A DNA stretch of 64,000 nt. Origin: an uncultured Patescibacteria group bacterium (lineage in GTDB: Bacteria; Patescibacteriota; JACMRA01). Position numbers and translations under genes: made by a program. The notes under the pieces were generated by a model. The model did not search any database and had not been told where the DNA came from. It worked only from the letters and a program-made list of their open reading frames with translations. Each line of letters opens with the position of its first letter. Position 1 is the stretch's first letter. The stretch spans positions 1-64,000 of the forward strand of contig CALITC010000004.1 in assembly GCA_938041505.1 (NCBI GenBank), given 5' to 3'. This document shows positions 1 to 64,000 of the stretch, piece after piece.

Positions 1-1272
1 GCTATACTTGCTATAATTATGGTGCTCAATTACATCATTGTAAAACCTTTTCAGTACGAATCACCGAGAGTGACATTGGCTGCAGAAGAAAATTCAAAAA
101 TTGTAAAAAAGTCAACAGTTTACAAGGGAGAAGTGATCAACCAACCAATCACGGAAAACTCTGCAGTAAACACTTTAATCAATGAAGACTACGACATTCT
201 ATCAAGTAATTACAGTGATATCGATTATGAAATTCTCACTGATAACGAACAGATTTTTAGTGTCTTAATCAAAGCTGACGAGTATAATTTTCCATACACT
301 TACTCTCTCAACAATCAAAAAAGAATTGATCTCAAAGAGCTGTTTTTAGAAGAATCATATATTAAGAACATTTTGAATCTAGCCACTGCAGGCCAAGACA
401 CATACGCCCATAATCTTGGAATAAAGGAAAAAACAATTATAGTGTACAATACAGAAAATCAAGAAAAACAAGTTGATGCAAGTCTTATTGCTGGTTTCAC
501 CAAAATGGAAGTCCTTGAAGATATCCATCGAGAATTAGCAACTACAGAATTCCAAAGAAGAGAAAAACAAAAACTAGCCATCAAAAACGAAAAGTTAACC
601 GCTGAACAGCTTGCAAAAACTAAAGACAACTATAATTGCCAAATCGAAAAATGTGTCGCTTTAACCTTTGATGATGGACCTGGAGAGTACACTGAGAGGG
701 TGCTTGATATATTAAAAGAAGATCAGGTGAATGCGACTTTTTATGTCCTAGGTCTGCAAATTAGTAAGTTTCCTGACATCACCAAACGCATAACACAAGA
801 AGGACACACCCTTGGAAACCACACATTTAATCACCCTGATCTACAAAGCATCAGTGAGGAAGAAGTATTTTCGGAAATTGCAAAAACTCAGAACCTTATA
901 TACGAATTAACTAACCATTTCCCCCTCACTTATAGACCGCCATACGGAAGCTCACGTGACATTTCTGCCAATTATTTAATGGATGAAATACTCTGGAATG
1001 TTGACACTCGCGATTGGGAAAACAAAGATACTGCAGAAATTATTCGTTTGGCTACTACAGATATAAAGCCGGGCTCTGTGATTCTCATGCATGATATTTT
1101 TGAACCAACAGTAGATGCCCTACCATCAATAGTAAAAATTTTAAAATCAAAAGGGTTTGTATTTGCAACTGTTGAGGATCTGTTGATAAATAACGAGTCA
1201 GACTTTACCCCTGCTGCTAGACAAGTTCAATCTCTAAACGAGATAACAGAAACTATTGACGTTTCAAAATAA
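1..1272 (+). CDS. Polysaccharide deacetylase (NodB domain) with N-terminal TM and extracellular region; probably 5'-truncated by the window edge
   Basis: TFDDGPGEYT, GNHTFNHPDL and RPPYGSSR motifs; frame open upstream of the ATG at 19 (AILAIIMVLNYIIV is hydrophobic). Confidence 0.9.
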   Translation, partial: AILAIIMVLNYIIVKPFQYESPRVTLAAEENSKIVKKSTVYKGEVINQPITENSAVNTLINEDYDILSSNYSDIDYEILTDNEQIFSVLIKADEYNFPYTYSLNNQKRIDLKELFLEESYIKNILNLATAGQDTYAHNLGIKEKTIIVYNTENQEKQVDASLIAGFTKMEVLEDIHRELATTEFQRREKQKLAIKNEKLTAEQLAKTKDNYNCQIEKCVALTFDDGPGEYTERVLDILKEDQVNATFYVLGLQISKFPDITKRITQEGHTLGNHTFNHPDLQSISEEEVFSEIAKTQNLIYELTNHFPLTYRPPYGSSRDISANYLMDEILWNVDTRDWENKDTAEIIRLATTDIKPGSVILMHDIFEPTVDALPSIVKILKSKGFVFATVEDLLINNESDFTPAARQVQSLNEITETIDVSK

Positions 1273-1290
1273 TCAATATACTATTGAGGC

Positions 1291-1869
1291 ATGATCTCAT
1301 TGGTGGACAAAGACAGTATAGCCTATGGTGTATACGCAGGTTGCCTTGAAGTACTCCTGTTTATTGTTCTGTTTGTTGCAGATTTTTATCTAAGAGAGGG
1401 TTACGAATTTGTTTTAAGTTTTTGTATCTTCACTCTTCCAATAATTCTTGGAGTTTTGTTTATCAAGCACTCAATTGTCAAAGCCCATACGGAACAGCCA
1501 AAAATTACTGGTTATATGCTTTTCAACGAAGGCTATACAACGGGTCTGACCGCTATAATTACTTTTGTTGCAATTATGCGGTTCTCCAGTATAGTCGCCT
1601 ACATTACCGAGATGGACTTTAGCAACTTGAATCGACACATATTCTTCTGGATATATCAAGATATTGTTATTATTGGTATGGGTTTAATTAGTAGCATTCT
1701 CATAAGCTACACCTTCTATCACCTAGTCTGCCACCACAAAAACCATAAACATCATCACACCTTACGAAGACTGCCAGGCAAAGTAAGTCCCAAAAAAACA
1801 CAAAATAAATCGACAAAAAAGAGTAAGAAGAAATCCAAAACCACCACAAAAAAAGCCCTTAAAAAATGA
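1291..1869 (+). CDS. Membrane protein with Lys-rich C-terminal tail
   Basis: Several TM segments followed by KKTQNKSTKKSKKKSKTTTKKALKK. Confidence 0.7.
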   Translation: MISLVDKDSIAYGVYAGCLEVLLFIVLFVADFYLREGYEFVLSFCIFTLPIILGVLFIKHSIVKAHTEQPKITGYMLFNEGYTTGLTAIITFVAIMRFSSIVAYITEMDFSNLNRHIFFWIYQDIVIIGMGLISSILISYTFYHLVCHHKNHKHHHTLRRLPGKVSPKKTQNKSTKKSKKKSKTTTKKALKK

Positions 1870-2657
1870 ATTTAGAGCAAAAACTCATACATATATTCAA
1901 ACAAAATATTAACGAAGATCGGCGAGATTTCTTTCCAAAATTCTACCAAACATTCCCCGGTGGGTATGCCGAAGGCGATATCAGACTTGGAGTTACTGTA
2001 CCTCTAGTACGAGATACAATCAAAGACTTTAGACACTCACCTCTATCAGATATAAAAGCAACCTTACGCAGTAAATATCATGAGGTGCGTCTTGCAAGTT
2101 TACTACTATTGGTATGGAAATATCAGCACTCCAAAATCTCTGAAGAATCCAAACAAATTGTGGACATTTATTTGGACAATTTTGATTACATAAACAATTG
2201 GGATCTAGTAGATGCATCAAGCTATAAAATCCTTGGACATTATTATTATCACAATAATCTAAACCTCACCAAACATGCCAAAGCAAATCACTTCTGGGAA
2301 AAGAGAATTGGTATTGTAGCGAACTTTTATTTTATTAAAAACAACAACCTAGAGCCAATTTACACCTCAACTAAGTACATCCTTCAAGACAATCATCGAT
2401 ATACCAAATATCTCATAAAGCAAAATCACCTTACTCAAAAACAAGTACAACCATGGATCAGTTTGGTTCACAAAGCTACAGGGTGGATGCTACGCGAAGC
2501 TGGCAAAAGGGACAAAAAAAGACTAATAGAGTTCCTTCACAAACACAACAAACAACTACCTTCAGTGCTGCGATCTTACGCTACAGAAAAATTTTCCAAA
2601 GAAGAAAAGGCATATGTTCGTACCGGTTCTTTGCAAAAAAAAGAAAGCCTAAGTTAA
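1866..2657 (+). CDS. DNA alkylation repair protein (AlkD-like)
   Basis: AlkD-type HEAT-like sequence (EVRLASLLLLV, NNWDLVDASSYKILG, REAGKRD); ATGA overlap with the upstream ORF. Confidence 0.85.
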   Translation: MNLEQKLIHIFKQNINEDRRDFFPKFYQTFPGGYAEGDIRLGVTVPLVRDTIKDFRHSPLSDIKATLRSKYHEVRLASLLLLVWKYQHSKISEESKQIVDIYLDNFDYINNWDLVDASSYKILGHYYYHNNLNLTKHAKANHFWEKRIGIVANFYFIKNNNLEPIYTSTKYILQDNHRYTKYLIKQNHLTQKQVQPWISLVHKATGWMLREAGKRDKKRLIEFLHKHNKQLPSVLRSYATEKFSKEEKAYVRTGSLQKKESLS

Positions 2658-2833
2658 TCCCTAGACTTCTTTCCATTGCTGGACTTAAATACCGTTACTA
2701 CAAGTTCGACATATGTCGAAATTTTCCGAAAAAGCAACATATAATGTATTTAATAAATTCGCTTGAAAAGAAACGAATCTGAACTTATGCTGATATACAA
2801 AGTATTTTTTGTCAACAGCACTAATATGGTAAC

Positions 2834-4714
2834 TTAGATTGATTTTACAAACTCAGCTAATTCATCAAGTTTAATTTTCTTCTCGCCATCAGCTGTACGA
2901 ACACTCACCATCCTATTATCTACATCTTTAGGACCAGTAATAATGATCAGAGGGATTTTATCAAGCTCAGCGGTGCGAATTTTTTTACCAAGAGATTCCG
3001 CTTCGTCGTCGACAACCACCTCTATATCATTGTATTTAAGAGGTTTCATAAGCGGGTTATACTTCAACACAGTGACTATCTCCTGAACGTAGCCAAGAAC
3101 TTCTTCGGAGTTATTAACAGTCAAGATACGCACCTGTTCTGGAGCAATCCAAAAAGGGAAGCGGCCGCCAAAATGCTCAATCATAATAGCTAAAAATCTC
3201 TCCAAAGAACCACTAATCGCCCGGTGAATTACGACAGGACGCTCTTTATCGCCGTCTTCATTAATAAAATTCAAATCAAATTTTTCTGGAAGATTAAAAT
3301 CACACTGGATGGTCGCTAATTGCCATTCTCGATCGAGAACATCTTTAAACTGAAAATCTAGTTTAGGACCGTAAAACGCAGCTTCTCCTTCTACTCGAGT
3401 GTACGGCAGCTCATTCTCTTTTGCCGCCTCTTCTAGTGCAGCCTCAGCTTTATCCCAAATTTCATCACTTCCCAAATATTTAGAAGAATCCTTACCACGC
3501 ACAGAAAAACTTACCCAGAAGTCTCCAAGCATACCCATTGTCTGATAGAATTCTCGGATAACACTGACGATTTTAGAAACCTCTTCTCCGATCTGATCAA
3601 CCCTACAGAACAAGTGTCCATCATCTTGGGTTATGGCTCGCACTCGAGTAAGCCCACTAAGCTGCCCGCTCTTTTCATCTCGGTAAACAGTTGCTGGCTC
3701 AAAATACCGAATCGGCATCTCCTTATAACTAAACTGATTGTCTGCAAATATCTGCATATGGTGAGGACAATTCATCGGCTTCAAGATGAACTGATCCTCC
3801 TTCCCCTGCACTCGAAACAGTTCATCGCCAAATTTTGCTGCATGGCCAGAAGTTTCGTACAAATCAAGACGAGCGATATGCGGAGTCCATACCCTAGAAT
3901 AACCGACATCTTTGTGGAGCTGCCACAAATAATCTTCAACTCTTTGGCGAAGCTTCATCCCCTTAGGTTGTAGCAATGGCAAGCCAGCACCAACCTGCTC
4001 AGAGATCGTAAATAGCTTCATTTCTTTACCAAGCTTGCGATGATCTCGGTTCTTAGCCTCATTACGATTGAATATATACTCACCTAATATCTCATCATTA
4101 TCGAAAACTAAGCCATAGATTCTCTGAAGTTGGATACCTCGCTCTGCATCTCCACGCCAATACGCCCCACTTATTTTATCTAGCTTAAAACCAAGCGTCA
4201 TTTTTTCTTTATCGTTCTTCAGGCCATTAAGATCAACAAGACTTTCAATATGCGGCCCCTTGCATAGATCTTCAAATAATATTTCACCAGTAGAATCATC
4301 TACAAGTCTGTACAAAGTAACCTGTGAAGGTTTTTCCACACTATCTAACAACTCTTTCTCTTCGAGATGTAACTGTGTAGTGCCTTTGGTTGCAATATCC
4401 TGCAATAACTCAACTTTGAGTGGTTGTTTAGCATCTCTGAACATAACAATAGCATCTTCAATAGCCATGGTTTGCTTCTTGAATACAAGCGGTCTATAGA
4501 GAAGTTCTTTTATCTTACCTTCAATAAGCTCCAAGTCCTCAGGAATAAGTGTACGCGGTAACAAAAAATCATAATAACAACCATTAGAAATGACCGGACC
4601 CACTCCAAATTGAGCCTCAGGAAACATTTCATGAACTGCTGCTGCTAGTATATGAGCGAAAGAATGACGCTTAGTATCTAGTTGAAGATCGGCAGAGTTT
4701 TTTGGTACAGACAT
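2834..4714 (-). CDS. thrS: Threonyl-tRNA synthetase lacking the N-terminal TGS domain
   Basis: HSFAHILAAAV editing domain, KPMNCPHHMQIF, RVRAITQDDGHLFC, anticodon-binding domain. Confidence 0.95.
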   Translation of the reverse strand: MSVPKNSADLQLDTKRHSFAHILAAAVHEMFPEAQFGVGPVISNGCYYDFLLPRTLIPEDLELIEGKIKELLYRPLVFKKQTMAIEDAIVMFRDAKQPLKVELLQDIATKGTTQLHLEEKELLDSVEKPSQVTLYRLVDDSTGEILFEDLCKGPHIESLVDLNGLKNDKEKMTLGFKLDKISGAYWRGDAERGIQLQRIYGLVFDNDEILGEYIFNRNEAKNRDHRKLGKEMKLFTISEQVGAGLPLLQPKGMKLRQRVEDYLWQLHKDVGYSRVWTPHIARLDLYETSGHAAKFGDELFRVQGKEDQFILKPMNCPHHMQIFADNQFSYKEMPIRYFEPATVYRDEKSGQLSGLTRVRAITQDDGHLFCRVDQIGEEVSKIVSVIREFYQTMGMLGDFWVSFSVRGKDSSKYLGSDEIWDKAEAALEEAAKENELPYTRVEGEAAFYGPKLDFQFKDVLDREWQLATIQCDFNLPEKFDLNFINEDGDKERPVVIHRAISGSLERFLAIMIEHFGGRFPFWIAPEQVRILTVNNSEEVLGYVQEIVTVLKYNPLMKPLKYNDIEVVVDDEAESLGKKIRTAELDKIPLIIITGPKDVDNRMVSVRTADGEKKIKLDELAEFVKSI

Positions 4715-4850
4715 GAAAATTTTAAAATAAATAATTGACTAATAAGTATAAAGACAGATTGAATTACAATACTACCTGTATACTAAATCACAATAAGGAT
4801 AGTTCTGCATTAAACCTAATGAAATCAGGTAAAATTGTCAAGAATACACA

Positions 4851-5555
4851 TTATTCATAAGATTGCTGCATACACTTTTTACATACATAACTTCCTAGCA
4901 AAGTAGCTACAAAGAGAATAAAAGCAATCACAAAAACAGACTTTCCTAGTATCACACTCGACCCCAAAAGCACAACGGTAATCATCCCAGGAAAGGTTCC
5001 CCAGAATGTTCCCCAGAAATAAGCTCTCCAAGGAATTTTGGTAAGACCAAACCCATAACTTACTAAGTCAAAAGGAACCCAAAGTAAACGAGATATAAAT
5101 ACATAAAAAAAACTTGCTTTTCCTAGTTTTTTCGAAGTTTGTTTTAGAAGAGGAATCTTGGACAAAGGGTCGCTATCACCTGCGAAGTATCGAGCAACCA
5201 AAAATGAGCTATTGGCAGCCATATTCTCACCGAATATCGTAATTAACATACCATAAAAAGGGCCAAATACAGCACCAGTTATAATTGTAAGGATGGAGGC
5301 TGGTAAAAACACAAAAGGCCGAAGCACATATATGACCAAAATAATAAGCGGCCCCAGCACAGCCTTACTCTTCAAAAAATCCTGTACTCGAAGCACATAG
5401 CTTTCCAGAACAACTCGCAACGCTTCCAAGGCACCCATCTCAGGGCGCTGTTCAATTGCCAAACTAGTCTGATATAAAATATAAACAATAAAAGCTGTAA
5501 TTGTAAATCCCCAGAGCATTAAAAGCCCTTTTTTGAAGTGCGATAACTCTAGCAT
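4851..5555 (-). CDS. TVP38/TMEM64 (VTT-domain) family membrane protein
   Basis: FLPASILTIITGAVFGPFYGMLITIFGENMAANSSFLVAR. Confidence 0.85.
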   Translation of the reverse strand: MLELSHFKKGLLMLWGFTITAFIVYILYQTSLAIEQRPEMGALEALRVVLESYVLRVQDFLKSKAVLGPLIILVIYVLRPFVFLPASILTIITGAVFGPFYGMLITIFGENMAANSSFLVARYFAGDSDPLSKIPLLKQTSKKLGKASFFYVFISRLLWVPFDLVSYGFGLTKIPWRAYFWGTFWGTFPGMITVVLLGSSVILGKSVFVIAFILFVATLLGSYVCKKCMQQSYE

Positions 5556-5595
5556 TAATCATAATTAATAGATAAAAATATTAGAACTGTCAACC

Positions 5596-5612
5596 ATACC
5601 CCCCTATGGTAT
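5596..5612. promoter_or_regulatory. CsoR/CstR-like operator candidate (ATACCCCCCTATGGTAT) directly upstream of a TTGACA-17-TAATTT promoter
   Basis: Inverted repeat ATACC/GGTAT with C-rich core; -35 TTGACA 5612-5617, -10 TAATTT 5635-5640. Confidence 0.55.
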
Positions 5613-5651
5613 TGACAAAAGCAAAGTTATCGTTTAATTTTAGATTAATTT

Positions 5652-7031
5652 ATGTCTAAACTTATAGTAATTGGTTCAGGTTCAGGAGGGCTTACAGCAG
5701 CAATCGGGTTGGCAAAAGTAGGATACAACGTCACCATCATAGAAAAAGAACACATTGGAGGTGATTGCACTAACTTTGGATGCATTCCAAGTAAGACTCT
5801 TCTTCAAGAAGCAAAAAGACTTCATCAAGCATATAAAACTTTGAACAAAAAGCATGATAACGAATATTCAAAGTTAGCTGAAGGCGTTCTTCAAAGAACC
5901 AGGGATGTTGTTGGCTCATTCCAAGCTCACGAATCAGAAGAATGGTTGCAAGAAAATAACGTCTCTCTCGTAAGAGGGGAGGCTAAATTCACAAGCCCCA
6001 AATCAATACATGTAGGAGGTATTGATCTTAATTTTGATAAATGTGTCATTGCCACTGGCTCCAGGGCCGCCACACCTCCCCTCAAAGGCTTAGGAGACAC
6101 ACCGTATCTGACCAACAAAAATATATTTGATCTCAAAAAAGTGCCTAAGCGATTGGCTATAATTGGTAACGGTGTGATTGCAGTTGAGATGGGTGAAGCT
6201 TTTGCAATGCTTGGTTCTAAAGTAACCATTATAGGGAGAAGACAAACCATTCTCAATAGCTCTGACCCAGAAATGAAAGCCCGCCTTATGCACAAACTTG
6301 AAGATCTTGGCATTAAATTTTTGGGAGCAAGTACAAAAGAAGTGTCATATAAGAAGGGAATTTTCCATTTGAAAGGTGAGGAGTTGGATATTGAAGCTGA
6401 GCAACTATTAGTAGCAACCGGCCGCACACCCAATATAGACCTAGATCTAAAAAAGGCGAAGGTGGAATACACAGCCAAAGGTATTAATGCCAAAGCCACC
6501 ACTCAAACAAGCAACCGCAATATCTACGCTATAGGAGACTGCGTAAGCGGAGTTCCAAAATTCACCCACTTTGCATATCACATGGGGAAAGCAGTTAATA
6601 CTAATTTAATCATTCAAAAATACACAAAACTTCCTATACATATTGCTAAAATCAAGCCTTCTTACAACCCTGCGGTAATCTACACCTCCACAGAGCTAGC
6701 AGAAGCAGGTATGAGTGAAAATGAAGCCAAAAAAACCTACCACACTGTCAAAACATTCACTTTGGATTTCAAATCACTAGACCGTGCCATAACCAATAAC
6801 GAAGAAGGTGCGATAAAAATAATAACCGCTGGCTTTATGGGACGAGTAGTCGGAGTTTCAATCTACGCGGCACGAGCTGGAGAAATACTCCCTGAATTCC
6901 AAACCATGATAGTTGAAAAAAGAAACATGCTTTATTTTAATAAACTAATAAGAGCCTATCCAACATACACCGCAAACCTCGACGGATTCTTCAAACAGTG
7001 GTTATTCTCATTAGTCTCAAAAAAGAAATAG
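5652..7031 (+). CDS. FAD-dependent pyridine nucleotide-disulfide oxidoreductase (dihydrolipoyl dehydrogenase/mercuric reductase-like)
   Basis: GSGSGGLTAAIGLA, GGDCTNFGCIPSK redox motif, ATGRTPN, YAIGDC. Confidence 0.92.
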   Translation: MSKLIVIGSGSGGLTAAIGLAKVGYNVTIIEKEHIGGDCTNFGCIPSKTLLQEAKRLHQAYKTLNKKHDNEYSKLAEGVLQRTRDVVGSFQAHESEEWLQENNVSLVRGEAKFTSPKSIHVGGIDLNFDKCVIATGSRAATPPLKGLGDTPYLTNKNIFDLKKVPKRLAIIGNGVIAVEMGEAFAMLGSKVTIIGRRQTILNSSDPEMKARLMHKLEDLGIKFLGASTKEVSYKKGIFHLKGEELDIEAEQLLVATGRTPNIDLDLKKAKVEYTAKGINAKATTQTSNRNIYAIGDCVSGVPKFTHFAYHMGKAVNTNLIIQKYTKLPIHIAKIKPSYNPAVIYTSTELAEAGMSENEAKKTYHTVKTFTLDFKSLDRAITNNEEGAIKIITAGFMGRVVGVSIYAARAGEILPEFQTMIVEKRNMLYFNKLIRAYPTYTANLDGFFKQWLFSLVSKKK

Positions 7032-7053
7032 CTCCTGATGGAGCCATTTTTTA
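7031..7053 (+). terminator. Rho-independent terminator after the disulfide reductase
   Basis: GCTCC-TGAT-GGAGC hairpin followed by a T-run. Confidence 0.6.
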
Positions 7054-7075
7054 AACGAAGCTACCTACAAAAATT

Positions 7076-7801
7076 TTATTTTTTCTTTGCTTTTGTACTC
7101 ACTTTTTTGATGGTTTTTTTGGATGCTGGTTTTTTGGCTGGTACCTTCTTTTTTGTTATCTTCTTCTTGACTTCTTTTGGTGTCTCGTCGATCTTAGCAG
7201 CTCCGCTTGCTGCGTTTTGATTAGCTTTTGAACCATTCCGAAAAGCAAAGAAAAGTGCCAGTGCAGATAAGCCTAAAGCCAACCATCCAACAAAGCCTGG
7301 AAACCCACTTTCATTATTATTCTCAGCGTTGACGATGTCACTTACTTGAGTTTTGATCGGATCTAAAATCTCCACATCATCACCTTCTACGTCCACACCA
7401 TAAGAAAGCACATAATTATCCAGATAATTCTGCTCTACTTCCCACTCAATAGTTCCAGCTCCATCAGGAACCTCAGCTAAAAATTGAAATTCTTCTGCCT
7501 GACCACTTGGAATAAAAGTTCTACCACTCCATTCAATCGATGATACGTTGCCTTCATCATCTTGCTCAGATACATTATTCCAGCGATCTTTTGCAAAAGT
7601 ACGCACATTAGTCACTCCTTGAGGAATATAAATTTTAATACCGTTCGTTGGCTGCTCACGCTCACTTACAACTTGTACGGAAAAAAGCTGCTTTGCACCT
7701 AATTCAACCACTTCAGGCTCTATGGAAACTTCTGCAGAAGCCGTGACAAAACTTGATGCTAAAAGCAGCATGCTAGTAAAAATTATTAAAAAGTGTTTCA
7801 T
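7076..7801 (-). CDS. YcnI/DUF1775-like exported protein with C-terminal TM and Lys-rich tail
   Basis: Signal peptide MKHFLIIFTSMLLLASSFVTASA; HVxxxPxxV-like start; C-term KKKITKKKVPAKKPASKKTIKKVSTKAKKK; start placed at MKHF. Confidence 0.65.
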   Translation of the reverse strand: MKHFLIIFTSMLLLASSFVTASAEVSIEPEVVELGAKQLFSVQVVSEREQPTNGIKIYIPQGVTNVRTFAKDRWNNVSEQDDEGNVSSIEWSGRTFIPSGQAEEFQFLAEVPDGAGTIEWEVEQNYLDNYVLSYGVDVEGDDVEILDPIKTQVSDIVNAENNNESGFPGFVGWLALGLSALALFFAFRNGSKANQNAASGAAKIDETPKEVKKKITKKKVPAKKPASKKTIKKVSTKAKKK

Positions 7802-7850
7802 ATGATACAATCATATACCTCACACAAATACTAGTCAAGTTCTGGGGTGC

Positions 7851-9404
7851 CTAACTTTCTTTTGGCCTCTCTTGAATCATCGCACCAAGGGCATTAAGCC
7901 TTTTAGGTAAATCTTGATAACCCCGGTATACTTGATAGGTATCTACTAGCGTTGAAGATCCTTTCGCCGCCATCATGGCAAGCATCAATATAACTGTAGG
8001 CCTCAGGGCATTTGGGCTGGTAGTGACAGACCCTGTGAGTTGAGTTGCGCCTGAAATTCTAAGCGCATGTTCTCCGATCATAGTAATTGAAGCACCTAGC
8101 TTGTTTAGATCTTCTACGAACATTTTATTTCGTCCATTAAACATCCAATCATGATATTGAGACTCTCCACTAGCTTGGGTGCAAATCAAAACAAAAAATG
8201 GCGCATTATCTGGATTAATACCTGGATAAGTGCTAGGTTTAATAACTAAATCCACAGCCTGAAGTTGACTTGGGTAAATCTCAATATCTATCAAGATAGT
8301 TCGGTCATTTTTAGATAGATATTCTTCAGAAATTTTACACTCTAGACCCATATCCTGCAGCCAAGCTATTTCAAACTCGATATATCTTCGAGGACAGCGA
8401 CGAATAGTAAGTTGTGAATTTGTAACAATTCCTGCTGTCAACAAAGTCATACACTCAATCGGATCTTCAGAATTGTAATATTCATAGTCTTCTTTATTAA
8501 TCTCTTTTTTCCCATGCACTACAAGCTCTCCTGAAGAGTCGTTCTCAATTTGCACACCCAAACCTTGCAAGAACTGAATCACTTCCATGACCATATAATT
8601 CGTACTTGCACCTCTAATAATAGTTTTCCCAGGAATCCCCGCGGCTGCAATTAATAAATTCTCAGTAGCAGTATCTCCCTTCTCTCGCATCAAAATAATA
8701 TTTGGTGCTAAGTTATCAGCCTTTACAGAAAAATACAATTCTGATTTATCACCCACCTCTTTCTTAACTGAGCTAATATCAACACCAAGCTGTTCCAAAC
8801 CTTTCAAATGAGGAGTGACCGTTCTGGTACCCAAATTACAACCACTTGGTATCGGTAAATAAAAATCCTGATCTCGGTGTATCAAAGCACCCATTAACAT
8901 GATCACAGTACGAGTCCTGGAGGCAGATGTATAGTTCATTTGATCTATACTAAACTTCTCTGGAGGTATTATTTCTATAGAGTTGGAGTTATCCTCAAGC
9001 CACTGGAAAGAGACCCCTATCGACTCAAATACTTCTAAAATTCTATAAACCTCTTCAATTCTAGGAATGTCATGAAGTACTGTCCTCCCTTTATTCAACA
9101 GGCTAGCGCAAAGTAAGCCCATCGCTCCATTCTTAGAAGTATTCACGGAAATCTCACCAGATAATTGTTGGCCACCTTCAATAAGGAAACTCTTAGCCGG
9201 CAGAGGTATGCAGTTGTTATGCAAAACCTGAATATAACTACGAACATCTGACTCGCTCAGCACCATCTCGCCAGCTTCCCATTTAGAGAGCTCATCAGGC
9301 GTAATTTTTAACTCTTCAACCATCGTATCAAAGTCAATCCCAGACTCTTCTCTAATAAGCTTCAACCATGACCCAGATACTATATTGTTTTCCATATCTA
9401 ACAT
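7851..9404 (-). CDS. murA: UDP-N-acetylglucosamine 1-carboxyvinyltransferase-like protein with N-terminal XRE-type HTH domain
   Basis: HTH-like LIREESGIDFDTMVEELKITPDELSKWEAGE, then EPSP-synthase fold with SGCNLGTRTVTPHLKGLEQLG. Confidence 0.85.
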   Translation of the reverse strand: MLDMENNIVSGSWLKLIREESGIDFDTMVEELKITPDELSKWEAGEMVLSESDVRSYIQVLHNNCIPLPAKSFLIEGGQQLSGEISVNTSKNGAMGLLCASLLNKGRTVLHDIPRIEEVYRILEVFESIGVSFQWLEDNSNSIEIIPPEKFSIDQMNYTSASRTRTVIMLMGALIHRDQDFYLPIPSGCNLGTRTVTPHLKGLEQLGVDISSVKKEVGDKSELYFSVKADNLAPNIILMREKGDTATENLLIAAAGIPGKTIIRGASTNYMVMEVIQFLQGLGVQIENDSSGELVVHGKKEINKEDYEYYNSEDPIECMTLLTAGIVTNSQLTIRRCPRRYIEFEIAWLQDMGLECKISEEYLSKNDRTILIDIEIYPSQLQAVDLVIKPSTYPGINPDNAPFFVLICTQASGESQYHDWMFNGRNKMFVEDLNKLGASITMIGEHALRISGATQLTGSVTTSPNALRPTVILMLAMMAAKGSSTLVDTYQVYRGYQDLPKRLNALGAMIQERPKES

Positions 9405-9537
9405 ATTATATAGATCAAATACAAGATGATCAACCTATTGTCAACTTATCAAAACCCTATAAAAGCACTTTCCGTATAGAGATAATGTTTGACAAAATAT
9501 TAGATTTCAATCTTACTTTAGAAAGATCATAAGTATT

Positions 9538-9627
9538 GGTGAGGTGGCTGAGTGGTCGAAAGCGGCACACTGCTAACGTGTTAAAGGGTAAAACCTTTCG
9601 TGGGTTCGAATCCCATCCTCACCTCCA
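9538..9627 (+). tRNA. tRNA-Ser(GCT)
   Basis: Acceptor GGTGAGG/CCTCACC, anticodon loop CTGCTAA, long variable arm, encoded CCA; discriminator is T. Confidence 0.95.
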
Positions 9628-9628
9628 C

Positions 9629-9675
9629 AAAAAACATCCATTTGATTATAAAAAATTTCAAATGGATGTTTTTTT
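9629..9675. terminator. Bidirectional Rho-independent terminator between tRNA-Ser and the pilin-like gene
   Basis: AACATCCATTTGA...TCAAATGGATGTT flanked by A-run and T-run. Confidence 0.85.
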
Positions 9676-9689
9676 CGTTCCGATACAAT

Positions 9690-10184
9690 TTAACAACCCT
9701 GCGCTTGCTGTGATGCATCCGAAGTATTACACAGAACATCAGTCCTAGAAACAAACTGTCCAACAATAAAGACTATCGTATAAGCTAGTACCGTGATAAC
9801 TAAACCTATGATCGCATTCTTAAGAGTATCGAGACCTGCTTTGTATTTGCTATTATCGCCAGCAGATGTAATCATTAAGAACCCACCAATAACGATGAAA
9901 ATAACCGCCACAGCCGCAGAGATATAAGTAAGTGTAACCGCAATAGAAATAATTATAGAAACAACATTATTTCCAACCGCTTCAGGATCTGCAGTACCTT
10001 CTCCTCTAGGTGTACCCGCTAAACAAGAATTTGTATTGAAGGTATCACAAACATCTTGAGCATACGCCTCCAAACCCAAAGACTGGGCAAAAACAGGGAC
10101 GAATAGAGCTAAAATCCCTCCAAGTAGGATAGACCAGAAGATAATCTGCTTCAGTCGGTATTTAATCACTGAGTTATCTCTCAT
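9690..10184 (-). CDS. TrbC/VirB2-like pilin-type membrane protein
   Basis: Two long TM helices, VIFIVIGGFLMITSAGDNSKYKAGLDTLKNAIIGLVI. Confidence 0.75.
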   Translation of the reverse strand: MRDNSVIKYRLKQIIFWSILLGGILALFVPVFAQSLGLEAYAQDVCDTFNTNSCLAGTPRGEGTADPEAVGNNVVSIIISIAVTLTYISAAVAVIFIVIGGFLMITSAGDNSKYKAGLDTLKNAIIGLVITVLAYTIVFIVGQFVSRTDVLCNTSDASQQAQGC

Positions 10185-10298
10185 AATTAGGTTTTATATA
10201 TTAAGTAATATATTAATACTAACACGTTGTCAACGCCTACAATAAATTAATAAAGTCAGTTGACAGCTAGATAAGAAAAATTATGAGAAAAAAGACTT

Positions 10299-11393
10299 TT
10301 GACAAAATACTATAACTCGTCTCATATAGATATTACAGGAAGTAGTATGTTTGAAAATATTTTAACCCCATCAGATCAATTAAAGAAAGAGTGTCGCAAA
10401 TTGACAGAGCATGTGACTACAACGCTAATAAAAAGACCTTCAGGAGGGCTATCTAGATTAGCTACCAAAAACAATGTCATCTTCAATACCAACGATCAAA
10501 ATATACAATTGGTAATTATTGGAGGTAGTAGAACAACAACATGTATCTACAATCAAGAAACAAGAGAACTGGGAGAAGAATCGACCTCACCCACCCCTAC
10601 TCTCGATGATAGAGAAATCCTAAAATCTCATATTCAAAAAATTTACAAAGGGGCATCTACATTAATCGTTAACTTTGCGTTCCCAGTAAAACCAACAATA
10701 CGAGATGGAAAACTCGAAGGTGTCTTAGTGCGCGGCACAAAACAGCACTCCTTAAAAAATTTGGTTAACAAAGAGATTGGCTCATTCGTCGAAGAGGTTT
10801 TAGGAGAAGATGTAAATGCGATTATCATTAATGATATCACAGCCCTGCTATATGGCTTTCAGGAACGAGAAGTTTTTTTGGCTGGTATCGTAGGCACAGG
10901 GGTAAATTTTGGACTTACTCAAGACGAGTACTCGATTAATCTAGAAGCGGGAAATTATAGCGATTTTTCTCCAAGCAAAAGCACGTTATTTATCGACAAA
11001 GAAAGCAACAATAGAGGACAACAACTTTGGGAAAAAGCCATTTCTGGAAAATATTTAAAGGACCATTTTAATTTCTGGGCACAAGAATACGGCGTTCCAA
11101 AACGCCTTACAAATTCGACTCAATTGGATACTCTCACAGAGCCAAAAGCTCGAGAATTAGGTAACAAAATTATACAAGCTTCTGCCCAAAAAACAGCCGT
11201 CACTATGGCCGCAATTGCAGAAGCAACCGGTTTTAACGATTTTGTCTTGGAAGGTAGTGTTATGTGGAAGGCATATGGCTACTTTGATCAAGTCACTAAG
11301 ACACTCTATGATTTAGGTCATTCAGAAACAAGTTGCATCGAATCTAACAGACCATTTCATAACCTTATTGAATTTGTTAAATATTCAAAATAA
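10299..11393 (+). CDS. Hexokinase-like ASKHA-fold kinase
   Basis: INDITALLYGF, AGIVGTGVNFG, NLEAGNYSDF resemble eukaryotic-type hexokinase motifs. Confidence 0.6.
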   Translation: MTKYYNSSHIDITGSSMFENILTPSDQLKKECRKLTEHVTTTLIKRPSGGLSRLATKNNVIFNTNDQNIQLVIIGGSRTTTCIYNQETRELGEESTSPTPTLDDREILKSHIQKIYKGASTLIVNFAFPVKPTIRDGKLEGVLVRGTKQHSLKNLVNKEIGSFVEEVLGEDVNAIIINDITALLYGFQEREVFLAGIVGTGVNFGLTQDEYSINLEAGNYSDFSPSKSTLFIDKESNNRGQQLWEKAISGKYLKDHFNFWAQEYGVPKRLTNSTQLDTLTEPKARELGNKIIQASAQKTAVTMAAIAEATGFNDFVLEGSVMWKAYGYFDQVTKTLYDLGHSETSCIESNRPFHNLIEFVKYSK

Positions 11394-11403
11394 TTCAGCC
11401 TGA

Positions 11404-12384
11404 CTACTCAAGGACTTTATATGTTCCTCCATCACTCTGCTCAACCTGGCCAAGAAGCTCAAGTTTTGTAATTTCACCAGCAATATTGTCTGTCAGCTTA
11501 AAATAGGCAATGAGCTCATCAAGTGTAAGGTAACGCACTTTCGATTCCGAAACATTAGCTTCAATATGAAAATGACTTAGCAAACTATGGCTATCCGTAA
11601 GCACTGGACTACCTTGCTCAATAAGTAGTCTATTCCCTGCCACAGATGCTTCAAAATAGTCCACAGTAGGAGTTAAAACTGTTTTACGCATCTTCTTTGC
11701 GCACTCAGCCGTAATTAAGCTACCAGATTTTATAGCTGCTTGAGCAACTAACATTTGATCCGATAACGCTGCAATAATTCTATTGCGTTGTGGAAACGAG
11801 TATTTGGTTGGCTTAAAACCGGGCGGGTATTCACTTAAGATTAATCCTTTTCGATCGATAATTTGTGTTTTTAACGATAAATTACTCTTAGGGTAGAATG
11901 TTTCATCGTCAAGACCTCCACCAAGAACTCCGATGGTAACTCTGCTATTTTTAACGGCAAGCTCGTGTGCGTATTTATCTACACCAAAAGCCAGCCCGGA
12001 TATAATTGCCACGCCTTGTGCCATCAAAGGCGGTAGCATGTTATCTAATATTTTTAAAGTATGTTTACTCATTTGCCGAGAACCCACAACACCCAGAGAA
12101 GGGGTATCTAAGGCTCTAAGTTCACCTTCATACCAGAGCACCAAAGGTGGTTTATCTAGAGCATGAAGCTTGGCCGGGTAGTGAGGATCTAAGATCGATA
12201 GGCATTGAAAATCTCCGATAGGGACAATACCTTTTTTGTTAAATTTATCTTGCAATTTGGGAAATAGTTTGTATTCATCACTGGCAGCATCGACAAGAGT
12301 CCCATATGCCTCGAGCAAGCGATTGTATTGTACAAAACTCAGACCACCACTCACAAGAGCAATTAATAATTCGCGTTCATTCAT
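11404..12384 (-). CDS. dprA: DNA processing protein DprA/Smf
   Basis: GVVGSRQMSKH, SGLAFGVDKYAHELA, GVLGGGLDDETFYP, SGSLITAECA. Confidence 0.93.
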   Translation of the reverse strand: MNERELLIALVSGGLSFVQYNRLLEAYGTLVDAASDEYKLFPKLQDKFNKKGIVPIGDFQCLSILDPHYPAKLHALDKPPLVLWYEGELRALDTPSLGVVGSRQMSKHTLKILDNMLPPLMAQGVAIISGLAFGVDKYAHELAVKNSRVTIGVLGGGLDDETFYPKSNLSLKTQIIDRKGLILSEYPPGFKPTKYSFPQRNRIIAALSDQMLVAQAAIKSGSLITAECAKKMRKTVLTPTVDYFEASVAGNRLLIEQGSPVLTDSHSLLSHFHIEANVSESKVRYLTLDELIAYFKLTDNIAGEITKLELLGQVEQSDGGTYKVLE

Positions 12385-12453
12385 GATTAATACTCCATTA
12401 ACCCATAAAAAGTGATTTTTGTAAAGATAAAAGCCTACTAGGTTAAGGTTAAA

Positions 12454-13776
12454 CTAGCCTTTAGTAACCAGCAAAAGTATACCGCCCACGATCATCAGTA
12501 GCACCAGACCAATCACTACGTATCTCCAGCCATCATTTGTAGATACATCCAATGCAAGGTTGTCTTTTTGTTCTTCTTCAGGCATATAAAGCACTGTCAG
12601 AGAATCAGTAGCCTCTGGAGCAAGTTTTGTAAAATCAGAATTAACCAGCTGAACTCGCACCGTTTTTTGACCCTCTGTGTCATAAATAACACCTAACTCA
12701 TTAAAACTAAATTCAGATTTTGGCCAAATAGTTTTGACAGGGGTATTGTCTACGAATATTTGCAAATACCCTTTCTTTCCATCTACCTCAGCTCCAGTTT
12801 CAAAATCAGACAACAACTCAAAATTATCTACTTGTAACAAGAACTTCTGATTGCCATCCAGACTCTGATCCAATCTATCTTTGCGTGGCTCCACAATTGC
12901 AAGTCGCGGCAACCCAACATTTATCGAATCATTAAAATTCGTCTTTGTACTCAAAGTAGACTGATATGGTAATACATCTCCTGTTACATTGGTTAGCGCA
13001 AATATCAGTCTCAGATTATCGCTATCAGGGATTTTATCAAACTCAATATCTTCAGAATCAAACACTACAAAATGAACACCACCTTCTTGTTCTACACTGT
13101 TATTAATAGTTGCGATAAAATTCTCATTTTTTACCTCATTGAAATATATATTGAGTTTTCCAAGTCCATCCTCAGGCTTTGTTGTGCTAGATAAACGAAA
13201 ATTAGAGAGTTCTATCTTAAACTCATGGTTAATGCCGTCAGCTAAAACTATACCTGGCTTAGGAGCTACAATATCCACCTGAGGTTTGGTCGTAACATTG
13301 GCAAAATCAAAACTAAAACCAACCTTAGTAAGAGGTACAGCTGGAGCTTTTGTTGTACTATCGATGTAGACTATAATAATCTTATTAGGCCCATCTTCTA
13401 ATTTATCCTTAAACAAAGATGTTGGGATTGGACTAGAGCCATGCTCAAACAATAGGTTCTCCTCTTGCGAATCATCACCCTTATATATCTTCAACCAACC
13501 ACCACCTGCCGCAGGAAAGTCTCGATAGCTAAGATCTAAGCTCGCGGCATTCCAGCGATACCTGATTTCATCATCAAGCGTAAGTGTGCCATCAAAAACC
13601 CAATTATTATTACCGGCTTTATTGACATCCAAAGTTTCTCCGTTTTTAGTAACGCGAGGAATTTCCAACAAAATCTTGTTAGTACTAGATTGTGCAATGG
13701 CCGCTAGACCAGTAAGTAAAAAACTCCCCAAAACTATAATCGTCACCAAATATTTCATTACATTCTTCCAAGTCAT
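12454..13776 (-). CDS. Secreted/surface protein with signal peptide and C-terminal TM
   Basis: N-terminal hydrophobic signal and C-terminal WRYVVIGLVLLMIVGGILLLVTKG. Confidence 0.65.
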   Translation of the reverse strand: MTWKNVMKYLVTIIVLGSFLLTGLAAIAQSSTNKILLEIPRVTKNGETLDVNKAGNNNWVFDGTLTLDDEIRYRWNAASLDLSYRDFPAAGGGWLKIYKGDDSQEENLLFEHGSSPIPTSLFKDKLEDGPNKIIIVYIDSTTKAPAVPLTKVGFSFDFANVTTKPQVDIVAPKPGIVLADGINHEFKIELSNFRLSSTTKPEDGLGKLNIYFNEVKNENFIATINNSVEQEGGVHFVVFDSEDIEFDKIPDSDNLRLIFALTNVTGDVLPYQSTLSTKTNFNDSINVGLPRLAIVEPRKDRLDQSLDGNQKFLLQVDNFELLSDFETGAEVDGKKGYLQIFVDNTPVKTIWPKSEFSFNELGVIYDTEGQKTVRVQLVNSDFTKLAPEATDSLTVLYMPEEEQKDNLALDVSTNDGWRYVVIGLVLLMIVGGILLLVTKG

Positions 13777-13843
13777 GTAGATACGTTACTAAAAAGGATA
13801 GACTAGCATATTGTCGTTGTCAAACGTTACCTTCTCAACCAAT

Positions 13844-16558
13844 TTACTCAGCGTCCATAATGGCCTTCGGAACCATATCAGGAGAAACTCTAAATATAGT
13901 ATAAGCCGCTTCTCTATCAATTTCATTAAGCAAAGTCATAAAAATTGTCATTCCATCTTGCTTGAATTCAACAAGCGGATCTTTTTGAGAATAACCACGC
14001 ATTCGCACACTATCACTTAAGTGATCAATACTTACCAAGTGCTCAGTCCACAAAACATCAATTGCTCGCAAGAATATATATCGCGTCATAGCACTTTGAG
14101 ATTTTACATCGAATGTAGACCATCGTTCTTTGAGGGTATTCACAATCTTGTCTGTAAGTGTATTGGTAGTTTTATCGATACCGTACTTGTAGTCCTTAAG
14201 GAGATTTTTCAAAGAATCAACCTTGAACTCATCCAGCTTAACTATACCTGTTAGTTGCTCAGATAGCGCAGAGACCTTCTCATCAAACTTCTTAGACTTT
14301 GGACCATCGGCTAAGGCATCTTGGACCGAGAGATAGACTGTTCGTTCCAGTGCGTCATGAACTTCTTGATCATATGAAAAATCTTCGTTCATCAATACTT
14401 TTTTGCGCCGAGAATAAATAACTGTGCGCTGCCTATTGATAACATCATCATATTCTGTGACGTGTTTGCGCACATCGTAGTTCTGACCTTCGATTTTTTT
14501 CTGAGCCTCTTCGACCAAGTTCGATAAGAGCTTGTTCTGAATCGCCTCGTCATCTGCCACAGGCAGAATATTATAGTATCCAATACGGTCACCTCCAAAG
14601 ACTCGAAGAATGTAATCTTCCAAAGAAATATAGAACTGACTCGCTCCTGGATCTCCTTGTCGTCCACTACGACCTCGAAGTTGGTTATCAATACGCCGGG
14701 ACTCATGTCGCTCAGTACCAATTACAAATAAACCTCCCAGAGCTTTGACTTCTTCATGATCTGCCTTCCACTGCTTGAGGTCTTTTTTATCTTCAGGAAC
14801 CTCACCCCCAAGTTTAATATCAACACCGCGACCAGCAATATTTGTCGCCAAGGTAACAGCTCCTTTGATACCAGCACTACTCACAATACGCGCCTCTTGT
14901 TCGTGATTTTTTGCATTCAATACTTGATGCTTAACCCCAATATCTGATAGAGCTTTGCTAAGAGATTGGTTCTTATCAATCGAAGTTGTACCAATTAGCA
15001 CAGGTTGGCCAGTCTCATTAATCGCCTTAATATCTCGAGCAATTGCTTTGAATTTACCAGGTTCGTTCTTAAAAATCTTATCAACAAAATCCTTACGCAC
15101 AATTGGCCTATTAGTTGGAATAGATACTACAAGCAATTTATAGATCTTAAATAGCTCCTCAGATTCGGTAGCTGCTGTACCAGTCATACCTGCAAGCTTA
15201 TCGTAGAGACGGAAATAATTTTGGAAGGTAATTGTCGCTACAGTTTTGCTTTCTGGTTGAATATTAACCCCTTCTTTGGCTTCAATAGCTTGATGCAAGC
15301 CTTGATTATAACGCCGGCCAAACATAAGTCGTCCAGTATTCTCATCCACAATCACAATCTCCCCGTCTCGGACCACATATTCTTTCTCCCTCTTGAACAC
15401 CGCTTCAGCTTTGAGAGCTTGATCAAGATGGTGAACAAGAACTACATTCTTCGGGTCAAGGTATAGATTCTCCACCCCTAGAATTCGCTCCACTTTCTCC
15501 ATTCCAAGTTCGGACAATGTCACAGTTTTTCGCTTCTCATCGACTTCATAATCAATATCTGGAGTTAGCTTGCGAGTAACTGTAGCAAATTGCTTATAAC
15601 GGTTACCAGAGTCACTAGCTTGTGAGGAGATAATCAAAGGAGTGCGAGCTTCATCAATAAGAATCGAGTCAACCTCATCTATTATCGCTACCTTGTGACC
15701 AGCTCGTTGTGCAACCTCCTCTGGGGTATTAGCCATATTGTCACGCAAGTAATCAAAACCAAATTCAGAATTTACCCCGTATACAATATCTACTACGGCT
15801 TTGTTATCAGCATCATAGTAAGCTCTTTTACGTTCACAAGGAACCAAATGCTCCACATCAAGGACCGTTCGAGAATCCTGCTGCTCGCCATCTTCTAATG
15901 TATCAACTTGCCCAAGATCTCGCTTTCGATCAGAGGCATCATCTGCTTGCGCTCCTAACTTGAAATAAAACGAAGCTTGGTTTTGGATAACTCCGATAGT
16001 CAGACCCAAATAATCGAATACCTGCCCCATCCAACTAGCATCACGACGCGCTAAATAATCATTCACCGTTACCAAATGCACCTGATTCTCTTCAGGTAAA
16101 GCATTGAGATAGGTAGCCAAAGTTGAAACCAAAGTTTTACCTTCTCCTGTTTTCATCTCAGCCACACGCCCTTCATTAAGCACCATTCCCCCAAGAAGTT
16201 GTACAGGGTAATGCTTTTGACCAATTGCGCGAAAAGCAGCCTCACGAACCACTGCAAACACCTCAGGCATCATTTGTCCCAACTTCTTGTCTAAGGCGTC
16301 ACCCTTGAGACCTTGTAATTGTTTACGAAAGTACGGAGTCTTCGCCTTCAGTTGCTTGTCAGTTAGCTTAGAGATAGTATCGTCAAAAGCCAAAACCTCA
16401 TCAACAACTTTCCAATATCTTCCTAGTTCACGTTTTTCCCCAACTAAAGCATCAGCAACTCGGTCAAAAAATCCGCTCTTTTTCTGAAGTTGAGAAGCGT
16501 CGATTACTTCACTATTAATTCGCGCCGACTTATCGTTAGTTTGTACTTTCTGATTCAT
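13844..16558 (-). CDS. secA: Preprotein translocase ATPase SecA
   Basis: GEGKTLVSTL, NDYLARRDASWMG, AIIDEVDSILIDEARTPLIIS, GRSGRQGDPG. Confidence 0.98.
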   Translation of the reverse strand: MNQKVQTNDKSARINSEVIDASQLQKKSGFFDRVADALVGEKRELGRYWKVVDEVLAFDDTISKLTDKQLKAKTPYFRKQLQGLKGDALDKKLGQMMPEVFAVVREAAFRAIGQKHYPVQLLGGMVLNEGRVAEMKTGEGKTLVSTLATYLNALPEENQVHLVTVNDYLARRDASWMGQVFDYLGLTIGVIQNQASFYFKLGAQADDASDRKRDLGQVDTLEDGEQQDSRTVLDVEHLVPCERKRAYYDADNKAVVDIVYGVNSEFGFDYLRDNMANTPEEVAQRAGHKVAIIDEVDSILIDEARTPLIISSQASDSGNRYKQFATVTRKLTPDIDYEVDEKRKTVTLSELGMEKVERILGVENLYLDPKNVVLVHHLDQALKAEAVFKREKEYVVRDGEIVIVDENTGRLMFGRRYNQGLHQAIEAKEGVNIQPESKTVATITFQNYFRLYDKLAGMTGTAATESEELFKIYKLLVVSIPTNRPIVRKDFVDKIFKNEPGKFKAIARDIKAINETGQPVLIGTTSIDKNQSLSKALSDIGVKHQVLNAKNHEQEARIVSSAGIKGAVTLATNIAGRGVDIKLGGEVPEDKKDLKQWKADHEEVKALGGLFVIGTERHESRRIDNQLRGRSGRQGDPGASQFYISLEDYILRVFGGDRIGYYNILPVADDEAIQNKLLSNLVEEAQKKIEGQNYDVRKHVTEYDDVINRQRTVIYSRRKKVLMNEDFSYDQEVHDALERTVYLSVQDALADGPKSKKFDEKVSALSEQLTGIVKLDEFKVDSLKNLLKDYKYGIDKTTNTLTDKIVNTLKERWSTFDVKSQSAMTRYIFLRAIDVLWTEHLVSIDHLSDSVRMRGYSQKDPLVEFKQDGMTIFMTLLNEIDREAAYTIFRVSPDMVPKAIMDAE

Positions 16559-16640
16559 ATTACCTAATTAAAAAAGTTTTGTTATATAGATTCAGTTAAA
16601 GAAAAAATTTTGTTTTAGTCAATCAAAAGCGCTAAACGAC

Positions 16641-16671
16641 AAAAAAACCTTATCTTCAATAAAGACAAGGT
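16641..16671 (-). terminator. Rho-independent terminator after the 16705-17229 gene
   Basis: Minus strand ACCTTGTCTT...AAGATAAGGT then TTTTTTT. Confidence 0.7.
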
Positions 16672-16704
16672 AAACTCTAAGCGCAACGATAACTCTAAAT
16701 ATAA

Positions 16705-17229
16705 TTAAGCCTTTAGTGCAAAGAGGTTTTGAATAAGTTGCTTGGTGTACGCACAAAACCTATCATAAACAGATAATTCAGTAATAGGGCTAATTGGAAG
16801 CTGATGAGGGAATCGATAACTAGCCACATAGACAGCTGCATTGTAAATCAAATCCCAATCAAAATTAGTGTCATTGATGGTTTTTCGGAATCTCATCCTA
16901 GGGTTAAATTCTTCAAAACATACTTGATATTTCCTATCGTGCAAAACTACCCAGTTATCATTCTCAATTATTTTGATGATTGCAGGACCACTACATTTAT
17001 TAACAAACAGACTTCTGTATAGCTTTAACTGTTCAACCTGTTTCGGAGAAAAATACGAATCAGAATATCTTTCCAAGCTCAATAGATAATCTCCTTCTAG
17101 AACAGTTCTAATCATGCAATAATCAGCGTAACTAAAGTAGTACCGAGGCTTCTCGAATACAGCATTGCCTGCACCAATTCTAAGCTTGTAAGACTTAGCA
17201 AAAAACTTCTCTTGAAGCCAATTATTCAC
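16705..17229 (-). CDS. Uncharacterised protein, paralogue of the next gene
   Basis: FEEFNPRMRFRKTIN matches YEVYNPSVVLRKDLN in 17260-17754. Confidence 0.65.
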   Translation of the reverse strand: MNNWLQEKFFAKSYKLRIGAGNAVFEKPRYYFSYADYCMIRTVLEGDYLLSLERYSDSYFSPKQVEQLKLYRSLFVNKCSGPAIIKIIENDNWVVLHDRKYQVCFEEFNPRMRFRKTINDTNFDWDLIYNAAVYVASYRFPHQLPISPITELSVYDRFCAYTKQLIQNLFALKA

Positions 17230-17259
17230 TGCCTTTTTTGAAGGAGTGATATCAATCTG

Positions 17260-17754
17260 TTAGAATCGCATACCGTTAAGGTAAGCCTGTATCATCTCAT
17301 CACACAACCCCAACCAGCCAAAATTCTTGTTCACATACGACTCTTTGGTATTCAGGTCTTTCCTAAGTACAACACTAGGGTTATACACCTCATACAATTC
17401 AGAATCAAACCCTATACGAAGAGGAATAACAGCGGCATTATCTCTAAAAAAACAGTATGGCATCAACTGATCTTCGATATCTGGATCTTGACACTCAAAA
17501 AGTTCTTCTAGCGTCTTACAATCAAAACCACACAAATATTGTCTATATGGCTCGTAATAATCTGGTAAAGATATTTTTGGATTATCCAAGTATTGATAAA
17601 TAAGCATAACCTCATACAGACTAAACTTCGTAAGTAAGCCTGAATTACGTATGATACTCAGTTCAAAGCTACCATTCTGAGAAATTGTTGAATATGTCGG
17701 ATGATTCGTTACAAAAGTATTACGATCAAGGAGTGTTTGAGTTAGACCATTCAT
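17260..17754 (-). CDS. Uncharacterised protein, paralogue of 16705-17229
   Basis: Shared YxxYNPxxxxRKxxN block and similar order of surrounding segments. Confidence 0.65.
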   Translation of the reverse strand: MNGLTQTLLDRNTFVTNHPTYSTISQNGSFELSIIRNSGLLTKFSLYEVMLIYQYLDNPKISLPDYYEPYRQYLCGFDCKTLEELFECQDPDIEDQLMPYCFFRDNAAVIPLRIGFDSELYEVYNPSVVLRKDLNTKESYVNKNFGWLGLCDEMIQAYLNGMRF

Positions 17755-17929
17755 TCTTATTTAGCCTCCAATTAGAATATAAATTTTCGTTTCTATTTTG
17801 TTAACACTACCATATATTTATCAATATGTCGAAAGTATATCGAAAATATCAAAATTTGCCTAAATATAATAAATCTGCTACGGTACAAATATTTAGAATT
17901 AGGTAAACATTACAAGGAGTAAATAAAAC

Positions 17930-18451
17930 ATGGAAGAATGCTTAAACAAAATCCGGGAATACTCATCCCCAAATTATGAGTTATTATTAGCTGAAATGCG
18001 TTTAATTTTGGAACGTGTTAGCACTCAAGATGCAACCTTAGACGATCGTCTTTTTTTAAAAGAAAAACTGAGTACTCTGGCCAGGCTAATAAGTATGGAG
18101 AGTGATTACTTAGCCAGCAAATTCAACAGTATACGCACAAAAATTATCTATCTAGATAACGACCAGTTGGAAGAAAGTATCTGGTTAGACTATATTACTT
18201 CAAGCAAATCTAGAATTAATCTTGAAAACATAGCTCGGTTGCTAATCTCAACAATACCTAGATTAAGTAATAGCCAAAAAATGTTTCTAAAATTGATTAA
18301 CATTATGACACTGAACACCTGCAACAGACATAAAGCTGATTCTAGCCACATAACCCTTCCAAAAATAAAACCCGATGGAAATTTTGCCATTGACCTCAAC
18401 CGAGCAAACACAGCAATAGCTATCGAAGTACTAGAAAAACTTATTTCTTAA
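17930..18451 (+). CDS. Hypothetical helical protein
   Basis: Intact ORF with upstream AAGGAG and a downstream terminator. Confidence 0.6.
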   Translation: MEECLNKIREYSSPNYELLLAEMRLILERVSTQDATLDDRLFLKEKLSTLARLISMESDYLASKFNSIRTKIIYLDNDQLEESIWLDYITSSKSRINLENIARLLISTIPRLSNSQKMFLKLINIMTLNTCNRHKADSSHITLPKIKPDGNFAIDLNRANTAIAIEVLEKLIS

Positions 18452-18476
18452 ATTTTGAGAATCATCCACTCAATCT

Positions 18477-18507
18477 CCTGCAAGTTTTACGTTGCAGGAC
18501 TTTTTTT
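18477..18507 (+). terminator. Rho-independent terminator overlapping the 3' end of pyrG
   Basis: CCTGCAA-N7-TTGCAGG then ACTTTTTTT. Confidence 0.75.
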
Positions 18508-20124
18508 CGTTTGGATTGAGGCTTTCATGAGACCAACAAACAGTGGATGTGGTCTATTTGGTCTGCTTTTGAATTCTGGGTGAGCTTGAGTGGCAACGAA
18601 ATACGGATGGTCTTTGGGGCTAAGCTCCATAATTTCCACAAGATAATCGCTCTGATTTGATTCGTTTTTGTATTCAAATTTTCCTGTAACTTTAAGGCCT
18701 TTTTGGGCTAATATTTCAACATATTGATTCTGCACTTCGAGTCTGTGGCGATGACGCTCAAGAATACTTTTGGCTTCGTATAAACTTGCCGCAATCGAGT
18801 CTTTTTCTAGCTCACAAGCGTACTCTCCAAGTCTCATGGTGCCACCTTTCCGTTTGATATATTGCTGCCCTGGAATAAAATCAATCAGTAACTTTTTGGA
18901 TTCATCTACCATCTCGTTCTCATCAAACATCTCTCTTGAGTACGCATCGACACCGCAAACATTTCTAGCAAACTCAATTACTGCCATCTGCAATCCTAAA
19001 CAAATCCCTAAAAACGGTAGTTTATTTTCTCGAGCGTATTTGATAGCTTTGATCTTACCCTCCATGCCTCGCTTACCGAATCCTCCCGGTACTATAAGCC
19101 CATCCATCTTGCTCAAAGCCTGGTCTAAGTCATCTCGATCACTGTCAACCAGCTCCACATCAACCTCCACCCCCTCTGCCACCGCCGCAGCTTTCATGGC
19201 CTCAATTACCGACAAATAACTATCACTCAATTGGGTGTACTTAGTAACCAGTGCGATCTTATACAGCGGCTCTCTTTCTTTGGAAAAATTTGTATAAAAA
19301 TCCGGGAATTCTACGTTTAATTTCTTGCCTATAAACTCCTCTAGATTAAGCTGAAGATCTGTCTGCCGCAAATACATCGGTACTCCATAAATACTATTTT
19401 GATCTGGCAAACTAATAACTTGATGTGTCTTCAGATTTGAGAATAAGGCTATCTTTTCTATTTGGGACTTTTGGAGGGGGCGCTCTTCTGTAGACTCACT
19501 CCTCATCACAATCATATCGGGTTGCAACCCCACACGTAACAATTCTCGAATAGAGACCTGCATAGGCTTTGTCTTATACTCCCCACTACACGCCAAAAAC
19601 GGCACATACCCAAGGTGCACATGGAACACCTCACCATCATGCTGTCGCCGGAACTGCCGAAAACTCTCCAGAAAAATCTCTCCTTCCATATCCCCAGTAG
19701 ACCCGCCTATCTCAATTATACGGACATCTTTGTCCATGTCTTTAGCAAAACAATCCTTAATATGATTGGTAACATTCGGTATCAGCTGCACCGTCTTCCC
19801 AAGGTAATCTCCAGCCCGCTCTCTCTCGAGAATTGCATTGTAGATTTTACCAGCATTCACCGAGCTTAATGAAGAAAGCTCCACATCCAAAAACCGCTCA
19901 TAATGACCTAGATCCAAATCCGTCTCCGAGCCATCATTGAGCACATACACCTCCCCATGTTCAAACGGTGACATAGTCCCTGGATCGATATTCAGATACG
20001 GGTCGAACTTTATCACATCCACAGTCATACCTGCAGATTTCAAAAAAAGACCTATAGAAGCTGCAGTAATACCCTTACCAATACCAGAAACCACTCCGCC
20101 AGTCACAAAAATATATTTAGCCAT
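18487..20124 (-). CDS. pyrG: CTP synthase
   Basis: MAKYIFVTGGVVSGIGKGITAASIG, GGFGKRGMEGKI, PFLGICLGLQ; start placed at MAKYIF rather than the upstream ORF start. Confidence 0.97.
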   Translation of the reverse strand: MAKYIFVTGGVVSGIGKGITAASIGLFLKSAGMTVDVIKFDPYLNIDPGTMSPFEHGEVYVLNDGSETDLDLGHYERFLDVELSSLSSVNAGKIYNAILERERAGDYLGKTVQLIPNVTNHIKDCFAKDMDKDVRIIEIGGSTGDMEGEIFLESFRQFRRQHDGEVFHVHLGYVPFLACSGEYKTKPMQVSIRELLRVGLQPDMIVMRSESTEERPLQKSQIEKIALFSNLKTHQVISLPDQNSIYGVPMYLRQTDLQLNLEEFIGKKLNVEFPDFYTNFSKEREPLYKIALVTKYTQLSDSYLSVIEAMKAAAVAEGVEVDVELVDSDRDDLDQALSKMDGLIVPGGFGKRGMEGKIKAIKYARENKLPFLGICLGLQMAVIEFARNVCGVDAYSREMFDENEMVDESKKLLIDFIPGQQYIKRKGGTMRLGEYACELEKDSIAASLYEAKSILERHRHRLEVQNQYVEILAQKGLKVTGKFEYKNESNQSDYLVEIMELSPKDHPYFVATQAHPEFKSRPNRPHPLFVGLMKASIQTKKSPAT

Positions 20125-20219
20125 ACAACGATTAATTAACTCAAGCATTGGAGACCCTATTTTTTTGGTCAATATACAGGCTAATCCAGGGTTGACACAC
20201 TTATGCAATTAGCGTAGAG

Positions 20220-21143
20220 TTGAAACAATTGACCTTACTGCCAACAACATTGATCAGCATCAATGGACCGACCTCCTCCGGCAAAACCCGATTATCTTTG
20301 GATTTAGCTAATATTCTACCCGATTGCTGGGTAGTTAATTGCGACTCTAGACAAATATACAAACGCCTTGATATTGGCACCGGTAAGGAAGCAGGCCTAT
20401 GGGAGCCAAACGGTGTATTCGAAAAAGTTTACATGATAGAAAACGTTCCTCACCTATTGATAGACTATATCGATCCACAACAAAACTACTCCCTCACAAG
20501 GTTCATTGAAGATTTTACAAACCTATTCCATAAGCTGCAACCTGAGCATTGTATACTTATAGGCGGTACTGGGCTCTATCACCACACCATCTTAAACAAA
20601 CAATCAATCACTAAAACCAAACAAGAATTTCAGTCTGAGTGGAATCAACTTAAGCAAGAATTGTTTGAAACACCACTGAATAAGCTTCAAGAGCAAGCTA
20701 ATAACAACCATCTAACTCTCAACAATTCCGATTTTAATAATCCAAGACGATTGGTTAATAGAATACTCGAAGCCAAAGCAGAAAAAAGCAACTGGCTAAG
20801 CGAAATACAATTACCAGTATTTAAGAAGGTGATCGAAACCCATGTTGACATCACCAGACACAAGCTAGAATTAAACATCAAAGAGCGCCTAGCTAAACGA
20901 TCTCACCAAGGCCTTATCAAAGAAGTACAATCCCTGCAGGATCTTGGCACCAACCGACTACTAGAGCTGGGATTAGAGTATCGCCTCACTCAGCTCTATC
21001 TACTCGGACAATTAACTCATAAAGACTATACTACAGCTCTACTAAGTGAGAATCTCAAACTAGCTAAGCGACAACTGACTTGGATCAAAAAAAGTAATTC
21101 TTATCCTATTCATCGAGTAGAAGATGTTTTGAGTTTGTTATAG
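20220..21143 (+). CDS. miaA: tRNA dimethylallyltransferase
   Basis: INGPTSSGKTRLSLDLA, NCDSRQIYKRLDIGTGKE, LIGGTGLYHHTIL. Confidence 0.92.
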   Translation: MKQLTLLPTTLISINGPTSSGKTRLSLDLANILPDCWVVNCDSRQIYKRLDIGTGKEAGLWEPNGVFEKVYMIENVPHLLIDYIDPQQNYSLTRFIEDFTNLFHKLQPEHCILIGGTGLYHHTILNKQSITKTKQEFQSEWNQLKQELFETPLNKLQEQANNNHLTLNNSDFNNPRRLVNRILEAKAEKSNWLSEIQLPVFKKVIETHVDITRHKLELNIKERLAKRSHQGLIKEVQSLQDLGTNRLLELGLEYRLTQLYLLGQLTHKDYTTALLSENLKLAKRQLTWIKKSNSYPIHRVEDVLSLL

Positions 21144-21149
21144 AAAAAT

Positions 21150-21612
21150 ATTTTTAAGCTAACACAGGTTCTCTCTTAACTTGTTAATGTTCCATTTTAC
21201 CTTGATGCAAAACCGAACCAGTCGGGCCGAAGGACTACCACTAGAGCAAGCCTCTATCCCTACAAACTACTCCGTAGTTTTGTTGGGAACCCGGCAAGTC
21301 TGGCTCACACCCTTAGAGAAAAAATCAAGACTTATTGGGACTATTTCTCATTCTAAGAACCACTCCATTCCATTATAGTTTCAAGAGGTCAAACTTATAC
21401 TAACAAAAAAGCATCTAAAAGCGGAAGTCTTTTAGCAAGAAAAAAAATCTTATTCTGGAGTAGACTTGCTCTACGGAGGAATAATCTTTTAAATAATCCA
21501 CCGAGGCCTCCACAGATTATGCGGGCTAGTATGGATGTAATATAATGCAGCTTATGCGATCAGCATAACGGAATGAAGTAGAATCCGATACGATATAATC
21601 TGGGGAGAGTAG
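21150..21612. other. Candidate structured non-coding RNA region, orientation uncertain
   Basis: Nested complementary segments over 460 nt: CCCTACAAACTAC/GTAGTTTTGTTGGG, TTATTC/GAATAA, CAGATTAT/ATAATCTG; no convincing ORF. Confidence 0.4.
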
Positions 21613-21993
21613 CTAAAACTGGGTTAAATACTCAAACCATTTATTATAGTTGGACTTATTGGTTTCGTCTTCTTCTGGAATGTACTCGTCCTCAGTCGCT
21701 TCGTTGTCGCCTTCAATCGAGGAAGTGTCCAGTACGCGCTCACCTCGCACCTTATAAAGTTTTTCTTTGGCGTATTTTTCTTTGAATAATTCAGAATTGT
21801 AGTAGTCCTTCTTATTCTTCCCTTCGTTATTGGCATCTTCCAGCAAAGTCAGCACCAACTCATCTTCAGCAATCAACTTCTCTATACGATGAATCCGGTA
21901 CAATTGCGCGATATTAAAGAATATTCCTGCCAGAAGAAGGACATGAATCCCAAACCGCACCGCCGGTAAACGTACAAAAGTTTTGATAGTCAT
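21613..21993 (-). CDS. FtsB/DivIC-like septum formation protein
   Basis: Single N-terminal TM, coiled coil, YYNSELFKEKYAKEKLYKVRGERV. Confidence 0.65.
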   Translation of the reverse strand: MTIKTFVRLPAVRFGIHVLLLAGIFFNIAQLYRIHRIEKLIAEDELVLTLLEDANNEGKNKKDYYNSELFKEKYAKEKLYKVRGERVLDTSSIEGDNEATEDEYIPEEDETNKSNYNKWFEYLTQF

Positions 21994-22090
21994 TATCTCA
22001 ATAATGAACGATAGAGAAAAATAGGTCAACAAAAAAGCCTGCAAAAAAATCTACAAGCTTTGATAAATAAGAAATTAATCAAGCAAAAAA

Positions 22091-22540
22091 TCAACAAGAA
22101 GGAACAAGCCTATCATTGATAATTTTAAAACTGGAACAACCCGCCGAAGCTGGCTGTTTATCGGTTTGTCCTGTATTAACATTGTTGTTAATAATTAGGA
22201 CAGTATTACTTTGAGCATCTCTCTGAGCAGGAGGTTCCGTGTAAAACGGAACGTTTCGTTGGGGCTGGGCATATTGTTGTTGTGAAACACCAACATGTCT
22301 TACCTCAATGATTTGCTTCGGTGGTACAATTTCATTAAAAACTGCATCCACTGTATTCTTAATCAAGTGATCTTTGAAAGAATACCCAGGCTGAGAATAA
22401 CAGGTTTGCTCATTATAATATCTATGACTATTTCCATACTCTAAAGAGTGAGAATAATCACAACCAGCAGTGGCCGGAGAATCAGCTATTATGACACTTC
22501 CAGTGGCAAGCATGGGTATTAACAAGAAATTTATTTTCAT
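22091..22540 (-). CDS. Small secreted protein
   Basis: Signal peptide MKINFLLIPMLATGSVIIADSPATA; coupled to the upstream gene by TAATATG. Confidence 0.6.
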   Translation of the reverse strand: MKINFLLIPMLATGSVIIADSPATAGCDYSHSLEYGNSHRYYNEQTCYSQPGYSFKDHLIKNTVDAVFNEIVPPKQIIEVRHVGVSQQQYAQPQRNVPFYTEPPAQRDAQSNTVLIINNNVNTGQTDKQPASAGCSSFKIINDRLVPSC

Positions 22541-22541
22541 A

Positions 22542-22952
22542 TTAATACCTCTGCATATAAAATGGCATTGCTTGAACCGCACCAGGATTGTGCTGATTTT
22601 GATAAACCTGATTAAGAGGAATCAAATTTCCACCATTTCCATGTGAATTTGGGTTATAGAAAAAAACTCCTTGATTAATCAGATTTTGGCGCTGGACCTG
22701 TTTGTTAATCTTTTGTATTTTATTTCCAGGGATTCCAAATTGTGCTCTTTCTACTTGATATGGTGTTACGATTTGACTTCTATCAAACCTACCTCTACCG
22801 GATCGAAAATCTCCCGTGCACAGAACGTAATCTGCACCAGGAAAAGTACTACCCTCACATGCGGCTTGCACTTTTGATTGGGCAGAAGCAGGCAGGGAAA
22901 AAGCTAAACTAATACCTATTACACCAGCACACTTAACTAATCTTCTTTTCAT
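22542..22952 (-). CDS. Small secreted protein
   Basis: Signal peptide MKRRLVKCAGVIGISLAFSLPASAQS. Confidence 0.6.
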   Translation of the reverse strand: MKRRLVKCAGVIGISLAFSLPASAQSKVQAACEGSTFPGADYVLCTGDFRSGRGRFDRSQIVTPYQVERAQFGIPGNKIQKINKQVQRQNLINQGVFFYNPNSHGNGGNLIPLNQVYQNQHNPGAVQAMPFYMQRY

Positions 22953-23025
22953 GAATGTTGCTCCATATTAATAAGAGTTTCCTCTAACTATCAGATAAAA
23001 TATATTAAAAAAACACTTTTGTCAA

Positions 23026-23052
23026 CAAAAAGAACCAGCATATGCTGGTTCT
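23026..23052 (-). terminator. Rho-independent terminator after the second pilin-like gene
   Basis: Palindrome AGAACCAGCATATGCTGGTTCT then T-run on the minus strand. Confidence 0.75.
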
Positions 23053-23074
23053 CAATTTTAACACTTGTAGAATA

Positions 23075-23509
23075 TTAACTAGTAACTTCTGTACTAGTAA
23101 CCAATCCACCAAGAATATTCACGATTGTGAAGGCCGCTACACATATAACTAAGCCAATCAAAGCGTTAAAAATGATAGTCTTACCTTTGGTTGCCCCAGC
23201 TCCAGATCCGCCTGGATCAACAATGAAGAGGAATCCTCCATATACTAGGAACAATACTGCGACACCTCCGGCGATAAACGTAAGTGTTTCAGCTACATTC
23301 ACTAGAATGTTTACAATTCCAGTCTCACCATCCTCAAAATCATCATCTCCAGTCAACGCACATCCTTCGTCGCTTAGACAAAGTTCGCCACGAGTTGGTA
23401 ACAAATCTCTCTGCGCGTTACCTACAATTCCACTCACCATTGTTGCGAGCATCATAAAGCCCAATACGCCATAGGCGAATTTCGAAAATAAAGTTTTTAC
23501 CTTAGTCAT
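23075..23509 (-). CDS. TrbC/VirB2-like pilin-type membrane protein
   Basis: Same two-TM layout as 9690-10184: GGVAVLFLVYGGFLFIVDPGGSGAGATKGKTIIFNALIGLVI. Confidence 0.75.
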   Translation of the reverse strand: MTKVKTLFSKFAYGVLGFMMLATMVSGIVGNAQRDLLPTRGELCLSDEGCALTGDDDFEDGETGIVNILVNVAETLTFIAGGVAVLFLVYGGFLFIVDPGGSGAGATKGKTIIFNALIGLVICVAAFTIVNILGGLVTSTEVTS

Positions 23510-23520
23510 AATAAAAATAG

Positions 23521-23748
23521 TTGTAATAGTATTATAACGAACTTATAATATCTTGGCAAGAGCCTCGCGGCGACTGAGCAGAAAAGCTAGCTCTTGTAAA
23601 GAGCGAACCGAATGGGGCTAGATATAGGTCGAACATGTTTCAACCGGCATAAGCTGTCGGTGATTGAGACACCTTTGCTATGTGCAAAGCACCGAACCGA
23701 AGGGGTAAGTATCGCTCCAATTTACTTCGAGCAGTTGTTTTTTAAAAA
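23521..23748 (+). ncRNA. Candidate tandem-repeat structured ncRNA with its own promoter
   Basis: TTGTAA-17-TATAAT (23521-23549); two copies of CGGYGAYTGAG...CGAACCGAA(T)GGGG at 23568-23617 and 23658-23705; T-run near 23739. Confidence 0.45.
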
Positions 23749-23765
23749 TTATCGTTAACGCAACA

Positions 23766-24920
23766 TTACACCCTACTCAAACCCGAAAAGCCAATCATTA
23801 CCGCATTATCTCCAGTGAGATAGAGTGGCGGGATATAGACTTGCGTGCTTAGAAGGCCCACTTTCTCTCTCAGTAGCGGATTAGCACTCACACCCCCGGA
23901 TAAGCCTAGAGATTGGGGCATATACTGGCTTTGTGCCCTCCGCAACTTACGCACCAACTGCTCTACAATTACGTACTGTATAGAAATACACATTTCTTTA
24001 ATAAACCTGAGCTTTGGATCGTCAAGCAGCTCCAATTCTGTGCTTAGTAGCTGATTTATTTCAGTAGGATCTAATCGCTGCTCTTTTTCAAAACCATGCT
24101 TATCCAAATAATACCGCACCGCCGTCTTCAAGCCAGAAAAAGAATAATCAAAACTTGCACTCTTCAACATCCCGCGCGGTAAATCATGGATATTCTCAGC
24201 TCGTTTACCAGCAATTTTGCTAATACTAACCCCTGCAGGATATGGCAAACCAAGCAGCCTACCAGTTTTATCAAAGCTCTCACCAGCCGCATCATCCAAA
24301 GTCTGACCAACAACCTCCCAATCACGAGGCGAGGTAAGTAATAAAATCTGAGAATTACCACCACTTACAAGCAAATGAAGATGAGGGAAAACTTCCTTAT
24401 CAGGTAAATACTCAAAATTCATTGATTCCTGCCAAAAACAGCTGATGACGTGACCATGAAGATGATTAACCTCCTCAATAGCAGCAGACTGACCAAACTC
24501 TTTTGCCACAAAAAAGCGAAGTGCTCGAGCAAATTCCCGCCCTACTTTGAGCGCAGACACCAAACCAGGCTCTGTCGTCACAAATATCTTAGATAAGTGA
24601 GTAAAAATATCTTGATAATCATGAACATCAATATCGACAGGGTTGGTCTCTTCTCCAGATATTGTGGGTTGTACGCCCTGGCCAATTTTTGAGAGAAGTA
24701 ACTGTAGTAGTACGTGGATATGCTCTGCATGCTGGCGCGCACCTATCTCAGGCACCACACCTCCAAATTCTTGATGGATATTGATTTGAGATGAGACCAC
24801 GCTTGAGATGATTTGAGTAGAATTAAGACCTTCGACAAACCCTACGCTTTCGTCAGGAGTGTATTTGAGAAGTGCAAGAGATGTTTCATCGCAGCTAGTT
24901 TCGATCGCCAAGTAATACAT
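23766..24920 (-). CDS. tsaD: tRNA N6-adenosine threonylcarbamoyltransferase TsaD
   Basis: AIETSCDETSLALL, GGVVPEIGARQHAEHI, VNHLHGH, LVSGGNSQI, GLSGGVSAN. Confidence 0.97.
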   Translation of the reverse strand: MYYLAIETSCDETSLALLKYTPDESVGFVEGLNSTQIISSVVSSQINIHQEFGGVVPEIGARQHAEHIHVLLQLLLSKIGQGVQPTISGEETNPVDIDVHDYQDIFTHLSKIFVTTEPGLVSALKVGREFARALRFFVAKEFGQSAAIEEVNHLHGHVISCFWQESMNFEYLPDKEVFPHLHLLVSGGNSQILLLTSPRDWEVVGQTLDDAAGESFDKTGRLLGLPYPAGVSISKIAGKRAENIHDLPRGMLKSASFDYSFSGLKTAVRYYLDKHGFEKEQRLDPTEINQLLSTELELLDDPKLRFIKEMCISIQYVIVEQLVRKLRRAQSQYMPQSLGLSGGVSANPLLREKVGLLSTQVYIPPLYLTGDNAVMIGFSGLSRV

Positions 24921-24936
24921 TATAATGAATAGTTAA

Positions 24937-25857
24937 TTACTGCCTTGCATACCGTTCTACTACATCAACAATTGGACTAAGAACGTCCGTCTCATATGGA
25001 GTGTCAAAGCCATTAAGCACCGTAAGAAGTCGTTCAAAACCAGCTCCAGTATCTATGTTTTTTTGCCTCAATGGACTGATTGAAATTGGTTCGCTCTGAC
25101 CATCTTTTTCCCCTTCATACATCATGAAGACATTATTCCATATCTCTACAATCTGATTCTCAATAAAATCTTCTATTTCTCCATATGTTTGCGCATTAAG
25201 AGTGTCTACGGACTTTAGCTGATTCTTCTCAAGCAGGTAATACACCTCACTACAAGGGCCACACGGACCTTTGTAAGGCAAACCCCACCAGTTGTCTTTA
25301 CCTGAGCGCTTAGTAATTCGAAACACAAACTCATCACCTTCCAGGACTTTATCAGCCAAATCCACCTTAGAAAAATCAAATTCTTCACCAGTCGTTGGCT
25401 CTACCCCAGCGTTTTGGAATAAGTTCTGCCAGACTTGCACAGCCTCATCATCAACACCTACATTCTCACTACCTTTGTAGACAGTTACGAACAACCGGTT
25501 AGGATCCAAACCAAGATAATCAGGAGAAGTCAAAAATTCGAATGTCCACTCTATGATCTCCTTCTTAAAATAAGATCCCAAACTCCAGTTACCAAGCATT
25601 TCAAAAAATGTAAGATGCCTATTATCCCCAACTTCTTCAATATCTCCAGTTCGTAAACATTTTTGAGAATTAGCAATTCTGTCACCTTGAGGGTGGTTCT
25701 GACCAGTTAGATAAGGAATCATTGGCTGCATACCGGCAGTAGTAAAGAGCACTGTAGGGTCTTCCTTCGGAACCAAAGAACTCGAAGGCACGATAGCATG
25801 ACCTTTGGATTCCATGAACGAAAGGTACTTTTGGCGAAGTGTATTAGAAGTTAGCAT
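24937..25857 (-). CDS. alaS: Alanyl-tRNA synthetase, N-terminal catalytic region only (306 aa)
   Basis: FTTAGMQPMIPYLTGQ, NSQKCLRTGDIEEVGDNRHLTFFEMLGNWS, DTGAGFERLLTVLNG; stops after VVERYARQ, 16 nt before tsaD. Confidence 0.9.
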   Translation of the reverse strand: MLTSNTLRQKYLSFMESKGHAIVPSSSLVPKEDPTVLFTTAGMQPMIPYLTGQNHPQGDRIANSQKCLRTGDIEEVGDNRHLTFFEMLGNWSLGSYFKKEIIEWTFEFLTSPDYLGLDPNRLFVTVYKGSENVGVDDEAVQVWQNLFQNAGVEPTTGEEFDFSKVDLADKVLEGDEFVFRITKRSGKDNWWGLPYKGPCGPCSEVYYLLEKNQLKSVDTLNAQTYGEIEDFIENQIVEIWNNVFMMYEGEKDGQSEPISISPLRQKNIDTGAGFERLLTVLNGFDTPYETDVLSPIVDVVERYARQ

Positions 25858-25881
25858 AGGTGTATTAGTTGCAAGCCCGAG

Positions 25882-26880
25882 TTAATTGATAACCACATCA
25901 TCAATTCTCAGCTCCTTATTCGGTCTTCCATCTTCCACAATCTCTCCACTACCATCTACCGGGTCAATTTCAGCGCTAATCTCATCCAAAACTCCGAAGC
26001 TTGTTGCTTGAACCTGACCGACTATTGTATAGCGTGGTTGAAGCGTCGTATCGGCAAGGGTAATGAAGAATTGGCTACTATTAGTATCTGGGCCTCGATT
26101 TGCCATAATCATCAATCCTTTTTGATAGGTAATCTGTCCTGTAGCCTCGTCAAGGTCCTTGTATAACTCAGAAGTAAATTCTGGTGTGTTAGCCAAGGTA
26201 GTTTCGCCGTCAACTTCTGCAAACTCTGGAGCTACTGTATAAATCTCATCTTCAATATCAGTACCGAATGCTGATTGTCCTCCAGTTCCATCTCCAGAAG
26301 GGTCTCCCCCTTGAATCACTTTGAAGTTATCTTGTTCTACAATACGGTGGAATTCCAATCCATCGTAGTAATCTCGAGATGCTAGCCTGACAATGTTTTC
26401 GACATTCTTAGGAGCAATTTTATCAAGTAAGTTGATTTGCAAATCACCAAAATTTGTTTTGAAATCGACACTCTGGTCTACAAACGACAAGTTTTCAGCC
26501 TCTTCGTCAAGCACAGCTTGGTCAGTCGGAGCTGGAGAGTCATCCTGAGCCTCTTCTTCTGCTTGCAAGACCTCATCTTCACCCATGACAACATTCGGGA
26601 TAAAATCAAACCCTATCCATGCAAAACCAGCAATAAGACCAGCCGCAAGAACCAACGAAGCAATTTTGTCAAAACTCCAGTAGCCGGGCTTGGGGGTCAT
26701 CGGAGTGGTTGACTTAAGAGGTATCTCTGTAACCACCTTTTGAGCTTGAGGCTTGGCAGCAGCAACTTTTGTCTTCTTGGTAAGATCTACTTCTTTCTTA
26801 ATAGCTTTCTTGGCAGTTTTAGCTGATTTTGACGCAGTCTTCCGTGTAGTTTTCTTTGTAGATTTCTTATTTTTAGCCAT
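25882..26880 (-). CDS. Membrane-anchored cyclophilin-type peptidyl-prolyl isomerase with Lys/Ala-rich N-terminus
   Basis: KNVENIVRLASRDYYDGLEFHRIV, VIQGGDPSGDGTGGQSAFG, NSSQFFITLADT. Confidence 0.92.
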   Translation of the reverse strand: MAKNKKSTKKTTRKTASKSAKTAKKAIKKEVDLTKKTKVAAAKPQAQKVVTEIPLKSTTPMTPKPGYWSFDKIASLVLAAGLIAGFAWIGFDFIPNVVMGEDEVLQAEEEAQDDSPAPTDQAVLDEEAENLSFVDQSVDFKTNFGDLQINLLDKIAPKNVENIVRLASRDYYDGLEFHRIVEQDNFKVIQGGDPSGDGTGGQSAFGTDIEDEIYTVAPEFAEVDGETTLANTPEFTSELYKDLDEATGQITYQKGLMIMANRGPDTNSSQFFITLADTTLQPRYTIVGQVQATSFGVLDEISAEIDPVDGSGEIVEDGRPNKELRIDDVVIN

Positions 26881-27116
26881 AACTTGACAATATGTATAGT
26901 ATTATTGTATACTAGGAAATAGTTTCAAAAACGTCAAGTTTACGGTATTTACAATGAATCACCCGGTACTACCTTCGAGCGTCAATACATCAATAGAGGT
27001 TCCAATTTACAAGATTTTTTTTATTTTTATGAGCTAATTAGCCCTTTCTGTTGACTATCCAACTTGTTGGACGTTCTTTTGTATTCAAAAATTTAGCAAT
27101 TTAACTACTACTTCCT

Positions 27117-29264
27117 ATGCCAAAAAAAACCATCGCCCAAACCCTAGCCAATACTTCAAAAAAAGAAGAGCCTGGTGTCAAAAAATCCTCAGCAAATCGA
27201 AAGAGATTAACCATCGGTTCTGCCAACAAAAATAAGAAAAAGATCCCCAAAATCACCAAGATATTCAAGAAAAAACCCGATGCCAACACTTCGGAGAAGT
27301 CCAAGCAGGCTTTAGAACAAGCCAAAACCCGTCGAGCAATCAAAAAATCTTCGCAAGAACTAGTTACACGCAAAGGTATTCTTGGGCTCAATCTAGTATC
27401 TACCGCAGACACCAATAGACAGCGCGCAATAGAAGATGATCAAATCGAACAACGCGGAAGCAAGAGATACAGGGTATCCGAAGACGGTGTCAAAGTAAAA
27501 ATGAAGAAGATCACCAAAAAGCGTACTTCAAAAACTCAAAACAGACGCCTCAAGAAGTTCATTGAAAATGATGCCTCACTCTACCCAGAGTTCCAAAAAC
27601 AATCCGTTGACTTCCAACAATCTGTAATTAAGATGGTCAAGCAAGGGGTAACCAGAGGGTTCGTTACCGAAGATGAACTTCTGTATCTTATCCCGCGACC
27701 CGAAGAGAACGTAACTTTGGTTGAGGATATCATGGATCTGTGTGAAGACTCTGGATCCCCTGTTAAGTTTGATTCTACTTTGGATGCACTTTGGTCATCT
27801 CTTGAAAACGAAGAAGAAATGAAACGCCGCGAAACCGAATTGGCTTCTAAGCTTAAGAGCTCTATTGGTGATATCTCAGGAGACGATCTCAAAGACGATG
27901 CTGTGCAGAACTACATTCGAGATATTTCCCGCTACCCTCTCCTAACCAAAGACAAAGAAGTCGAGCTTTCCAAAAGAATTGAGCAAGGCGACCAGGCTGC
28001 AAAACTCGCGCTTTGCAACGCCAACTTACGTCTAATCGTACACTCCGCCAAAAAATACATGGGTCGCAACCTAGCTTTCCTTGATCTTATTCAAGAAGGT
28101 AACATCGGTCTTCTCCGCGCTGTAGAGAAGTTTGACTGGCGTCGTGGATACAAATTCTCTACCTACGCTTCTTATTGGATTGATCAGAGTATTCGCCGCG
28201 CCTTAGCTGATCAAAGCCGACCAATTCGTCTCCCAGTCCACGTAGAAGAAAAACTCAACAGATATAAGAAAGAGAAGCGTAAACTCATCGATGAGCTTGG
28301 CCGAGAACCATCTGACGACGAGATCGCAGAGAAGCTAGAGGTGGATATCGACACCATCTACTACTTCAAGAGGATTTCGCAAGATACCGTTTCAATCGAC
28401 ACCATGGTCGGACACAACGAAGATAGCGATACTCAAATCATTGAAACCATCGAAGATGACCGCACTATGGCTCCAATTGACGCTGCTTCCAACAAAGTTT
28501 TGCGCGATTACATGATGAACATTGTTGACGATGTCCTAGAACCACGCGAAAAGAAAGTAATCTTACTCAGGTTTGGACTAGACGGTACTGGAGTTGCTCA
28601 CACCCTCGAGGAAATTGGTGAGGTTTTCCACGTTACGCGTGAACGTGTCCGTCAGATCGAAGAAGTCGCTCTTAACAAAATCAGACAGCATAAAGAAAGC
28701 TTCAAGTTAGTAGATTTCTTAGAAGGTATTCAGCCGCAGACCTTCGCCCCTACTGCTTTCAAGCGTGATGATGATGTCAAGCTCAACATTCAATTCAACA
28801 AAAAGATCGACTTCGAAAAATGTGTCAGCACCATCGTCCAACAAATCCAGGAAAACACCTGCTCCATTTATTTCCTCCGCGGAACCATGGGCACAGGAAA
28901 AACAACACTAGTCCAAGAAATTAGCAAACGGATCGGTGTCAAAGACGAGGTGTCATCTCCAACTTTTGCCATAATGCAAAAGTACGATCTAGAGAACAAT
29001 GCTAGCGCCACCAAAACCCATGAGTTCAAAAAAGTAAGCCACATGGATCTACATCGTCTCAATAAAGAAAAAAATGCGTTGGATGGTGAAATAGGTTGGA
29101 TCGAAGAAGAGCTCACCAATATCGACCAGATCATCTTCGTAGAATGGCCAGATAAGCTCCTCAAAAAACAAGCCGTCATCCAATGGCTAGGCCGCAAACA
29201 CTTAATCATCGAGTGTAAAATAGGTAAAAAAGGAGACCACTACTTCCGAATCAAAGAGCGTTAA
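27117..29264 (+). CDS. rpoD: Sigma-70 factor (RpoD) fused to a C-terminal TsaE ATPase
   Basis: Sigma: DLIQEGNIGLLRAVEKFDWRRGYKFSTYASYWIDQSIRRA, LEEIGEVFHVTRERVRQIE. TsaE: LRGTMGTGKTTLVQEI, SSPTFAIMQKYD, HMDLHRL, EIGWIEE, VEWPDKL. Confidence 0.95.
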   Translation: MPKKTIAQTLANTSKKEEPGVKKSSANRKRLTIGSANKNKKKIPKITKIFKKKPDANTSEKSKQALEQAKTRRAIKKSSQELVTRKGILGLNLVSTADTNRQRAIEDDQIEQRGSKRYRVSEDGVKVKMKKITKKRTSKTQNRRLKKFIENDASLYPEFQKQSVDFQQSVIKMVKQGVTRGFVTEDELLYLIPRPEENVTLVEDIMDLCEDSGSPVKFDSTLDALWSSLENEEEMKRRETELASKLKSSIGDISGDDLKDDAVQNYIRDISRYPLLTKDKEVELSKRIEQGDQAAKLALCNANLRLIVHSAKKYMGRNLAFLDLIQEGNIGLLRAVEKFDWRRGYKFSTYASYWIDQSIRRALADQSRPIRLPVHVEEKLNRYKKEKRKLIDELGREPSDDEIAEKLEVDIDTIYYFKRISQDTVSIDTMVGHNEDSDTQIIETIEDDRTMAPIDAASNKVLRDYMMNIVDDVLEPREKKVILLRFGLDGTGVAHTLEEIGEVFHVTRERVRQIEEVALNKIRQHKESFKLVDFLEGIQPQTFAPTAFKRDDDVKLNIQFNKKIDFEKCVSTIVQQIQENTCSIYFLRGTMGTGKTTLVQEISKRIGVKDEVSSPTFAIMQKYDLENNASATKTHEFKKVSHMDLHRLNKEKNALDGEIGWIEEELTNIDQIIFVEWPDKLLKKQAVIQWLGRKHLIIECKIGKKGDHYFRIKER

Positions 29265-29577
29265 TTATTCTTTCGCCTCTCACAAATTTGTTATCAATAT
29301 CGAAACTACAACATATTTTAATAACCCCTGTATAATCAGGGGTTATGGCGCTATTGTTTACAAACTGATTAACACTTCCAGTTGAAAAATACTTCTTAAG
29401 ATCGGTGGCTATATGGGATATTTTACAGACTTCTTGAGCCTTTATTTGATTTTTTGGCTCACAGAACTCTCTCATTGCTGCCTCCCTGTTAGTTAATATG
29501 TTTATAAATGTCTGACGTGATCGATAACCATGACCTGTTGAAGTTATGCGTTCAATGACTGCACTGAGCTCGTTCAA
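29251..29577 (-). CDS. Hypothetical protein
   Basis: ORF only; overlaps the 3' end of rpoD-tsaE. Confidence 0.35.
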   Translation of the reverse strand: MNELSAVIERITSTGHGYRSRQTFINILTNREAAMREFCEPKNQIKAQEVCKISHIATDLKKYFSTGSVNQFVNNSAITPDYTGVIKICCSFDIDNKFVRGERIINAL

Positions 29578-29779
29578 AACAGGTATTGTTTTTTCGATAA
29601 ACTCACCTAATTTATAAATTTTTGCATTTGTTTATATGGTTGAAACTATAAGTAAAAGGTTGTTGATATCGCTTTTATTTATCATCTGTATCAGGAAAAA
29701 TTACTACGTTACTATTCAAATAATACATATAAAATTTACTAGCACTTCTCGAATTCGCGCATAGCCTAAAGATTCAACT

Positions 29780-31738
29780 CTACAGCACGTTCTTGCGGTT
29801 AACTTCAACAACTTTCAATTTGATTCCAGTAGCTTGAAAATGAAATTGATCTTTGATTTTGTTTTCTAAGAAACGAAGATATGACCAGTGCAAAGTAGTT
29901 TTATCTTTAACCAGCAGTTCGAAAGTTGGTGGTTTGGTATCTGTATAAACCAAGTCATAGATGATTGGTCGCTTTTTGGTACGGAGTTTCTTAGGTGGTT
30001 TTTGCTTCATTAAGTAATTGAACAATCTACGAACTTCAGCTCTAGTTATCAAACGCTGTCGATTGTGCAAAGATAAATCAATCGACTTCCAGATTTTATC
30101 CAAACCTATTTTTTCTTTGGCAGACACCCAGACAAATGTATCCACCTTAAGGAAAGTAAACTTATGAGTAAAGCTACGCATAAAAGCAGTCTTGTCTTCG
30201 TCATCAAGTAGATCAGCTTTATTCACTATTACTACCAGACCATTGCGACTTTGGCGAGCAATCCCTGCTACCACCTGGTCTTGATGGGTAAGGGGCTGCG
30301 ATCCATCTACAATTAGACAAATCACATCGGCTTCGTAGGCAGCTTCCACAGTACGGTTGGTCGCAAAAGTTTCCGCTCCAAACGTACGCTGACCAGGTTT
30401 GCGAATACCGGTAGTATCTAGCAAAATATAGTTCTTATGCCTATGTTGAGTTTCTCCTGTTTTGGGATTGGTATAGAGAACATCACGCTCTAGTAAGTAA
30501 TCGTTGATACTTAGTGTAGTCCCGGCAATATCAGTGACAATTTGCAAATCTTGAGTACTTAGAGCATTAAACAAGCTGCTTTTACCCACATTTGGTTTAC
30601 CAAGCAGAATAATCTTGGGAACCTGAGGAATACGCTCCTCAAAACCGTATTCCATGGCCTCAATGCGATCAGGCAAATAACTCAGACCAAAATCACTATT
30701 GTGCAAAACAGTCCACATTCCAAGCTTGGTTCCAACGTCAATGTTTTCTGGTAAATCATCTACATACAGTGCCTTAGCAAAATCCAAGTCATATTTTTCC
30801 TTCAAAAGTTCATAGATTTTCTCATCGGGTTTGGAATATCCACATTGGCTACTGGTAATCCCTCCAGAAAACAGCTCCGTAACAGCATCCAGGACTTCGA
30901 CACTATCTATCGAATCAGCCTGTGTGTTGGAAATATAGTAGAGCTTTTTCCCAGAATCAACGATGGACTGGAGAACTTCCGCAGATCCAGCGATGAGCTC
31001 GCCTTGAGAATTAACCAACACCCCATAAACATCAACAACCACTGTATCAATTTCGTTGATAGCTGTTCTTGTCGAGTATGATTCAAATAGTGCAGGTTTA
31101 CCACTCTCATCAGTTTCGCGCACAACGGCATAACCGCCTTCTTGACTGCGCACTACCTTTCCCGACTTTGATCTTGTTCGTTTTTGTCTTTTTGTAGATT
31201 CATAATCGTTATTCGTATTTTTAGTAAAACCAAGCTCTTCGCACTTTGTCACCATTGCATCGAGCAACTCATTGAGTCCATATCCATTGGCAGCGCTTGT
31301 GTTAATAAACTCAAACCCACCAAGGCGAGCATATTGATCTATACTATTCTCCTTGTTGGGATCGTCTACCTTGTTAATAACCAGCATATATGGCTTACCT
31401 AATTTCCACACTCTTGACAATATGCTATCAGTAATAGTCTCTGGATTTTGCTTACGGTCGATAACCCAAATTAAAAAATCGGCCTTAGAAAGTGCCGCCC
31501 AACTCTTAACTTGAATTTCTTTCTCAATCTTAGCGTCAGCATCCGGAACCAGCCCACCAGTATCTACCAATTGCATCTCCATACCCTCCCAGTTGACTTC
31601 GGCAAAATTAAGATCTCGGGTGGTGTGCGCTTCTCTAGCTACAATCGCCTTCTTGGTAGAAGTAAGCCTATTAAGCAAAGTGCTCTTCCCAGAATTAGGA
31701 AGTCCAAAGAGCGCAATCAGCGGGAGTTTTTTAGGCAT
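29780..31738 (-). CDS. der: GTPase Der/EngA with inserted HAD-like domain
   Basis: G domain 1 GLPNSGKSTLLNRL; HAD-like VVVDVYGVLVNS...YYISNT...SKPDEKIYELL...ALYVDDLPENI; G domain 2 GKPNVGKSSLFNAL; KH-like C-terminus. Confidence 0.93.
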   Translation of the reverse strand: MPKKLPLIALFGLPNSGKSTLLNRLTSTKKAIVAREAHTTRDLNFAEVNWEGMEMQLVDTGGLVPDADAKIEKEIQVKSWAALSKADFLIWVIDRKQNPETITDSILSRVWKLGKPYMLVINKVDDPNKENSIDQYARLGGFEFINTSAANGYGLNELLDAMVTKCEELGFTKNTNNDYESTKRQKRTRSKSGKVVRSQEGGYAVVRETDESGKPALFESYSTRTAINEIDTVVVDVYGVLVNSQGELIAGSAEVLQSIVDSGKKLYYISNTQADSIDSVEVLDAVTELFSGGITSSQCGYSKPDEKIYELLKEKYDLDFAKALYVDDLPENIDVGTKLGMWTVLHNSDFGLSYLPDRIEAMEYGFEERIPQVPKIILLGKPNVGKSSLFNALSTQDLQIVTDIAGTTLSINDYLLERDVLYTNPKTGETQHRHKNYILLDTTGIRKPGQRTFGAETFATNRTVEAAYEADVICLIVDGSQPLTHQDQVVAGIARQSRNGLVVIVNKADLLDDEDKTAFMRSFTHKFTFLKVDTFVWVSAKEKIGLDKIWKSIDLSLHNRQRLITRAEVRRLFNYLMKQKPPKKLRTKKRPIIYDLVYTDTKPPTFELLVKDKTTLHWSYLRFLENKIKDQFHFQATGIKLKVVEVNRKNVL

Positions 31739-31778
31739 ATATAAGCACTATAATCGCAGATAAACCAGCATTTGTCAA

Positions 31779-31812
31779 CAAAAAACCAGTTCCTTTATAT
31801 TAAAAAACTGGC
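31779..31812 (-). terminator. Rho-independent terminator
   Basis: Minus strand CCAGTT...AACTGG then TTTTTTG. Confidence 0.6.
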
Positions 31813-31953
31813 ATTAGATTAACAGCTTAATTAAAAGCTTTTATAAGAATAAATCAAACAATAGCTAATAAGATACGATCTTTTAGCATAAAATACTCTA
31901 CTCAAGCTTGCTAAAAAATCAAAACCAACCTTTTCAATTGATCCATATAGATA

Positions 31954-33220
31954 CTACAAATCAAAAAGTTCACCAAGTACAGAATTTATACGCTCTTTTA
32001 CTACATCAAAAGATATGTCTTTGTGATTATCACTGACCAAAGTTTTGTCTTTGTATTCTTCACCACTATACCATTCTCTTATACAAGGTATCATTTTCTT
32101 ACCTCGTATAACAGCCCTACAAGACCATTCATCAAAGGTTTCTTGAGATACTCTTAAGGTTTGTTCTACCCAGTCAAATGCGCAAACCATTTGACGTTTA
32201 CCTAATAACTTATTATCAAACCTAAAATATACGGAAAAACCACTACAACTATAACCTTCGTAATCCGAATATGCCAAAACTCCCTTTCTTTCAAAGTCTA
32301 ATATGTATTCTCCATTCCTAAGAGTAAATTTGCGGTAATGTTCATAATAATCTGTACTATCTCGATGAGAAAACAATCTTGACCAAAGTCCTTCAAAAAA
32401 ACTTTTGTGAGTATAGAAAGCTAATATTTGTGGACTAATTGTGATATTATTATTCGTATTAGCTACAAGGGCACCGTTCAAATCTTGCACATGAAGTTGC
32501 ACAGCCTCCAAACTCTTTAGCTCAGACTTCAAAGTGATCAGTTCCATCTCAAGCTTAGCTCTAAACTCTTCAAGGGCAAGAGAACTCAAGTCTTTAACGA
32601 GTAAGCCCATGTCATGCAGACAAGCCTTCATCTTATTAAGCTGACCTTTGATCGATATTGGATCATCAAGACAACAATGGTTTCTTAACTGGATTAATTC
32701 TGCAAAAGCAGTGTAGACGCTTTTTTTTGAGCCAACAATTGCACTATGCAAGAAAATCATTGCATCAAGATCATATTTTTCATAATAAGAAGTTAACTGT
32801 ATCATATACTCAGGATCTAGGTCATTGTTAAGATCAGGGTATACTTTGAGAGAAAGCTCTCTATACAATAGCTTCAATCGCTCGGAGCCTTCTTTGCTTA
32901 ATTGCAAAACCTCCAATATCTTCAGTATCAACAAGTTCTGCTTTTGGTGTATATCGAGTCTGTATTGAAGCAAATATCTTTTGGCTAAAACGAGCCCCTT
33001 CAACATTAACTTGATTTATAATCTGTAGGTATTTTTTGGGATTAGCTATCTCTTGATCATACACAGTTGACTTCCATGTAAGAAGCTCATCTACTTGAGA
33101 TTTTGAATACCCTCTCCACAATAGCTGACCATACAATAGATTAATATATTTCTGTACCTCAAGAATTTCTTTATTCAAATGAAAAACTTCATTGTTTAAC
33201 ACAAGAGCAGTTGAACTCAT
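31954..33220 (-). pseudogene. J-domain-like protein split over two overlapping frames (33220-32861 and 33006-31954)
   Basis: Downstream frame has LLYRELSLKVYPDLNNDLDPEYMIQLTSYYEKYDLDAM; upstream frame carries the N-terminus; 146-nt overlap, +1 offset. Confidence 0.5.
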
Positions 33221-33323
33221 TTATTATCTCCTAAATTTGATTATAATGTAACTCCACACATAGTAATTACCATATAATTATATATATGTCAAAAGTACTA
33301 TTCTATATTTTCTACAGTTCTTG

Positions 33324-35132
33324 TTAGAAATACCCTCTCCAAGATATTAGTGCAGACTCGGTGGCGCTACCAAAATATCCAGTATTCCCACCAGCCCAAT
33401 TAAATGTCCCGGCGCTACGCATACATGCCTGTAATTGCCTCACTCTTTCACTGACTTCACCAGTAACCCATTCTTGTTCTTTCAGACTACTGCATTCGAA
33501 GATAGGAGCTGTGTTTCCTCGCCAGTTATTCAAAGCTTCATTGGTCACCGGACCAAAGTAATTAGTGATATACGGCCAAGTAAAGAATCCTCTATCTTTC
33601 ATGCACTGCTGCAACTCTCGTACTTCATTATTGACCGCACCAAATTCCCATGATTGATCACGCAACTGGTCACAACGATCTACTGGCTTCGGATTAAGCG
33701 CAGCACTCCAACGCGTCAAAGCATCCAGCGTTACCGGGCCAAAATACCCTGTATCACCATAAGGCCATGCAAAGAAACCTCGCTCGCGCATGCAAGACTG
33801 CAACTCTCTAACCTCACCGCTAACATCACCAATCTGCCAAGATTTCACTCGCAATTCTTCACATCGATCAATAGATTCTGGTGCTGGAGCAACCTCAGTT
33901 GCCACCTCTCCCGACTTGCTTGCACGGTAATCTTGGAGGGCTTTTTCTGTGATCGGACCAAAATATCCAGTAGAAGTACTATAATTAAACACACCTTCTT
34001 CTCTTAAGCATTCCTGCAACTTTACAACTTCATCGCCATTTTGACCAATCGTCCAATTCAAATCATACAAATCATCACAAGTAGTTACTTCTGGTGATGG
34101 CTCAGGAGCGGTCTCAGGAGCAGGCTTAACTCCAGCTACTTGGTCTGCACGATAATTCTGCAGAGCATTATCAGTAATAGTTCCATAATATCCTGTAATA
34201 AATAAGTAAGTGTAATAACCCTCTTGTCTTAAGTATTGCTGAATAAGTTCAACCTCATCACTTTGGTCACCAATTTTAAAATCTTTGTTAAGAATATCCT
34301 TAACTTGCTCAAAAGAAACAGTATGCTCTATATCATCTGGATCTATGTCTTTTTCGTAGATATTCACTCGATCAATTTCTTGAGCATCGTAAGTCTGACT
34401 ACTTGTACCCCAACCATTGGCGGTAATAATCTTCCAGAGGTTATAGTTACCCCAGTAGACGTGAGGTGTATAATTATATACAGAAGCTGTTGCCTCATTG
34501 GAAAGCAGTACACTGTACTCGTCTAAAGTAGATATTGTGTTATTAACCTTATACGGAGTGTTAGAGTTGCTATTTCCAGCTCGATTAAAATTATATTGAA
34601 GTTGATAGCTAGACCAGTTCAACTGATTTGCAAGACCAAAATACTGCGTATCGCACTCAGCAAAGTCTGGACATCCATACCCCATTGCCGTTCTAATTCT
34701 CCGCTCTGGATCATTTGCCGTATCGTAATCGGATCGAGATAAAAGAGATTGTTCTTTTTCCAAAAAAGCCAAAAGCATACCCGGATTCAGCCTTGGTGTC
34801 ACCCCATATTTGGAACTGGTGACACCTTGCGAAGCATTCCAAATCCAATAACTTGCAGATTTACCCTGATCTGAATAATCCTTAAGCGGTGAGTTAACCC
34901 GATCCAGATAGCTTTGAATAGAGCTCTGAGAATTAAAAACCCGAGTCGAAGAAAAAGTGCTATTATTAAGAACAAGTTCTTTGGAGAATATAGGAATGCC
35001 GTCATTAACCCCAAGAACACCAGCTTGAGATCCAGAAGTGCTTTGTTGCAATACCAGATACACACCACCTAGTACTACATTCATTAACACAAGTACTGCA
35101 CTTATAATTGATAATTTTTTGTATTTGAACAT
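33324..35132 (-). CDS. Secreted cell-wall protein: predicted muramidase/transglycosylase-like domain plus five peptidoglycan-binding-like repeats
   Basis: N-terminal TM; five repeats of WxxGxxxxEVxxLQxCMRxxGxFxWxxxTGYFGPxTxxAL. Confidence 0.75.
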   Translation of the reverse strand: MFKYKKLSIISAVLVLMNVVLGGVYLVLQQSTSGSQAGVLGVNDGIPIFSKELVLNNSTFSSTRVFNSQSSIQSYLDRVNSPLKDYSDQGKSASYWIWNASQGVTSSKYGVTPRLNPGMLLAFLEKEQSLLSRSDYDTANDPERRIRTAMGYGCPDFAECDTQYFGLANQLNWSSYQLQYNFNRAGNSNSNTPYKVNNTISTLDEYSVLLSNEATASVYNYTPHVYWGNYNLWKIITANGWGTSSQTYDAQEIDRVNIYEKDIDPDDIEHTVSFEQVKDILNKDFKIGDQSDEVELIQQYLRQEGYYTYLFITGYYGTITDNALQNYRADQVAGVKPAPETAPEPSPEVTTCDDLYDLNWTIGQNGDEVVKLQECLREEGVFNYSTSTGYFGPITEKALQDYRASKSGEVATEVAPAPESIDRCEELRVKSWQIGDVSGEVRELQSCMRERGFFAWPYGDTGYFGPVTLDALTRWSAALNPKPVDRCDQLRDQSWEFGAVNNEVRELQQCMKDRGFFTWPYITNYFGPVTNEALNNWRGNTAPIFECSSLKEQEWVTGEVSERVRQLQACMRSAGTFNWAGGNTGYFGSATESALISWRGYF

Positions 35133-35443
35133 TTTGTTTTTGTTATGTCTTTATTGACTATACAATAATTATATCACACATAATAATATACAGCAAGGAT
35201 TTTTTGACATTTTTCCATATATAAGTGATTTTTTAGATATATTCACTCGATTATTTGAGTCTTTAATAGATTATTGACGATTACGCTTTCAAATTCAGAA
35301 AGACGACCAACTAAAAGCCTGTATTTACAGTTCGTATTACTTGGATATTTGGCATCACATAAAATTATCGTATATACACAATATACTCTTATGAATAAAA
35401 AGTTAGAAAACAGTGTTTTGCTGAATCTAAAAACATAAACTAT

Positions 35444-37216
35444 ATGTCTTATCATATAAGCCCATCAAATATAAAAGAAAAAATAGCCGAAACAACGCTA
35501 CAAAAAGAACTCTTGGATAATTTTTTTAAACTCCGGAGAGTCGACCTAGGCCAATACAAAACATTTTACGAAAAAACTATATATGAGCAAGACCTGCTTC
35601 AGGAAATAACATGGACTACACCCGAAGGAGAAAAGCTAACCCAACCTGGATACAAAATTTTTAACAGAAAAGCTCTTTTTCAGTTCATTAGAGAGAAAAT
35701 AATAGACACAGCAACCAACCGAATCATCGACAACCAAGCCAAGTTTGTATTCGTAGATATCAAAAATTTTAGAGCCACGAACATACCCGATAATAATGGT
35801 ATTTTGGGCGGAGATTATATCTTAAAAGAAGTGGTAACAAGGCTGATGAAAATTACTAAAAATTTTAAAGATAAGAACAACAGCGAAGATCAAGAGCAAG
35901 TGCGATTTGGAAGATATGGTGGTGACGAATTTCTGTTTTTCTTTAGCGGTTCAATAACTGATGACGCCATTAAAGAGTTCTTTGAAGCTATTATTCATGA
36001 ACTCAACTCCATCCAAGCGTATTTTAATTTTAGAGGTAAAATTATCAAGCAAAATATACAATTGAAAAATAATTTAAATATAATATCTGTTCCCGAGAAG
36101 ATTGAAAATGAAAAAATATTTATTCACTATCTTTATAGAAACATATTACTTGATCGCAGAGAAATAGATCTTACTAAACAAAATATAACCGACACCTCTT
36201 ATAAACACTTCCACCGCCTTTCAAAACAAGAGATTCTAACCAGGCTTCACGATCACAGTGATCAGTTGAGTCAACTAGTGACAATTGCTGAGACCATTGA
36301 CACTATTGAGCACAAACCACAATACATAAATAAATTTATCACCTACTACAACCACATGGTAGAAGATCCTCTATTTGAGAGGGTGGTACTCCAATACAAT
36401 GAATTTATAGAACAATTAAGCTCTCAACCTTTGAGTCATATTTTAGTTTTTGACCTAAAATTCATCAAGGAGCTTAACGATAATTACGGTATCGCTATGG
36501 GTGATAAGTTCATTCAACAAGTATTGCTACAAATCATGGATAAATTTGACCCCAGCGACAGAGAAGAGATTCTAGTAGGTCGAAGAGGTGGCACATTTAT
36601 AATTGGTATAAAAAGCCTCAAAAACTTTCAGCTAAAATCAATATTATTCATTCACCAGTTTGTGAAAAAACCATATATAGAGGTAACTGTAGCCGCTAGT
36701 AAAAAAGTAAATATTCCGATCGGATTTGCTAAGCTACGCCTTTCTCCAAACAATAGACGTCTTTATCAAGATGCTTTCAAAAACAAGAATTATGAAAAAA
36801 GCCTAGAGCACACCAAAAAACTTTGTGCTTATACTATGAGTATAGCGGAACTAAAGTGGTATCAAGAATTAGGTAAAATTATCCAACTCAAACCTAAAAT
36901 TTTTAGCCAGATAATTCAGCGTATAAGTTACCTCCAAAATAACTCAGTATCTCCTTCACCCGAACAGATAAATAAAATTAGTTTAGAAATACTAACCACT
37001 CTTTTCTTTAGTGGAAGCAGACTTATATCTTCTTCACAACCAATAGCTGAGAGATATCTCAATAGATTAGAGAATCTTATGAAAATCTCAATAAACCCTT
37101 TATCAAAAGGTCAAAAAACAATTCTCAACCGAACTTATAATATATTATACAATGAGCCATCAAGCAACATTTCCGCCGTTAATATTAAAACGAAACCCTC
37201 TAGTCCTAGCTTATAG
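35444..37216 (+). CDS. Tandem GGDEF-domain protein (first intact, second degenerate)
   Basis: FGRYGGDEFLFFF; second domain VGRRGGTFIIGI. Confidence 0.8.
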   Translation: MSYHISPSNIKEKIAETTLQKELLDNFFKLRRVDLGQYKTFYEKTIYEQDLLQEITWTTPEGEKLTQPGYKIFNRKALFQFIREKIIDTATNRIIDNQAKFVFVDIKNFRATNIPDNNGILGGDYILKEVVTRLMKITKNFKDKNNSEDQEQVRFGRYGGDEFLFFFSGSITDDAIKEFFEAIIHELNSIQAYFNFRGKIIKQNIQLKNNLNIISVPEKIENEKIFIHYLYRNILLDRREIDLTKQNITDTSYKHFHRLSKQEILTRLHDHSDQLSQLVTIAETIDTIEHKPQYINKFITYYNHMVEDPLFERVVLQYNEFIEQLSSQPLSHILVFDLKFIKELNDNYGIAMGDKFIQQVLLQIMDKFDPSDREEILVGRRGGTFIIGIKSLKNFQLKSILFIHQFVKKPYIEVTVAASKKVNIPIGFAKLRLSPNNRRLYQDAFKNKNYEKSLEHTKKLCAYTMSIAELKWYQELGKIIQLKPKIFSQIIQRISYLQNNSVSPSPEQINKISLEILTTLFFSGSRLISSSQPIAERYLNRLENLMKISINPLSKGQKTILNRTYNILYNEPSSNISAVNIKTKPSSPSL

Positions 37217-37273
37217 AGTGTTGACAATTTTCAAATTCCCATCAATTATAGCAGGCGAACACCAACCAATAAC

Positions 37274-37349
37274 GCCAATATAGCTCAGTTGGTAGAGCGC
37301 AGCCATGGTAAGGCTGAGGTCACCAGTTCAATTCTGGTTATTGGCTCCA
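37274..37349 (+). tRNA. tRNA-Thr(GGT)
   Basis: GCCAATA/TATTGGC acceptor, anticodon loop ATGGTAA, CCA encoded. Confidence 0.95.
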
Positions 37350-37490
37350 GAAAAAATCGCCGAGAAGGCAGTTAAGTTTCTTTATAAAATTACTCACCAA
37401 ATAGTGTTTGATGTTATAAATAAATATAATCTTCTCTCTCAAGAACGTATAAACTTGATATTTTCAAGAAAATAGTACATAATTATATTC

Positions 37491-38621
37491 ATGAATATAA
37501 CTGTACTCTTATTGGGCATTACTGGAGATCTAGCAAAAAGAAAAATAATCCCAGCAATCGCACAATTTTCCAAACAGTCTTCTCATCAAATTAATCTTAT
37601 CGGCTATTCTAGATCAGTTGCAGATGGAGAAGATATACAAAGAATTATTGACGAACACGATGGCAAAGTAAACCTCTCTTTTGTCCAGGGAAGCTATGAC
37701 GACACTTCAAAATTTGAAAAGATAATCGAGGCTACCACTCAAGGAGATGATCGATTAATTGCCTACCTTGCCGTCCCACCAAAAGTAATTGCGCCGTTTA
37801 TAAAAAACGTTTGCCCCTTGAGACCTCATAACATCGATGTGGTTATAGAAAAGCCATTTGGAGAAAATCTTGAACAAGCTAAGGAAATCATCGCGGCGGC
37901 AAAAGGCTGTGTTCTAACTGATTGTATTTTCTTTTTCGATCATTACAAATTTAAGTCTTCCACTTTTTTAAGTAAAACACAGTCCGAAGAGCTAGTTAAC
38001 TTTGCCGGTGTCAGGCCATATAAAATCACTGTTCACGCTCTAGAATCACTCGGTGTTAGTGGAAGAGCTGGGTACTATGATTCTGTAGGAGCCCTCAAAG
38101 ATATGTGGCAACATCTGCAATCAATGGTGGAAATATACAAAGAGACATTCGGTATTAAACTCGATTGGAATACCTTCAAAGTAAATCGTAAAATCCTAGG
38201 CCAATACGAAACATATAGAAGCGAGGTTAATGACAAATCCAATACAGATTCCTTCTTCCATGTTGAGGGTGATCTCGATGGTATCCATGTAGAATTTGAG
38301 AGCGGTAAGCAAATAGGATTTAAAGACACAGCAATCAAAGTTGAATTCGATGATAATGCAACTATCAATTGGAATTTAGATCCAGTAAAATACGTTGAGG
38401 TCACCAGTGGTATTCGTAAACTTAACGAAATTATGCTTGAAGAAAATAAGATTCTCGACCACGCAAGACTATTAACAAATCTTATCGATAAGGACTACAG
38501 TAGATTTATTAGCTACGAAGATGTACTTACTACGTGGCAAACTTACAACAAAGTTGCAGATTTTAAAAATGAATCAGAGCTTCTCATATACAAGAACGGT
38601 ACAAACCCTTTGGCTCAATAA
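37491..38621 (+). CDS. zwf: Short glucose-6-phosphate dehydrogenase-like protein
   Basis: LLGITGDLAKRKIIPAIAQ, VIEKPFGENLEQA, FFDHYKFKS, WQHLQSMVEI. Confidence 0.8.
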   Translation: MNITVLLLGITGDLAKRKIIPAIAQFSKQSSHQINLIGYSRSVADGEDIQRIIDEHDGKVNLSFVQGSYDDTSKFEKIIEATTQGDDRLIAYLAVPPKVIAPFIKNVCPLRPHNIDVVIEKPFGENLEQAKEIIAAAKGCVLTDCIFFFDHYKFKSSTFLSKTQSEELVNFAGVRPYKITVHALESLGVSGRAGYYDSVGALKDMWQHLQSMVEIYKETFGIKLDWNTFKVNRKILGQYETYRSEVNDKSNTDSFFHVEGDLDGIHVEFESGKQIGFKDTAIKVEFDDNATINWNLDPVKYVEVTSGIRKLNEIMLEENKILDHARLLTNLIDKDYSRFISYEDVLTTWQTYNKVADFKNESELLIYKNGTNPLAQ

Positions 38622-38683
38622 AAATACTACAGTGAATAAATTGACCTAAATGATTTAAAATTTTGAACACAAATGGTAAAAAA

Positions 38684-38706
38684 TTCACCCTTTCGGGTGT
38701 CTTTTT
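38684..38706. terminator. Rho-independent terminator between zwf-like gene and tRNA-Asn (bidirectional)
   Basis: CACCC-TTTC-GGGTG flanked by A-run and T-run. Confidence 0.65.
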
Positions 38707-38711
38707 CTTGG

Positions 38712-38786
38712 TGGCTCCGGAAGTAGGATTCGAACCTACGACCAATTGATTAACAGTCAACTGCTCTACCGCTGAGCTATTCCGGA
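38712..38786 (-). tRNA. tRNA-Asn(GTT)
   Basis: TCCGGAA/TTCCGGA acceptor, loop CTGTTAA, CCA encoded. Confidence 0.95.
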
Positions 38787-38964
38787 TTGTATATATCGAA
38801 AGTACTATTTCTTTTAGAATTTGTCAAGACTAAAGAAAGTTAATCAAGCAAATAAAGAAGATACATGATCATTAAAAATCAAAACTCAGCGAATTGTAAG
38901 TCCTTTACAAAAACTACTTTGATTAACATTGACCAAAAACTTAGAGTATAGAATTCTAACACTC

Positions 38965-39564
38965 ATGAGCAAAGCAAAATATATAATTATTGATACTGAG
39001 ACAACCGGTCTTTGGACTAACCACAACGGCCTTATGGAGTTTGCAGCTGCAATCCTAGATGAAAAACTAACAATTCTAGAAACTATCGAATTCGACATCA
39101 AGCCTCCTGAAGACAGAAAAGTCGAGCAAGTGTCTTTGAAAATGACTGGTTTTACAAAAAAACGAATCAGTGAAGGCCTCCCTTATGCAGATGCAGCTGA
39201 CAAAATTCACAAATTTATATCTCAGCATTTTTTAACAAGTAAACCAACTTTTATCGGTCAGTTTTACCCATTCGACTATGCATTTGTTGTAGATCTTTTC
39301 ACCTCGACTAACCGCGTTGATAAATTAGAAAGCTTCATGTCAAATCAGTTTATAGACACCAAATCATTCGTCATCATGGCTAATTTAAGAAGTGAATTAA
39401 AAAACGAACAGCGCCCATTCCCCTGCACTTCGTTATCAAGTCGAGGCGGTCTAAAAGAGAAGTTTGGAATAAGCTCAACCGACTACGAGGCACACACAGC
39501 TCTCGGAGATGTCTTGGCCACCCATGCCGTGTTACTTCAACTCACCCAATTTAAGAATATCTGA
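38965..39564 (+). CDS. DnaQ-like 3'-5' exonuclease
   Basis: YIIIDTETTGLW, PFDYAFVVDLF, HTALGDVLAT. Confidence 0.85.
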   Translation: MSKAKYIIIDTETTGLWTNHNGLMEFAAAILDEKLTILETIEFDIKPPEDRKVEQVSLKMTGFTKKRISEGLPYADAADKIHKFISQHFLTSKPTFIGQFYPFDYAFVVDLFTSTNRVDKLESFMSNQFIDTKSFVIMANLRSELKNEQRPFPCTSLSSRGGLKEKFGISSTDYEAHTALGDVLATHAVLLQLTQFKNI

Positions 39565-40131
39565 CGGTTCAAGCAAAAGCTGAATATTAGAATTAAAATC
39601 TTCGATAGTCTCTCTGGAGTTAAATCCCCAGGTATCAAGCCATATCTGATGAGGTTCTAAATATGAGACAACCTCTTTATAGTCCCCCAAAGTATCTGAA
39701 ACAAAAACTATATCATCTTTTGATACCCCATCTTTGAAAACAATATCCTGCAATGCTTTTACTTTGGTTCTACACGTATCATACCCATAAATTTGAGTAA
39801 ATTCATGAACGTTATCGGCAAGTAAGTCAGTGCAAATTCTTGAGTGGTTTCGACTAATGATGTATTTTGACCCCGGTAATTGATGTATATTTTTCAACAC
39901 GTCTTCGAACAGGAGATCTTCTTGGTTTAATAGGTATTTCTCAAAACGCTGCATATAAAAATTTTTGACAAACATCTTGATAATTGACTGCTTTCCGTTA
40001 TTCAAACTATGCTCTCGCATATAAAGGCGAGCTTTCTGAGGAGAAATTTTCATAAACTTACTCAAGAATGTTGCATAAGCTTCAAAGGTATCTCCAATCA
40101 CCCCATCAAAATCAAAAACAAAGGTCTTCAT
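39532..40131 (-). CDS. HAD-superfamily hydrolase
   Basis: VFDFDGVIGDTFEAY, SRNHS, VFVSDTLGDY; promoter TTGATA-17-TATACT upstream. Confidence 0.85.
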   Translation of the reverse strand: MKTFVFDFDGVIGDTFEAYATFLSKFMKISPQKARLYMREHSLNNGKQSIIKMFVKNFYMQRFEKYLLNQEDLLFEDVLKNIHQLPGSKYIISRNHSRICTDLLADNVHEFTQIYGYDTCRTKVKALQDIVFKDGVSKDDIVFVSDTLGDYKEVVSYLEPHQIWLDTWGFNSRETIEDFNSNIQLLLEPSDILKLGELK

Positions 40132-40234
40132 ATATTAAGTATATCAACAATACCATTTTTTATCAAGTACATAAGGAGTTCTCTTCCAGTAAAAACAAAG
40201 AAAGAGAGTAAAAAAGCGAAATATCACCTCTATT

Positions 40235-40509
40235 AACTGCCCAAGATAGGGAAGGTCCTCAACGATCTGTGATCAAAAGGGAACAAGCGTTCAACTGATG
40301 AAATATCGTTACTTTTTTATCTAAGTACAACGCAAATTATTTAATTTGTTGTTAATGGGTAGAATCATAAAGCTTTGAACGTAACGATAACATCTACTCA
40401 CAGAGGCTTCCGAAGATCTAAGATCTACGGAAATGAGAGGGGTACGACTGAAATAATGCCGCTTTTGGGCTAAGCCCATAACAAAATTATGTAAATCGTA
40501 GACCGACAG
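40235..40509. other. Candidate structured RNA region next to tRNA-Ile(TAT)
   Basis: TATCGTTAC/GTAACGATA, ACAACGCAAATTA/AATTTGTTGT, TTCCG/CGGAA, TACGA/TCGTA complementary segments; no ORF. Confidence 0.35.
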
Positions 40510-40586
40510 TGGTGGGTATGACCGGGCTTGAACCGGTGACCTCAGACTTATAAGATCTGTGCTCTAACCAGCTGAGCTACATACCC
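40510..40586 (-). tRNA. tRNA-Ile(TAT)
   Basis: GGGTATG/CATACCC acceptor, anticodon arm CAGAT-CTTATAA-GTCTG, A73, CCA encoded. Confidence 0.9.
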
Positions 40587-40738
40587 GCAGTACTTATCTA
40601 ATACATAATAAGATTCCTTAGTCTTGGTTTTCTGTCAAGGAAGTTGTTCTCTCAACACGCCCTAATATTGACAACATAAGCAGCTTTGTTCACTATTATA
40701 TACAATATACCAAGGAAGAAATTAATGAGGTTCCCATT

Positions 40739-42181
40739 ATGTACATAATCCACAAAATTCTATTTGCTGTCACTGTCTGGTTTATTTCACTCAGCATAGT
40801 TTTAGTTTCTTTCGCCGGTGGAGTAACGAACCCTAGAACAATTCAGGAAAAGTTTGACTCTGCGGACTACAAAACTATCTTACAAGAAATCGACAACTCA
40901 CCACTCACAGAAGAAATTGAATACCAATACACCCTACCATATATTATACTTCTTTCCTTTCAAAACAACCTAGATTCTGACACAGTCCAAAGGGTATTGG
41001 ATGAAAATATAGAAAATGCAGTTAGTTGGTTTAAAGGAGAGACTGATCAACTAAAGATCAGCAACCCAGACGACACCAACACTATCCTATCTGACAATTT
41101 AGACGAAACTTCTAAAGAATTCATCAATGCTAATAAAGCTAGAATAAACGTTTGCAGCGCAGAACAAAACCAAGATATTCAAGAGAACGGATATTCCGCA
41201 ACTAATTTTTGTATACCTGCTCAAGTGCGTAATGAACAGGTAAGCCTCACCACCTACGCAGGAATTCAAGAAAGCAATTCTTTGTTAAGTAATTTAATTC
41301 TAGGCTTTGACGAAAATAATAGCGAGATTAATCCTGACAACATTAATTATCTACAGGGTTGGGTGAACACTCGAAATACCCTACTTTTTGCTCAACAAAG
41401 CAGACCATTTTTGATTATTAGCTCTCTGGCACTCATAAGCTTGCTTTATTACACCCAAAAAAACAGAAATGAAAATATTGGTTTAGAAGCTATAAACCTG
41501 ACGGGATACATAGCAATCTGCACATCTTTGTTATCAATCATAGGTTTCGTACTTTTTAACAAGGGTAATCTCACAGCTTTTGTAGAACAAAACAGCCTAC
41601 CTGGCCTATCCATGAAAATTACAGAGGTATTAAGTGCAGGCACATACGATGTACTGACAAGAGCGTTACTACCTTCACTTTTGATCGGCATAGGACTGGG
41701 ATTAATGGCAATAATTAGCTTTGCTTTTTACTCAAAGAAAATAAAATCCGCATCTAACGAAAGTGAAATTTTACAAATCCATGAGCAAGATGTCTTTGAC
41801 CAAAGTGTATTGTTAGCCACCTTACCTGATACAGCAAATTCCACCACACCAAACGAAAAAACAATGGAAATTGTCGAGCAAATCAAAGACATGCATGCAA
41901 AAATCGATACCGAGCCATTAGAAATCGAACCTGTCTTCAAACCAAAGAAAAGTACCCTCAAAATAGAAAGCCTATCTAGACTGAAGAATAGAAGCAAAAA
42001 TTACACAAAACGAACAACTACCACCAAAGCAAAACCCGTAATTTCTCAAGCCACACAGACCACGAGCCCAGTAATCAACACACCGCCAAAAAACCCTACA
42101 ATTATTTCCAACAACGAAAACAAACCACTGATCCAGACCAGTAGCCCTAATAAAGACGGTAACAACCCACTAAGATTTTAA
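40739..42181 (+). CDS. Multi-TM membrane protein with long basic cytoplasmic tail
   Basis: Signal/TM N-terminus, three internal TM segments, low-complexity tail. Confidence 0.65.
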   Translation: MYIIHKILFAVTVWFISLSIVLVSFAGGVTNPRTIQEKFDSADYKTILQEIDNSPLTEEIEYQYTLPYIILLSFQNNLDSDTVQRVLDENIENAVSWFKGETDQLKISNPDDTNTILSDNLDETSKEFINANKARINVCSAEQNQDIQENGYSATNFCIPAQVRNEQVSLTTYAGIQESNSLLSNLILGFDENNSEINPDNINYLQGWVNTRNTLLFAQQSRPFLIISSLALISLLYYTQKNRNENIGLEAINLTGYIAICTSLLSIIGFVLFNKGNLTAFVEQNSLPGLSMKITEVLSAGTYDVLTRALLPSLLIGIGLGLMAIISFAFYSKKIKSASNESEILQIHEQDVFDQSVLLATLPDTANSTTPNEKTMEIVEQIKDMHAKIDTEPLEIEPVFKPKKSTLKIESLSRLKNRSKNYTKRTTTTKAKPVISQATQTTSPVINTPPKNPTIISNNENKPLIQTSSPNKDGNNPLRF

Positions 42182-42182
42182 C

Positions 42183-42962
42183 TTACTCCTCTGAATTTTT
42201 CCCAAGGATTTCTGATAAGTTTTCAATCATCGCTAAATTTTCCTTTTTTGCCAGTAAATGAATCGGTGAAATCACCCCCACTACACTCTTCTCCCCATTT
42301 TCCAAATACACCTCTGTGGATACCATTGCATAGCCTTTCCCTAAAGGAATTATGGGGTGCTCGCCACCAATTATTGTTTGGAATTTGTGGGCGTTTTCCC
42401 CAGCACCATCAACAAGCTGCTTTTTTACCTCATCTGACGTCAACAAATACTTCTTATGAGAATCTAAATTATCCAAAAAATCTAATATATCAACTACCCT
42501 GCCTTCGCTAGGTGCCTCTAGAAGATTACGAGCTCCAGAATAGGTCTCACTCTGATCATTTACAGAAAAACCAACTCCCCCCGATGTAAGTGCCAAGAGG
42601 CGGCTTATTTCTTTGCTTAGGTTAGCTTGCTTTTGTTCCATTTCTTGAAGCTGCTGTTTGAGTTCGACCTGCTGGCGTGAGGTTACTTGTAAACCAACAA
42701 TTAATTGATTTATAAACATCTTAAAAGCTTTCTCTGTTGGTTTGGATGAGCTATTGGTGAACGGCTGGTAAAGATATTCTTTGTCACGAAGACGAACCAG
42801 CTCATTTCTGATTGTTGCAGACGAAAAATCAAAATTATATTTTTGCTTCAATTCGACAGAACCCAGTGTATGATTATGATCGCAGTACTCTTTAACGACA
42901 GCAAACAAAATAGACTTCTGACGAGCTGTTAAATCCTTATCACGCTTCACAATGGACTTCAT
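42183..42962 (-). CDS. HrcA-like winged-helix regulator, shortened
   Basis: LTARQKSILFAVVKEYCDHNHTLGSVELKQKYNFDFSSATIRNELVRL. Confidence 0.75.
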   Translation of the reverse strand: MKSIVKRDKDLTARQKSILFAVVKEYCDHNHTLGSVELKQKYNFDFSSATIRNELVRLRDKEYLYQPFTNSSSKPTEKAFKMFINQLIVGLQVTSRQQVELKQQLQEMEQKQANLSKEISRLLALTSGGVGFSVNDQSETYSGARNLLEAPSEGRVVDILDFLDNLDSHKKYLLTSDEVKKQLVDGAGENAHKFQTIIGGEHPIIPLGKGYAMVSTEVYLENGEKSVVGVISPIHLLAKKENLAMIENLSEILGKNSEE

Positions 42963-42992
42963 ATAATACTATAATATACTTGTAAGTGTAGT

Positions 42993-43493
42993 TTAGTCAA
43001 CCACAGAGTTCTCCTCGAGCTCTTTCTCATCAACCTTTTCACCTCCTAGATTGATAAATAAATTTCCATTTAAATGATCCACTTCGTGCTGCACAACACG
43101 AGCCAACCAATCTTTGGCTTTTAAAGTTCTCTTTTTTCCTTTCTCATCGTAATACTCAACTGTAATATTCGCAGGTCGCCAAATCTTATAATATTCACCT
43201 GGAAACGATAAGCACCCCTCTGTCATTTGGTACTCCATCTGAGAATAAAAAATAATCTGTGGGTTGATCATGACAATATCTTTAGCCTGAGCTCCTTGCT
43301 CTGAAGAAGCAAGATTAATAATACATATTTGCTTGCTGACACCGACTTGAGGCGCTGCTAATCCAACACCTTGAGACTTTACTGTGGCCCACATATCTCG
43401 AATGAGAGTCTCAGTAGCTTCGTTCAATGGAAAAGTAACTTCCTGAGCAACCTGGTCTAAGACAGGATTTGGATACGTAATTATAGATAACAT
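42993..43493 (-). CDS. def: Peptide deformylase
   Basis: GVGLAAPQVG, EGCLSFPG, VQHEVDHLNG. Confidence 0.96.
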   Translation of the reverse strand: MLSIITYPNPVLDQVAQEVTFPLNEATETLIRDMWATVKSQGVGLAAPQVGVSKQICIINLASSEQGAQAKDIVMINPQIIFYSQMEYQMTEGCLSFPGEYYKIWRPANITVEYYDEKGKKRTLKAKDWLARVVQHEVDHLNGNLFINLGGEKVDEKELEENSVVD

Positions 43494-43618
43494 ACCAGCA
43501 TATTATAACAAAACTATTTTTATGTCAAGAATTATTCTCTTATCTATTTTCAATAAATAAACTAGCAACCTTATACCTTGCTTGACAACATATTTTGATT
43601 TTAGTATCTTCAAAACAT

Positions 43619-44194
43619 ATGCCTTTAGTACCTATGGTTTTAAAACGATCTTCTGCAGGAGAAAGATCAATGGATTTATATTCTCGCCTTCTTGATGAGC
43701 GGATTATTTTAGTCGGAGAACAAATCTCTGACGAACTTGCAAGCATTGTTGTTTCGCAATTGTTATACTTACAGAGCGAAGACGCAACCAAAGATATTAC
43801 AATGTACATCAATAGTCCTGGTGGAAGTGTCGTATCTATGTGGGCAATGATTGATACGATGAACCTTATCAAACCGGATGTTTCTACAATCTGTACAGGA
43901 CTTGCAGCTTCTGCAGCTTCTTTGATGTTGGCTAACGGTGCCAAAGGAAAGCGATTCATTCTACCACACGCTGAGGTGATGATTCACCAACCTCTTGGCG
44001 GCGCGCAAGGTCAAGCAAGCGACATCGAGATCACCGCAAAGCATATCATTCGCACCAAAGATTTACTCCATAAGTTCATGGCAGATAAAACGGGACAGCC
44101 AATCTCAAAAATCGAAAATGATATGGACCGTGACTACTTCATGAATGCCAAAGAAGCTCTTGAGTACGGTATAGTAGATAAAATCTTATCTTAA
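43619..44194 (+). CDS. clpP: ATP-dependent Clp protease proteolytic subunit
   Basis: INSPGGSVVSMWAMIDTM, GLAASAASLMLANGAKGKR, HAEVMIHQPLGGAQGQASDI. Confidence 0.97.
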   Translation: MPLVPMVLKRSSAGERSMDLYSRLLDERIILVGEQISDELASIVVSQLLYLQSEDATKDITMYINSPGGSVVSMWAMIDTMNLIKPDVSTICTGLAASAASLMLANGAKGKRFILPHAEVMIHQPLGGAQGQASDIEITAKHIIRTKDLLHKFMADKTGQPISKIENDMDRDYFMNAKEALEYGIVDKILS

Positions 44195-44199
44195 GGACT

Positions 44200-44541
44200 A
44201 TGCAAGATCTTAATCCTCAAAGGTTTTTGTTAGGTCTGGTTTTAGTACCATGGATTTATGTATGGGGTCTTTATGGTGTCTTATTCACTATTCTCCAATT
44301 ATTTTACCAGTCAGCTTCTTACAAATCGGTTGCTTTTCCTTGGTTAGAATTTTCCAATGTCGATGAAAGCCTTAATTCTATATTTTGGTACGCAATTACT
44401 TTTAGTCTTTTATCGTACACATTGAGCTATTTCCTCAGGATTTCATATCCGAGAATCAGGTTTGTGGTGGTAACTGCCAACATGTTGTGTATCTTAATTC
44501 TATATTATGCGATGTTCCCAGCTTTAACCCACCTTTTCTAG
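44200..44541 (+). CDS. Small membrane protein
   Basis: Three hydrophobic segments; adjacent to clpP. Confidence 0.55.
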   Translation: MQDLNPQRFLLGLVLVPWIYVWGLYGVLFTILQLFYQSASYKSVAFPWLEFSNVDESLNSIFWYAITFSLLSYTLSYFLRISYPRIRFVVVTANMLCILILYYAMFPALTHLF

Positions 44542-44610
44542 CAAGTTGAGTATCTCAATTTGGTTGACAAAAAAGCTCTCTTATAGTATTACTTTATAAG
44601 TAAACAATCT

Positions 44611-44688
44611 GCATTCGTAGCTCAGTTGGATTAGAGCATCTGGTTTCGGCCCAGAAGGTCAGGGGTTCGAGCCCTCTCGAATGCACCA
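44611..44688 (+). tRNA. tRNA-Arg(TCG)
   Basis: GCATTCG/CGAATGC acceptor, loop TTTCGGC, CCA encoded. Confidence 0.95.
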
Positions 44689-44695
44689 CTTAAGA

Positions 44696-44741
44696 AAACT
44701 AGAGTATTCTGTTTTAATCGATCGAATACTCTAGTTTTTTT
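44696..44741 (+). terminator. Rho-independent terminator after tRNA-Arg
   Basis: AAACTAGAGTATTC...GAATACTCTAGTTTTTTT. Confidence 0.85.
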
Positions 44742-44922
44742 GAACAAAAAATAGTGCTAACTATACAATAGAAGCACTACAGTGAATAATTACAATCAAA
44801 TCCAGTTTTACTACCAATCAATCGCGTTGCAATTAGCAGTTTTGAATTCCATGTATCCAATTACTAATTGGGACTGGACAGGATTGCTTTTAATATCCAA
44901 AACCGGATCTTGTATTTTGTAA

Positions 44923-45828
44923 CTAGCATTTTCCATTTTTTTTAGGCTTCCGTAAAACTATCCAAGCAATTAGGGTGCAGCCAATAATCCAGCTTACTAA
45001 GCTCCCAAAAGAAAGCAAAAGGGCATTATTAACCACAGTACTCCAAGGGATAGAAAGAACCACCAACCCAAACATAACTGGAAAAGCTATCAATGGGGAC
45101 GTGAACGCAGTTTTTGGGGTAATGGCAGTGCCATCTTGTGGATGCATACAGATATCTTCGAGACTATAGTGAAAGCCTATCACATGTCTCAAAGATATTT
45201 TATTTGTTTCATGAGAATCCCATGTAACCGGTACTAAAAGCAAAGTCCAAAATAACGCATACAAGCTAGCAACTATAAAACCCGGTATCCAAAATATTAT
45301 CAACAGAAATACTACGCAAATATACACAAAAATAGATATGCCAAGCAACCATCTATACTCGCAAGAGTCTTTTGGCTGTCTTTTGGGGAAAACTTTTTTT
45401 ATCATATTTTTTTTCCACTCAGGAATAATAGCGAAATAATCTGCTGAAACTGTCAGTTGTTGTTCGAAAACTACCAGTTCTTTATGTTTGTAGAAGCCGG
45501 TCATCCAACTAGATAAGTCAGCACCCTTGGGAAAAAGATTATGTTTATGGATATCAAAGCCACTATCTTCTTCCAAACAATATGGAAGCACTTTGACCAC
45601 CCAATCACCAGGTGACGGAAAGACAACCAAATGAATTAAATTATTGATTGGAACTGCTGCACGATACTCTTCTTCAGAATCTTGCTTGCTCCCGTAAAAC
45701 AAAACCATAGGACTTTCTAATGGACACCTAGGAAGGACATCATAATTATTGATATTATCAATACCCCAAGTGATTTTCAGCGAAGCGGCATTGGCAACTG
45801 GCTCAAATGTTACGTTAATCATTAACAA
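44923..45828 (-). CDS. Hypothetical membrane protein
   Basis: Four hydrophobic segments in the C-terminal half. Confidence 0.6.
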   Translation of the reverse strand: MLMINVTFEPVANAASLKITWGIDNINNYDVLPRCPLESPMVLFYGSKQDSEEEYRAAVPINNLIHLVVFPSPGDWVVKVLPYCLEEDSGFDIHKHNLFPKGADLSSWMTGFYKHKELVVFEQQLTVSADYFAIIPEWKKNMIKKVFPKRQPKDSCEYRWLLGISIFVYICVVFLLIIFWIPGFIVASLYALFWTLLLVPVTWDSHETNKISLRHVIGFHYSLEDICMHPQDGTAITPKTAFTSPLIAFPVMFGLVVLSIPWSTVVNNALLLSFGSLVSWIIGCTLIAWIVLRKPKKNGKC

Positions 45829-45840
45829 ACACTCCTAATA

Positions 45841-45870
45841 AAAAAATTACCACATACAGAGGTAATTTTT
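45841..45870. terminator. Bidirectional terminator-like hairpin
   Basis: AAAAATTACC-N9-GGTAATTTTT. Confidence 0.55.
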
Positions 45871-45889
45871 AAAACAAGCTTTGTCAACC

Positions 45890-47197
45890 TTAGATAGGGT
45901 TACTAGAATCGATTTCTGAATTAGTTGAACCTTCTTCAGTTGGTGTTGTATCTTCACTCTCGATATCATCTTCTGCAGTCTCAGTAGAATCCTCTGCAGA
46001 AGTTACATCACATTTTTCTGTTGGAACCCCACTGCCAAGAATATCTGCAGATAGAGCACCTGCTCCTCTCATCAAAGCGATTGTTGGTTCATGAAGTTGA
46101 TAAAGGGTAGTATTTTTCTCTAGAACAGCTAACGCGGTAGATGAGTATTTCTTACCAGCTCCGTTGATAGATGGATCAAAACACCCTGCAATCTCTTGCC
46201 CATCGGTAAAACTATCAAGATCACTATCGTCACTGCCAGGATCTGTGTAGTACACAAACAATTCATCACCGTCAGCCACTTTGTCATTATCGGTATCGCT
46301 CTTGAGAGGGTCGGTGTCAAAGTTGTACTCATCAATGTTATCCAATCCATCTTTATCAGGATCGACACTCGGACCACACACAGAAACATTCAAACATTCT
46401 CCTGATTGATCATCAATATTCGGCACGAAGAATTTGCGTAAATTCCACTCGTTTGGAGTAGATGAAGCGTTGAACTTCCGAGCTTGAGTAGATATTGAAT
46501 CAGCTCCACCGGTGAGTGATTCGTCAATGACAGGCTGTTCTTCACTATCACTATTATCACCTTCATCAGACCCAGAAGTGCTATCGTCAGAACCGCCATC
46601 TTGGTTAGTACTAAGTGATGGTAAATTATCCTGCGAAGTGTCAGAATCACTATTCGGGCCGTAGTTAAGATAGAGCAAGAAACCTGCAACACCAAGCAAA
46701 AGCACAACAAGGGAAATAGCAATGATTAAAAACAACTTATTTCCTGTTTTTTTCTCTTCGAAAGTATTAATTGGAGCAGCAACTCCAGTATTGTCTAAAG
46801 GTGGAACAAGACTGGGGTCAGCAGCAGGACCAACGCCCGTAGCTGGATCACTTAAATTAAAGTTGTTTGGGTCAGTTGAGCCATACGCATCAGGTGAAGC
46901 GGCAGTCCCGGCATCTGGAGCGGCAGCATACGAACCAGCACCATAGGTGTCAGTAGCAGGAACCTGTGCTGAAGGGTCAAAAGTATGCTCTACACCAGCA
47001 TCAAAAGCAAAGTCTTGATTGGCGCTAAAATCAGGTTGTGGCTGAGTAGCACCTACATTAGACTGCGGCTGCTGAGTAGGATCAAAATAAGTATATTGAT
47101 CGCCAGCGTCCCCTACAGGAGGTTGAGCTTCTGGCTGAGGTTGAAAGTTTGGGTCAAATTCCGGTTGCGCGTTGTTTAAGTTCTGTTCGTCAGCCAT
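45890..47197 (-). CDS. Membrane protein with Gln/Pro-rich N-terminus and thrombospondin type 3-like Asp repeats
   Basis: DPDKDGLDNIDEYNFDTDPLKSDTDNDKVADGDEL; TM LFLIIAISLVVLLLGVAGFLLYL. Confidence 0.75.
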   Translation of the reverse strand: MADEQNLNNAQPEFDPNFQPQPEAQPPVGDAGDQYTYFDPTQQPQSNVGATQPQPDFSANQDFAFDAGVEHTFDPSAQVPATDTYGAGSYAAAPDAGTAASPDAYGSTDPNNFNLSDPATGVGPAADPSLVPPLDNTGVAAPINTFEEKKTGNKLFLIIAISLVVLLLGVAGFLLYLNYGPNSDSDTSQDNLPSLSTNQDGGSDDSTSGSDEGDNSDSEEQPVIDESLTGGADSISTQARKFNASSTPNEWNLRKFFVPNIDDQSGECLNVSVCGPSVDPDKDGLDNIDEYNFDTDPLKSDTDNDKVADGDELFVYYTDPGSDDSDLDSFTDGQEIAGCFDPSINGAGKKYSSTALAVLEKNTTLYQLHEPTIALMRGAGALSADILGSGVPTEKCDVTSAEDSTETAEDDIESEDTTPTEEGSTNSEIDSSNPI

Positions 47198-47309
47198 AAA
47201 AAATATTCTTATATATTATACTTATAATTCTAAAGAACTTATACCGGCTTGTCAAAATATTTTCTATTGTGTATTCTATATACTAACTACCAACCTTTAT
47301 TTATAATAT

Positions 47310-47975
47310 ATGGCTACCGACCCAAAAGCAGAAGCAGCGTCGACTCTTAACTTTGTAGAAGTCGCAGAAATCCGCGATAGCAGTATTATTTTACGCGAAG
47401 GTCAAATGCGTGGAGTCATTGCAATTTCATCTGCCAACTTTGCGCTCAAAAGCTCGGAAGAACAAGAGATTATCATCGGTACCTATCAAGGGATACTTAA
47501 TTCCCTCGAATTCCCAATCCAGATCCTTATCCAAAGTCGGCGTCTCGACCTTACCAACTATCTTAACAAACTCAAAGATATCGAGGACAAACTCACCAAC
47601 GATCTCTTGCGAGACAAAATGCAAGAGTACCAGGTCTACATCAAAGAACTCTTAAATGAGGTCAATATCATGAACAAAGATTTCTACATTATTGTAGGTT
47701 ACGAGCCAACCACCCTTAAAGAAGGTTTATTTGGTAGATTTTTCCGTGCCCTTAACCCAACTCGGGTTATCAAACAAAAGCAGGAAGACTTTATCAATAA
47801 TCGCAAGCTACTCATGTCTCGAGTCGATCAAGTAGCTGGTCGCTTTGCAGGGTTGGATCTCAAAGTAAGCCTCCTCAACACTGAGCAACTTATTGCACTA
47901 CTCTACAACTCCTACAACCCTGACATTACCAAAGCTATCCGCCTAGAAGATGTAGCCAACATTGATATTGCGTAA
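47310..47975 (+). CDS. TraC/VirB4 N-terminal-domain-like protein (stand-alone)
   Basis: RDSSIILREGQMRGVIAISSANFALKSSEEQEIII... QSRRLDL...; layout as in CPR T4SS-type loci. Confidence 0.6.
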   Translation: MATDPKAEAASTLNFVEVAEIRDSSIILREGQMRGVIAISSANFALKSSEEQEIIIGTYQGILNSLEFPIQILIQSRRLDLTNYLNKLKDIEDKLTNDLLRDKMQEYQVYIKELLNEVNIMNKDFYIIVGYEPTTLKEGLFGRFFRALNPTRVIKQKQEDFINNRKLLMSRVDQVAGRFAGLDLKVSLLNTEQLIALLYNSYNPDITKAIRLEDVANIDIA

Positions 47976-47979
47976 GCCA

Positions 47980-50133
47980 CTAGTGATCAACACCAATCAT
48001 AAATTGAAGTATATTTTCGTCATTCAAAGTTCCTGGGGCGTTCTGTTTTGAGAAACTCCCATCCAAGGTTATTTTTTTATCAATCACTGTTTTAGCTCCA
48101 ATAATTAGGCTTTTGGTCTCATCAATTTTCGATAGATTAGTATAAATTAAGCTCTGGAATACTCCCCAGTTATTTTTGAGAAAAGCTCGCCCTACCATTC
48201 CTTCGTATGAATTATCAGAATCCTTGATAATTTTGTCTACTCCAAAACCAAAAGCATTATTGTAGACTATATCCAGGCTACCCTTTGATCGAGTCTTATA
48301 GGATACGTCATTACCTCCAAGATCAAACTCCTTAGTCGCCCCAAGTTTTAATTTAATTTTATCAGAAACAGAGATTGGTGCAGATACTTTAATCACCGCT
48401 TCATTAGGTTTGTTTAGCCCTGGCTTTGCGGACAAATTCACCTCACCTTGCACATGGGTTTTGCGTTTTTTACCAACTCGGGCTTGTAATTTTCCTTGCG
48501 GATAAACGTCTTCACCATCGTAGCTGAGACTTATTTTACCACCAGCGATCAAGTCTTTATACCCATAGCTAAGGGCTCCACCAGCTTCAATAATATTCTT
48601 ATTTTTATACACGGTAGCCTGAGTAATCTCAGTATCAAGATCTTGACTGAATTGTGATGCTTGAACTTCAGCAATAACTCTCCGGCCGTTCAAAGTTCTA
48701 CCGTCTTCAGTTGGGATTGCCCTGTCACCATTAAATTCAACGATTCCTTTATACGACCCATCAGTACCTCCACCAACTGTAAACACCTTCTCAAAATCCG
48801 ATTTATTTTTCTTCAATGTTGTGACTGATCTTTCCACATCTTGCCGAATTGAATTACCAAAAAACAGCTTTCCTGCTATACCTTCTTTACTATTTGCCTC
48901 GACGACTGTTTTGGAAAAACCGATATTTTTTTGTACTCCACTAGTCAAATCATTTTGAAAATCATAGAGTGCTTGGACTTTAGGAGTATTTTGTACCCGA
49001 ATAGGCTTAGTTGGTTCTGTACCACTAGCCACTCTTTGAGCATGCTGAGATTTGGCCTCGCGAACATCATTTTTTAATGGACTATCAATGATAGCTGAAA
49101 GGAGGTTGATTCCGGTTTGCGCAGCGGCTGTACCCTGGTTGGTATTTGCCATGTCTAGAGTTTGACCCAACACCACCTCTTCAATATGAGTCTGGTCTTG
49201 AGTCGTACTAATACGCTTAGTAGTATGTTCGTTATCAAACCGCAAACCACGCTCTACTTCTTGATTCTTGGATAAGATAGCTGCACCAATTTCTTGGCCA
49301 ATTAAGGCTTGAGTTGTATGGCTAAGCCTGTTCACAACCTCCTGTGCAGCCAGCCCATCTTCTTCAAAAGTTGCGATATCTGCTGGTGCAATAATATCCC
49401 CGGATACGTGGTTCTTAATAATAGGCTTATTTAACCTAGACTTTTCTAGGATTGGAATAGAGGTATCTTCAACATACCCGGTACCCTTTTCGTTGAGCCC
49501 GCCAACATAACCAGGTTGATTATCTAACTTTGACACAAATTCACCATTATCGTTTTCAGTTGCCACAAAAGCTGATACCGATATAATGTTATCTTTAGTA
49601 TCTACAGTGCGAACAATGTTTTGCTTGATTTGACGTGCACCGCTCGATAACCTAGCAGTATTATTCTCAACAAGAATTTTTACAAAATCTTCATTTTTAT
49701 CACTATTATTTTCTAATAGAAATACTTTAGTATTAGATAACGAAACTTCGTTTCGACTCTCTAATTTTTGTTTAATTGGATCAATATTAACAGCCTTTTT
49801 TGAGGTTTTTTCTGGGACAGATAAGGAGTAGATATTCTTAATTTTATCAAGTCTTTTGTAGAGATTGGCTCGAGCCTCGTTCGATTTTGCTAATTCTTCA
49901 GGAGTTAGATCTTTGGTTAAAAAACTCGCATCCAGAAGTTTGGAGTTGCTGATTCTAGAACGCACTGCGGCATTCTCCACTTGCTTAATAACCTGCTCGT
50001 CAGATGCGGATTGTGCTTGAGCTTTACCACCTACAAGACCAGTAAACAACAAAGAAGCACCCACCATTGAGGCAAGTTTTTTGAATGAAAATCCTTCTTT
50101 TTTCTCACGTTTAGTGCTGTATTTCTCGAACAT
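47980..50133 (-). CDS. Large secreted protein with beta-strand-rich C-terminal region
   Basis: Signal peptide MVGASLLFTGLVGGKAQAQS; C-terminal alternating strands ending NILQFMIGVDH. Confidence 0.65.
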   Translation of the reverse strand: MFEKYSTKREKKEGFSFKKLASMVGASLLFTGLVGGKAQAQSASDEQVIKQVENAAVRSRISNSKLLDASFLTKDLTPEELAKSNEARANLYKRLDKIKNIYSLSVPEKTSKKAVNIDPIKQKLESRNEVSLSNTKVFLLENNSDKNEDFVKILVENNTARLSSGARQIKQNIVRTVDTKDNIISVSAFVATENDNGEFVSKLDNQPGYVGGLNEKGTGYVEDTSIPILEKSRLNKPIIKNHVSGDIIAPADIATFEEDGLAAQEVVNRLSHTTQALIGQEIGAAILSKNQEVERGLRFDNEHTTKRISTTQDQTHIEEVVLGQTLDMANTNQGTAAAQTGINLLSAIIDSPLKNDVREAKSQHAQRVASGTEPTKPIRVQNTPKVQALYDFQNDLTSGVQKNIGFSKTVVEANSKEGIAGKLFFGNSIRQDVERSVTTLKKNKSDFEKVFTVGGGTDGSYKGIVEFNGDRAIPTEDGRTLNGRRVIAEVQASQFSQDLDTEITQATVYKNKNIIEAGGALSYGYKDLIAGGKISLSYDGEDVYPQGKLQARVGKKRKTHVQGEVNLSAKPGLNKPNEAVIKVSAPISVSDKIKLKLGATKEFDLGGNDVSYKTRSKGSLDIVYNNAFGFGVDKIIKDSDNSYEGMVGRAFLKNNWGVFQSLIYTNLSKIDETKSLIIGAKTVIDKKITLDGSFSKQNAPGTLNDENILQFMIGVDH

Positions 50134-50148
50134 AAAATATTTGAAATA

Positions 50149-50180
50149 AAAAAGGTATCAAAGCAATTAATTGATACCTT
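50149..50180 (-). terminator. Rho-independent terminator
   Basis: Minus strand AAGGTATCAA...TTGATACCTTTTTT. Confidence 0.65.
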
Positions 50181-50219
50181 ATTAGACTTATACTTAGTAG
50201 TAAATTAACAACTAGCTGT

Positions 50220-50513
50220 TTAAAAATCTCCTGCTGGTGGCAAGTTATTTTCAAAATCTACAGAGGCTTCTCCCTCTTCTGTAACCAGAATTGGGGAAGT
50301 GCCATCTGCAGGTAGTTCGGCGAACTCCTTGCTGAATGACGCCTCTACGGAAAACTCATCTCCTGGGTTTAGAGTATTTGTGATAAACGTCGCCACATAC
50401 CCTTCAGGAGTGATTGCAGTTGCGACTACTCCATCAGCTTTAGCTGGAGCAGCGGCAAGAACAATTAAACCAAGAATGGAGGAAAGCAGGCTAAGTTTTT
50501 GAAAGTTAAACAT
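50220..50513 (-). CDS. Small secreted protein
   Basis: Signal peptide MFNFQKLSLLSSILGLIVLAAAPAKA; AAAGGAGA upstream. Confidence 0.65.
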   Translation of the reverse strand: MFNFQKLSLLSSILGLIVLAAAPAKADGVVATAITPEGYVATFITNTLNPGDEFSVEASFSKEFAELPADGTSPILVTEEGEASVDFENNLPPAGDF

Positions 50514-50877
50514 TATTAATGTCTCCTTTATTAATTACAACAAGTTAAATTATCAACAGGGTTTATCCACTCGAACCATAATGGCTTGGGTGAGCTAAAT
50601 CTATTTCCTAGTTGATAGTGTTTAAAATGACATATTATTTACATAATGTCAAGTACTTTTTTATATAATACTATCACTTTAATAAAATTTATCAAATTCA
50701 TAGCATATATATGCCCTGAATAAATTGTATACTTTTTCACAAAAAACGCACTTTTTTGCTTGATGAGCATAAAAAGTGCGCCTTTTGCGAACAAATAATT
50801 TCTTATAGGTTCAGTTATGGGTATTAAGTACAACGTATTGCACGGTGGCCCATTAGCCCAAATAGACTAATTTCATA

Positions 50878-51384
50878 TTAGTACTGATTCTGGGATTGGT
50901 TTTGTCCTTGGAACTGCTTTCCATCACCAAAGTTAGCCTGGCTTTGTCCTGCTCCTTGGAATTGAGAATTATTGAATCCTCCTTGGTTTTGGTTTTGTCC
51001 TTGAACTTGCTCCTGACTTCCATGCCAACTTGCTTGGATTTGAGTCTGGCCTGCGTGCTGTCCTTGACTATTACCAGCTCCATATTGATTCTGATTCTGC
51101 TCTTGAGTCTCAAACTGGTCTCCATTACCAACATTAAATTGGCTTTGTCCTGCACCTTGTGTCTGAGAATTCCAGTAACCAGTTTGGTTTTGGTTTTGAG
51201 AATTACCTTGACCTTGGAATCCATTTCCTAGCTGGAACTGTTCTTGTCCTGCTCCTTGAAATTGAGAATTATTAGATCCTGGATAGTGCCATGCATTCGT
51301 TGATAGAGATGCAAAAGCTAAGAAACCAAGAGCTGCTAATCCAGCAACTGCAAAGCTTGTAGAAACGAGTGTTTTGTTATTCAT
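50878..51384 (-). CDS. Gln/Asn-rich secreted repeat protein (four ~33-aa repeats)
   Basis: Signal peptide then NSQxQGAGQxQFxxGNGxQxxxQxQNQNQxG repeats. Confidence 0.8.
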   Translation of the reverse strand: MNNKTLVSTSFAVAGLAALGFLAFASLSTNAWHYPGSNNSQFQGAGQEQFQLGNGFQGQGNSQNQNQTGYWNSQTQGAGQSQFNVGNGDQFETQEQNQNQYGAGNSQGQHAGQTQIQASWHGSQEQVQGQNQNQGGFNNSQFQGAGQSQANFGDGKQFQGQNQSQNQY

Positions 51385-51576
51385 ATGATATAGGCTTTAG
51401 TAAACGTATTGTTAATAATATTCCATTCTTTCATCTTTAGTAAAATCCAGAATGGAGTACTCGTAAACAAAAAATTATTTGGGTTTGTTGTCAAGAATTT
51501 TATCTAGAACCCCTTGACAGGTTACAAGAAAAAATCTTATGCTAAAAATTTATACTATTAACTAAAGCCTAATTGT

Positions 51577-52074
51577 ATGACTAAATCTTCACATTTTATA
51601 TTTAATACTACGTTGTTTTTTGTAAGTACACTATCTTTAGTGTTTTTGTCAGCCCTATCAATAAGTGGGCAAGCCTACGACCAAAATCAAAATATCTACC
51701 AAGATCAATTTCAGACTGGTGACTGCAATCAAAAACAAATTCAGAAACAATTTCAACGCCAAAACGGTAACAGATATTATAACGTCGATCTTAATATCAA
51801 TATAGAGTACCAACACCAATTTGGCTCAGATGAATGCTACCAAGCTCAATATCAGATCGGTGATCAAGCCTCAGAAGATCAGTACCAAATCCAAGACCAA
51901 GGTAACGAACAGCAAGGATCAGGGTATCAATCTTCGTGGCAATACCAACTCCAAGCTCAAACACCATGGAACAATATTCAAAGGCAACACCAAGACCAGA
52001 ATCAAAAAGGATATTGGAATTCAATATTCCAAAACCAGTTCCAGAATCAACTCCAAAATCAAAACGTAACCTAA
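51577..52074 (+). CDS. Gln/Asn-rich secreted protein, divergent partner of 50878-51384
   Basis: Signal peptide LFFVSTLSLVFLSALSISGQA then Q/N/Y-rich sequence; TTGACA-18-TATGCT promoter. Confidence 0.75.
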   Translation: MTKSSHFIFNTTLFFVSTLSLVFLSALSISGQAYDQNQNIYQDQFQTGDCNQKQIQKQFQRQNGNRYYNVDLNINIEYQHQFGSDECYQAQYQIGDQASEDQYQIQDQGNEQQGSGYQSSWQYQLQAQTPWNNIQRQHQDQNQKGYWNSIFQNQFQNQLQNQNVT

Positions 52075-52091
52075 TTTATTTGGGTATACTT

Positions 52092-53153
52092 TTATGCTAT
52101 AATTCCTCCACCAACTAATTGATCATCTTGGTAAAAAACAATACTCTGACCTTTAGCAATAGCCCTTATTGGTTCAAAAAATTCGACTCGTAAAGTATTT
52201 TTATCAATGTTTACTTTGCATTTATGAGATTTTTGGCGATATCTAGTTTGAGCAGAAATATTCTCGTTAGTATCTAACCAATAATCCGTAACCTGCAAAA
52301 AATTATTGAATATTTGATCTTCTTGAGCACCATGCACAACATTGACCACGTTCGAAACAACATCTATTGAATGTACAAACCAAGGACCACCCGACAAGCC
52401 AAGATTATGACGCTGACCGATAGTATACTGGAACGCCCCCTTATGCTCACCAAGAATATCTCCATTACTATGGTTGACGATGTCCCCAGGTTTTTCGCCG
52501 ATAGTCTGCAGAAGCAACTGCCGCACTGGAGTCTCGCCGACAAAGCACAATCCTTGAGAATCTTTTTTGTCAGCAGTTATCAGATCTAACTCTTCAGCTT
52601 TGGCACGGACCTCAGCCTTACTCGCAAACTCTCCAATTGGCATCAACACGTTACTAAGATATTCACGAGGAATTCTCCACACAAAATAAGACTGATCTTT
52701 GTTACTATCCAAGCCGCGGAATAATCGATGTCCATATTCAGTGTTTTGCACCCGAGCATAGTGGCCAGTAGCCACATAATCTGCTCCAAGCTTAAGCGCC
52801 CGCTTATAGAATACTCCAAACTTAATCACCGAATTACACATCACATCCGGGTTAGGCGTGCGCCCAGCCTTATACTCGGCAATCATATAGTCGACAACAC
52901 CTTGCTTATACTCTTCTTCAAAATTCCACACATAAAACGGAATCCCAAGCTTATCAGCAACCAGCCGAGCATCACGAGAATCCTCCTCCCAAAAACAGCC
53001 ATACAAATCTTTGTCCACACCCATTCCTTCGAGTTGCTCGATAGACCAACATTTCATAAACACACCCACGACATTATACTCCTGCTCCTTAAGCACAGCA
53101 GCAGCCACCGAAGAATCCACTCCTCCACTCAACATAACAAATACGGTTTTCAT
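52092..53153 (-). CDS. mnmA: tRNA-specific 2-thiouridylase MnmA
   Basis: VMLSGGVDSSVAAAVLKEQ, NPDVMCNSVIKFG, ATGHYAR, DSQGLCFVG. Confidence 0.95.
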   Translation of the reverse strand: MKTVFVMLSGGVDSSVAAAVLKEQEYNVVGVFMKCWSIEQLEGMGVDKDLYGCFWEEDSRDARLVADKLGIPFYVWNFEEEYKQGVVDYMIAEYKAGRTPNPDVMCNSVIKFGVFYKRALKLGADYVATGHYARVQNTEYGHRLFRGLDSNKDQSYFVWRIPREYLSNVLMPIGEFASKAEVRAKAEELDLITADKKDSQGLCFVGETPVRQLLLQTIGEKPGDIVNHSNGDILGEHKGAFQYTIGQRHNLGLSGGPWFVHSIDVVSNVVNVVHGAQEDQIFNNFLQVTDYWLDTNENISAQTRYRQKSHKCKVNIDKNTLRVEFFEPIRAIAKGQSIVFYQDDQLVGGGIIA

Positions 53154-53265
53154 TAAGTAGTTATTACCATAGATCAAGGCTTTCGTAAAGGCCAATATTG
53201 ACATTTTATAGTCTTTGCTACAGTATATGATAGTCTAAACAGGTTATATAAATAAGGAGAGAATT

Positions 53266-54747
53266 GTGGACAATACATTCAGGGTTGGAATCTCAACATA
53301 TCCATGGGGATTTGAAGGAAAGATTTCGAGGTTGAATCACTTTTTACTCAAAGCAAATCTAGAAGATTCGCTGATTCATATTTTGCCATCTTATGAAGGC
53401 GAGCGAGACGGCGGATTTTCACCCATTAACCATAGCAATATAAATCCAAAATATGGCCAGTGGTCTGACATAAATACAATTAGTCTTACCAATCCAGTAC
53501 TGCTAGACATTATCATTTGCCACATAGACAAAGCGTCTGTAGAATGGCAAGATTTTCTTAAACATGGAAGCAAGTCTATCTACGCTGACATGTTCCTGAC
53601 CACAGATAAAATTTATCCTGGCGGGGTAGTGCCTGAACAAGAGCGACGTAGATTTTATTTCTTTGGTAACCCAGTGATAGGGCTAGTTGAAGAAATTGTT
53701 GGCGATGGTGAAACAATAGTCAGAGTACAGACCTTCTTGCGATTTCAACGAGACTTTAATTCTAATTCGCCATTAGTACTCAAATATATTGAGGATCTGT
53801 TAATACTCTGGGCAAGTAAAGGTGTTAAGTATTGTCGTTTTGATGCTATCAACACTGCAGTCAAAGAACAAGGAAACTATCCAGACTTCTACATGACACC
53901 TGGCACATACAAATACATAGAAGTACTGTGTAAGCTGGCGGCCAGACATGGTATAACACCTTTATTAGAGCTGCTAATTGCTGAGGGGGATTTTGAAAAG
54001 CTACCAGATAACTGCATGCTTTATGATTTCGAATATCAGAAGCACTTACCTTATATTCTATTTAGTCAAGACTTTAGTTATCTGCATCAATGGATTCAGT
54101 ATATTCACAAGAACAAAGGGAATCAAACCATCTTAAATGTACTATCCAATCATGATGGGTTCTGCTGGGGGTCTAAGTTTAGCTTGCTCACCACAGAAGC
54201 AAGACAAAATTTAATACGTAACGCTGAGGCAAGATTAACAACAGACGATCTCAAAGCAAGTGGATTCGAGGCAAACAATATTGCCAGCAATACCAACACG
54301 AGCATCTATAATCTATGTGAGAAGAATCTCCAACAATGGTTATTTGTCAACATTCTATTCTTGTTCCTTCCTGAAGGTATTCCATTATTCTACTACCACG
54401 ATCTCTTATGCGGTGAGAATGATTACAAAGCCTTCAAAGAAACAGGGGAAGGTCGCTATATTATGAGAACTAAGTTCAGTCAAGACTACATTAAGAACAT
54501 CTTAGAAGGTCAATCAGACAAATCAGAAGCCGTGCAAAAACTACTTGAACTAATCAGATTCAAGAATAACAATACAATCTTCGATGCACCATATACCATT
54601 GGATTCGAACAGGAACACGAATACGGTATAAGTTTTAGGTGGGAGCACGGAGAAGATTACTTTGAAATCCAACTTGACGCAAAGAACTATCAATGCGGCA
54701 TATTTTACCAAATAGACAACCAAAAAAGTGCAGAGCGAATAGCCTAG
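53266..54747 (+). CDS. GH13_18-type (sucrose phosphorylase-like) glycoside phosphorylase; GTG start
   Basis: HILPSYEGERDGGFSPINHSNINPKYGQWSDI, CRFDAINTAVKEQG, LSNHDGF, GIPLFYYHDLLCGEND; AAGGAG upstream. Confidence 0.82.
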   Translation: MDNTFRVGISTYPWGFEGKISRLNHFLLKANLEDSLIHILPSYEGERDGGFSPINHSNINPKYGQWSDINTISLTNPVLLDIIICHIDKASVEWQDFLKHGSKSIYADMFLTTDKIYPGGVVPEQERRRFYFFGNPVIGLVEEIVGDGETIVRVQTFLRFQRDFNSNSPLVLKYIEDLLILWASKGVKYCRFDAINTAVKEQGNYPDFYMTPGTYKYIEVLCKLAARHGITPLLELLIAEGDFEKLPDNCMLYDFEYQKHLPYILFSQDFSYLHQWIQYIHKNKGNQTILNVLSNHDGFCWGSKFSLLTTEARQNLIRNAEARLTTDDLKASGFEANNIASNTNTSIYNLCEKNLQQWLFVNILFLFLPEGIPLFYYHDLLCGENDYKAFKETGEGRYIMRTKFSQDYIKNILEGQSDKSEAVQKLLELIRFKNNNTIFDAPYTIGFEQEHEYGISFRWEHGEDYFEIQLDAKNYQCGIFYQIDNQKSAERIA

Positions 54748-54766
54748 TTCCAGCTAAATCAAATAA

Positions 54767-56104
54767 TTATTTCTTAAACACCTTTTTCTTCGGAAGAGGG
54801 TTTTTGTTAAACCTCATTTTTTTGTACCTCTCTTTATCTTCACCAGTCTTCTTAATACCTTGTGCGGAGATGTTAAGTAATATTCCAATCGATAGTAAAT
54901 TCAAAACAATCGCCGAACCACCTTCAGATACAAACGGGAGTGGCAGACCCTTGAGCGGCACGATACCAAGATTACCTCCAATATTAAGAAAAGCCTGCGT
55001 CACAATCCAGACACTAATACCCACAGCCAGTGCACGCCCACCAACATCGGGAGCTTCTTCTCCAATCTTAAGCCCTCGGAACATCAGCACCAGATACAAG
55101 CTAATGAAGATCACTGTCACGAAGAACCCCATCTCCTCAGCGATCACCCCAATAATCGAGTCGGTAGTACTCTCAAGGATAGTATTCTGCTGCTTCGCAT
55201 AGCTATTCCCATAACCAGTCCCCGTCAGGCCACCGTTACGAATTGCCCGCTCCACACCATCAATCTGATAAGAAGCATCAGTATTACGCTCAAAAACTGA
55301 AAGCACCCGTTGTCGCCGATACGAAGTCCCTAGTGCAAAGAAAAGCCCAAACCCAACCATAAGCAAGGTTACAGTGCTAATAATCTTCAAAGGCACTTTC
55401 CCTACAAACATTGCGGAGAAGAGAATTGTATAGATCAGCAAAACACTCCCAAGATCAGGCTGAACAATAATCAACCCTGCGCAAAGACCAAATACGTATA
55501 GCGGTCTTTTCATATCCATCCAAGTAATTGCAGGGTTCTTACGCTCGCTAAACTCTTGCAAAACTCCAGCAAAATATATAAGCAAAGCAATCTTAGCCAA
55601 CTCACTAGCTTGAATAACAATCAGCGGAGTTTGAATCCAGCGCACTGAACCATTGGCTATATATGGAGCGAAAATCGGATTATCAAACTGATTTACAAAA
55701 TTTACTAATTCTTGACCATTCAATCCTTGTAGTTGCGCAAGAGCACCAATCACACCTAAAAAAAGTAGAAGAAGAAGAGCAGCAACCAGAATAACTCTCT
55801 TAAATCTAAACAATCGGTGGTAATCAGTTCTCGCCAGAATATACATCAAAACTCCACCTACCCATACTCCAAAAATAAGCTGATACAAGAATTCTCGATG
55901 GAAACTTGCCAGTTGCTGAGGCGCCAAAGAACTGGCTAAAAATGCCAATCCAGAGATGGTTAGCAGTCCAACAACAAGTAACAACATCCAATCGTAATTG
56001 GACTTCTTAAACGTAAAGTCTTTCAAAATTGTTCTTCTTTTTTTTCTCATACGATTGATTCTATTACCCCCAAAAATAAACAACAAAAACACCCCTGTCA
56101 ACAA
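54767..56104 (-). CDS. FtsW/RodA/SpoVE-family SEDS glycosyltransferase
   Basis: KIALLIYFAGVL, IVQPDLGSVLLI, GYGNSYAKQ, LPLPFVSEGGSAIVLNL. Confidence 0.92.
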   Translation of the reverse strand: MLTGVFLLFIFGGNRINRMRKKRRTILKDFTFKKSNYDWMLLLVVGLLTISGLAFLASSLAPQQLASFHREFLYQLIFGVWVGGVLMYILARTDYHRLFRFKRVILVAALLLLLFLGVIGALAQLQGLNGQELVNFVNQFDNPIFAPYIANGSVRWIQTPLIVIQASELAKIALLIYFAGVLQEFSERKNPAITWMDMKRPLYVFGLCAGLIIVQPDLGSVLLIYTILFSAMFVGKVPLKIISTVTLLMVGFGLFFALGTSYRRQRVLSVFERNTDASYQIDGVERAIRNGGLTGTGYGNSYAKQQNTILESTTDSIIGVIAEEMGFFVTVIFISLYLVLMFRGLKIGEEAPDVGGRALAVGISVWIVTQAFLNIGGNLGIVPLKGLPLPFVSEGGSAIVLNLLSIGILLNISAQGIKKTGEDKERYKKMRFNKNPLPKKKVFKK

Positions 56105-56182
56105 AACTCATCTTAAGCAAAATCATTTTGCAACAATACTAACTAAAGCTCATCCATGAGTTCTACGCAAAATGAGTAATTA

Positions 56183-56238
56183 AAAAGTAAAAACTCACAT
56201 AATGTTGCTTAACAATAAACAAGATTACGTGAGTTCTT
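56183..56238 (-). terminator. Rho-independent terminator after tRNA-Val
   Basis: ACTCACGTAAT...ATTATGTGAGTTTTTA on the minus strand. Confidence 0.65.
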
Positions 56239-56244
56239 AATCGC

Positions 56245-56319
56245 TGGTGGGTGATGAGGGATTTGAACCCCCGACCTTCTCCGTGTAAAGGAGCTGCGCT
56301 ACCACTGCGCCAATCACCC
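56245..56319 (-). tRNA. tRNA-Val(TAC)
   Basis: GGGTGAT/ATCACCC acceptor, loop TTTACAC, CCA encoded. Confidence 0.93.
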
Positions 56320-56424
56320 GTTAATAATGTGTGTACCAAAGCAATAAACACTAAATTGAAAATAATGTCAAGAGATCTTAGATAAACCAAAATGTTGAAA
56401 ATTGGAATTTAAAGGAAGAAATAT

Positions 56425-56440
56425 ATACCCCCTAGGGTAT
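56425..56440. promoter_or_regulatory. CsoR/CstR-like operator candidate (ATACCCCCTAGGGTAT) upstream of TTGACC-17-TATACT
   Basis: Inverted repeat ATACCC/GGGTAT; -35 56448-56453, -10 56471-56476. Confidence 0.6.
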
Positions 56441-56499
56441 TTTTCTATTGACCAATTCATCCACAAAAACTATACTTACACCATAACTAAAAATTACAT

Positions 56500-56865
56500 A
56501 TGTCTCAATCAGAAAACATAACAGCAATCAATAAGGAATCATTCGAAGAAATCAAAAACAAAGAGGGTATCTACCTAATTGACTTCTGGGCAGAATGGTG
56601 CGGACCTTGCAAAACAATGAACCCAATTCTTGAAAACTTATCAGAGCAAATGCCTGAGATCAAATTCTTAAGTGTTAACGTCGATGAAAATCAAGAGATG
56701 AGCCAAGCATTTGGCATTAGCTCAATCCCAACCTTCTACATTATTAAAATGAAAGGTGATGGTAGCTTTGATATTAACGAAGACACTATTACAGTAATGC
56801 GAGGCTCGGCACCTGCTCTTGACTTCAAGATGGCTTTGGAGAAAGCTGTAGAAGAAAGTAAGTAA
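56500..56865 (+). CDS. trxA: Thioredoxin
   Basis: LIDFWAEWCGPCKTMNPILENL, FGISSIPTFYI. Confidence 0.95.
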   Translation: MSQSENITAINKESFEEIKNKEGIYLIDFWAEWCGPCKTMNPILENLSEQMPEIKFLSVNVDENQEMSQAFGISSIPTFYIIKMKGDGSFDINEDTITVMRGSAPALDFKMALEKAVEESK

Positions 56866-56879
56866 CCAAGCACTGTCAA

Positions 56880-57149
56880 ATGTTCGCCATCATCAACCTC
56901 CTATTCATATTCGTTTCCGCGTTTATATTTATTTTTTTGTGTATTGTTCTCGCGAATTTGTTTCTCAAAAGCTACCAACCACAAAAAACCCTACTCTTCA
57001 TAGGAGGTATTTTGATAATATTTTTCATAAATTTTTTCTTTGCCTACGGCGCTATGCGAACCACGATCAACAAAATTCGTAACACCATGGACAACCCTCC
57101 TACAAGCATGCCCACTCCTAGCGAAAGCGACCTACCAAATACTTTTTAG
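56880..57149 (+). CDS. Small two-TM membrane protein, likely cotranscribed with thioredoxin
   Basis: ORF starts 14 nt after trxA; two hydrophobic segments. Confidence 0.6.
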   Translation: MFAIINLLFIFVSAFIFIFLCIVLANLFLKSYQPQKTLLFIGGILIIFFINFFFAYGAMRTTINKIRNTMDNPPTSMPTPSESDLPNTF

Positions 57150-57215
57150 ATAAAAAAATACCCCTCTAACAATAAGAAAGAAAGGTAGGTCAAGGCATTG
57201 CAACATAATAGGCAT

Positions 57216-58637
57216 TTATACAAAATCAGTATCGTTCTGTGTTGCGAAACCAGAAGTAATTGAAGCGATTCTACCGTTACTTCCAAAGTTCCAAGCAGAA
57301 AATCTACCAGTTGGTTCATACTCTAGAATAGCGTTCTCAATTGAACTACCTGTAGTAGCCGAGAAACCCTTAATATTCCAATTCGCATCATAATCTCGCA
57401 GCACGTTTGTAGATACAAGCTGCCCATTCGAGTTATAATGATGGGCCGAAGCACGCTCCCAAGATCCGAAGTCATGAGTAAATATCAGCTCATCGCCAAT
57501 ATCACCATCAATGTTAGCTCCTCCGGTTAGTTCGGCGTTACCTGGAAGATCATCTACAAGAGTAGCGAATCCGCTCCGACGACCATCTTCAACAAAATTC
57601 ACAACAATTCTATTGCTTTCGATATCTTCAAAGATCAAGTCATCATCATTATCACCATCTAGGTCAGCGACGAGTTTAGGAATATATCGTGCACTAATCG
57701 ATGCAAAAGTTTCAACTTTGGCGATATTTCCGTTCCCATCAAGAATTATAGTCTGGATCAATCCTGAATCATCTTGAATAACGAGATCAGTGATTCCGTC
57801 GCCATTAAGATCGCCGTCAAACTCATGCACAAGATCTTGGTCAGAATCCAATTGCATCACGTCCTTGTATGAACTGAGGCGACCATTTTGGTTATTATGC
57901 AATACAACACGACCATTACTGGCATGCTCCATCACAAACCCTGTGGCGTCATTAGTACCAAAAATACCTTTAACCGACTTTTGGTAATCAAAGCCAGTTT
58001 GTTCAGTAGAGAAGTTGTGAAAGGTCTTTTGACCGGTCACAGAACCATTATCAAAAGTAAGGTAATAATTCTGGTTTCCTCTGGTCAAGAATACATCGCC
58101 AATTCCATCACCATTAAAATCATTAACAGCAGTAGGTTTGTTTTGTGAAACATACCTATCAAAGGTAAAATTCAAAGAAGTATTATTGATTCTTACGAAG
58201 TCTATTGGTATAGCGCTTCGAAGATTCAATGATCTGGATTGATAATTAAACCCTGTAAACCTTTCAACAGTCAACAAAGAGATTGTAGATTGATTCGGGA
58301 TTGAGCCAGCAGAAGCAAATTGTTGTCCTACTCTAATTAGTTCGCCAATTTTGAGCGATTTTCCATTAGCTCTTTTGATTGAGCCACCTTCTAGACCAGA
58401 ATACCTGGTAAAGACTTCGCTTCCGTTTACTACACTCATTACAACAACATAATTGCCTTGAGTGAGAGAATTACCGATATCAACTATCTCTCCGCCCAGC
58501 ATAGCGACAACGTCAGAGCTACCTGACACAAAAGTGTAAGCTTTTCTGCCGATATTCCAGTTATCATCTTTTTTTATAAAATACTGGGTCTCACTCTCGT
58601 AAGGGGATCGTGATCTTGTCATAATTTTGTTCCTCAA
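57216..58637 (-). CDS. FG-GAP/VCBS-type repeat protein with a degenerate M23-like N-terminal domain
   Basis: DFNGDGIGDVFL, DLNGDGITDLVIQ, DLDGDNDDDLIFE repeats; GGEIVDIGNSLTQGNYVVVMS...SLKIGELIRVGQQF. Confidence 0.7.
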   Translation of the reverse strand: MRNKIMTRSRSPYESETQYFIKKDDNWNIGRKAYTFVSGSSDVVAMLGGEIVDIGNSLTQGNYVVVMSVVNGSEVFTRYSGLEGGSIKRANGKSLKIGELIRVGQQFASAGSIPNQSTISLLTVERFTGFNYQSRSLNLRSAIPIDFVRINNTSLNFTFDRYVSQNKPTAVNDFNGDGIGDVFLTRGNQNYYLTFDNGSVTGQKTFHNFSTEQTGFDYQKSVKGIFGTNDATGFVMEHASNGRVVLHNNQNGRLSSYKDVMQLDSDQDLVHEFDGDLNGDGITDLVIQDDSGLIQTIILDGNGNIAKVETFASISARYIPKLVADLDGDNDDDLIFEDIESNRIVVNFVEDGRRSGFATLVDDLPGNAELTGGANIDGDIGDELIFTHDFGSWERASAHHYNSNGQLVSTNVLRDYDANWNIKGFSATTGSSIENAILEYEPTGRFSAWNFGSNGRIASITSGFATQNDTDFV

Positions 58638-58723
58638 ATTTTTCTAATAAAATAAAATTTTGTGATAAATCACATTAGAAATTACCGCAAACTTAGCTTA
58701 TTTTTGTACTCTTGTCAATAGCA

Positions 58724-59074
58724 TTAGTAATAATAAGGCCATATGAATTCTCCAGGATCGCTATATTTAATCTCCTTGGAAAAAAGCCATTTATCATCCA
58801 CTCTAGAGAGAGTTAGTACTCGATTATTCATATGATCCTCGTACAAACAATATACTTTTGCTTCACCTTTTAGCCTATTATAACTAGTCAATTTAACCTC
58901 TGACAATGGTATGTCACTCTGCAAACATAGCTCTCTAGCCTCAGGCAACTTACCTAGAAAGAACTTCGTGTTAATCGGAGTACGGATATAAGGAAAAAAA
59001 GAAATGATGACTAACAAAATAGCGAGTAAAATAAATAGTAACCAAGCATTAGGATTCGTAGATCTCATCGACAT
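58724..59074 (-). CDS. Small membrane-anchored protein
   Basis: Single N-terminal TM. Confidence 0.55.
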   Translation of the reverse strand: MSMRSTNPNAWLLFILLAILLVIISFFPYIRTPINTKFFLGKLPEARELCLQSDIPLSEVKLTSYNRLKGEAKVYCLYEDHMNNRVLTLSRVDDKWLFSKEIKYSDPGEFIWPYYY

Positions 59075-59098
59075 AAAAAAGTATATAAGATGTATAAT

Positions 59099-60871
59099 TT
59101 ATTTATACGCCAACCAATGATTTTGTACAATTAATTCTAGCGAAGTCCTATTCCGCCACGTATTCTGGCTAACTTTGACTCCAAGCCATAATTGCACATC
59201 GTCCTTACCACCCATTTCCAAAAACTCTTTTACTTCACCGCTTAAATTAAACATAGTAAGATTCTGATTCCCTGTTTTTATCTTAGCGTGGTTCAACTCA
59301 GAACCCATAAACCGCACCTCAAAATCTTGTAACCGAAATACAAACTCCGGATAAGGAAAATCTTGACCATAAGGATCCATGCGGAGAACGTCTTGCATAA
59401 GCTCCTGATTGATATCCTTAACACCCAAAAGAAGCCGAGATCTATGAGGGATTTTGCCGGCAAGTGTCTGGGGAATTTTTGATAAATCCATTATATCTGT
59501 ATTATTTGCTTGCACAAATTGCAAATGATCGGTAAAACCTTGCTTAATCGCATCCAAATTCTCAGGATTCGCGCTAAATCCAGCAGCACACGGATGACCC
59601 CCAGCTTTTTCAAACAAATCAATAAATTTACTCATAGTATCTGGTAAATGGTAGCCTTCTGGGGCACGCAACGAAGCTGATATCTTACCTTCTTGCAAAC
59701 TTATCACTATCACAGGTTTGTCATACTGATTAACCAAACGCGAAGCGAGCAATCCAACCACCCCTTTACTCCAATCCCCAACTAACCACATGAATGGTTC
59801 ATTTTCTTGCTTTTTTGCCTCCTCTTCGACCTCACCAAGAATATCCTTAACAAGTTGCTTACGATCTTGATTGGTTTGTATAAGCTGCGCTGCAAGTTGG
59901 TTTGCCTCTTCGTTTGTTGAAGCCAGCAAAGCCCCAATCGATAATTGAGCATGACTTATTCTACCCGAAGAGTTTAGCACCGGAGAATAAAGGTAACCAA
60001 GATCTTGACTGTTGAGTCTGTAACCTTGTTCCATTTTTTCTCTTAAGCCTAGCTTATTCGTTAACTGCTCCAAACCAAAATGAGGAAATTTTTGACGCTG
60101 TAGAATTTGCAAACCGGTTTTGACAAGCAACCTATTCGTCGGCTCAACGATACTTTGGCAATCTGCGATCGTCCCAATAGCCACATAAGGCAAAAGTATA
60201 TTTAGTCGGGCCACATCAATATCCTTTCCAAGAATATCTCGCCTGTAATACCCAAGCCACACCAAAGAAAACCACGCCACACCAACACCAGTAATAACGT
60301 CAGGAAGCAAGTTTAAGGGCCTCTTTCCTATATCTAAAAAATTCTCAGTTTCGTTTTTTATAGACAAAGGCAAAGTGTTAAGACGCGGGTTGACTACAGC
60401 AACTGCTTTAGGTAATTCGCCATCTAGATGATGGTGATCGGTAATCAATAGATCAGCCTTAGAACCCAAAATAATATCTGCTTCTGCCCGTGAATTAATC
60501 CCGCAATCAACGGTGATGATAAGATCATATTCTTGAGATAGCTTGGCAGCCGCTTCCGTATTCATACCATACCCTTCTGTAAATCTGTCTGGGGCATAGA
60601 AATCCAAGTTTTCTGCGATTACTCCAAGCTCCAACAAACCCCAATACATCGTAGCTGTAGCCGTGACAGCATCTGTATCATAATCGCTATATATGCATAT
60701 TTTTTCTTTGGCTTCGATAGCCTGACTAACACGCCTACAAAAGACTTCAATCATATTGATGTAAGGCAGCTTCTGCAAACTATTAGAATCTAATTGAGTA
60801 AAAAAAGAATCCCAAACCTTAGGGTCTGCAGTGGTAAAACGAGATCTATAATCGGCAAGTATCTGGTGCAT
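59099..60871 (-). CDS. recJ: Single-stranded-DNA exonuclease RecJ (DHH/DHHA1)
   Basis: IYSDYDTDAVTATA, ITVDCGINS, LITDHHHLDGELP, AGGHPCAAGFS. Confidence 0.95.
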   Translation of the reverse strand: MHQILADYRSRFTTADPKVWDSFFTQLDSNSLQKLPYINMIEVFCRRVSQAIEAKEKICIYSDYDTDAVTATATMYWGLLELGVIAENLDFYAPDRFTEGYGMNTEAAAKLSQEYDLIITVDCGINSRAEADIILGSKADLLITDHHHLDGELPKAVAVVNPRLNTLPLSIKNETENFLDIGKRPLNLLPDVITGVGVAWFSLVWLGYYRRDILGKDIDVARLNILLPYVAIGTIADCQSIVEPTNRLLVKTGLQILQRQKFPHFGLEQLTNKLGLREKMEQGYRLNSQDLGYLYSPVLNSSGRISHAQLSIGALLASTNEEANQLAAQLIQTNQDRKQLVKDILGEVEEEAKKQENEPFMWLVGDWSKGVVGLLASRLVNQYDKPVIVISLQEGKISASLRAPEGYHLPDTMSKFIDLFEKAGGHPCAAGFSANPENLDAIKQGFTDHLQFVQANNTDIMDLSKIPQTLAGKIPHRSRLLLGVKDINQELMQDVLRMDPYGQDFPYPEFVFRLQDFEVRFMGSELNHAKIKTGNQNLTMFNLSGEVKEFLEMGGKDDVQLWLGVKVSQNTWRNRTSLELIVQNHWLAYK

Positions 60872-60973
60872 AATATAAAGCTAGTACATCCCAGAAAGAT
60901 AGTTTTGTAAATAGAAGTCAGGCTTAATTTTTGACAACTGGTGCAAAGTACTCTTGACTTGCCTATATCGTCT

Positions 60974-61648
60974 ATGCCTGCCCACCGAAAACACTTTGAA
61001 GACAATGCCCGCTTCCAAGCTATCCAGCGAACATTGCAATTCTTCATAAATCACAACTTTGTTCTGTTTTTAGAAAATCAGTATGCAACCAAAGATATCT
61101 CTGACTTACCAAAATACATAATTGCCAAACAGGATAAGTTCACAACGCTCCAAACCATAAATAATCTAGAAGAAGGGTTTGATTTTATTACCACTTTATT
61201 AAGCAAACTAAATTCCACTCTAAAACTCTCAACAACAGAGACTGTCAAACTCCAAGGAGAATGGAACTACCTCGGTCAAACTCAAGAGCGAGAAGAATAT
61301 ATCCAAAAAATTAATGATCTATTCTGGGTCCATCAAGATAATGAGAATATCCAAAATCACCCAAAATTCCAAGAAATGATGGAATCACCGTGGAAATTAA
61401 TTACGCACAGCACTGACTTTGGTTTCTCACTCCCTAACCCATCAGATTCCTTTGAGGATTCAACCATACAATTTGTCGAAAAAATAATGCTTAAACTTAA
61501 CAACTGGGAAATAAACCCATTTTTAATCACCAACGAAACAAGCAATTTCCACTGGAACATACAGCTCAACAATCAATCCCTAATCGAAGGAACCTTCACA
61601 AAATCAGACGACGGTGAACTAATTCATGAGACTAATTTTAATTGCTAA
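60974..61648 (+). CDS. Hypothetical protein
   Basis: ORF; start probably at MPAHRKHFE. Confidence 0.5.
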   Translation: MPAHRKHFEDNARFQAIQRTLQFFINHNFVLFLENQYATKDISDLPKYIIAKQDKFTTLQTINNLEEGFDFITTLLSKLNSTLKLSTTETVKLQGEWNYLGQTQEREEYIQKINDLFWVHQDNENIQNHPKFQEMMESPWKLITHSTDFGFSLPNPSDSFEDSTIQFVEKIMLKLNNWEINPFLITNETSNFHWNIQLNNQSLIEGTFTKSDDGELIHETNFNC

Positions 61649-61669
61649 TGGCGACAATCTATAATTACA

Positions 61670-61800
61670 GAACCTGTTGAGCTAATAACCACTACATTTT
61701 CCTGCCTTTATTCATAACCCTCCCATGCTTAACTGGATATCTCACTATTAGAGTTAGCATGATTAAGAATAAAGATACGAATTATTAACTCAACTGGTTC
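61670..61800. repeat. 131-nt imperfect inverted repeat / long hairpin
   Basis: GAACC-t-GTTGAG-c-TAATAA pairs with TTATTA-a-CTCAAC-t-GGTTC; inner CTTTATTC/GAATAAAG. Confidence 0.7.
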
Positions 61801-61856
61801 ACGAAGACGTTGACAAAAAGACATTTCTTGCTCAGAATATTACCAATATATCCTGT

Positions 61857-62597
61857 ATGAATAGTGAACACACATACGAATTCAAAAAGAAATCAGACCT
61901 CAAGAACGCAATGTCTATGATTGGCTACACGTTTACTGACGAAGCCTTGTTGCAAAGAGCCTTAGTACACAGATCTTATCTCAACGAAAAAGACAAAGAG
62001 CCTTCAATTACTCGCCATAACGAACGACTGGAGTTCTTAGGAGATGCGGTCTTAGAATTAATTGTATCAGACTACTTATTCAATGAGCTAGACGAAGACG
62101 AGGGAAAAATGACCAAGCTCCGCTCAGCACTTGTCAAAGACAGAAGCACAGCAGAAGTTGGACTTAAGATTGGATTAGACTCTGAGATACTCCTTTCTCG
62201 AGGCGAAAAAGAAGAGCTTGGGACAGCAAGACCGTCGATAGTCGCTGATGCTTTGGAAGCTGTTCTAGGAGCGATGTATCTAGACGGAGGCATAACCCCG
62301 TGTATAGAATTTATCAAAGATTACATCCTTGTACTCCTTCCTCAGATAATTAGTAATCAGACATACAACGATCACAAAACCTTAATGCAGGAATTTACAC
62401 AAAAACATACCAAGATAACCCCCCACTACAAAGTTATCTCTTCCGAGGGTATGGATCATGACAAGATTTATATTTGCGGTGTATGGGTTGGTAGTGAAAA
62501 AGTTGCAGAAGGTAGTGGTAAGTCCAAGCAAATCGCTGAAACTGAAGCAGCAAGAAAGGGTCTGGTCATTATGCAAAAACGATTCGAAGCAAATTAG
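61857..62597 (+). CDS. rnc: Ribonuclease III
   Basis: HNERLEFLGDAVLELIVSDYLF, VADALEAVLGAMYLDGG, C-terminal dsRBD. Confidence 0.97.
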   Translation: MNSEHTYEFKKKSDLKNAMSMIGYTFTDEALLQRALVHRSYLNEKDKEPSITRHNERLEFLGDAVLELIVSDYLFNELDEDEGKMTKLRSALVKDRSTAEVGLKIGLDSEILLSRGEKEELGTARPSIVADALEAVLGAMYLDGGITPCIEFIKDYILVLLPQIISNQTYNDHKTLMQEFTQKHTKITPHYKVISSEGMDHDKIYICGVWVGSEKVAEGSGKSKQIAETEAARKGLVIMQKRFEAN

Positions 62598-62668
62598 TAT
62601 AACCAAGTACACAAGAAAAATTTCGCTAACTAATCAATCTTGAACTTAATACCGAAAGATCTGCGCAC

Positions 62669-63316
62669 TTAAGAAGTATTTTGGCCAAGTAATTTGGAAT
62701 ACTCTCCATACAAAAGACCAAGCATGCCTGACCCATATTTCACCAAATCATCTAAATCCTGATTCGCAGGAAGGTTAGCAACTTTGCGTATAATGCCAGG
62801 AATTCTTTTAAATTGCTGCATCGCAAACTCATTCTCTTCGTTGACGTACGCCCCTCTATTAATCGCTATTAGCGATATTTCGCCGCGTTGAGAAGTCTCC
62901 AAACCAAATAATAAATGTTCTATGTCGTGAACCAATGGTCGATAAACCCTCACTTTATGCGCAAGTGTTGTTCCTCTTTCAGAAATTTTTTGTATTTGCA
63001 GTGGTTTAAGATTATTCTGCTCTAAGTAAACACAATAATCATACCTCAATGAACCTTCTGGGTATTTCTTAAGATTCTCATAAAGAAAAGGCTAGTTGCA
63101 TTCCATATCTTGCACAAAATTGAGCACCTCAGGAATACTCGAGTATTTCTCAGATAAAATTTGATAATACTCACTCGGTAATGATTCTCGATAAGATTTA
63201 AGCTCTCGGACAACTCTTTTACCTATTTTATTAGGCATTAACAAGTCGGTAAATTGATATCGAAAGTTAAATGGATATGCCGGTATTCTAAGGTCTAACG
63301 GTAAAAAAGTTTTCAT
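62669..63316 (-). pseudogene. Coq4-like protein interrupted by one in-frame TAG (63094-63092)
   Basis: Both ORFs share a frame; joined sequence reads ...QDMECN*PFLYENLKKYPEGSLRYDYCVYLEQNNL...YRPLVHDIEHLLFGLETSQRGEISLIAINRG. Confidence 0.65.
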
Positions 63317-63328
63317 AGCACGATTTGC

Positions 63329-64000
63329 TTATTTCAAGACATCAACCCCTACATATACATATTCCCAAGCTTCTGGTTCAGGACCTTGGAGCAAGGCACC
63401 TTCAGGGTAGCTAGGAATAAAGCCAAATCGCTTAGCATTATAATAGTTGTTAGCATTAAGCCATGCAAAAGCTTGAGTATTCTTAAATTCTGTAAAGTCT
63501 TCTACAGAACCCAAATCAGTAAAGTCCAAAGTTAGACCTGTATGATGCTTTGAATATCCAGGAATAGAAGAAGTCTGCAGTACGCTATCAATAACTTCAT
63601 CTGCTTCCCCAGCAGCAATAGCCCTAACATCAAAAACATCTCCATTTACCGAAACTGCAGCTGAATTCAATCTGCTAGTAAAGATATCTTGCTGTGTATC
63701 GGGAGAGCGAAAGCCTGAGACCAACCCTAGACTGATACCATCTTCAAGTGCAGCAGATTTCAAAGCTTCATAAGCAGTGGCTGCTATAGGATGCAGTAAC
63801 TCATTCTCGACAGAAACAAGTACGTCAGCAGAAGCCTGGACTTGTAATTGATACCCTCTATCAGTTGCTATTTGAATAATTCTTCTATCAGCAGCGTTAT
63901 CCCCGGTGATAACAGAGTCCGTAATCGGCGAAGTGTCTGGTTTTGGTACTCTATACCACTGCTGCTTGAACTCCTCCCCAGAAAAAAACTTATAATCAAA
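63329..64000 (-). CDS. VanY/D,D-carboxypeptidase-like protein, 5' end beyond window
   Basis: SGFRSPDTQQDIF, SKHHTGLTLDF, PEAWEYVYVG; frame open to the window edge. Confidence 0.8.
   Translation of the reverse strand, partial: FDYKFFSGEEFKQQWYRVPKPDTSPITDSVITGDNAADRRIIQIATDRGYQLQVQASADVLVSVENELLHPIAATAYEALKSAALEDGISLGLVSGFRSPDTQQDIFTSRLNSAAVSVNGDVFDVRAIAAGEADEVIDSVLQTSSIPGYSKHHTGLTLDFTDLGSVEDFTEFKNTQAFAWLNANNYYNAKRFGFIPSYPEGALLQGPEPEAWEYVYVGVDVLK

Follow-up and report, generated by a model that had tools for sequence, protein, structure and literature searches.

A HAD-family domain between the two GTPase domains of Der in six genera of Patescibacteria

Der (EngA) is among the most conserved ribosome-assembly factors and its conformational cycle is driven by interdomain geometry. 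In an uncultured Patescibacteria group bacterium, the two G domains (G1 and G2) of a Der-like protein are separated by 199 residues that contain a HAD-like domain, which raises the questions of whether this architecture is real, how it arose, and whether the additional domain is an enzyme on which the GTPase depends. Such a whole domain between G1 and G2 is a natural test of how much of the Der geometry is needed, in a phylum whose ribosome-assembly factors are already reduced. We refer below to the window as the complete 64,000-nucleotide stretch of DNA analysed (contig CALITC010000004.1, assembly GCA_938041505.1).

The Der scaffold and its inserted domain

The gene occupies positions 29780-31738 of the minus strand (stop included) as one uninterrupted frame of 652 codons with an ATG start, and the plus strand over the same positions is full of stops. 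A previous sequence-only reading had given these exact coordinates, at which there is indeed an open frame, and had left out the strand. It had also recognised the protein as a Der, which is borne out by a whole-protein score of 338.2 bits on the NCBIfam model TIGR03594 (GTPase_EngA), the curated equivalog cut-off of which is 306.7. As in the known Der/EngA proteins (TIGR03594; PDB 2hjg, 4dcs and 3j8g), there are two G domains of the Era type and a KH-like domain, and every motif is in place; in those proteins, however, G1 and G2 are adjacent via a short linker, whereas here the order is G1, the 199-residue insert (residues 173-371), G2 and the KH-like domain. G1 (residues 1-172; 31223-31738, minus strand) carries GLPNSGKST at residue 12, TTRD at 39, DTGG at 59 and NKVD at 122, and gives the Pfam match MMR_HSR1 at residues 8-123. 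G2 (residues 372-558; 30065-30625, minus strand) carries GKPNVGKSS at 380, TTLS at 407, DTTG at 441 and NKAD at 506, and TIGR03594 matches residues 371-643. The C-terminal KH-like domain (residues 559-652; 29783-30064, minus strand) matches PF14714 at residues 565-642, with 49.6 bits against a cut-off of 27.3. Each G domain thus has its P-loop, switch threonine, DxxG and NKxD, and these columns are invariant in the alignment of relatives. Searched against the PDB, both flanks of the protein retrieve Der structures and the middle retrieves HAD structures. All the motif strings quoted in the sequence-only reading were found, and its description of a 652-residue protein with a linker and HAD motifs between the first G domain and GKPNVGKSS is correct. 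A second enzyme domain fused to Der is also known from the bifunctional cytidylate kinase/GTPase Der (NF007071), but the added enzyme is there a kinase, placed at the N-terminus, whereas the HAD of the window protein lies within Der, between the G domains.

The insert comprises three parts, all on the minus strand: a basic low-complexity linker with a net charge of +7 (residues 173-199; 31142-31222), a conserved motif GxYxVxRE....G...F (residues 200-222; 31073-31141) and a capless HAD-IA domain (residues 223-366; 30641-31072). The Pfam and NCBIfam scan of the whole protein placed the HAD match roughly at residues 179-345. When the insert was scanned alone, it exceeded the cut-offs of PF00702 (34.5 bits against 26.4), PF13419 (33.8 against 23.8), TIGR01509 (HAD-IA variant 3; 39.4 against 29.4) and PF13344, and scored 50.6 on TIGR02247, below the cut-off of 125.4; the domain search therefore upholds the HAD similarity. 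A profile built from five inserts found HAD-IA structures in the PDB, the best being the HAD part of drimenol synthases (3.9e-23), with further matches to YihX and soluble epoxide hydrolase. AlphaFold2, given an alignment of six HAD homologues from unrelated organisms, modelled residues 220-371 as a HAD Rossmannoid fold (pLDDT 80.6, pTM 0.79), while the single-sequence model of the whole protein reached a pLDDT of 38. The best Foldseek match of the domain model is 2pr7, a 137-residue HAD protein (E 2.2e-8, probability 1.00), and MDP-1 also ranks high. Profile cut-offs, PDB search and predicted fold thus agree with the earlier assignment of the inserted domain to the HAD family.

That reading had added that the HAD motifs look conserved, and in the window protein motifs I to IV are intact (D236-V-Y for motif I, S270 for motif II, K303 for motif III and D327-D328 for motif IV), with the exception of the second aspartate of motif I (DxD), usually the general acid, which is replaced by tyrosine. 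As this aspartate is also absent from 29 of the 31 other family members examined, three of which have tyrosine, DVYGV is a normal form of the subgroup, where DxD is not diagnostic. Only 34 residues separate D236 from S270, so that the C1 helical cap is absent. Because D236, S270, K303 and D327/D328 are kept, the sequence indicates that the domain is probably still a Mg2+-dependent phosphatase, the active site of which, being capless, would be open. TIGR01509, the alpha-D-glucose-1-phosphatase YihX (2b0c, 8pne and 8pno) and the sEH N-terminal phosphatases of TIGR02247 have motifs I-IV and an FDGG-like segment in common with it and match it both by profile and by fold, but the window HAD differs from that group by lacking a cap and by being embedded in another protein. 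In the drimenol synthase AsDMS (9m7d), the top match of the PDB profile search, a HAD of this group is likewise joined to a catalytic domain of an unrelated kind, a terpene cyclase domain with which it is said to share one active site (PMC9128629); in AsDMS, however, the HAD is N-terminal and there is no GTPase, whereas in the window protein it is internal in a GTPase.

Distribution, origin and decay of the insert

We collected the Der proteins of the class to which the window protein belongs from six draft genomes, representing six genera of one family, and found the insert at the same position in all six. The distance from P-loop to P-loop is 368 residues in the window protein and 366, 431, 579, 325 and 433 in the others (the last value, for genome G003, is that of two fragments placed end to end), against a range of 167-198 residues and a median of 177 for the 60 genomes compared from the rest of the phylum. 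Outside the class, among the matches listed, Der frames are 433-537 residues long, with no space for such an insert. Der exceeded the cut-off in 199 of the 382 genomes of the phylum surveyed (0.4-2 Mb), about half being without it, which agrees with the published picture of Patescibacteria/CPR (PMC12641178).

In phylogenetic trees, the Der proteins of the class form one clade (100/100) and so do their HAD domains (85/86), which are separate from stand-alone HADs. Since both form single clades, the simplest history is that of one insertion event in the ancestor of the six-genus class, which the trees make the most likely. The base composition of the insert equals that of the rest of the gene, on which ground a recent horizontal insert was rejected. 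The literature searches turned up no account of a Der with an internal HAD; the HAD-within-Der arrangement is a real architecture of a known protein and, as far as the literature was searched, it is undescribed.

The six inserts differ markedly. Those of the window genome (G000) and G001 hold a capless HAD with the complete motif set, and that of G004 has the complete set and, from motif I to motif II, a longer stretch of the length of a cap. G002 has two tandem HADs, the first with a similarly long stretch between these two motifs and a lysine replacing the nucleophile aspartate, the second with the motif set but with KP changed to KN. Motif I is lost and the active site is absent in G003 and G005, and the G003 insert also has a long acidic stretch; hhalign nevertheless still finds both homologous to the others (98.7% for G003 and 91.0% for G005), with the linker and the motif adding to the score. 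Catalytic residues are therefore kept in one HAD copy in four of the six genera (the window, G001, G004 and G002). As for conservation of the catalytic aspartate and lysine in homologues, which the earlier reading had named as a check, it fails in part of this class: G003, G005 and the first copy of G002 lack the nucleophile aspartate, residues of motifs III/IV, or both. Mean pairwise identity within the class is 60% for G1, 60% for G2 and 56% for the KH-like domain, against 25% for the HAD core; the GxYxVxRE motif reaches 43% and the basic linker 17%. Judged by these alignments, the HAD is evolving much faster than the GTPase domains. G201, R207, E208 and G213 of the motif are invariant among five members of the class; the sequence of the linker is not conserved and its net charge is basic in five of the six genera. 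From the motif losses and the spread of identities, it follows that the catalytic site is not kept throughout the class, whereas the insert itself and its short motif are. The class thus provides a series of HADs (active-looking with a cap, active-looking without one, duplicated, degenerate) in which the passage from enzyme to pseudoenzyme inside an essential protein can be followed.

Possible roles of the insert

We consider it rather probable that the insert is a captured and tethered HAD module, inserted once, probably a phosphatase in the window organism, and tolerated by Der without being needed for its core cycle. A small HAD-IA domain, of the group of YihX and the epoxide hydrolase N-terminal phosphatases, would have entered the linker between G1 and G2 once, in the ancestor of the class. 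G1, G2 and the KH-like domain keep their signature motifs and, by analogy with the family, would ensure the normal role in 50S maturation, and the HAD of the window organism would be a passenger with a candidate phosphatase activity. As the insert persists in two genera that no longer have the active site, catalysis would not be required for the core cycle of Der. The linker, the motif and the HAD body may then be retained for a structural or docking function, or simply because a clean excision is difficult. Two observations from the six draft genomes on which this explanation rests go against a mere passenger: at least part of the insert seems to be selected, as it is kept in all six genera despite deep divergence with a recognisable GxYxVxRE motif in each, and the intact catalytic residues in four genera might exceed what free decay predicts.

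In a second explanation, possible and deserving some credence, the linker, the motif and the HAD body together make an extra contact with the pre-50S particle, for instance in the region of the L1 stalk to which Der binds, or act as a sensor of a phosphorylated ligand without turnover, catalysis being a relic. Retention of the insert in all six genera while catalysis was lost in two, the basic charge of the linker in five of them and the better conservation of the motif than of the HAD would all suit such a role. So would the presence of uL1 in all six genomes of the class and of an ObgE above the cut-off in none, which may leave Der with a larger share of late 50S assembly in this class. Complementary loss of der and obgE, together with co-evolution of der, uL1 and H78, has been described in CPR bacteria, and the state with der and without obgE, which the six genomes show, has been reported for the class ABY1 (PMC12641178). 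Contact with the pre-50S particle is however a prediction only, the HAD is poorly conserved, and a fixed geometry would hardly tolerate either the two HADs of G002 or the long acidic stretch of G003.

HADs of the same group also occur inside unrelated essential enzymes, as we observed with a profile trained on the class. In G229 (L187 1833-5660, plus strand), a valyl-tRNA synthetase of 1275 residues has a capless HAD (DIYGVVV) inserted in the region of its editing domain, followed by a serine hydrolase domain and a histidine phosphatase domain ahead of the KMSKS part. Like the window protein, it comes from this phylum and carries a capless HAD of the same group in frame, here within an essential enzyme of translation, but its host protein and family differ from those of the Der class and it was seen in one genome only. 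In G002 (C23, L239 135-4916, minus strand), a CarB-like carbamoyl-phosphate synthase large chain of 1594 residues has, between its halves, a NUDIX-like stretch, a HAD and a NUDIX domain. Inspected by eye, the other large HAD frames of the phylum look mostly like N- or C-terminal fusions (such as HAD-NUDIX) and not insertions, and no further HAD, NUDIX or histidine-phosphatase insertions were found in 1,084,760 of the 1,124,582 bases of the window's genome. That unrelated essential enzymes can accommodate a HAD of this group weakens a Der-specific reading and speaks for a HAD that Der tolerates. A tentative and rather doubtful suggestion is that the small-genome bacteria of this phylum have repeatedly taken up hydrolase domains of several kinds (HAD, NUDIX, serine hydrolase, histidine phosphatase), in frame, within essential enzymes (Der, ValRS, CarB-like), some of these passengers then decaying to pseudoenzymes or turning regulatory for the host protein. 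If true, captured house-cleaning hydrolases would be inherited along with genes that cannot be lost.

The sequence-only reading had instead proposed a phosphatase activity coupled to ribosome assembly, that is, a bifunctional enzyme whose HAD would dephosphorylate an assembly-relevant nucleotide, rRNA end or phosphoprotein in step with the GTPase cycle. The window protein retains every HAD motif, as such an enzyme would, and G001, G004 and G002 each have one HAD copy that does the same; capless HADs frequently act on macromolecules. A precedent for metabolic input into this GTPase is the cyanobacterial regulator PipX, which binds EngA at the G1 domain and interferes with the function of the protein (PMC8696166). 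One stand-alone HAD gene of the same group, in G019, overlaps der by 4 nt. The catalytic residues are however lost in G003 and G005, and HADs of this group were found within 4 kb of der in only two of the 60 neighbourhoods examined in the phylum (G019 and G143), which is not clearly above the rough chance expectation of about one, based on some one to two HADs of the group in a genome of 1 Mb; proximity to der is for this reason a lead and not a support. Nor do these two HADs group with those of Der, and origin of the insert from a HAD gene adjoining der was rejected, given the rarity of such neighbourhoods and the separation of their HADs in the tree. The part of the proposal that stands is the activity of the window protein itself, which is plausible; coupling across the class is improbable in view of the catalytic losses and the fast divergence of the HAD. 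Overall we regard the coupled enzyme as possible and unlikely: it is not what the comparative evidence favours and is unsupported as a conserved function.

Finally, that assembly or gene calling fused two genes is extremely improbable and was rejected for the window, for although the genomes are drafts and the G003 gene is apparently split over two contigs, six independent genomes share the architecture at the same point, five of them in single uninterrupted frames, and base composition agrees between the insert and the remainder of the gene.

Observations on der loci and on the genes of the window

The gene neighbours of der are not conserved across the class. The order is scpA-scpB-dacA-HAD-der-pth in G019 (L116 3354-5335, plus strand; the HAD gene is the one that overlaps der) and scpA-scpB-HAD-rluB-dacA-der-pth in G143, where all names other than HAD and der were assigned by eye. 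The G003 Der is apparently split within G2, between L032 2851-4512 (minus strand) and L007 1471-2169 (plus strand): one frame ends after switch I (...IEDTPLLSK) and the other starts near MSKITKQYILLDSAG. The halves are complementary and lie mid-contig on different contigs, and no intact copy was found in this genome; the GTPase may be naturally split, or the arrangement may result from a rearrangement or from misassembly.

The window's genome has a second HAD-like sequence (G000, C13, 60073-60587, minus strand) in two frames with a stop between them, a pseudogene or a sequencing error. In the window itself, positions 33324-35132 (minus strand) encode a protein of 602 residues that is hydrophobic at its N-terminus and in which the peptidoglycan-binding domain PF01471 is repeated. 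Positions 27117-29264 (plus strand) encode an RpoD-type sigma factor with a C-terminal fusion to TsaE, the tRNA t6A ATPase: sigma70 regions 1.2-4 are followed by PF02367 at residues 567-683, and the other five genera of the class have near full-length matches to this protein (60-78% identity, in frames of 723-742 residues).
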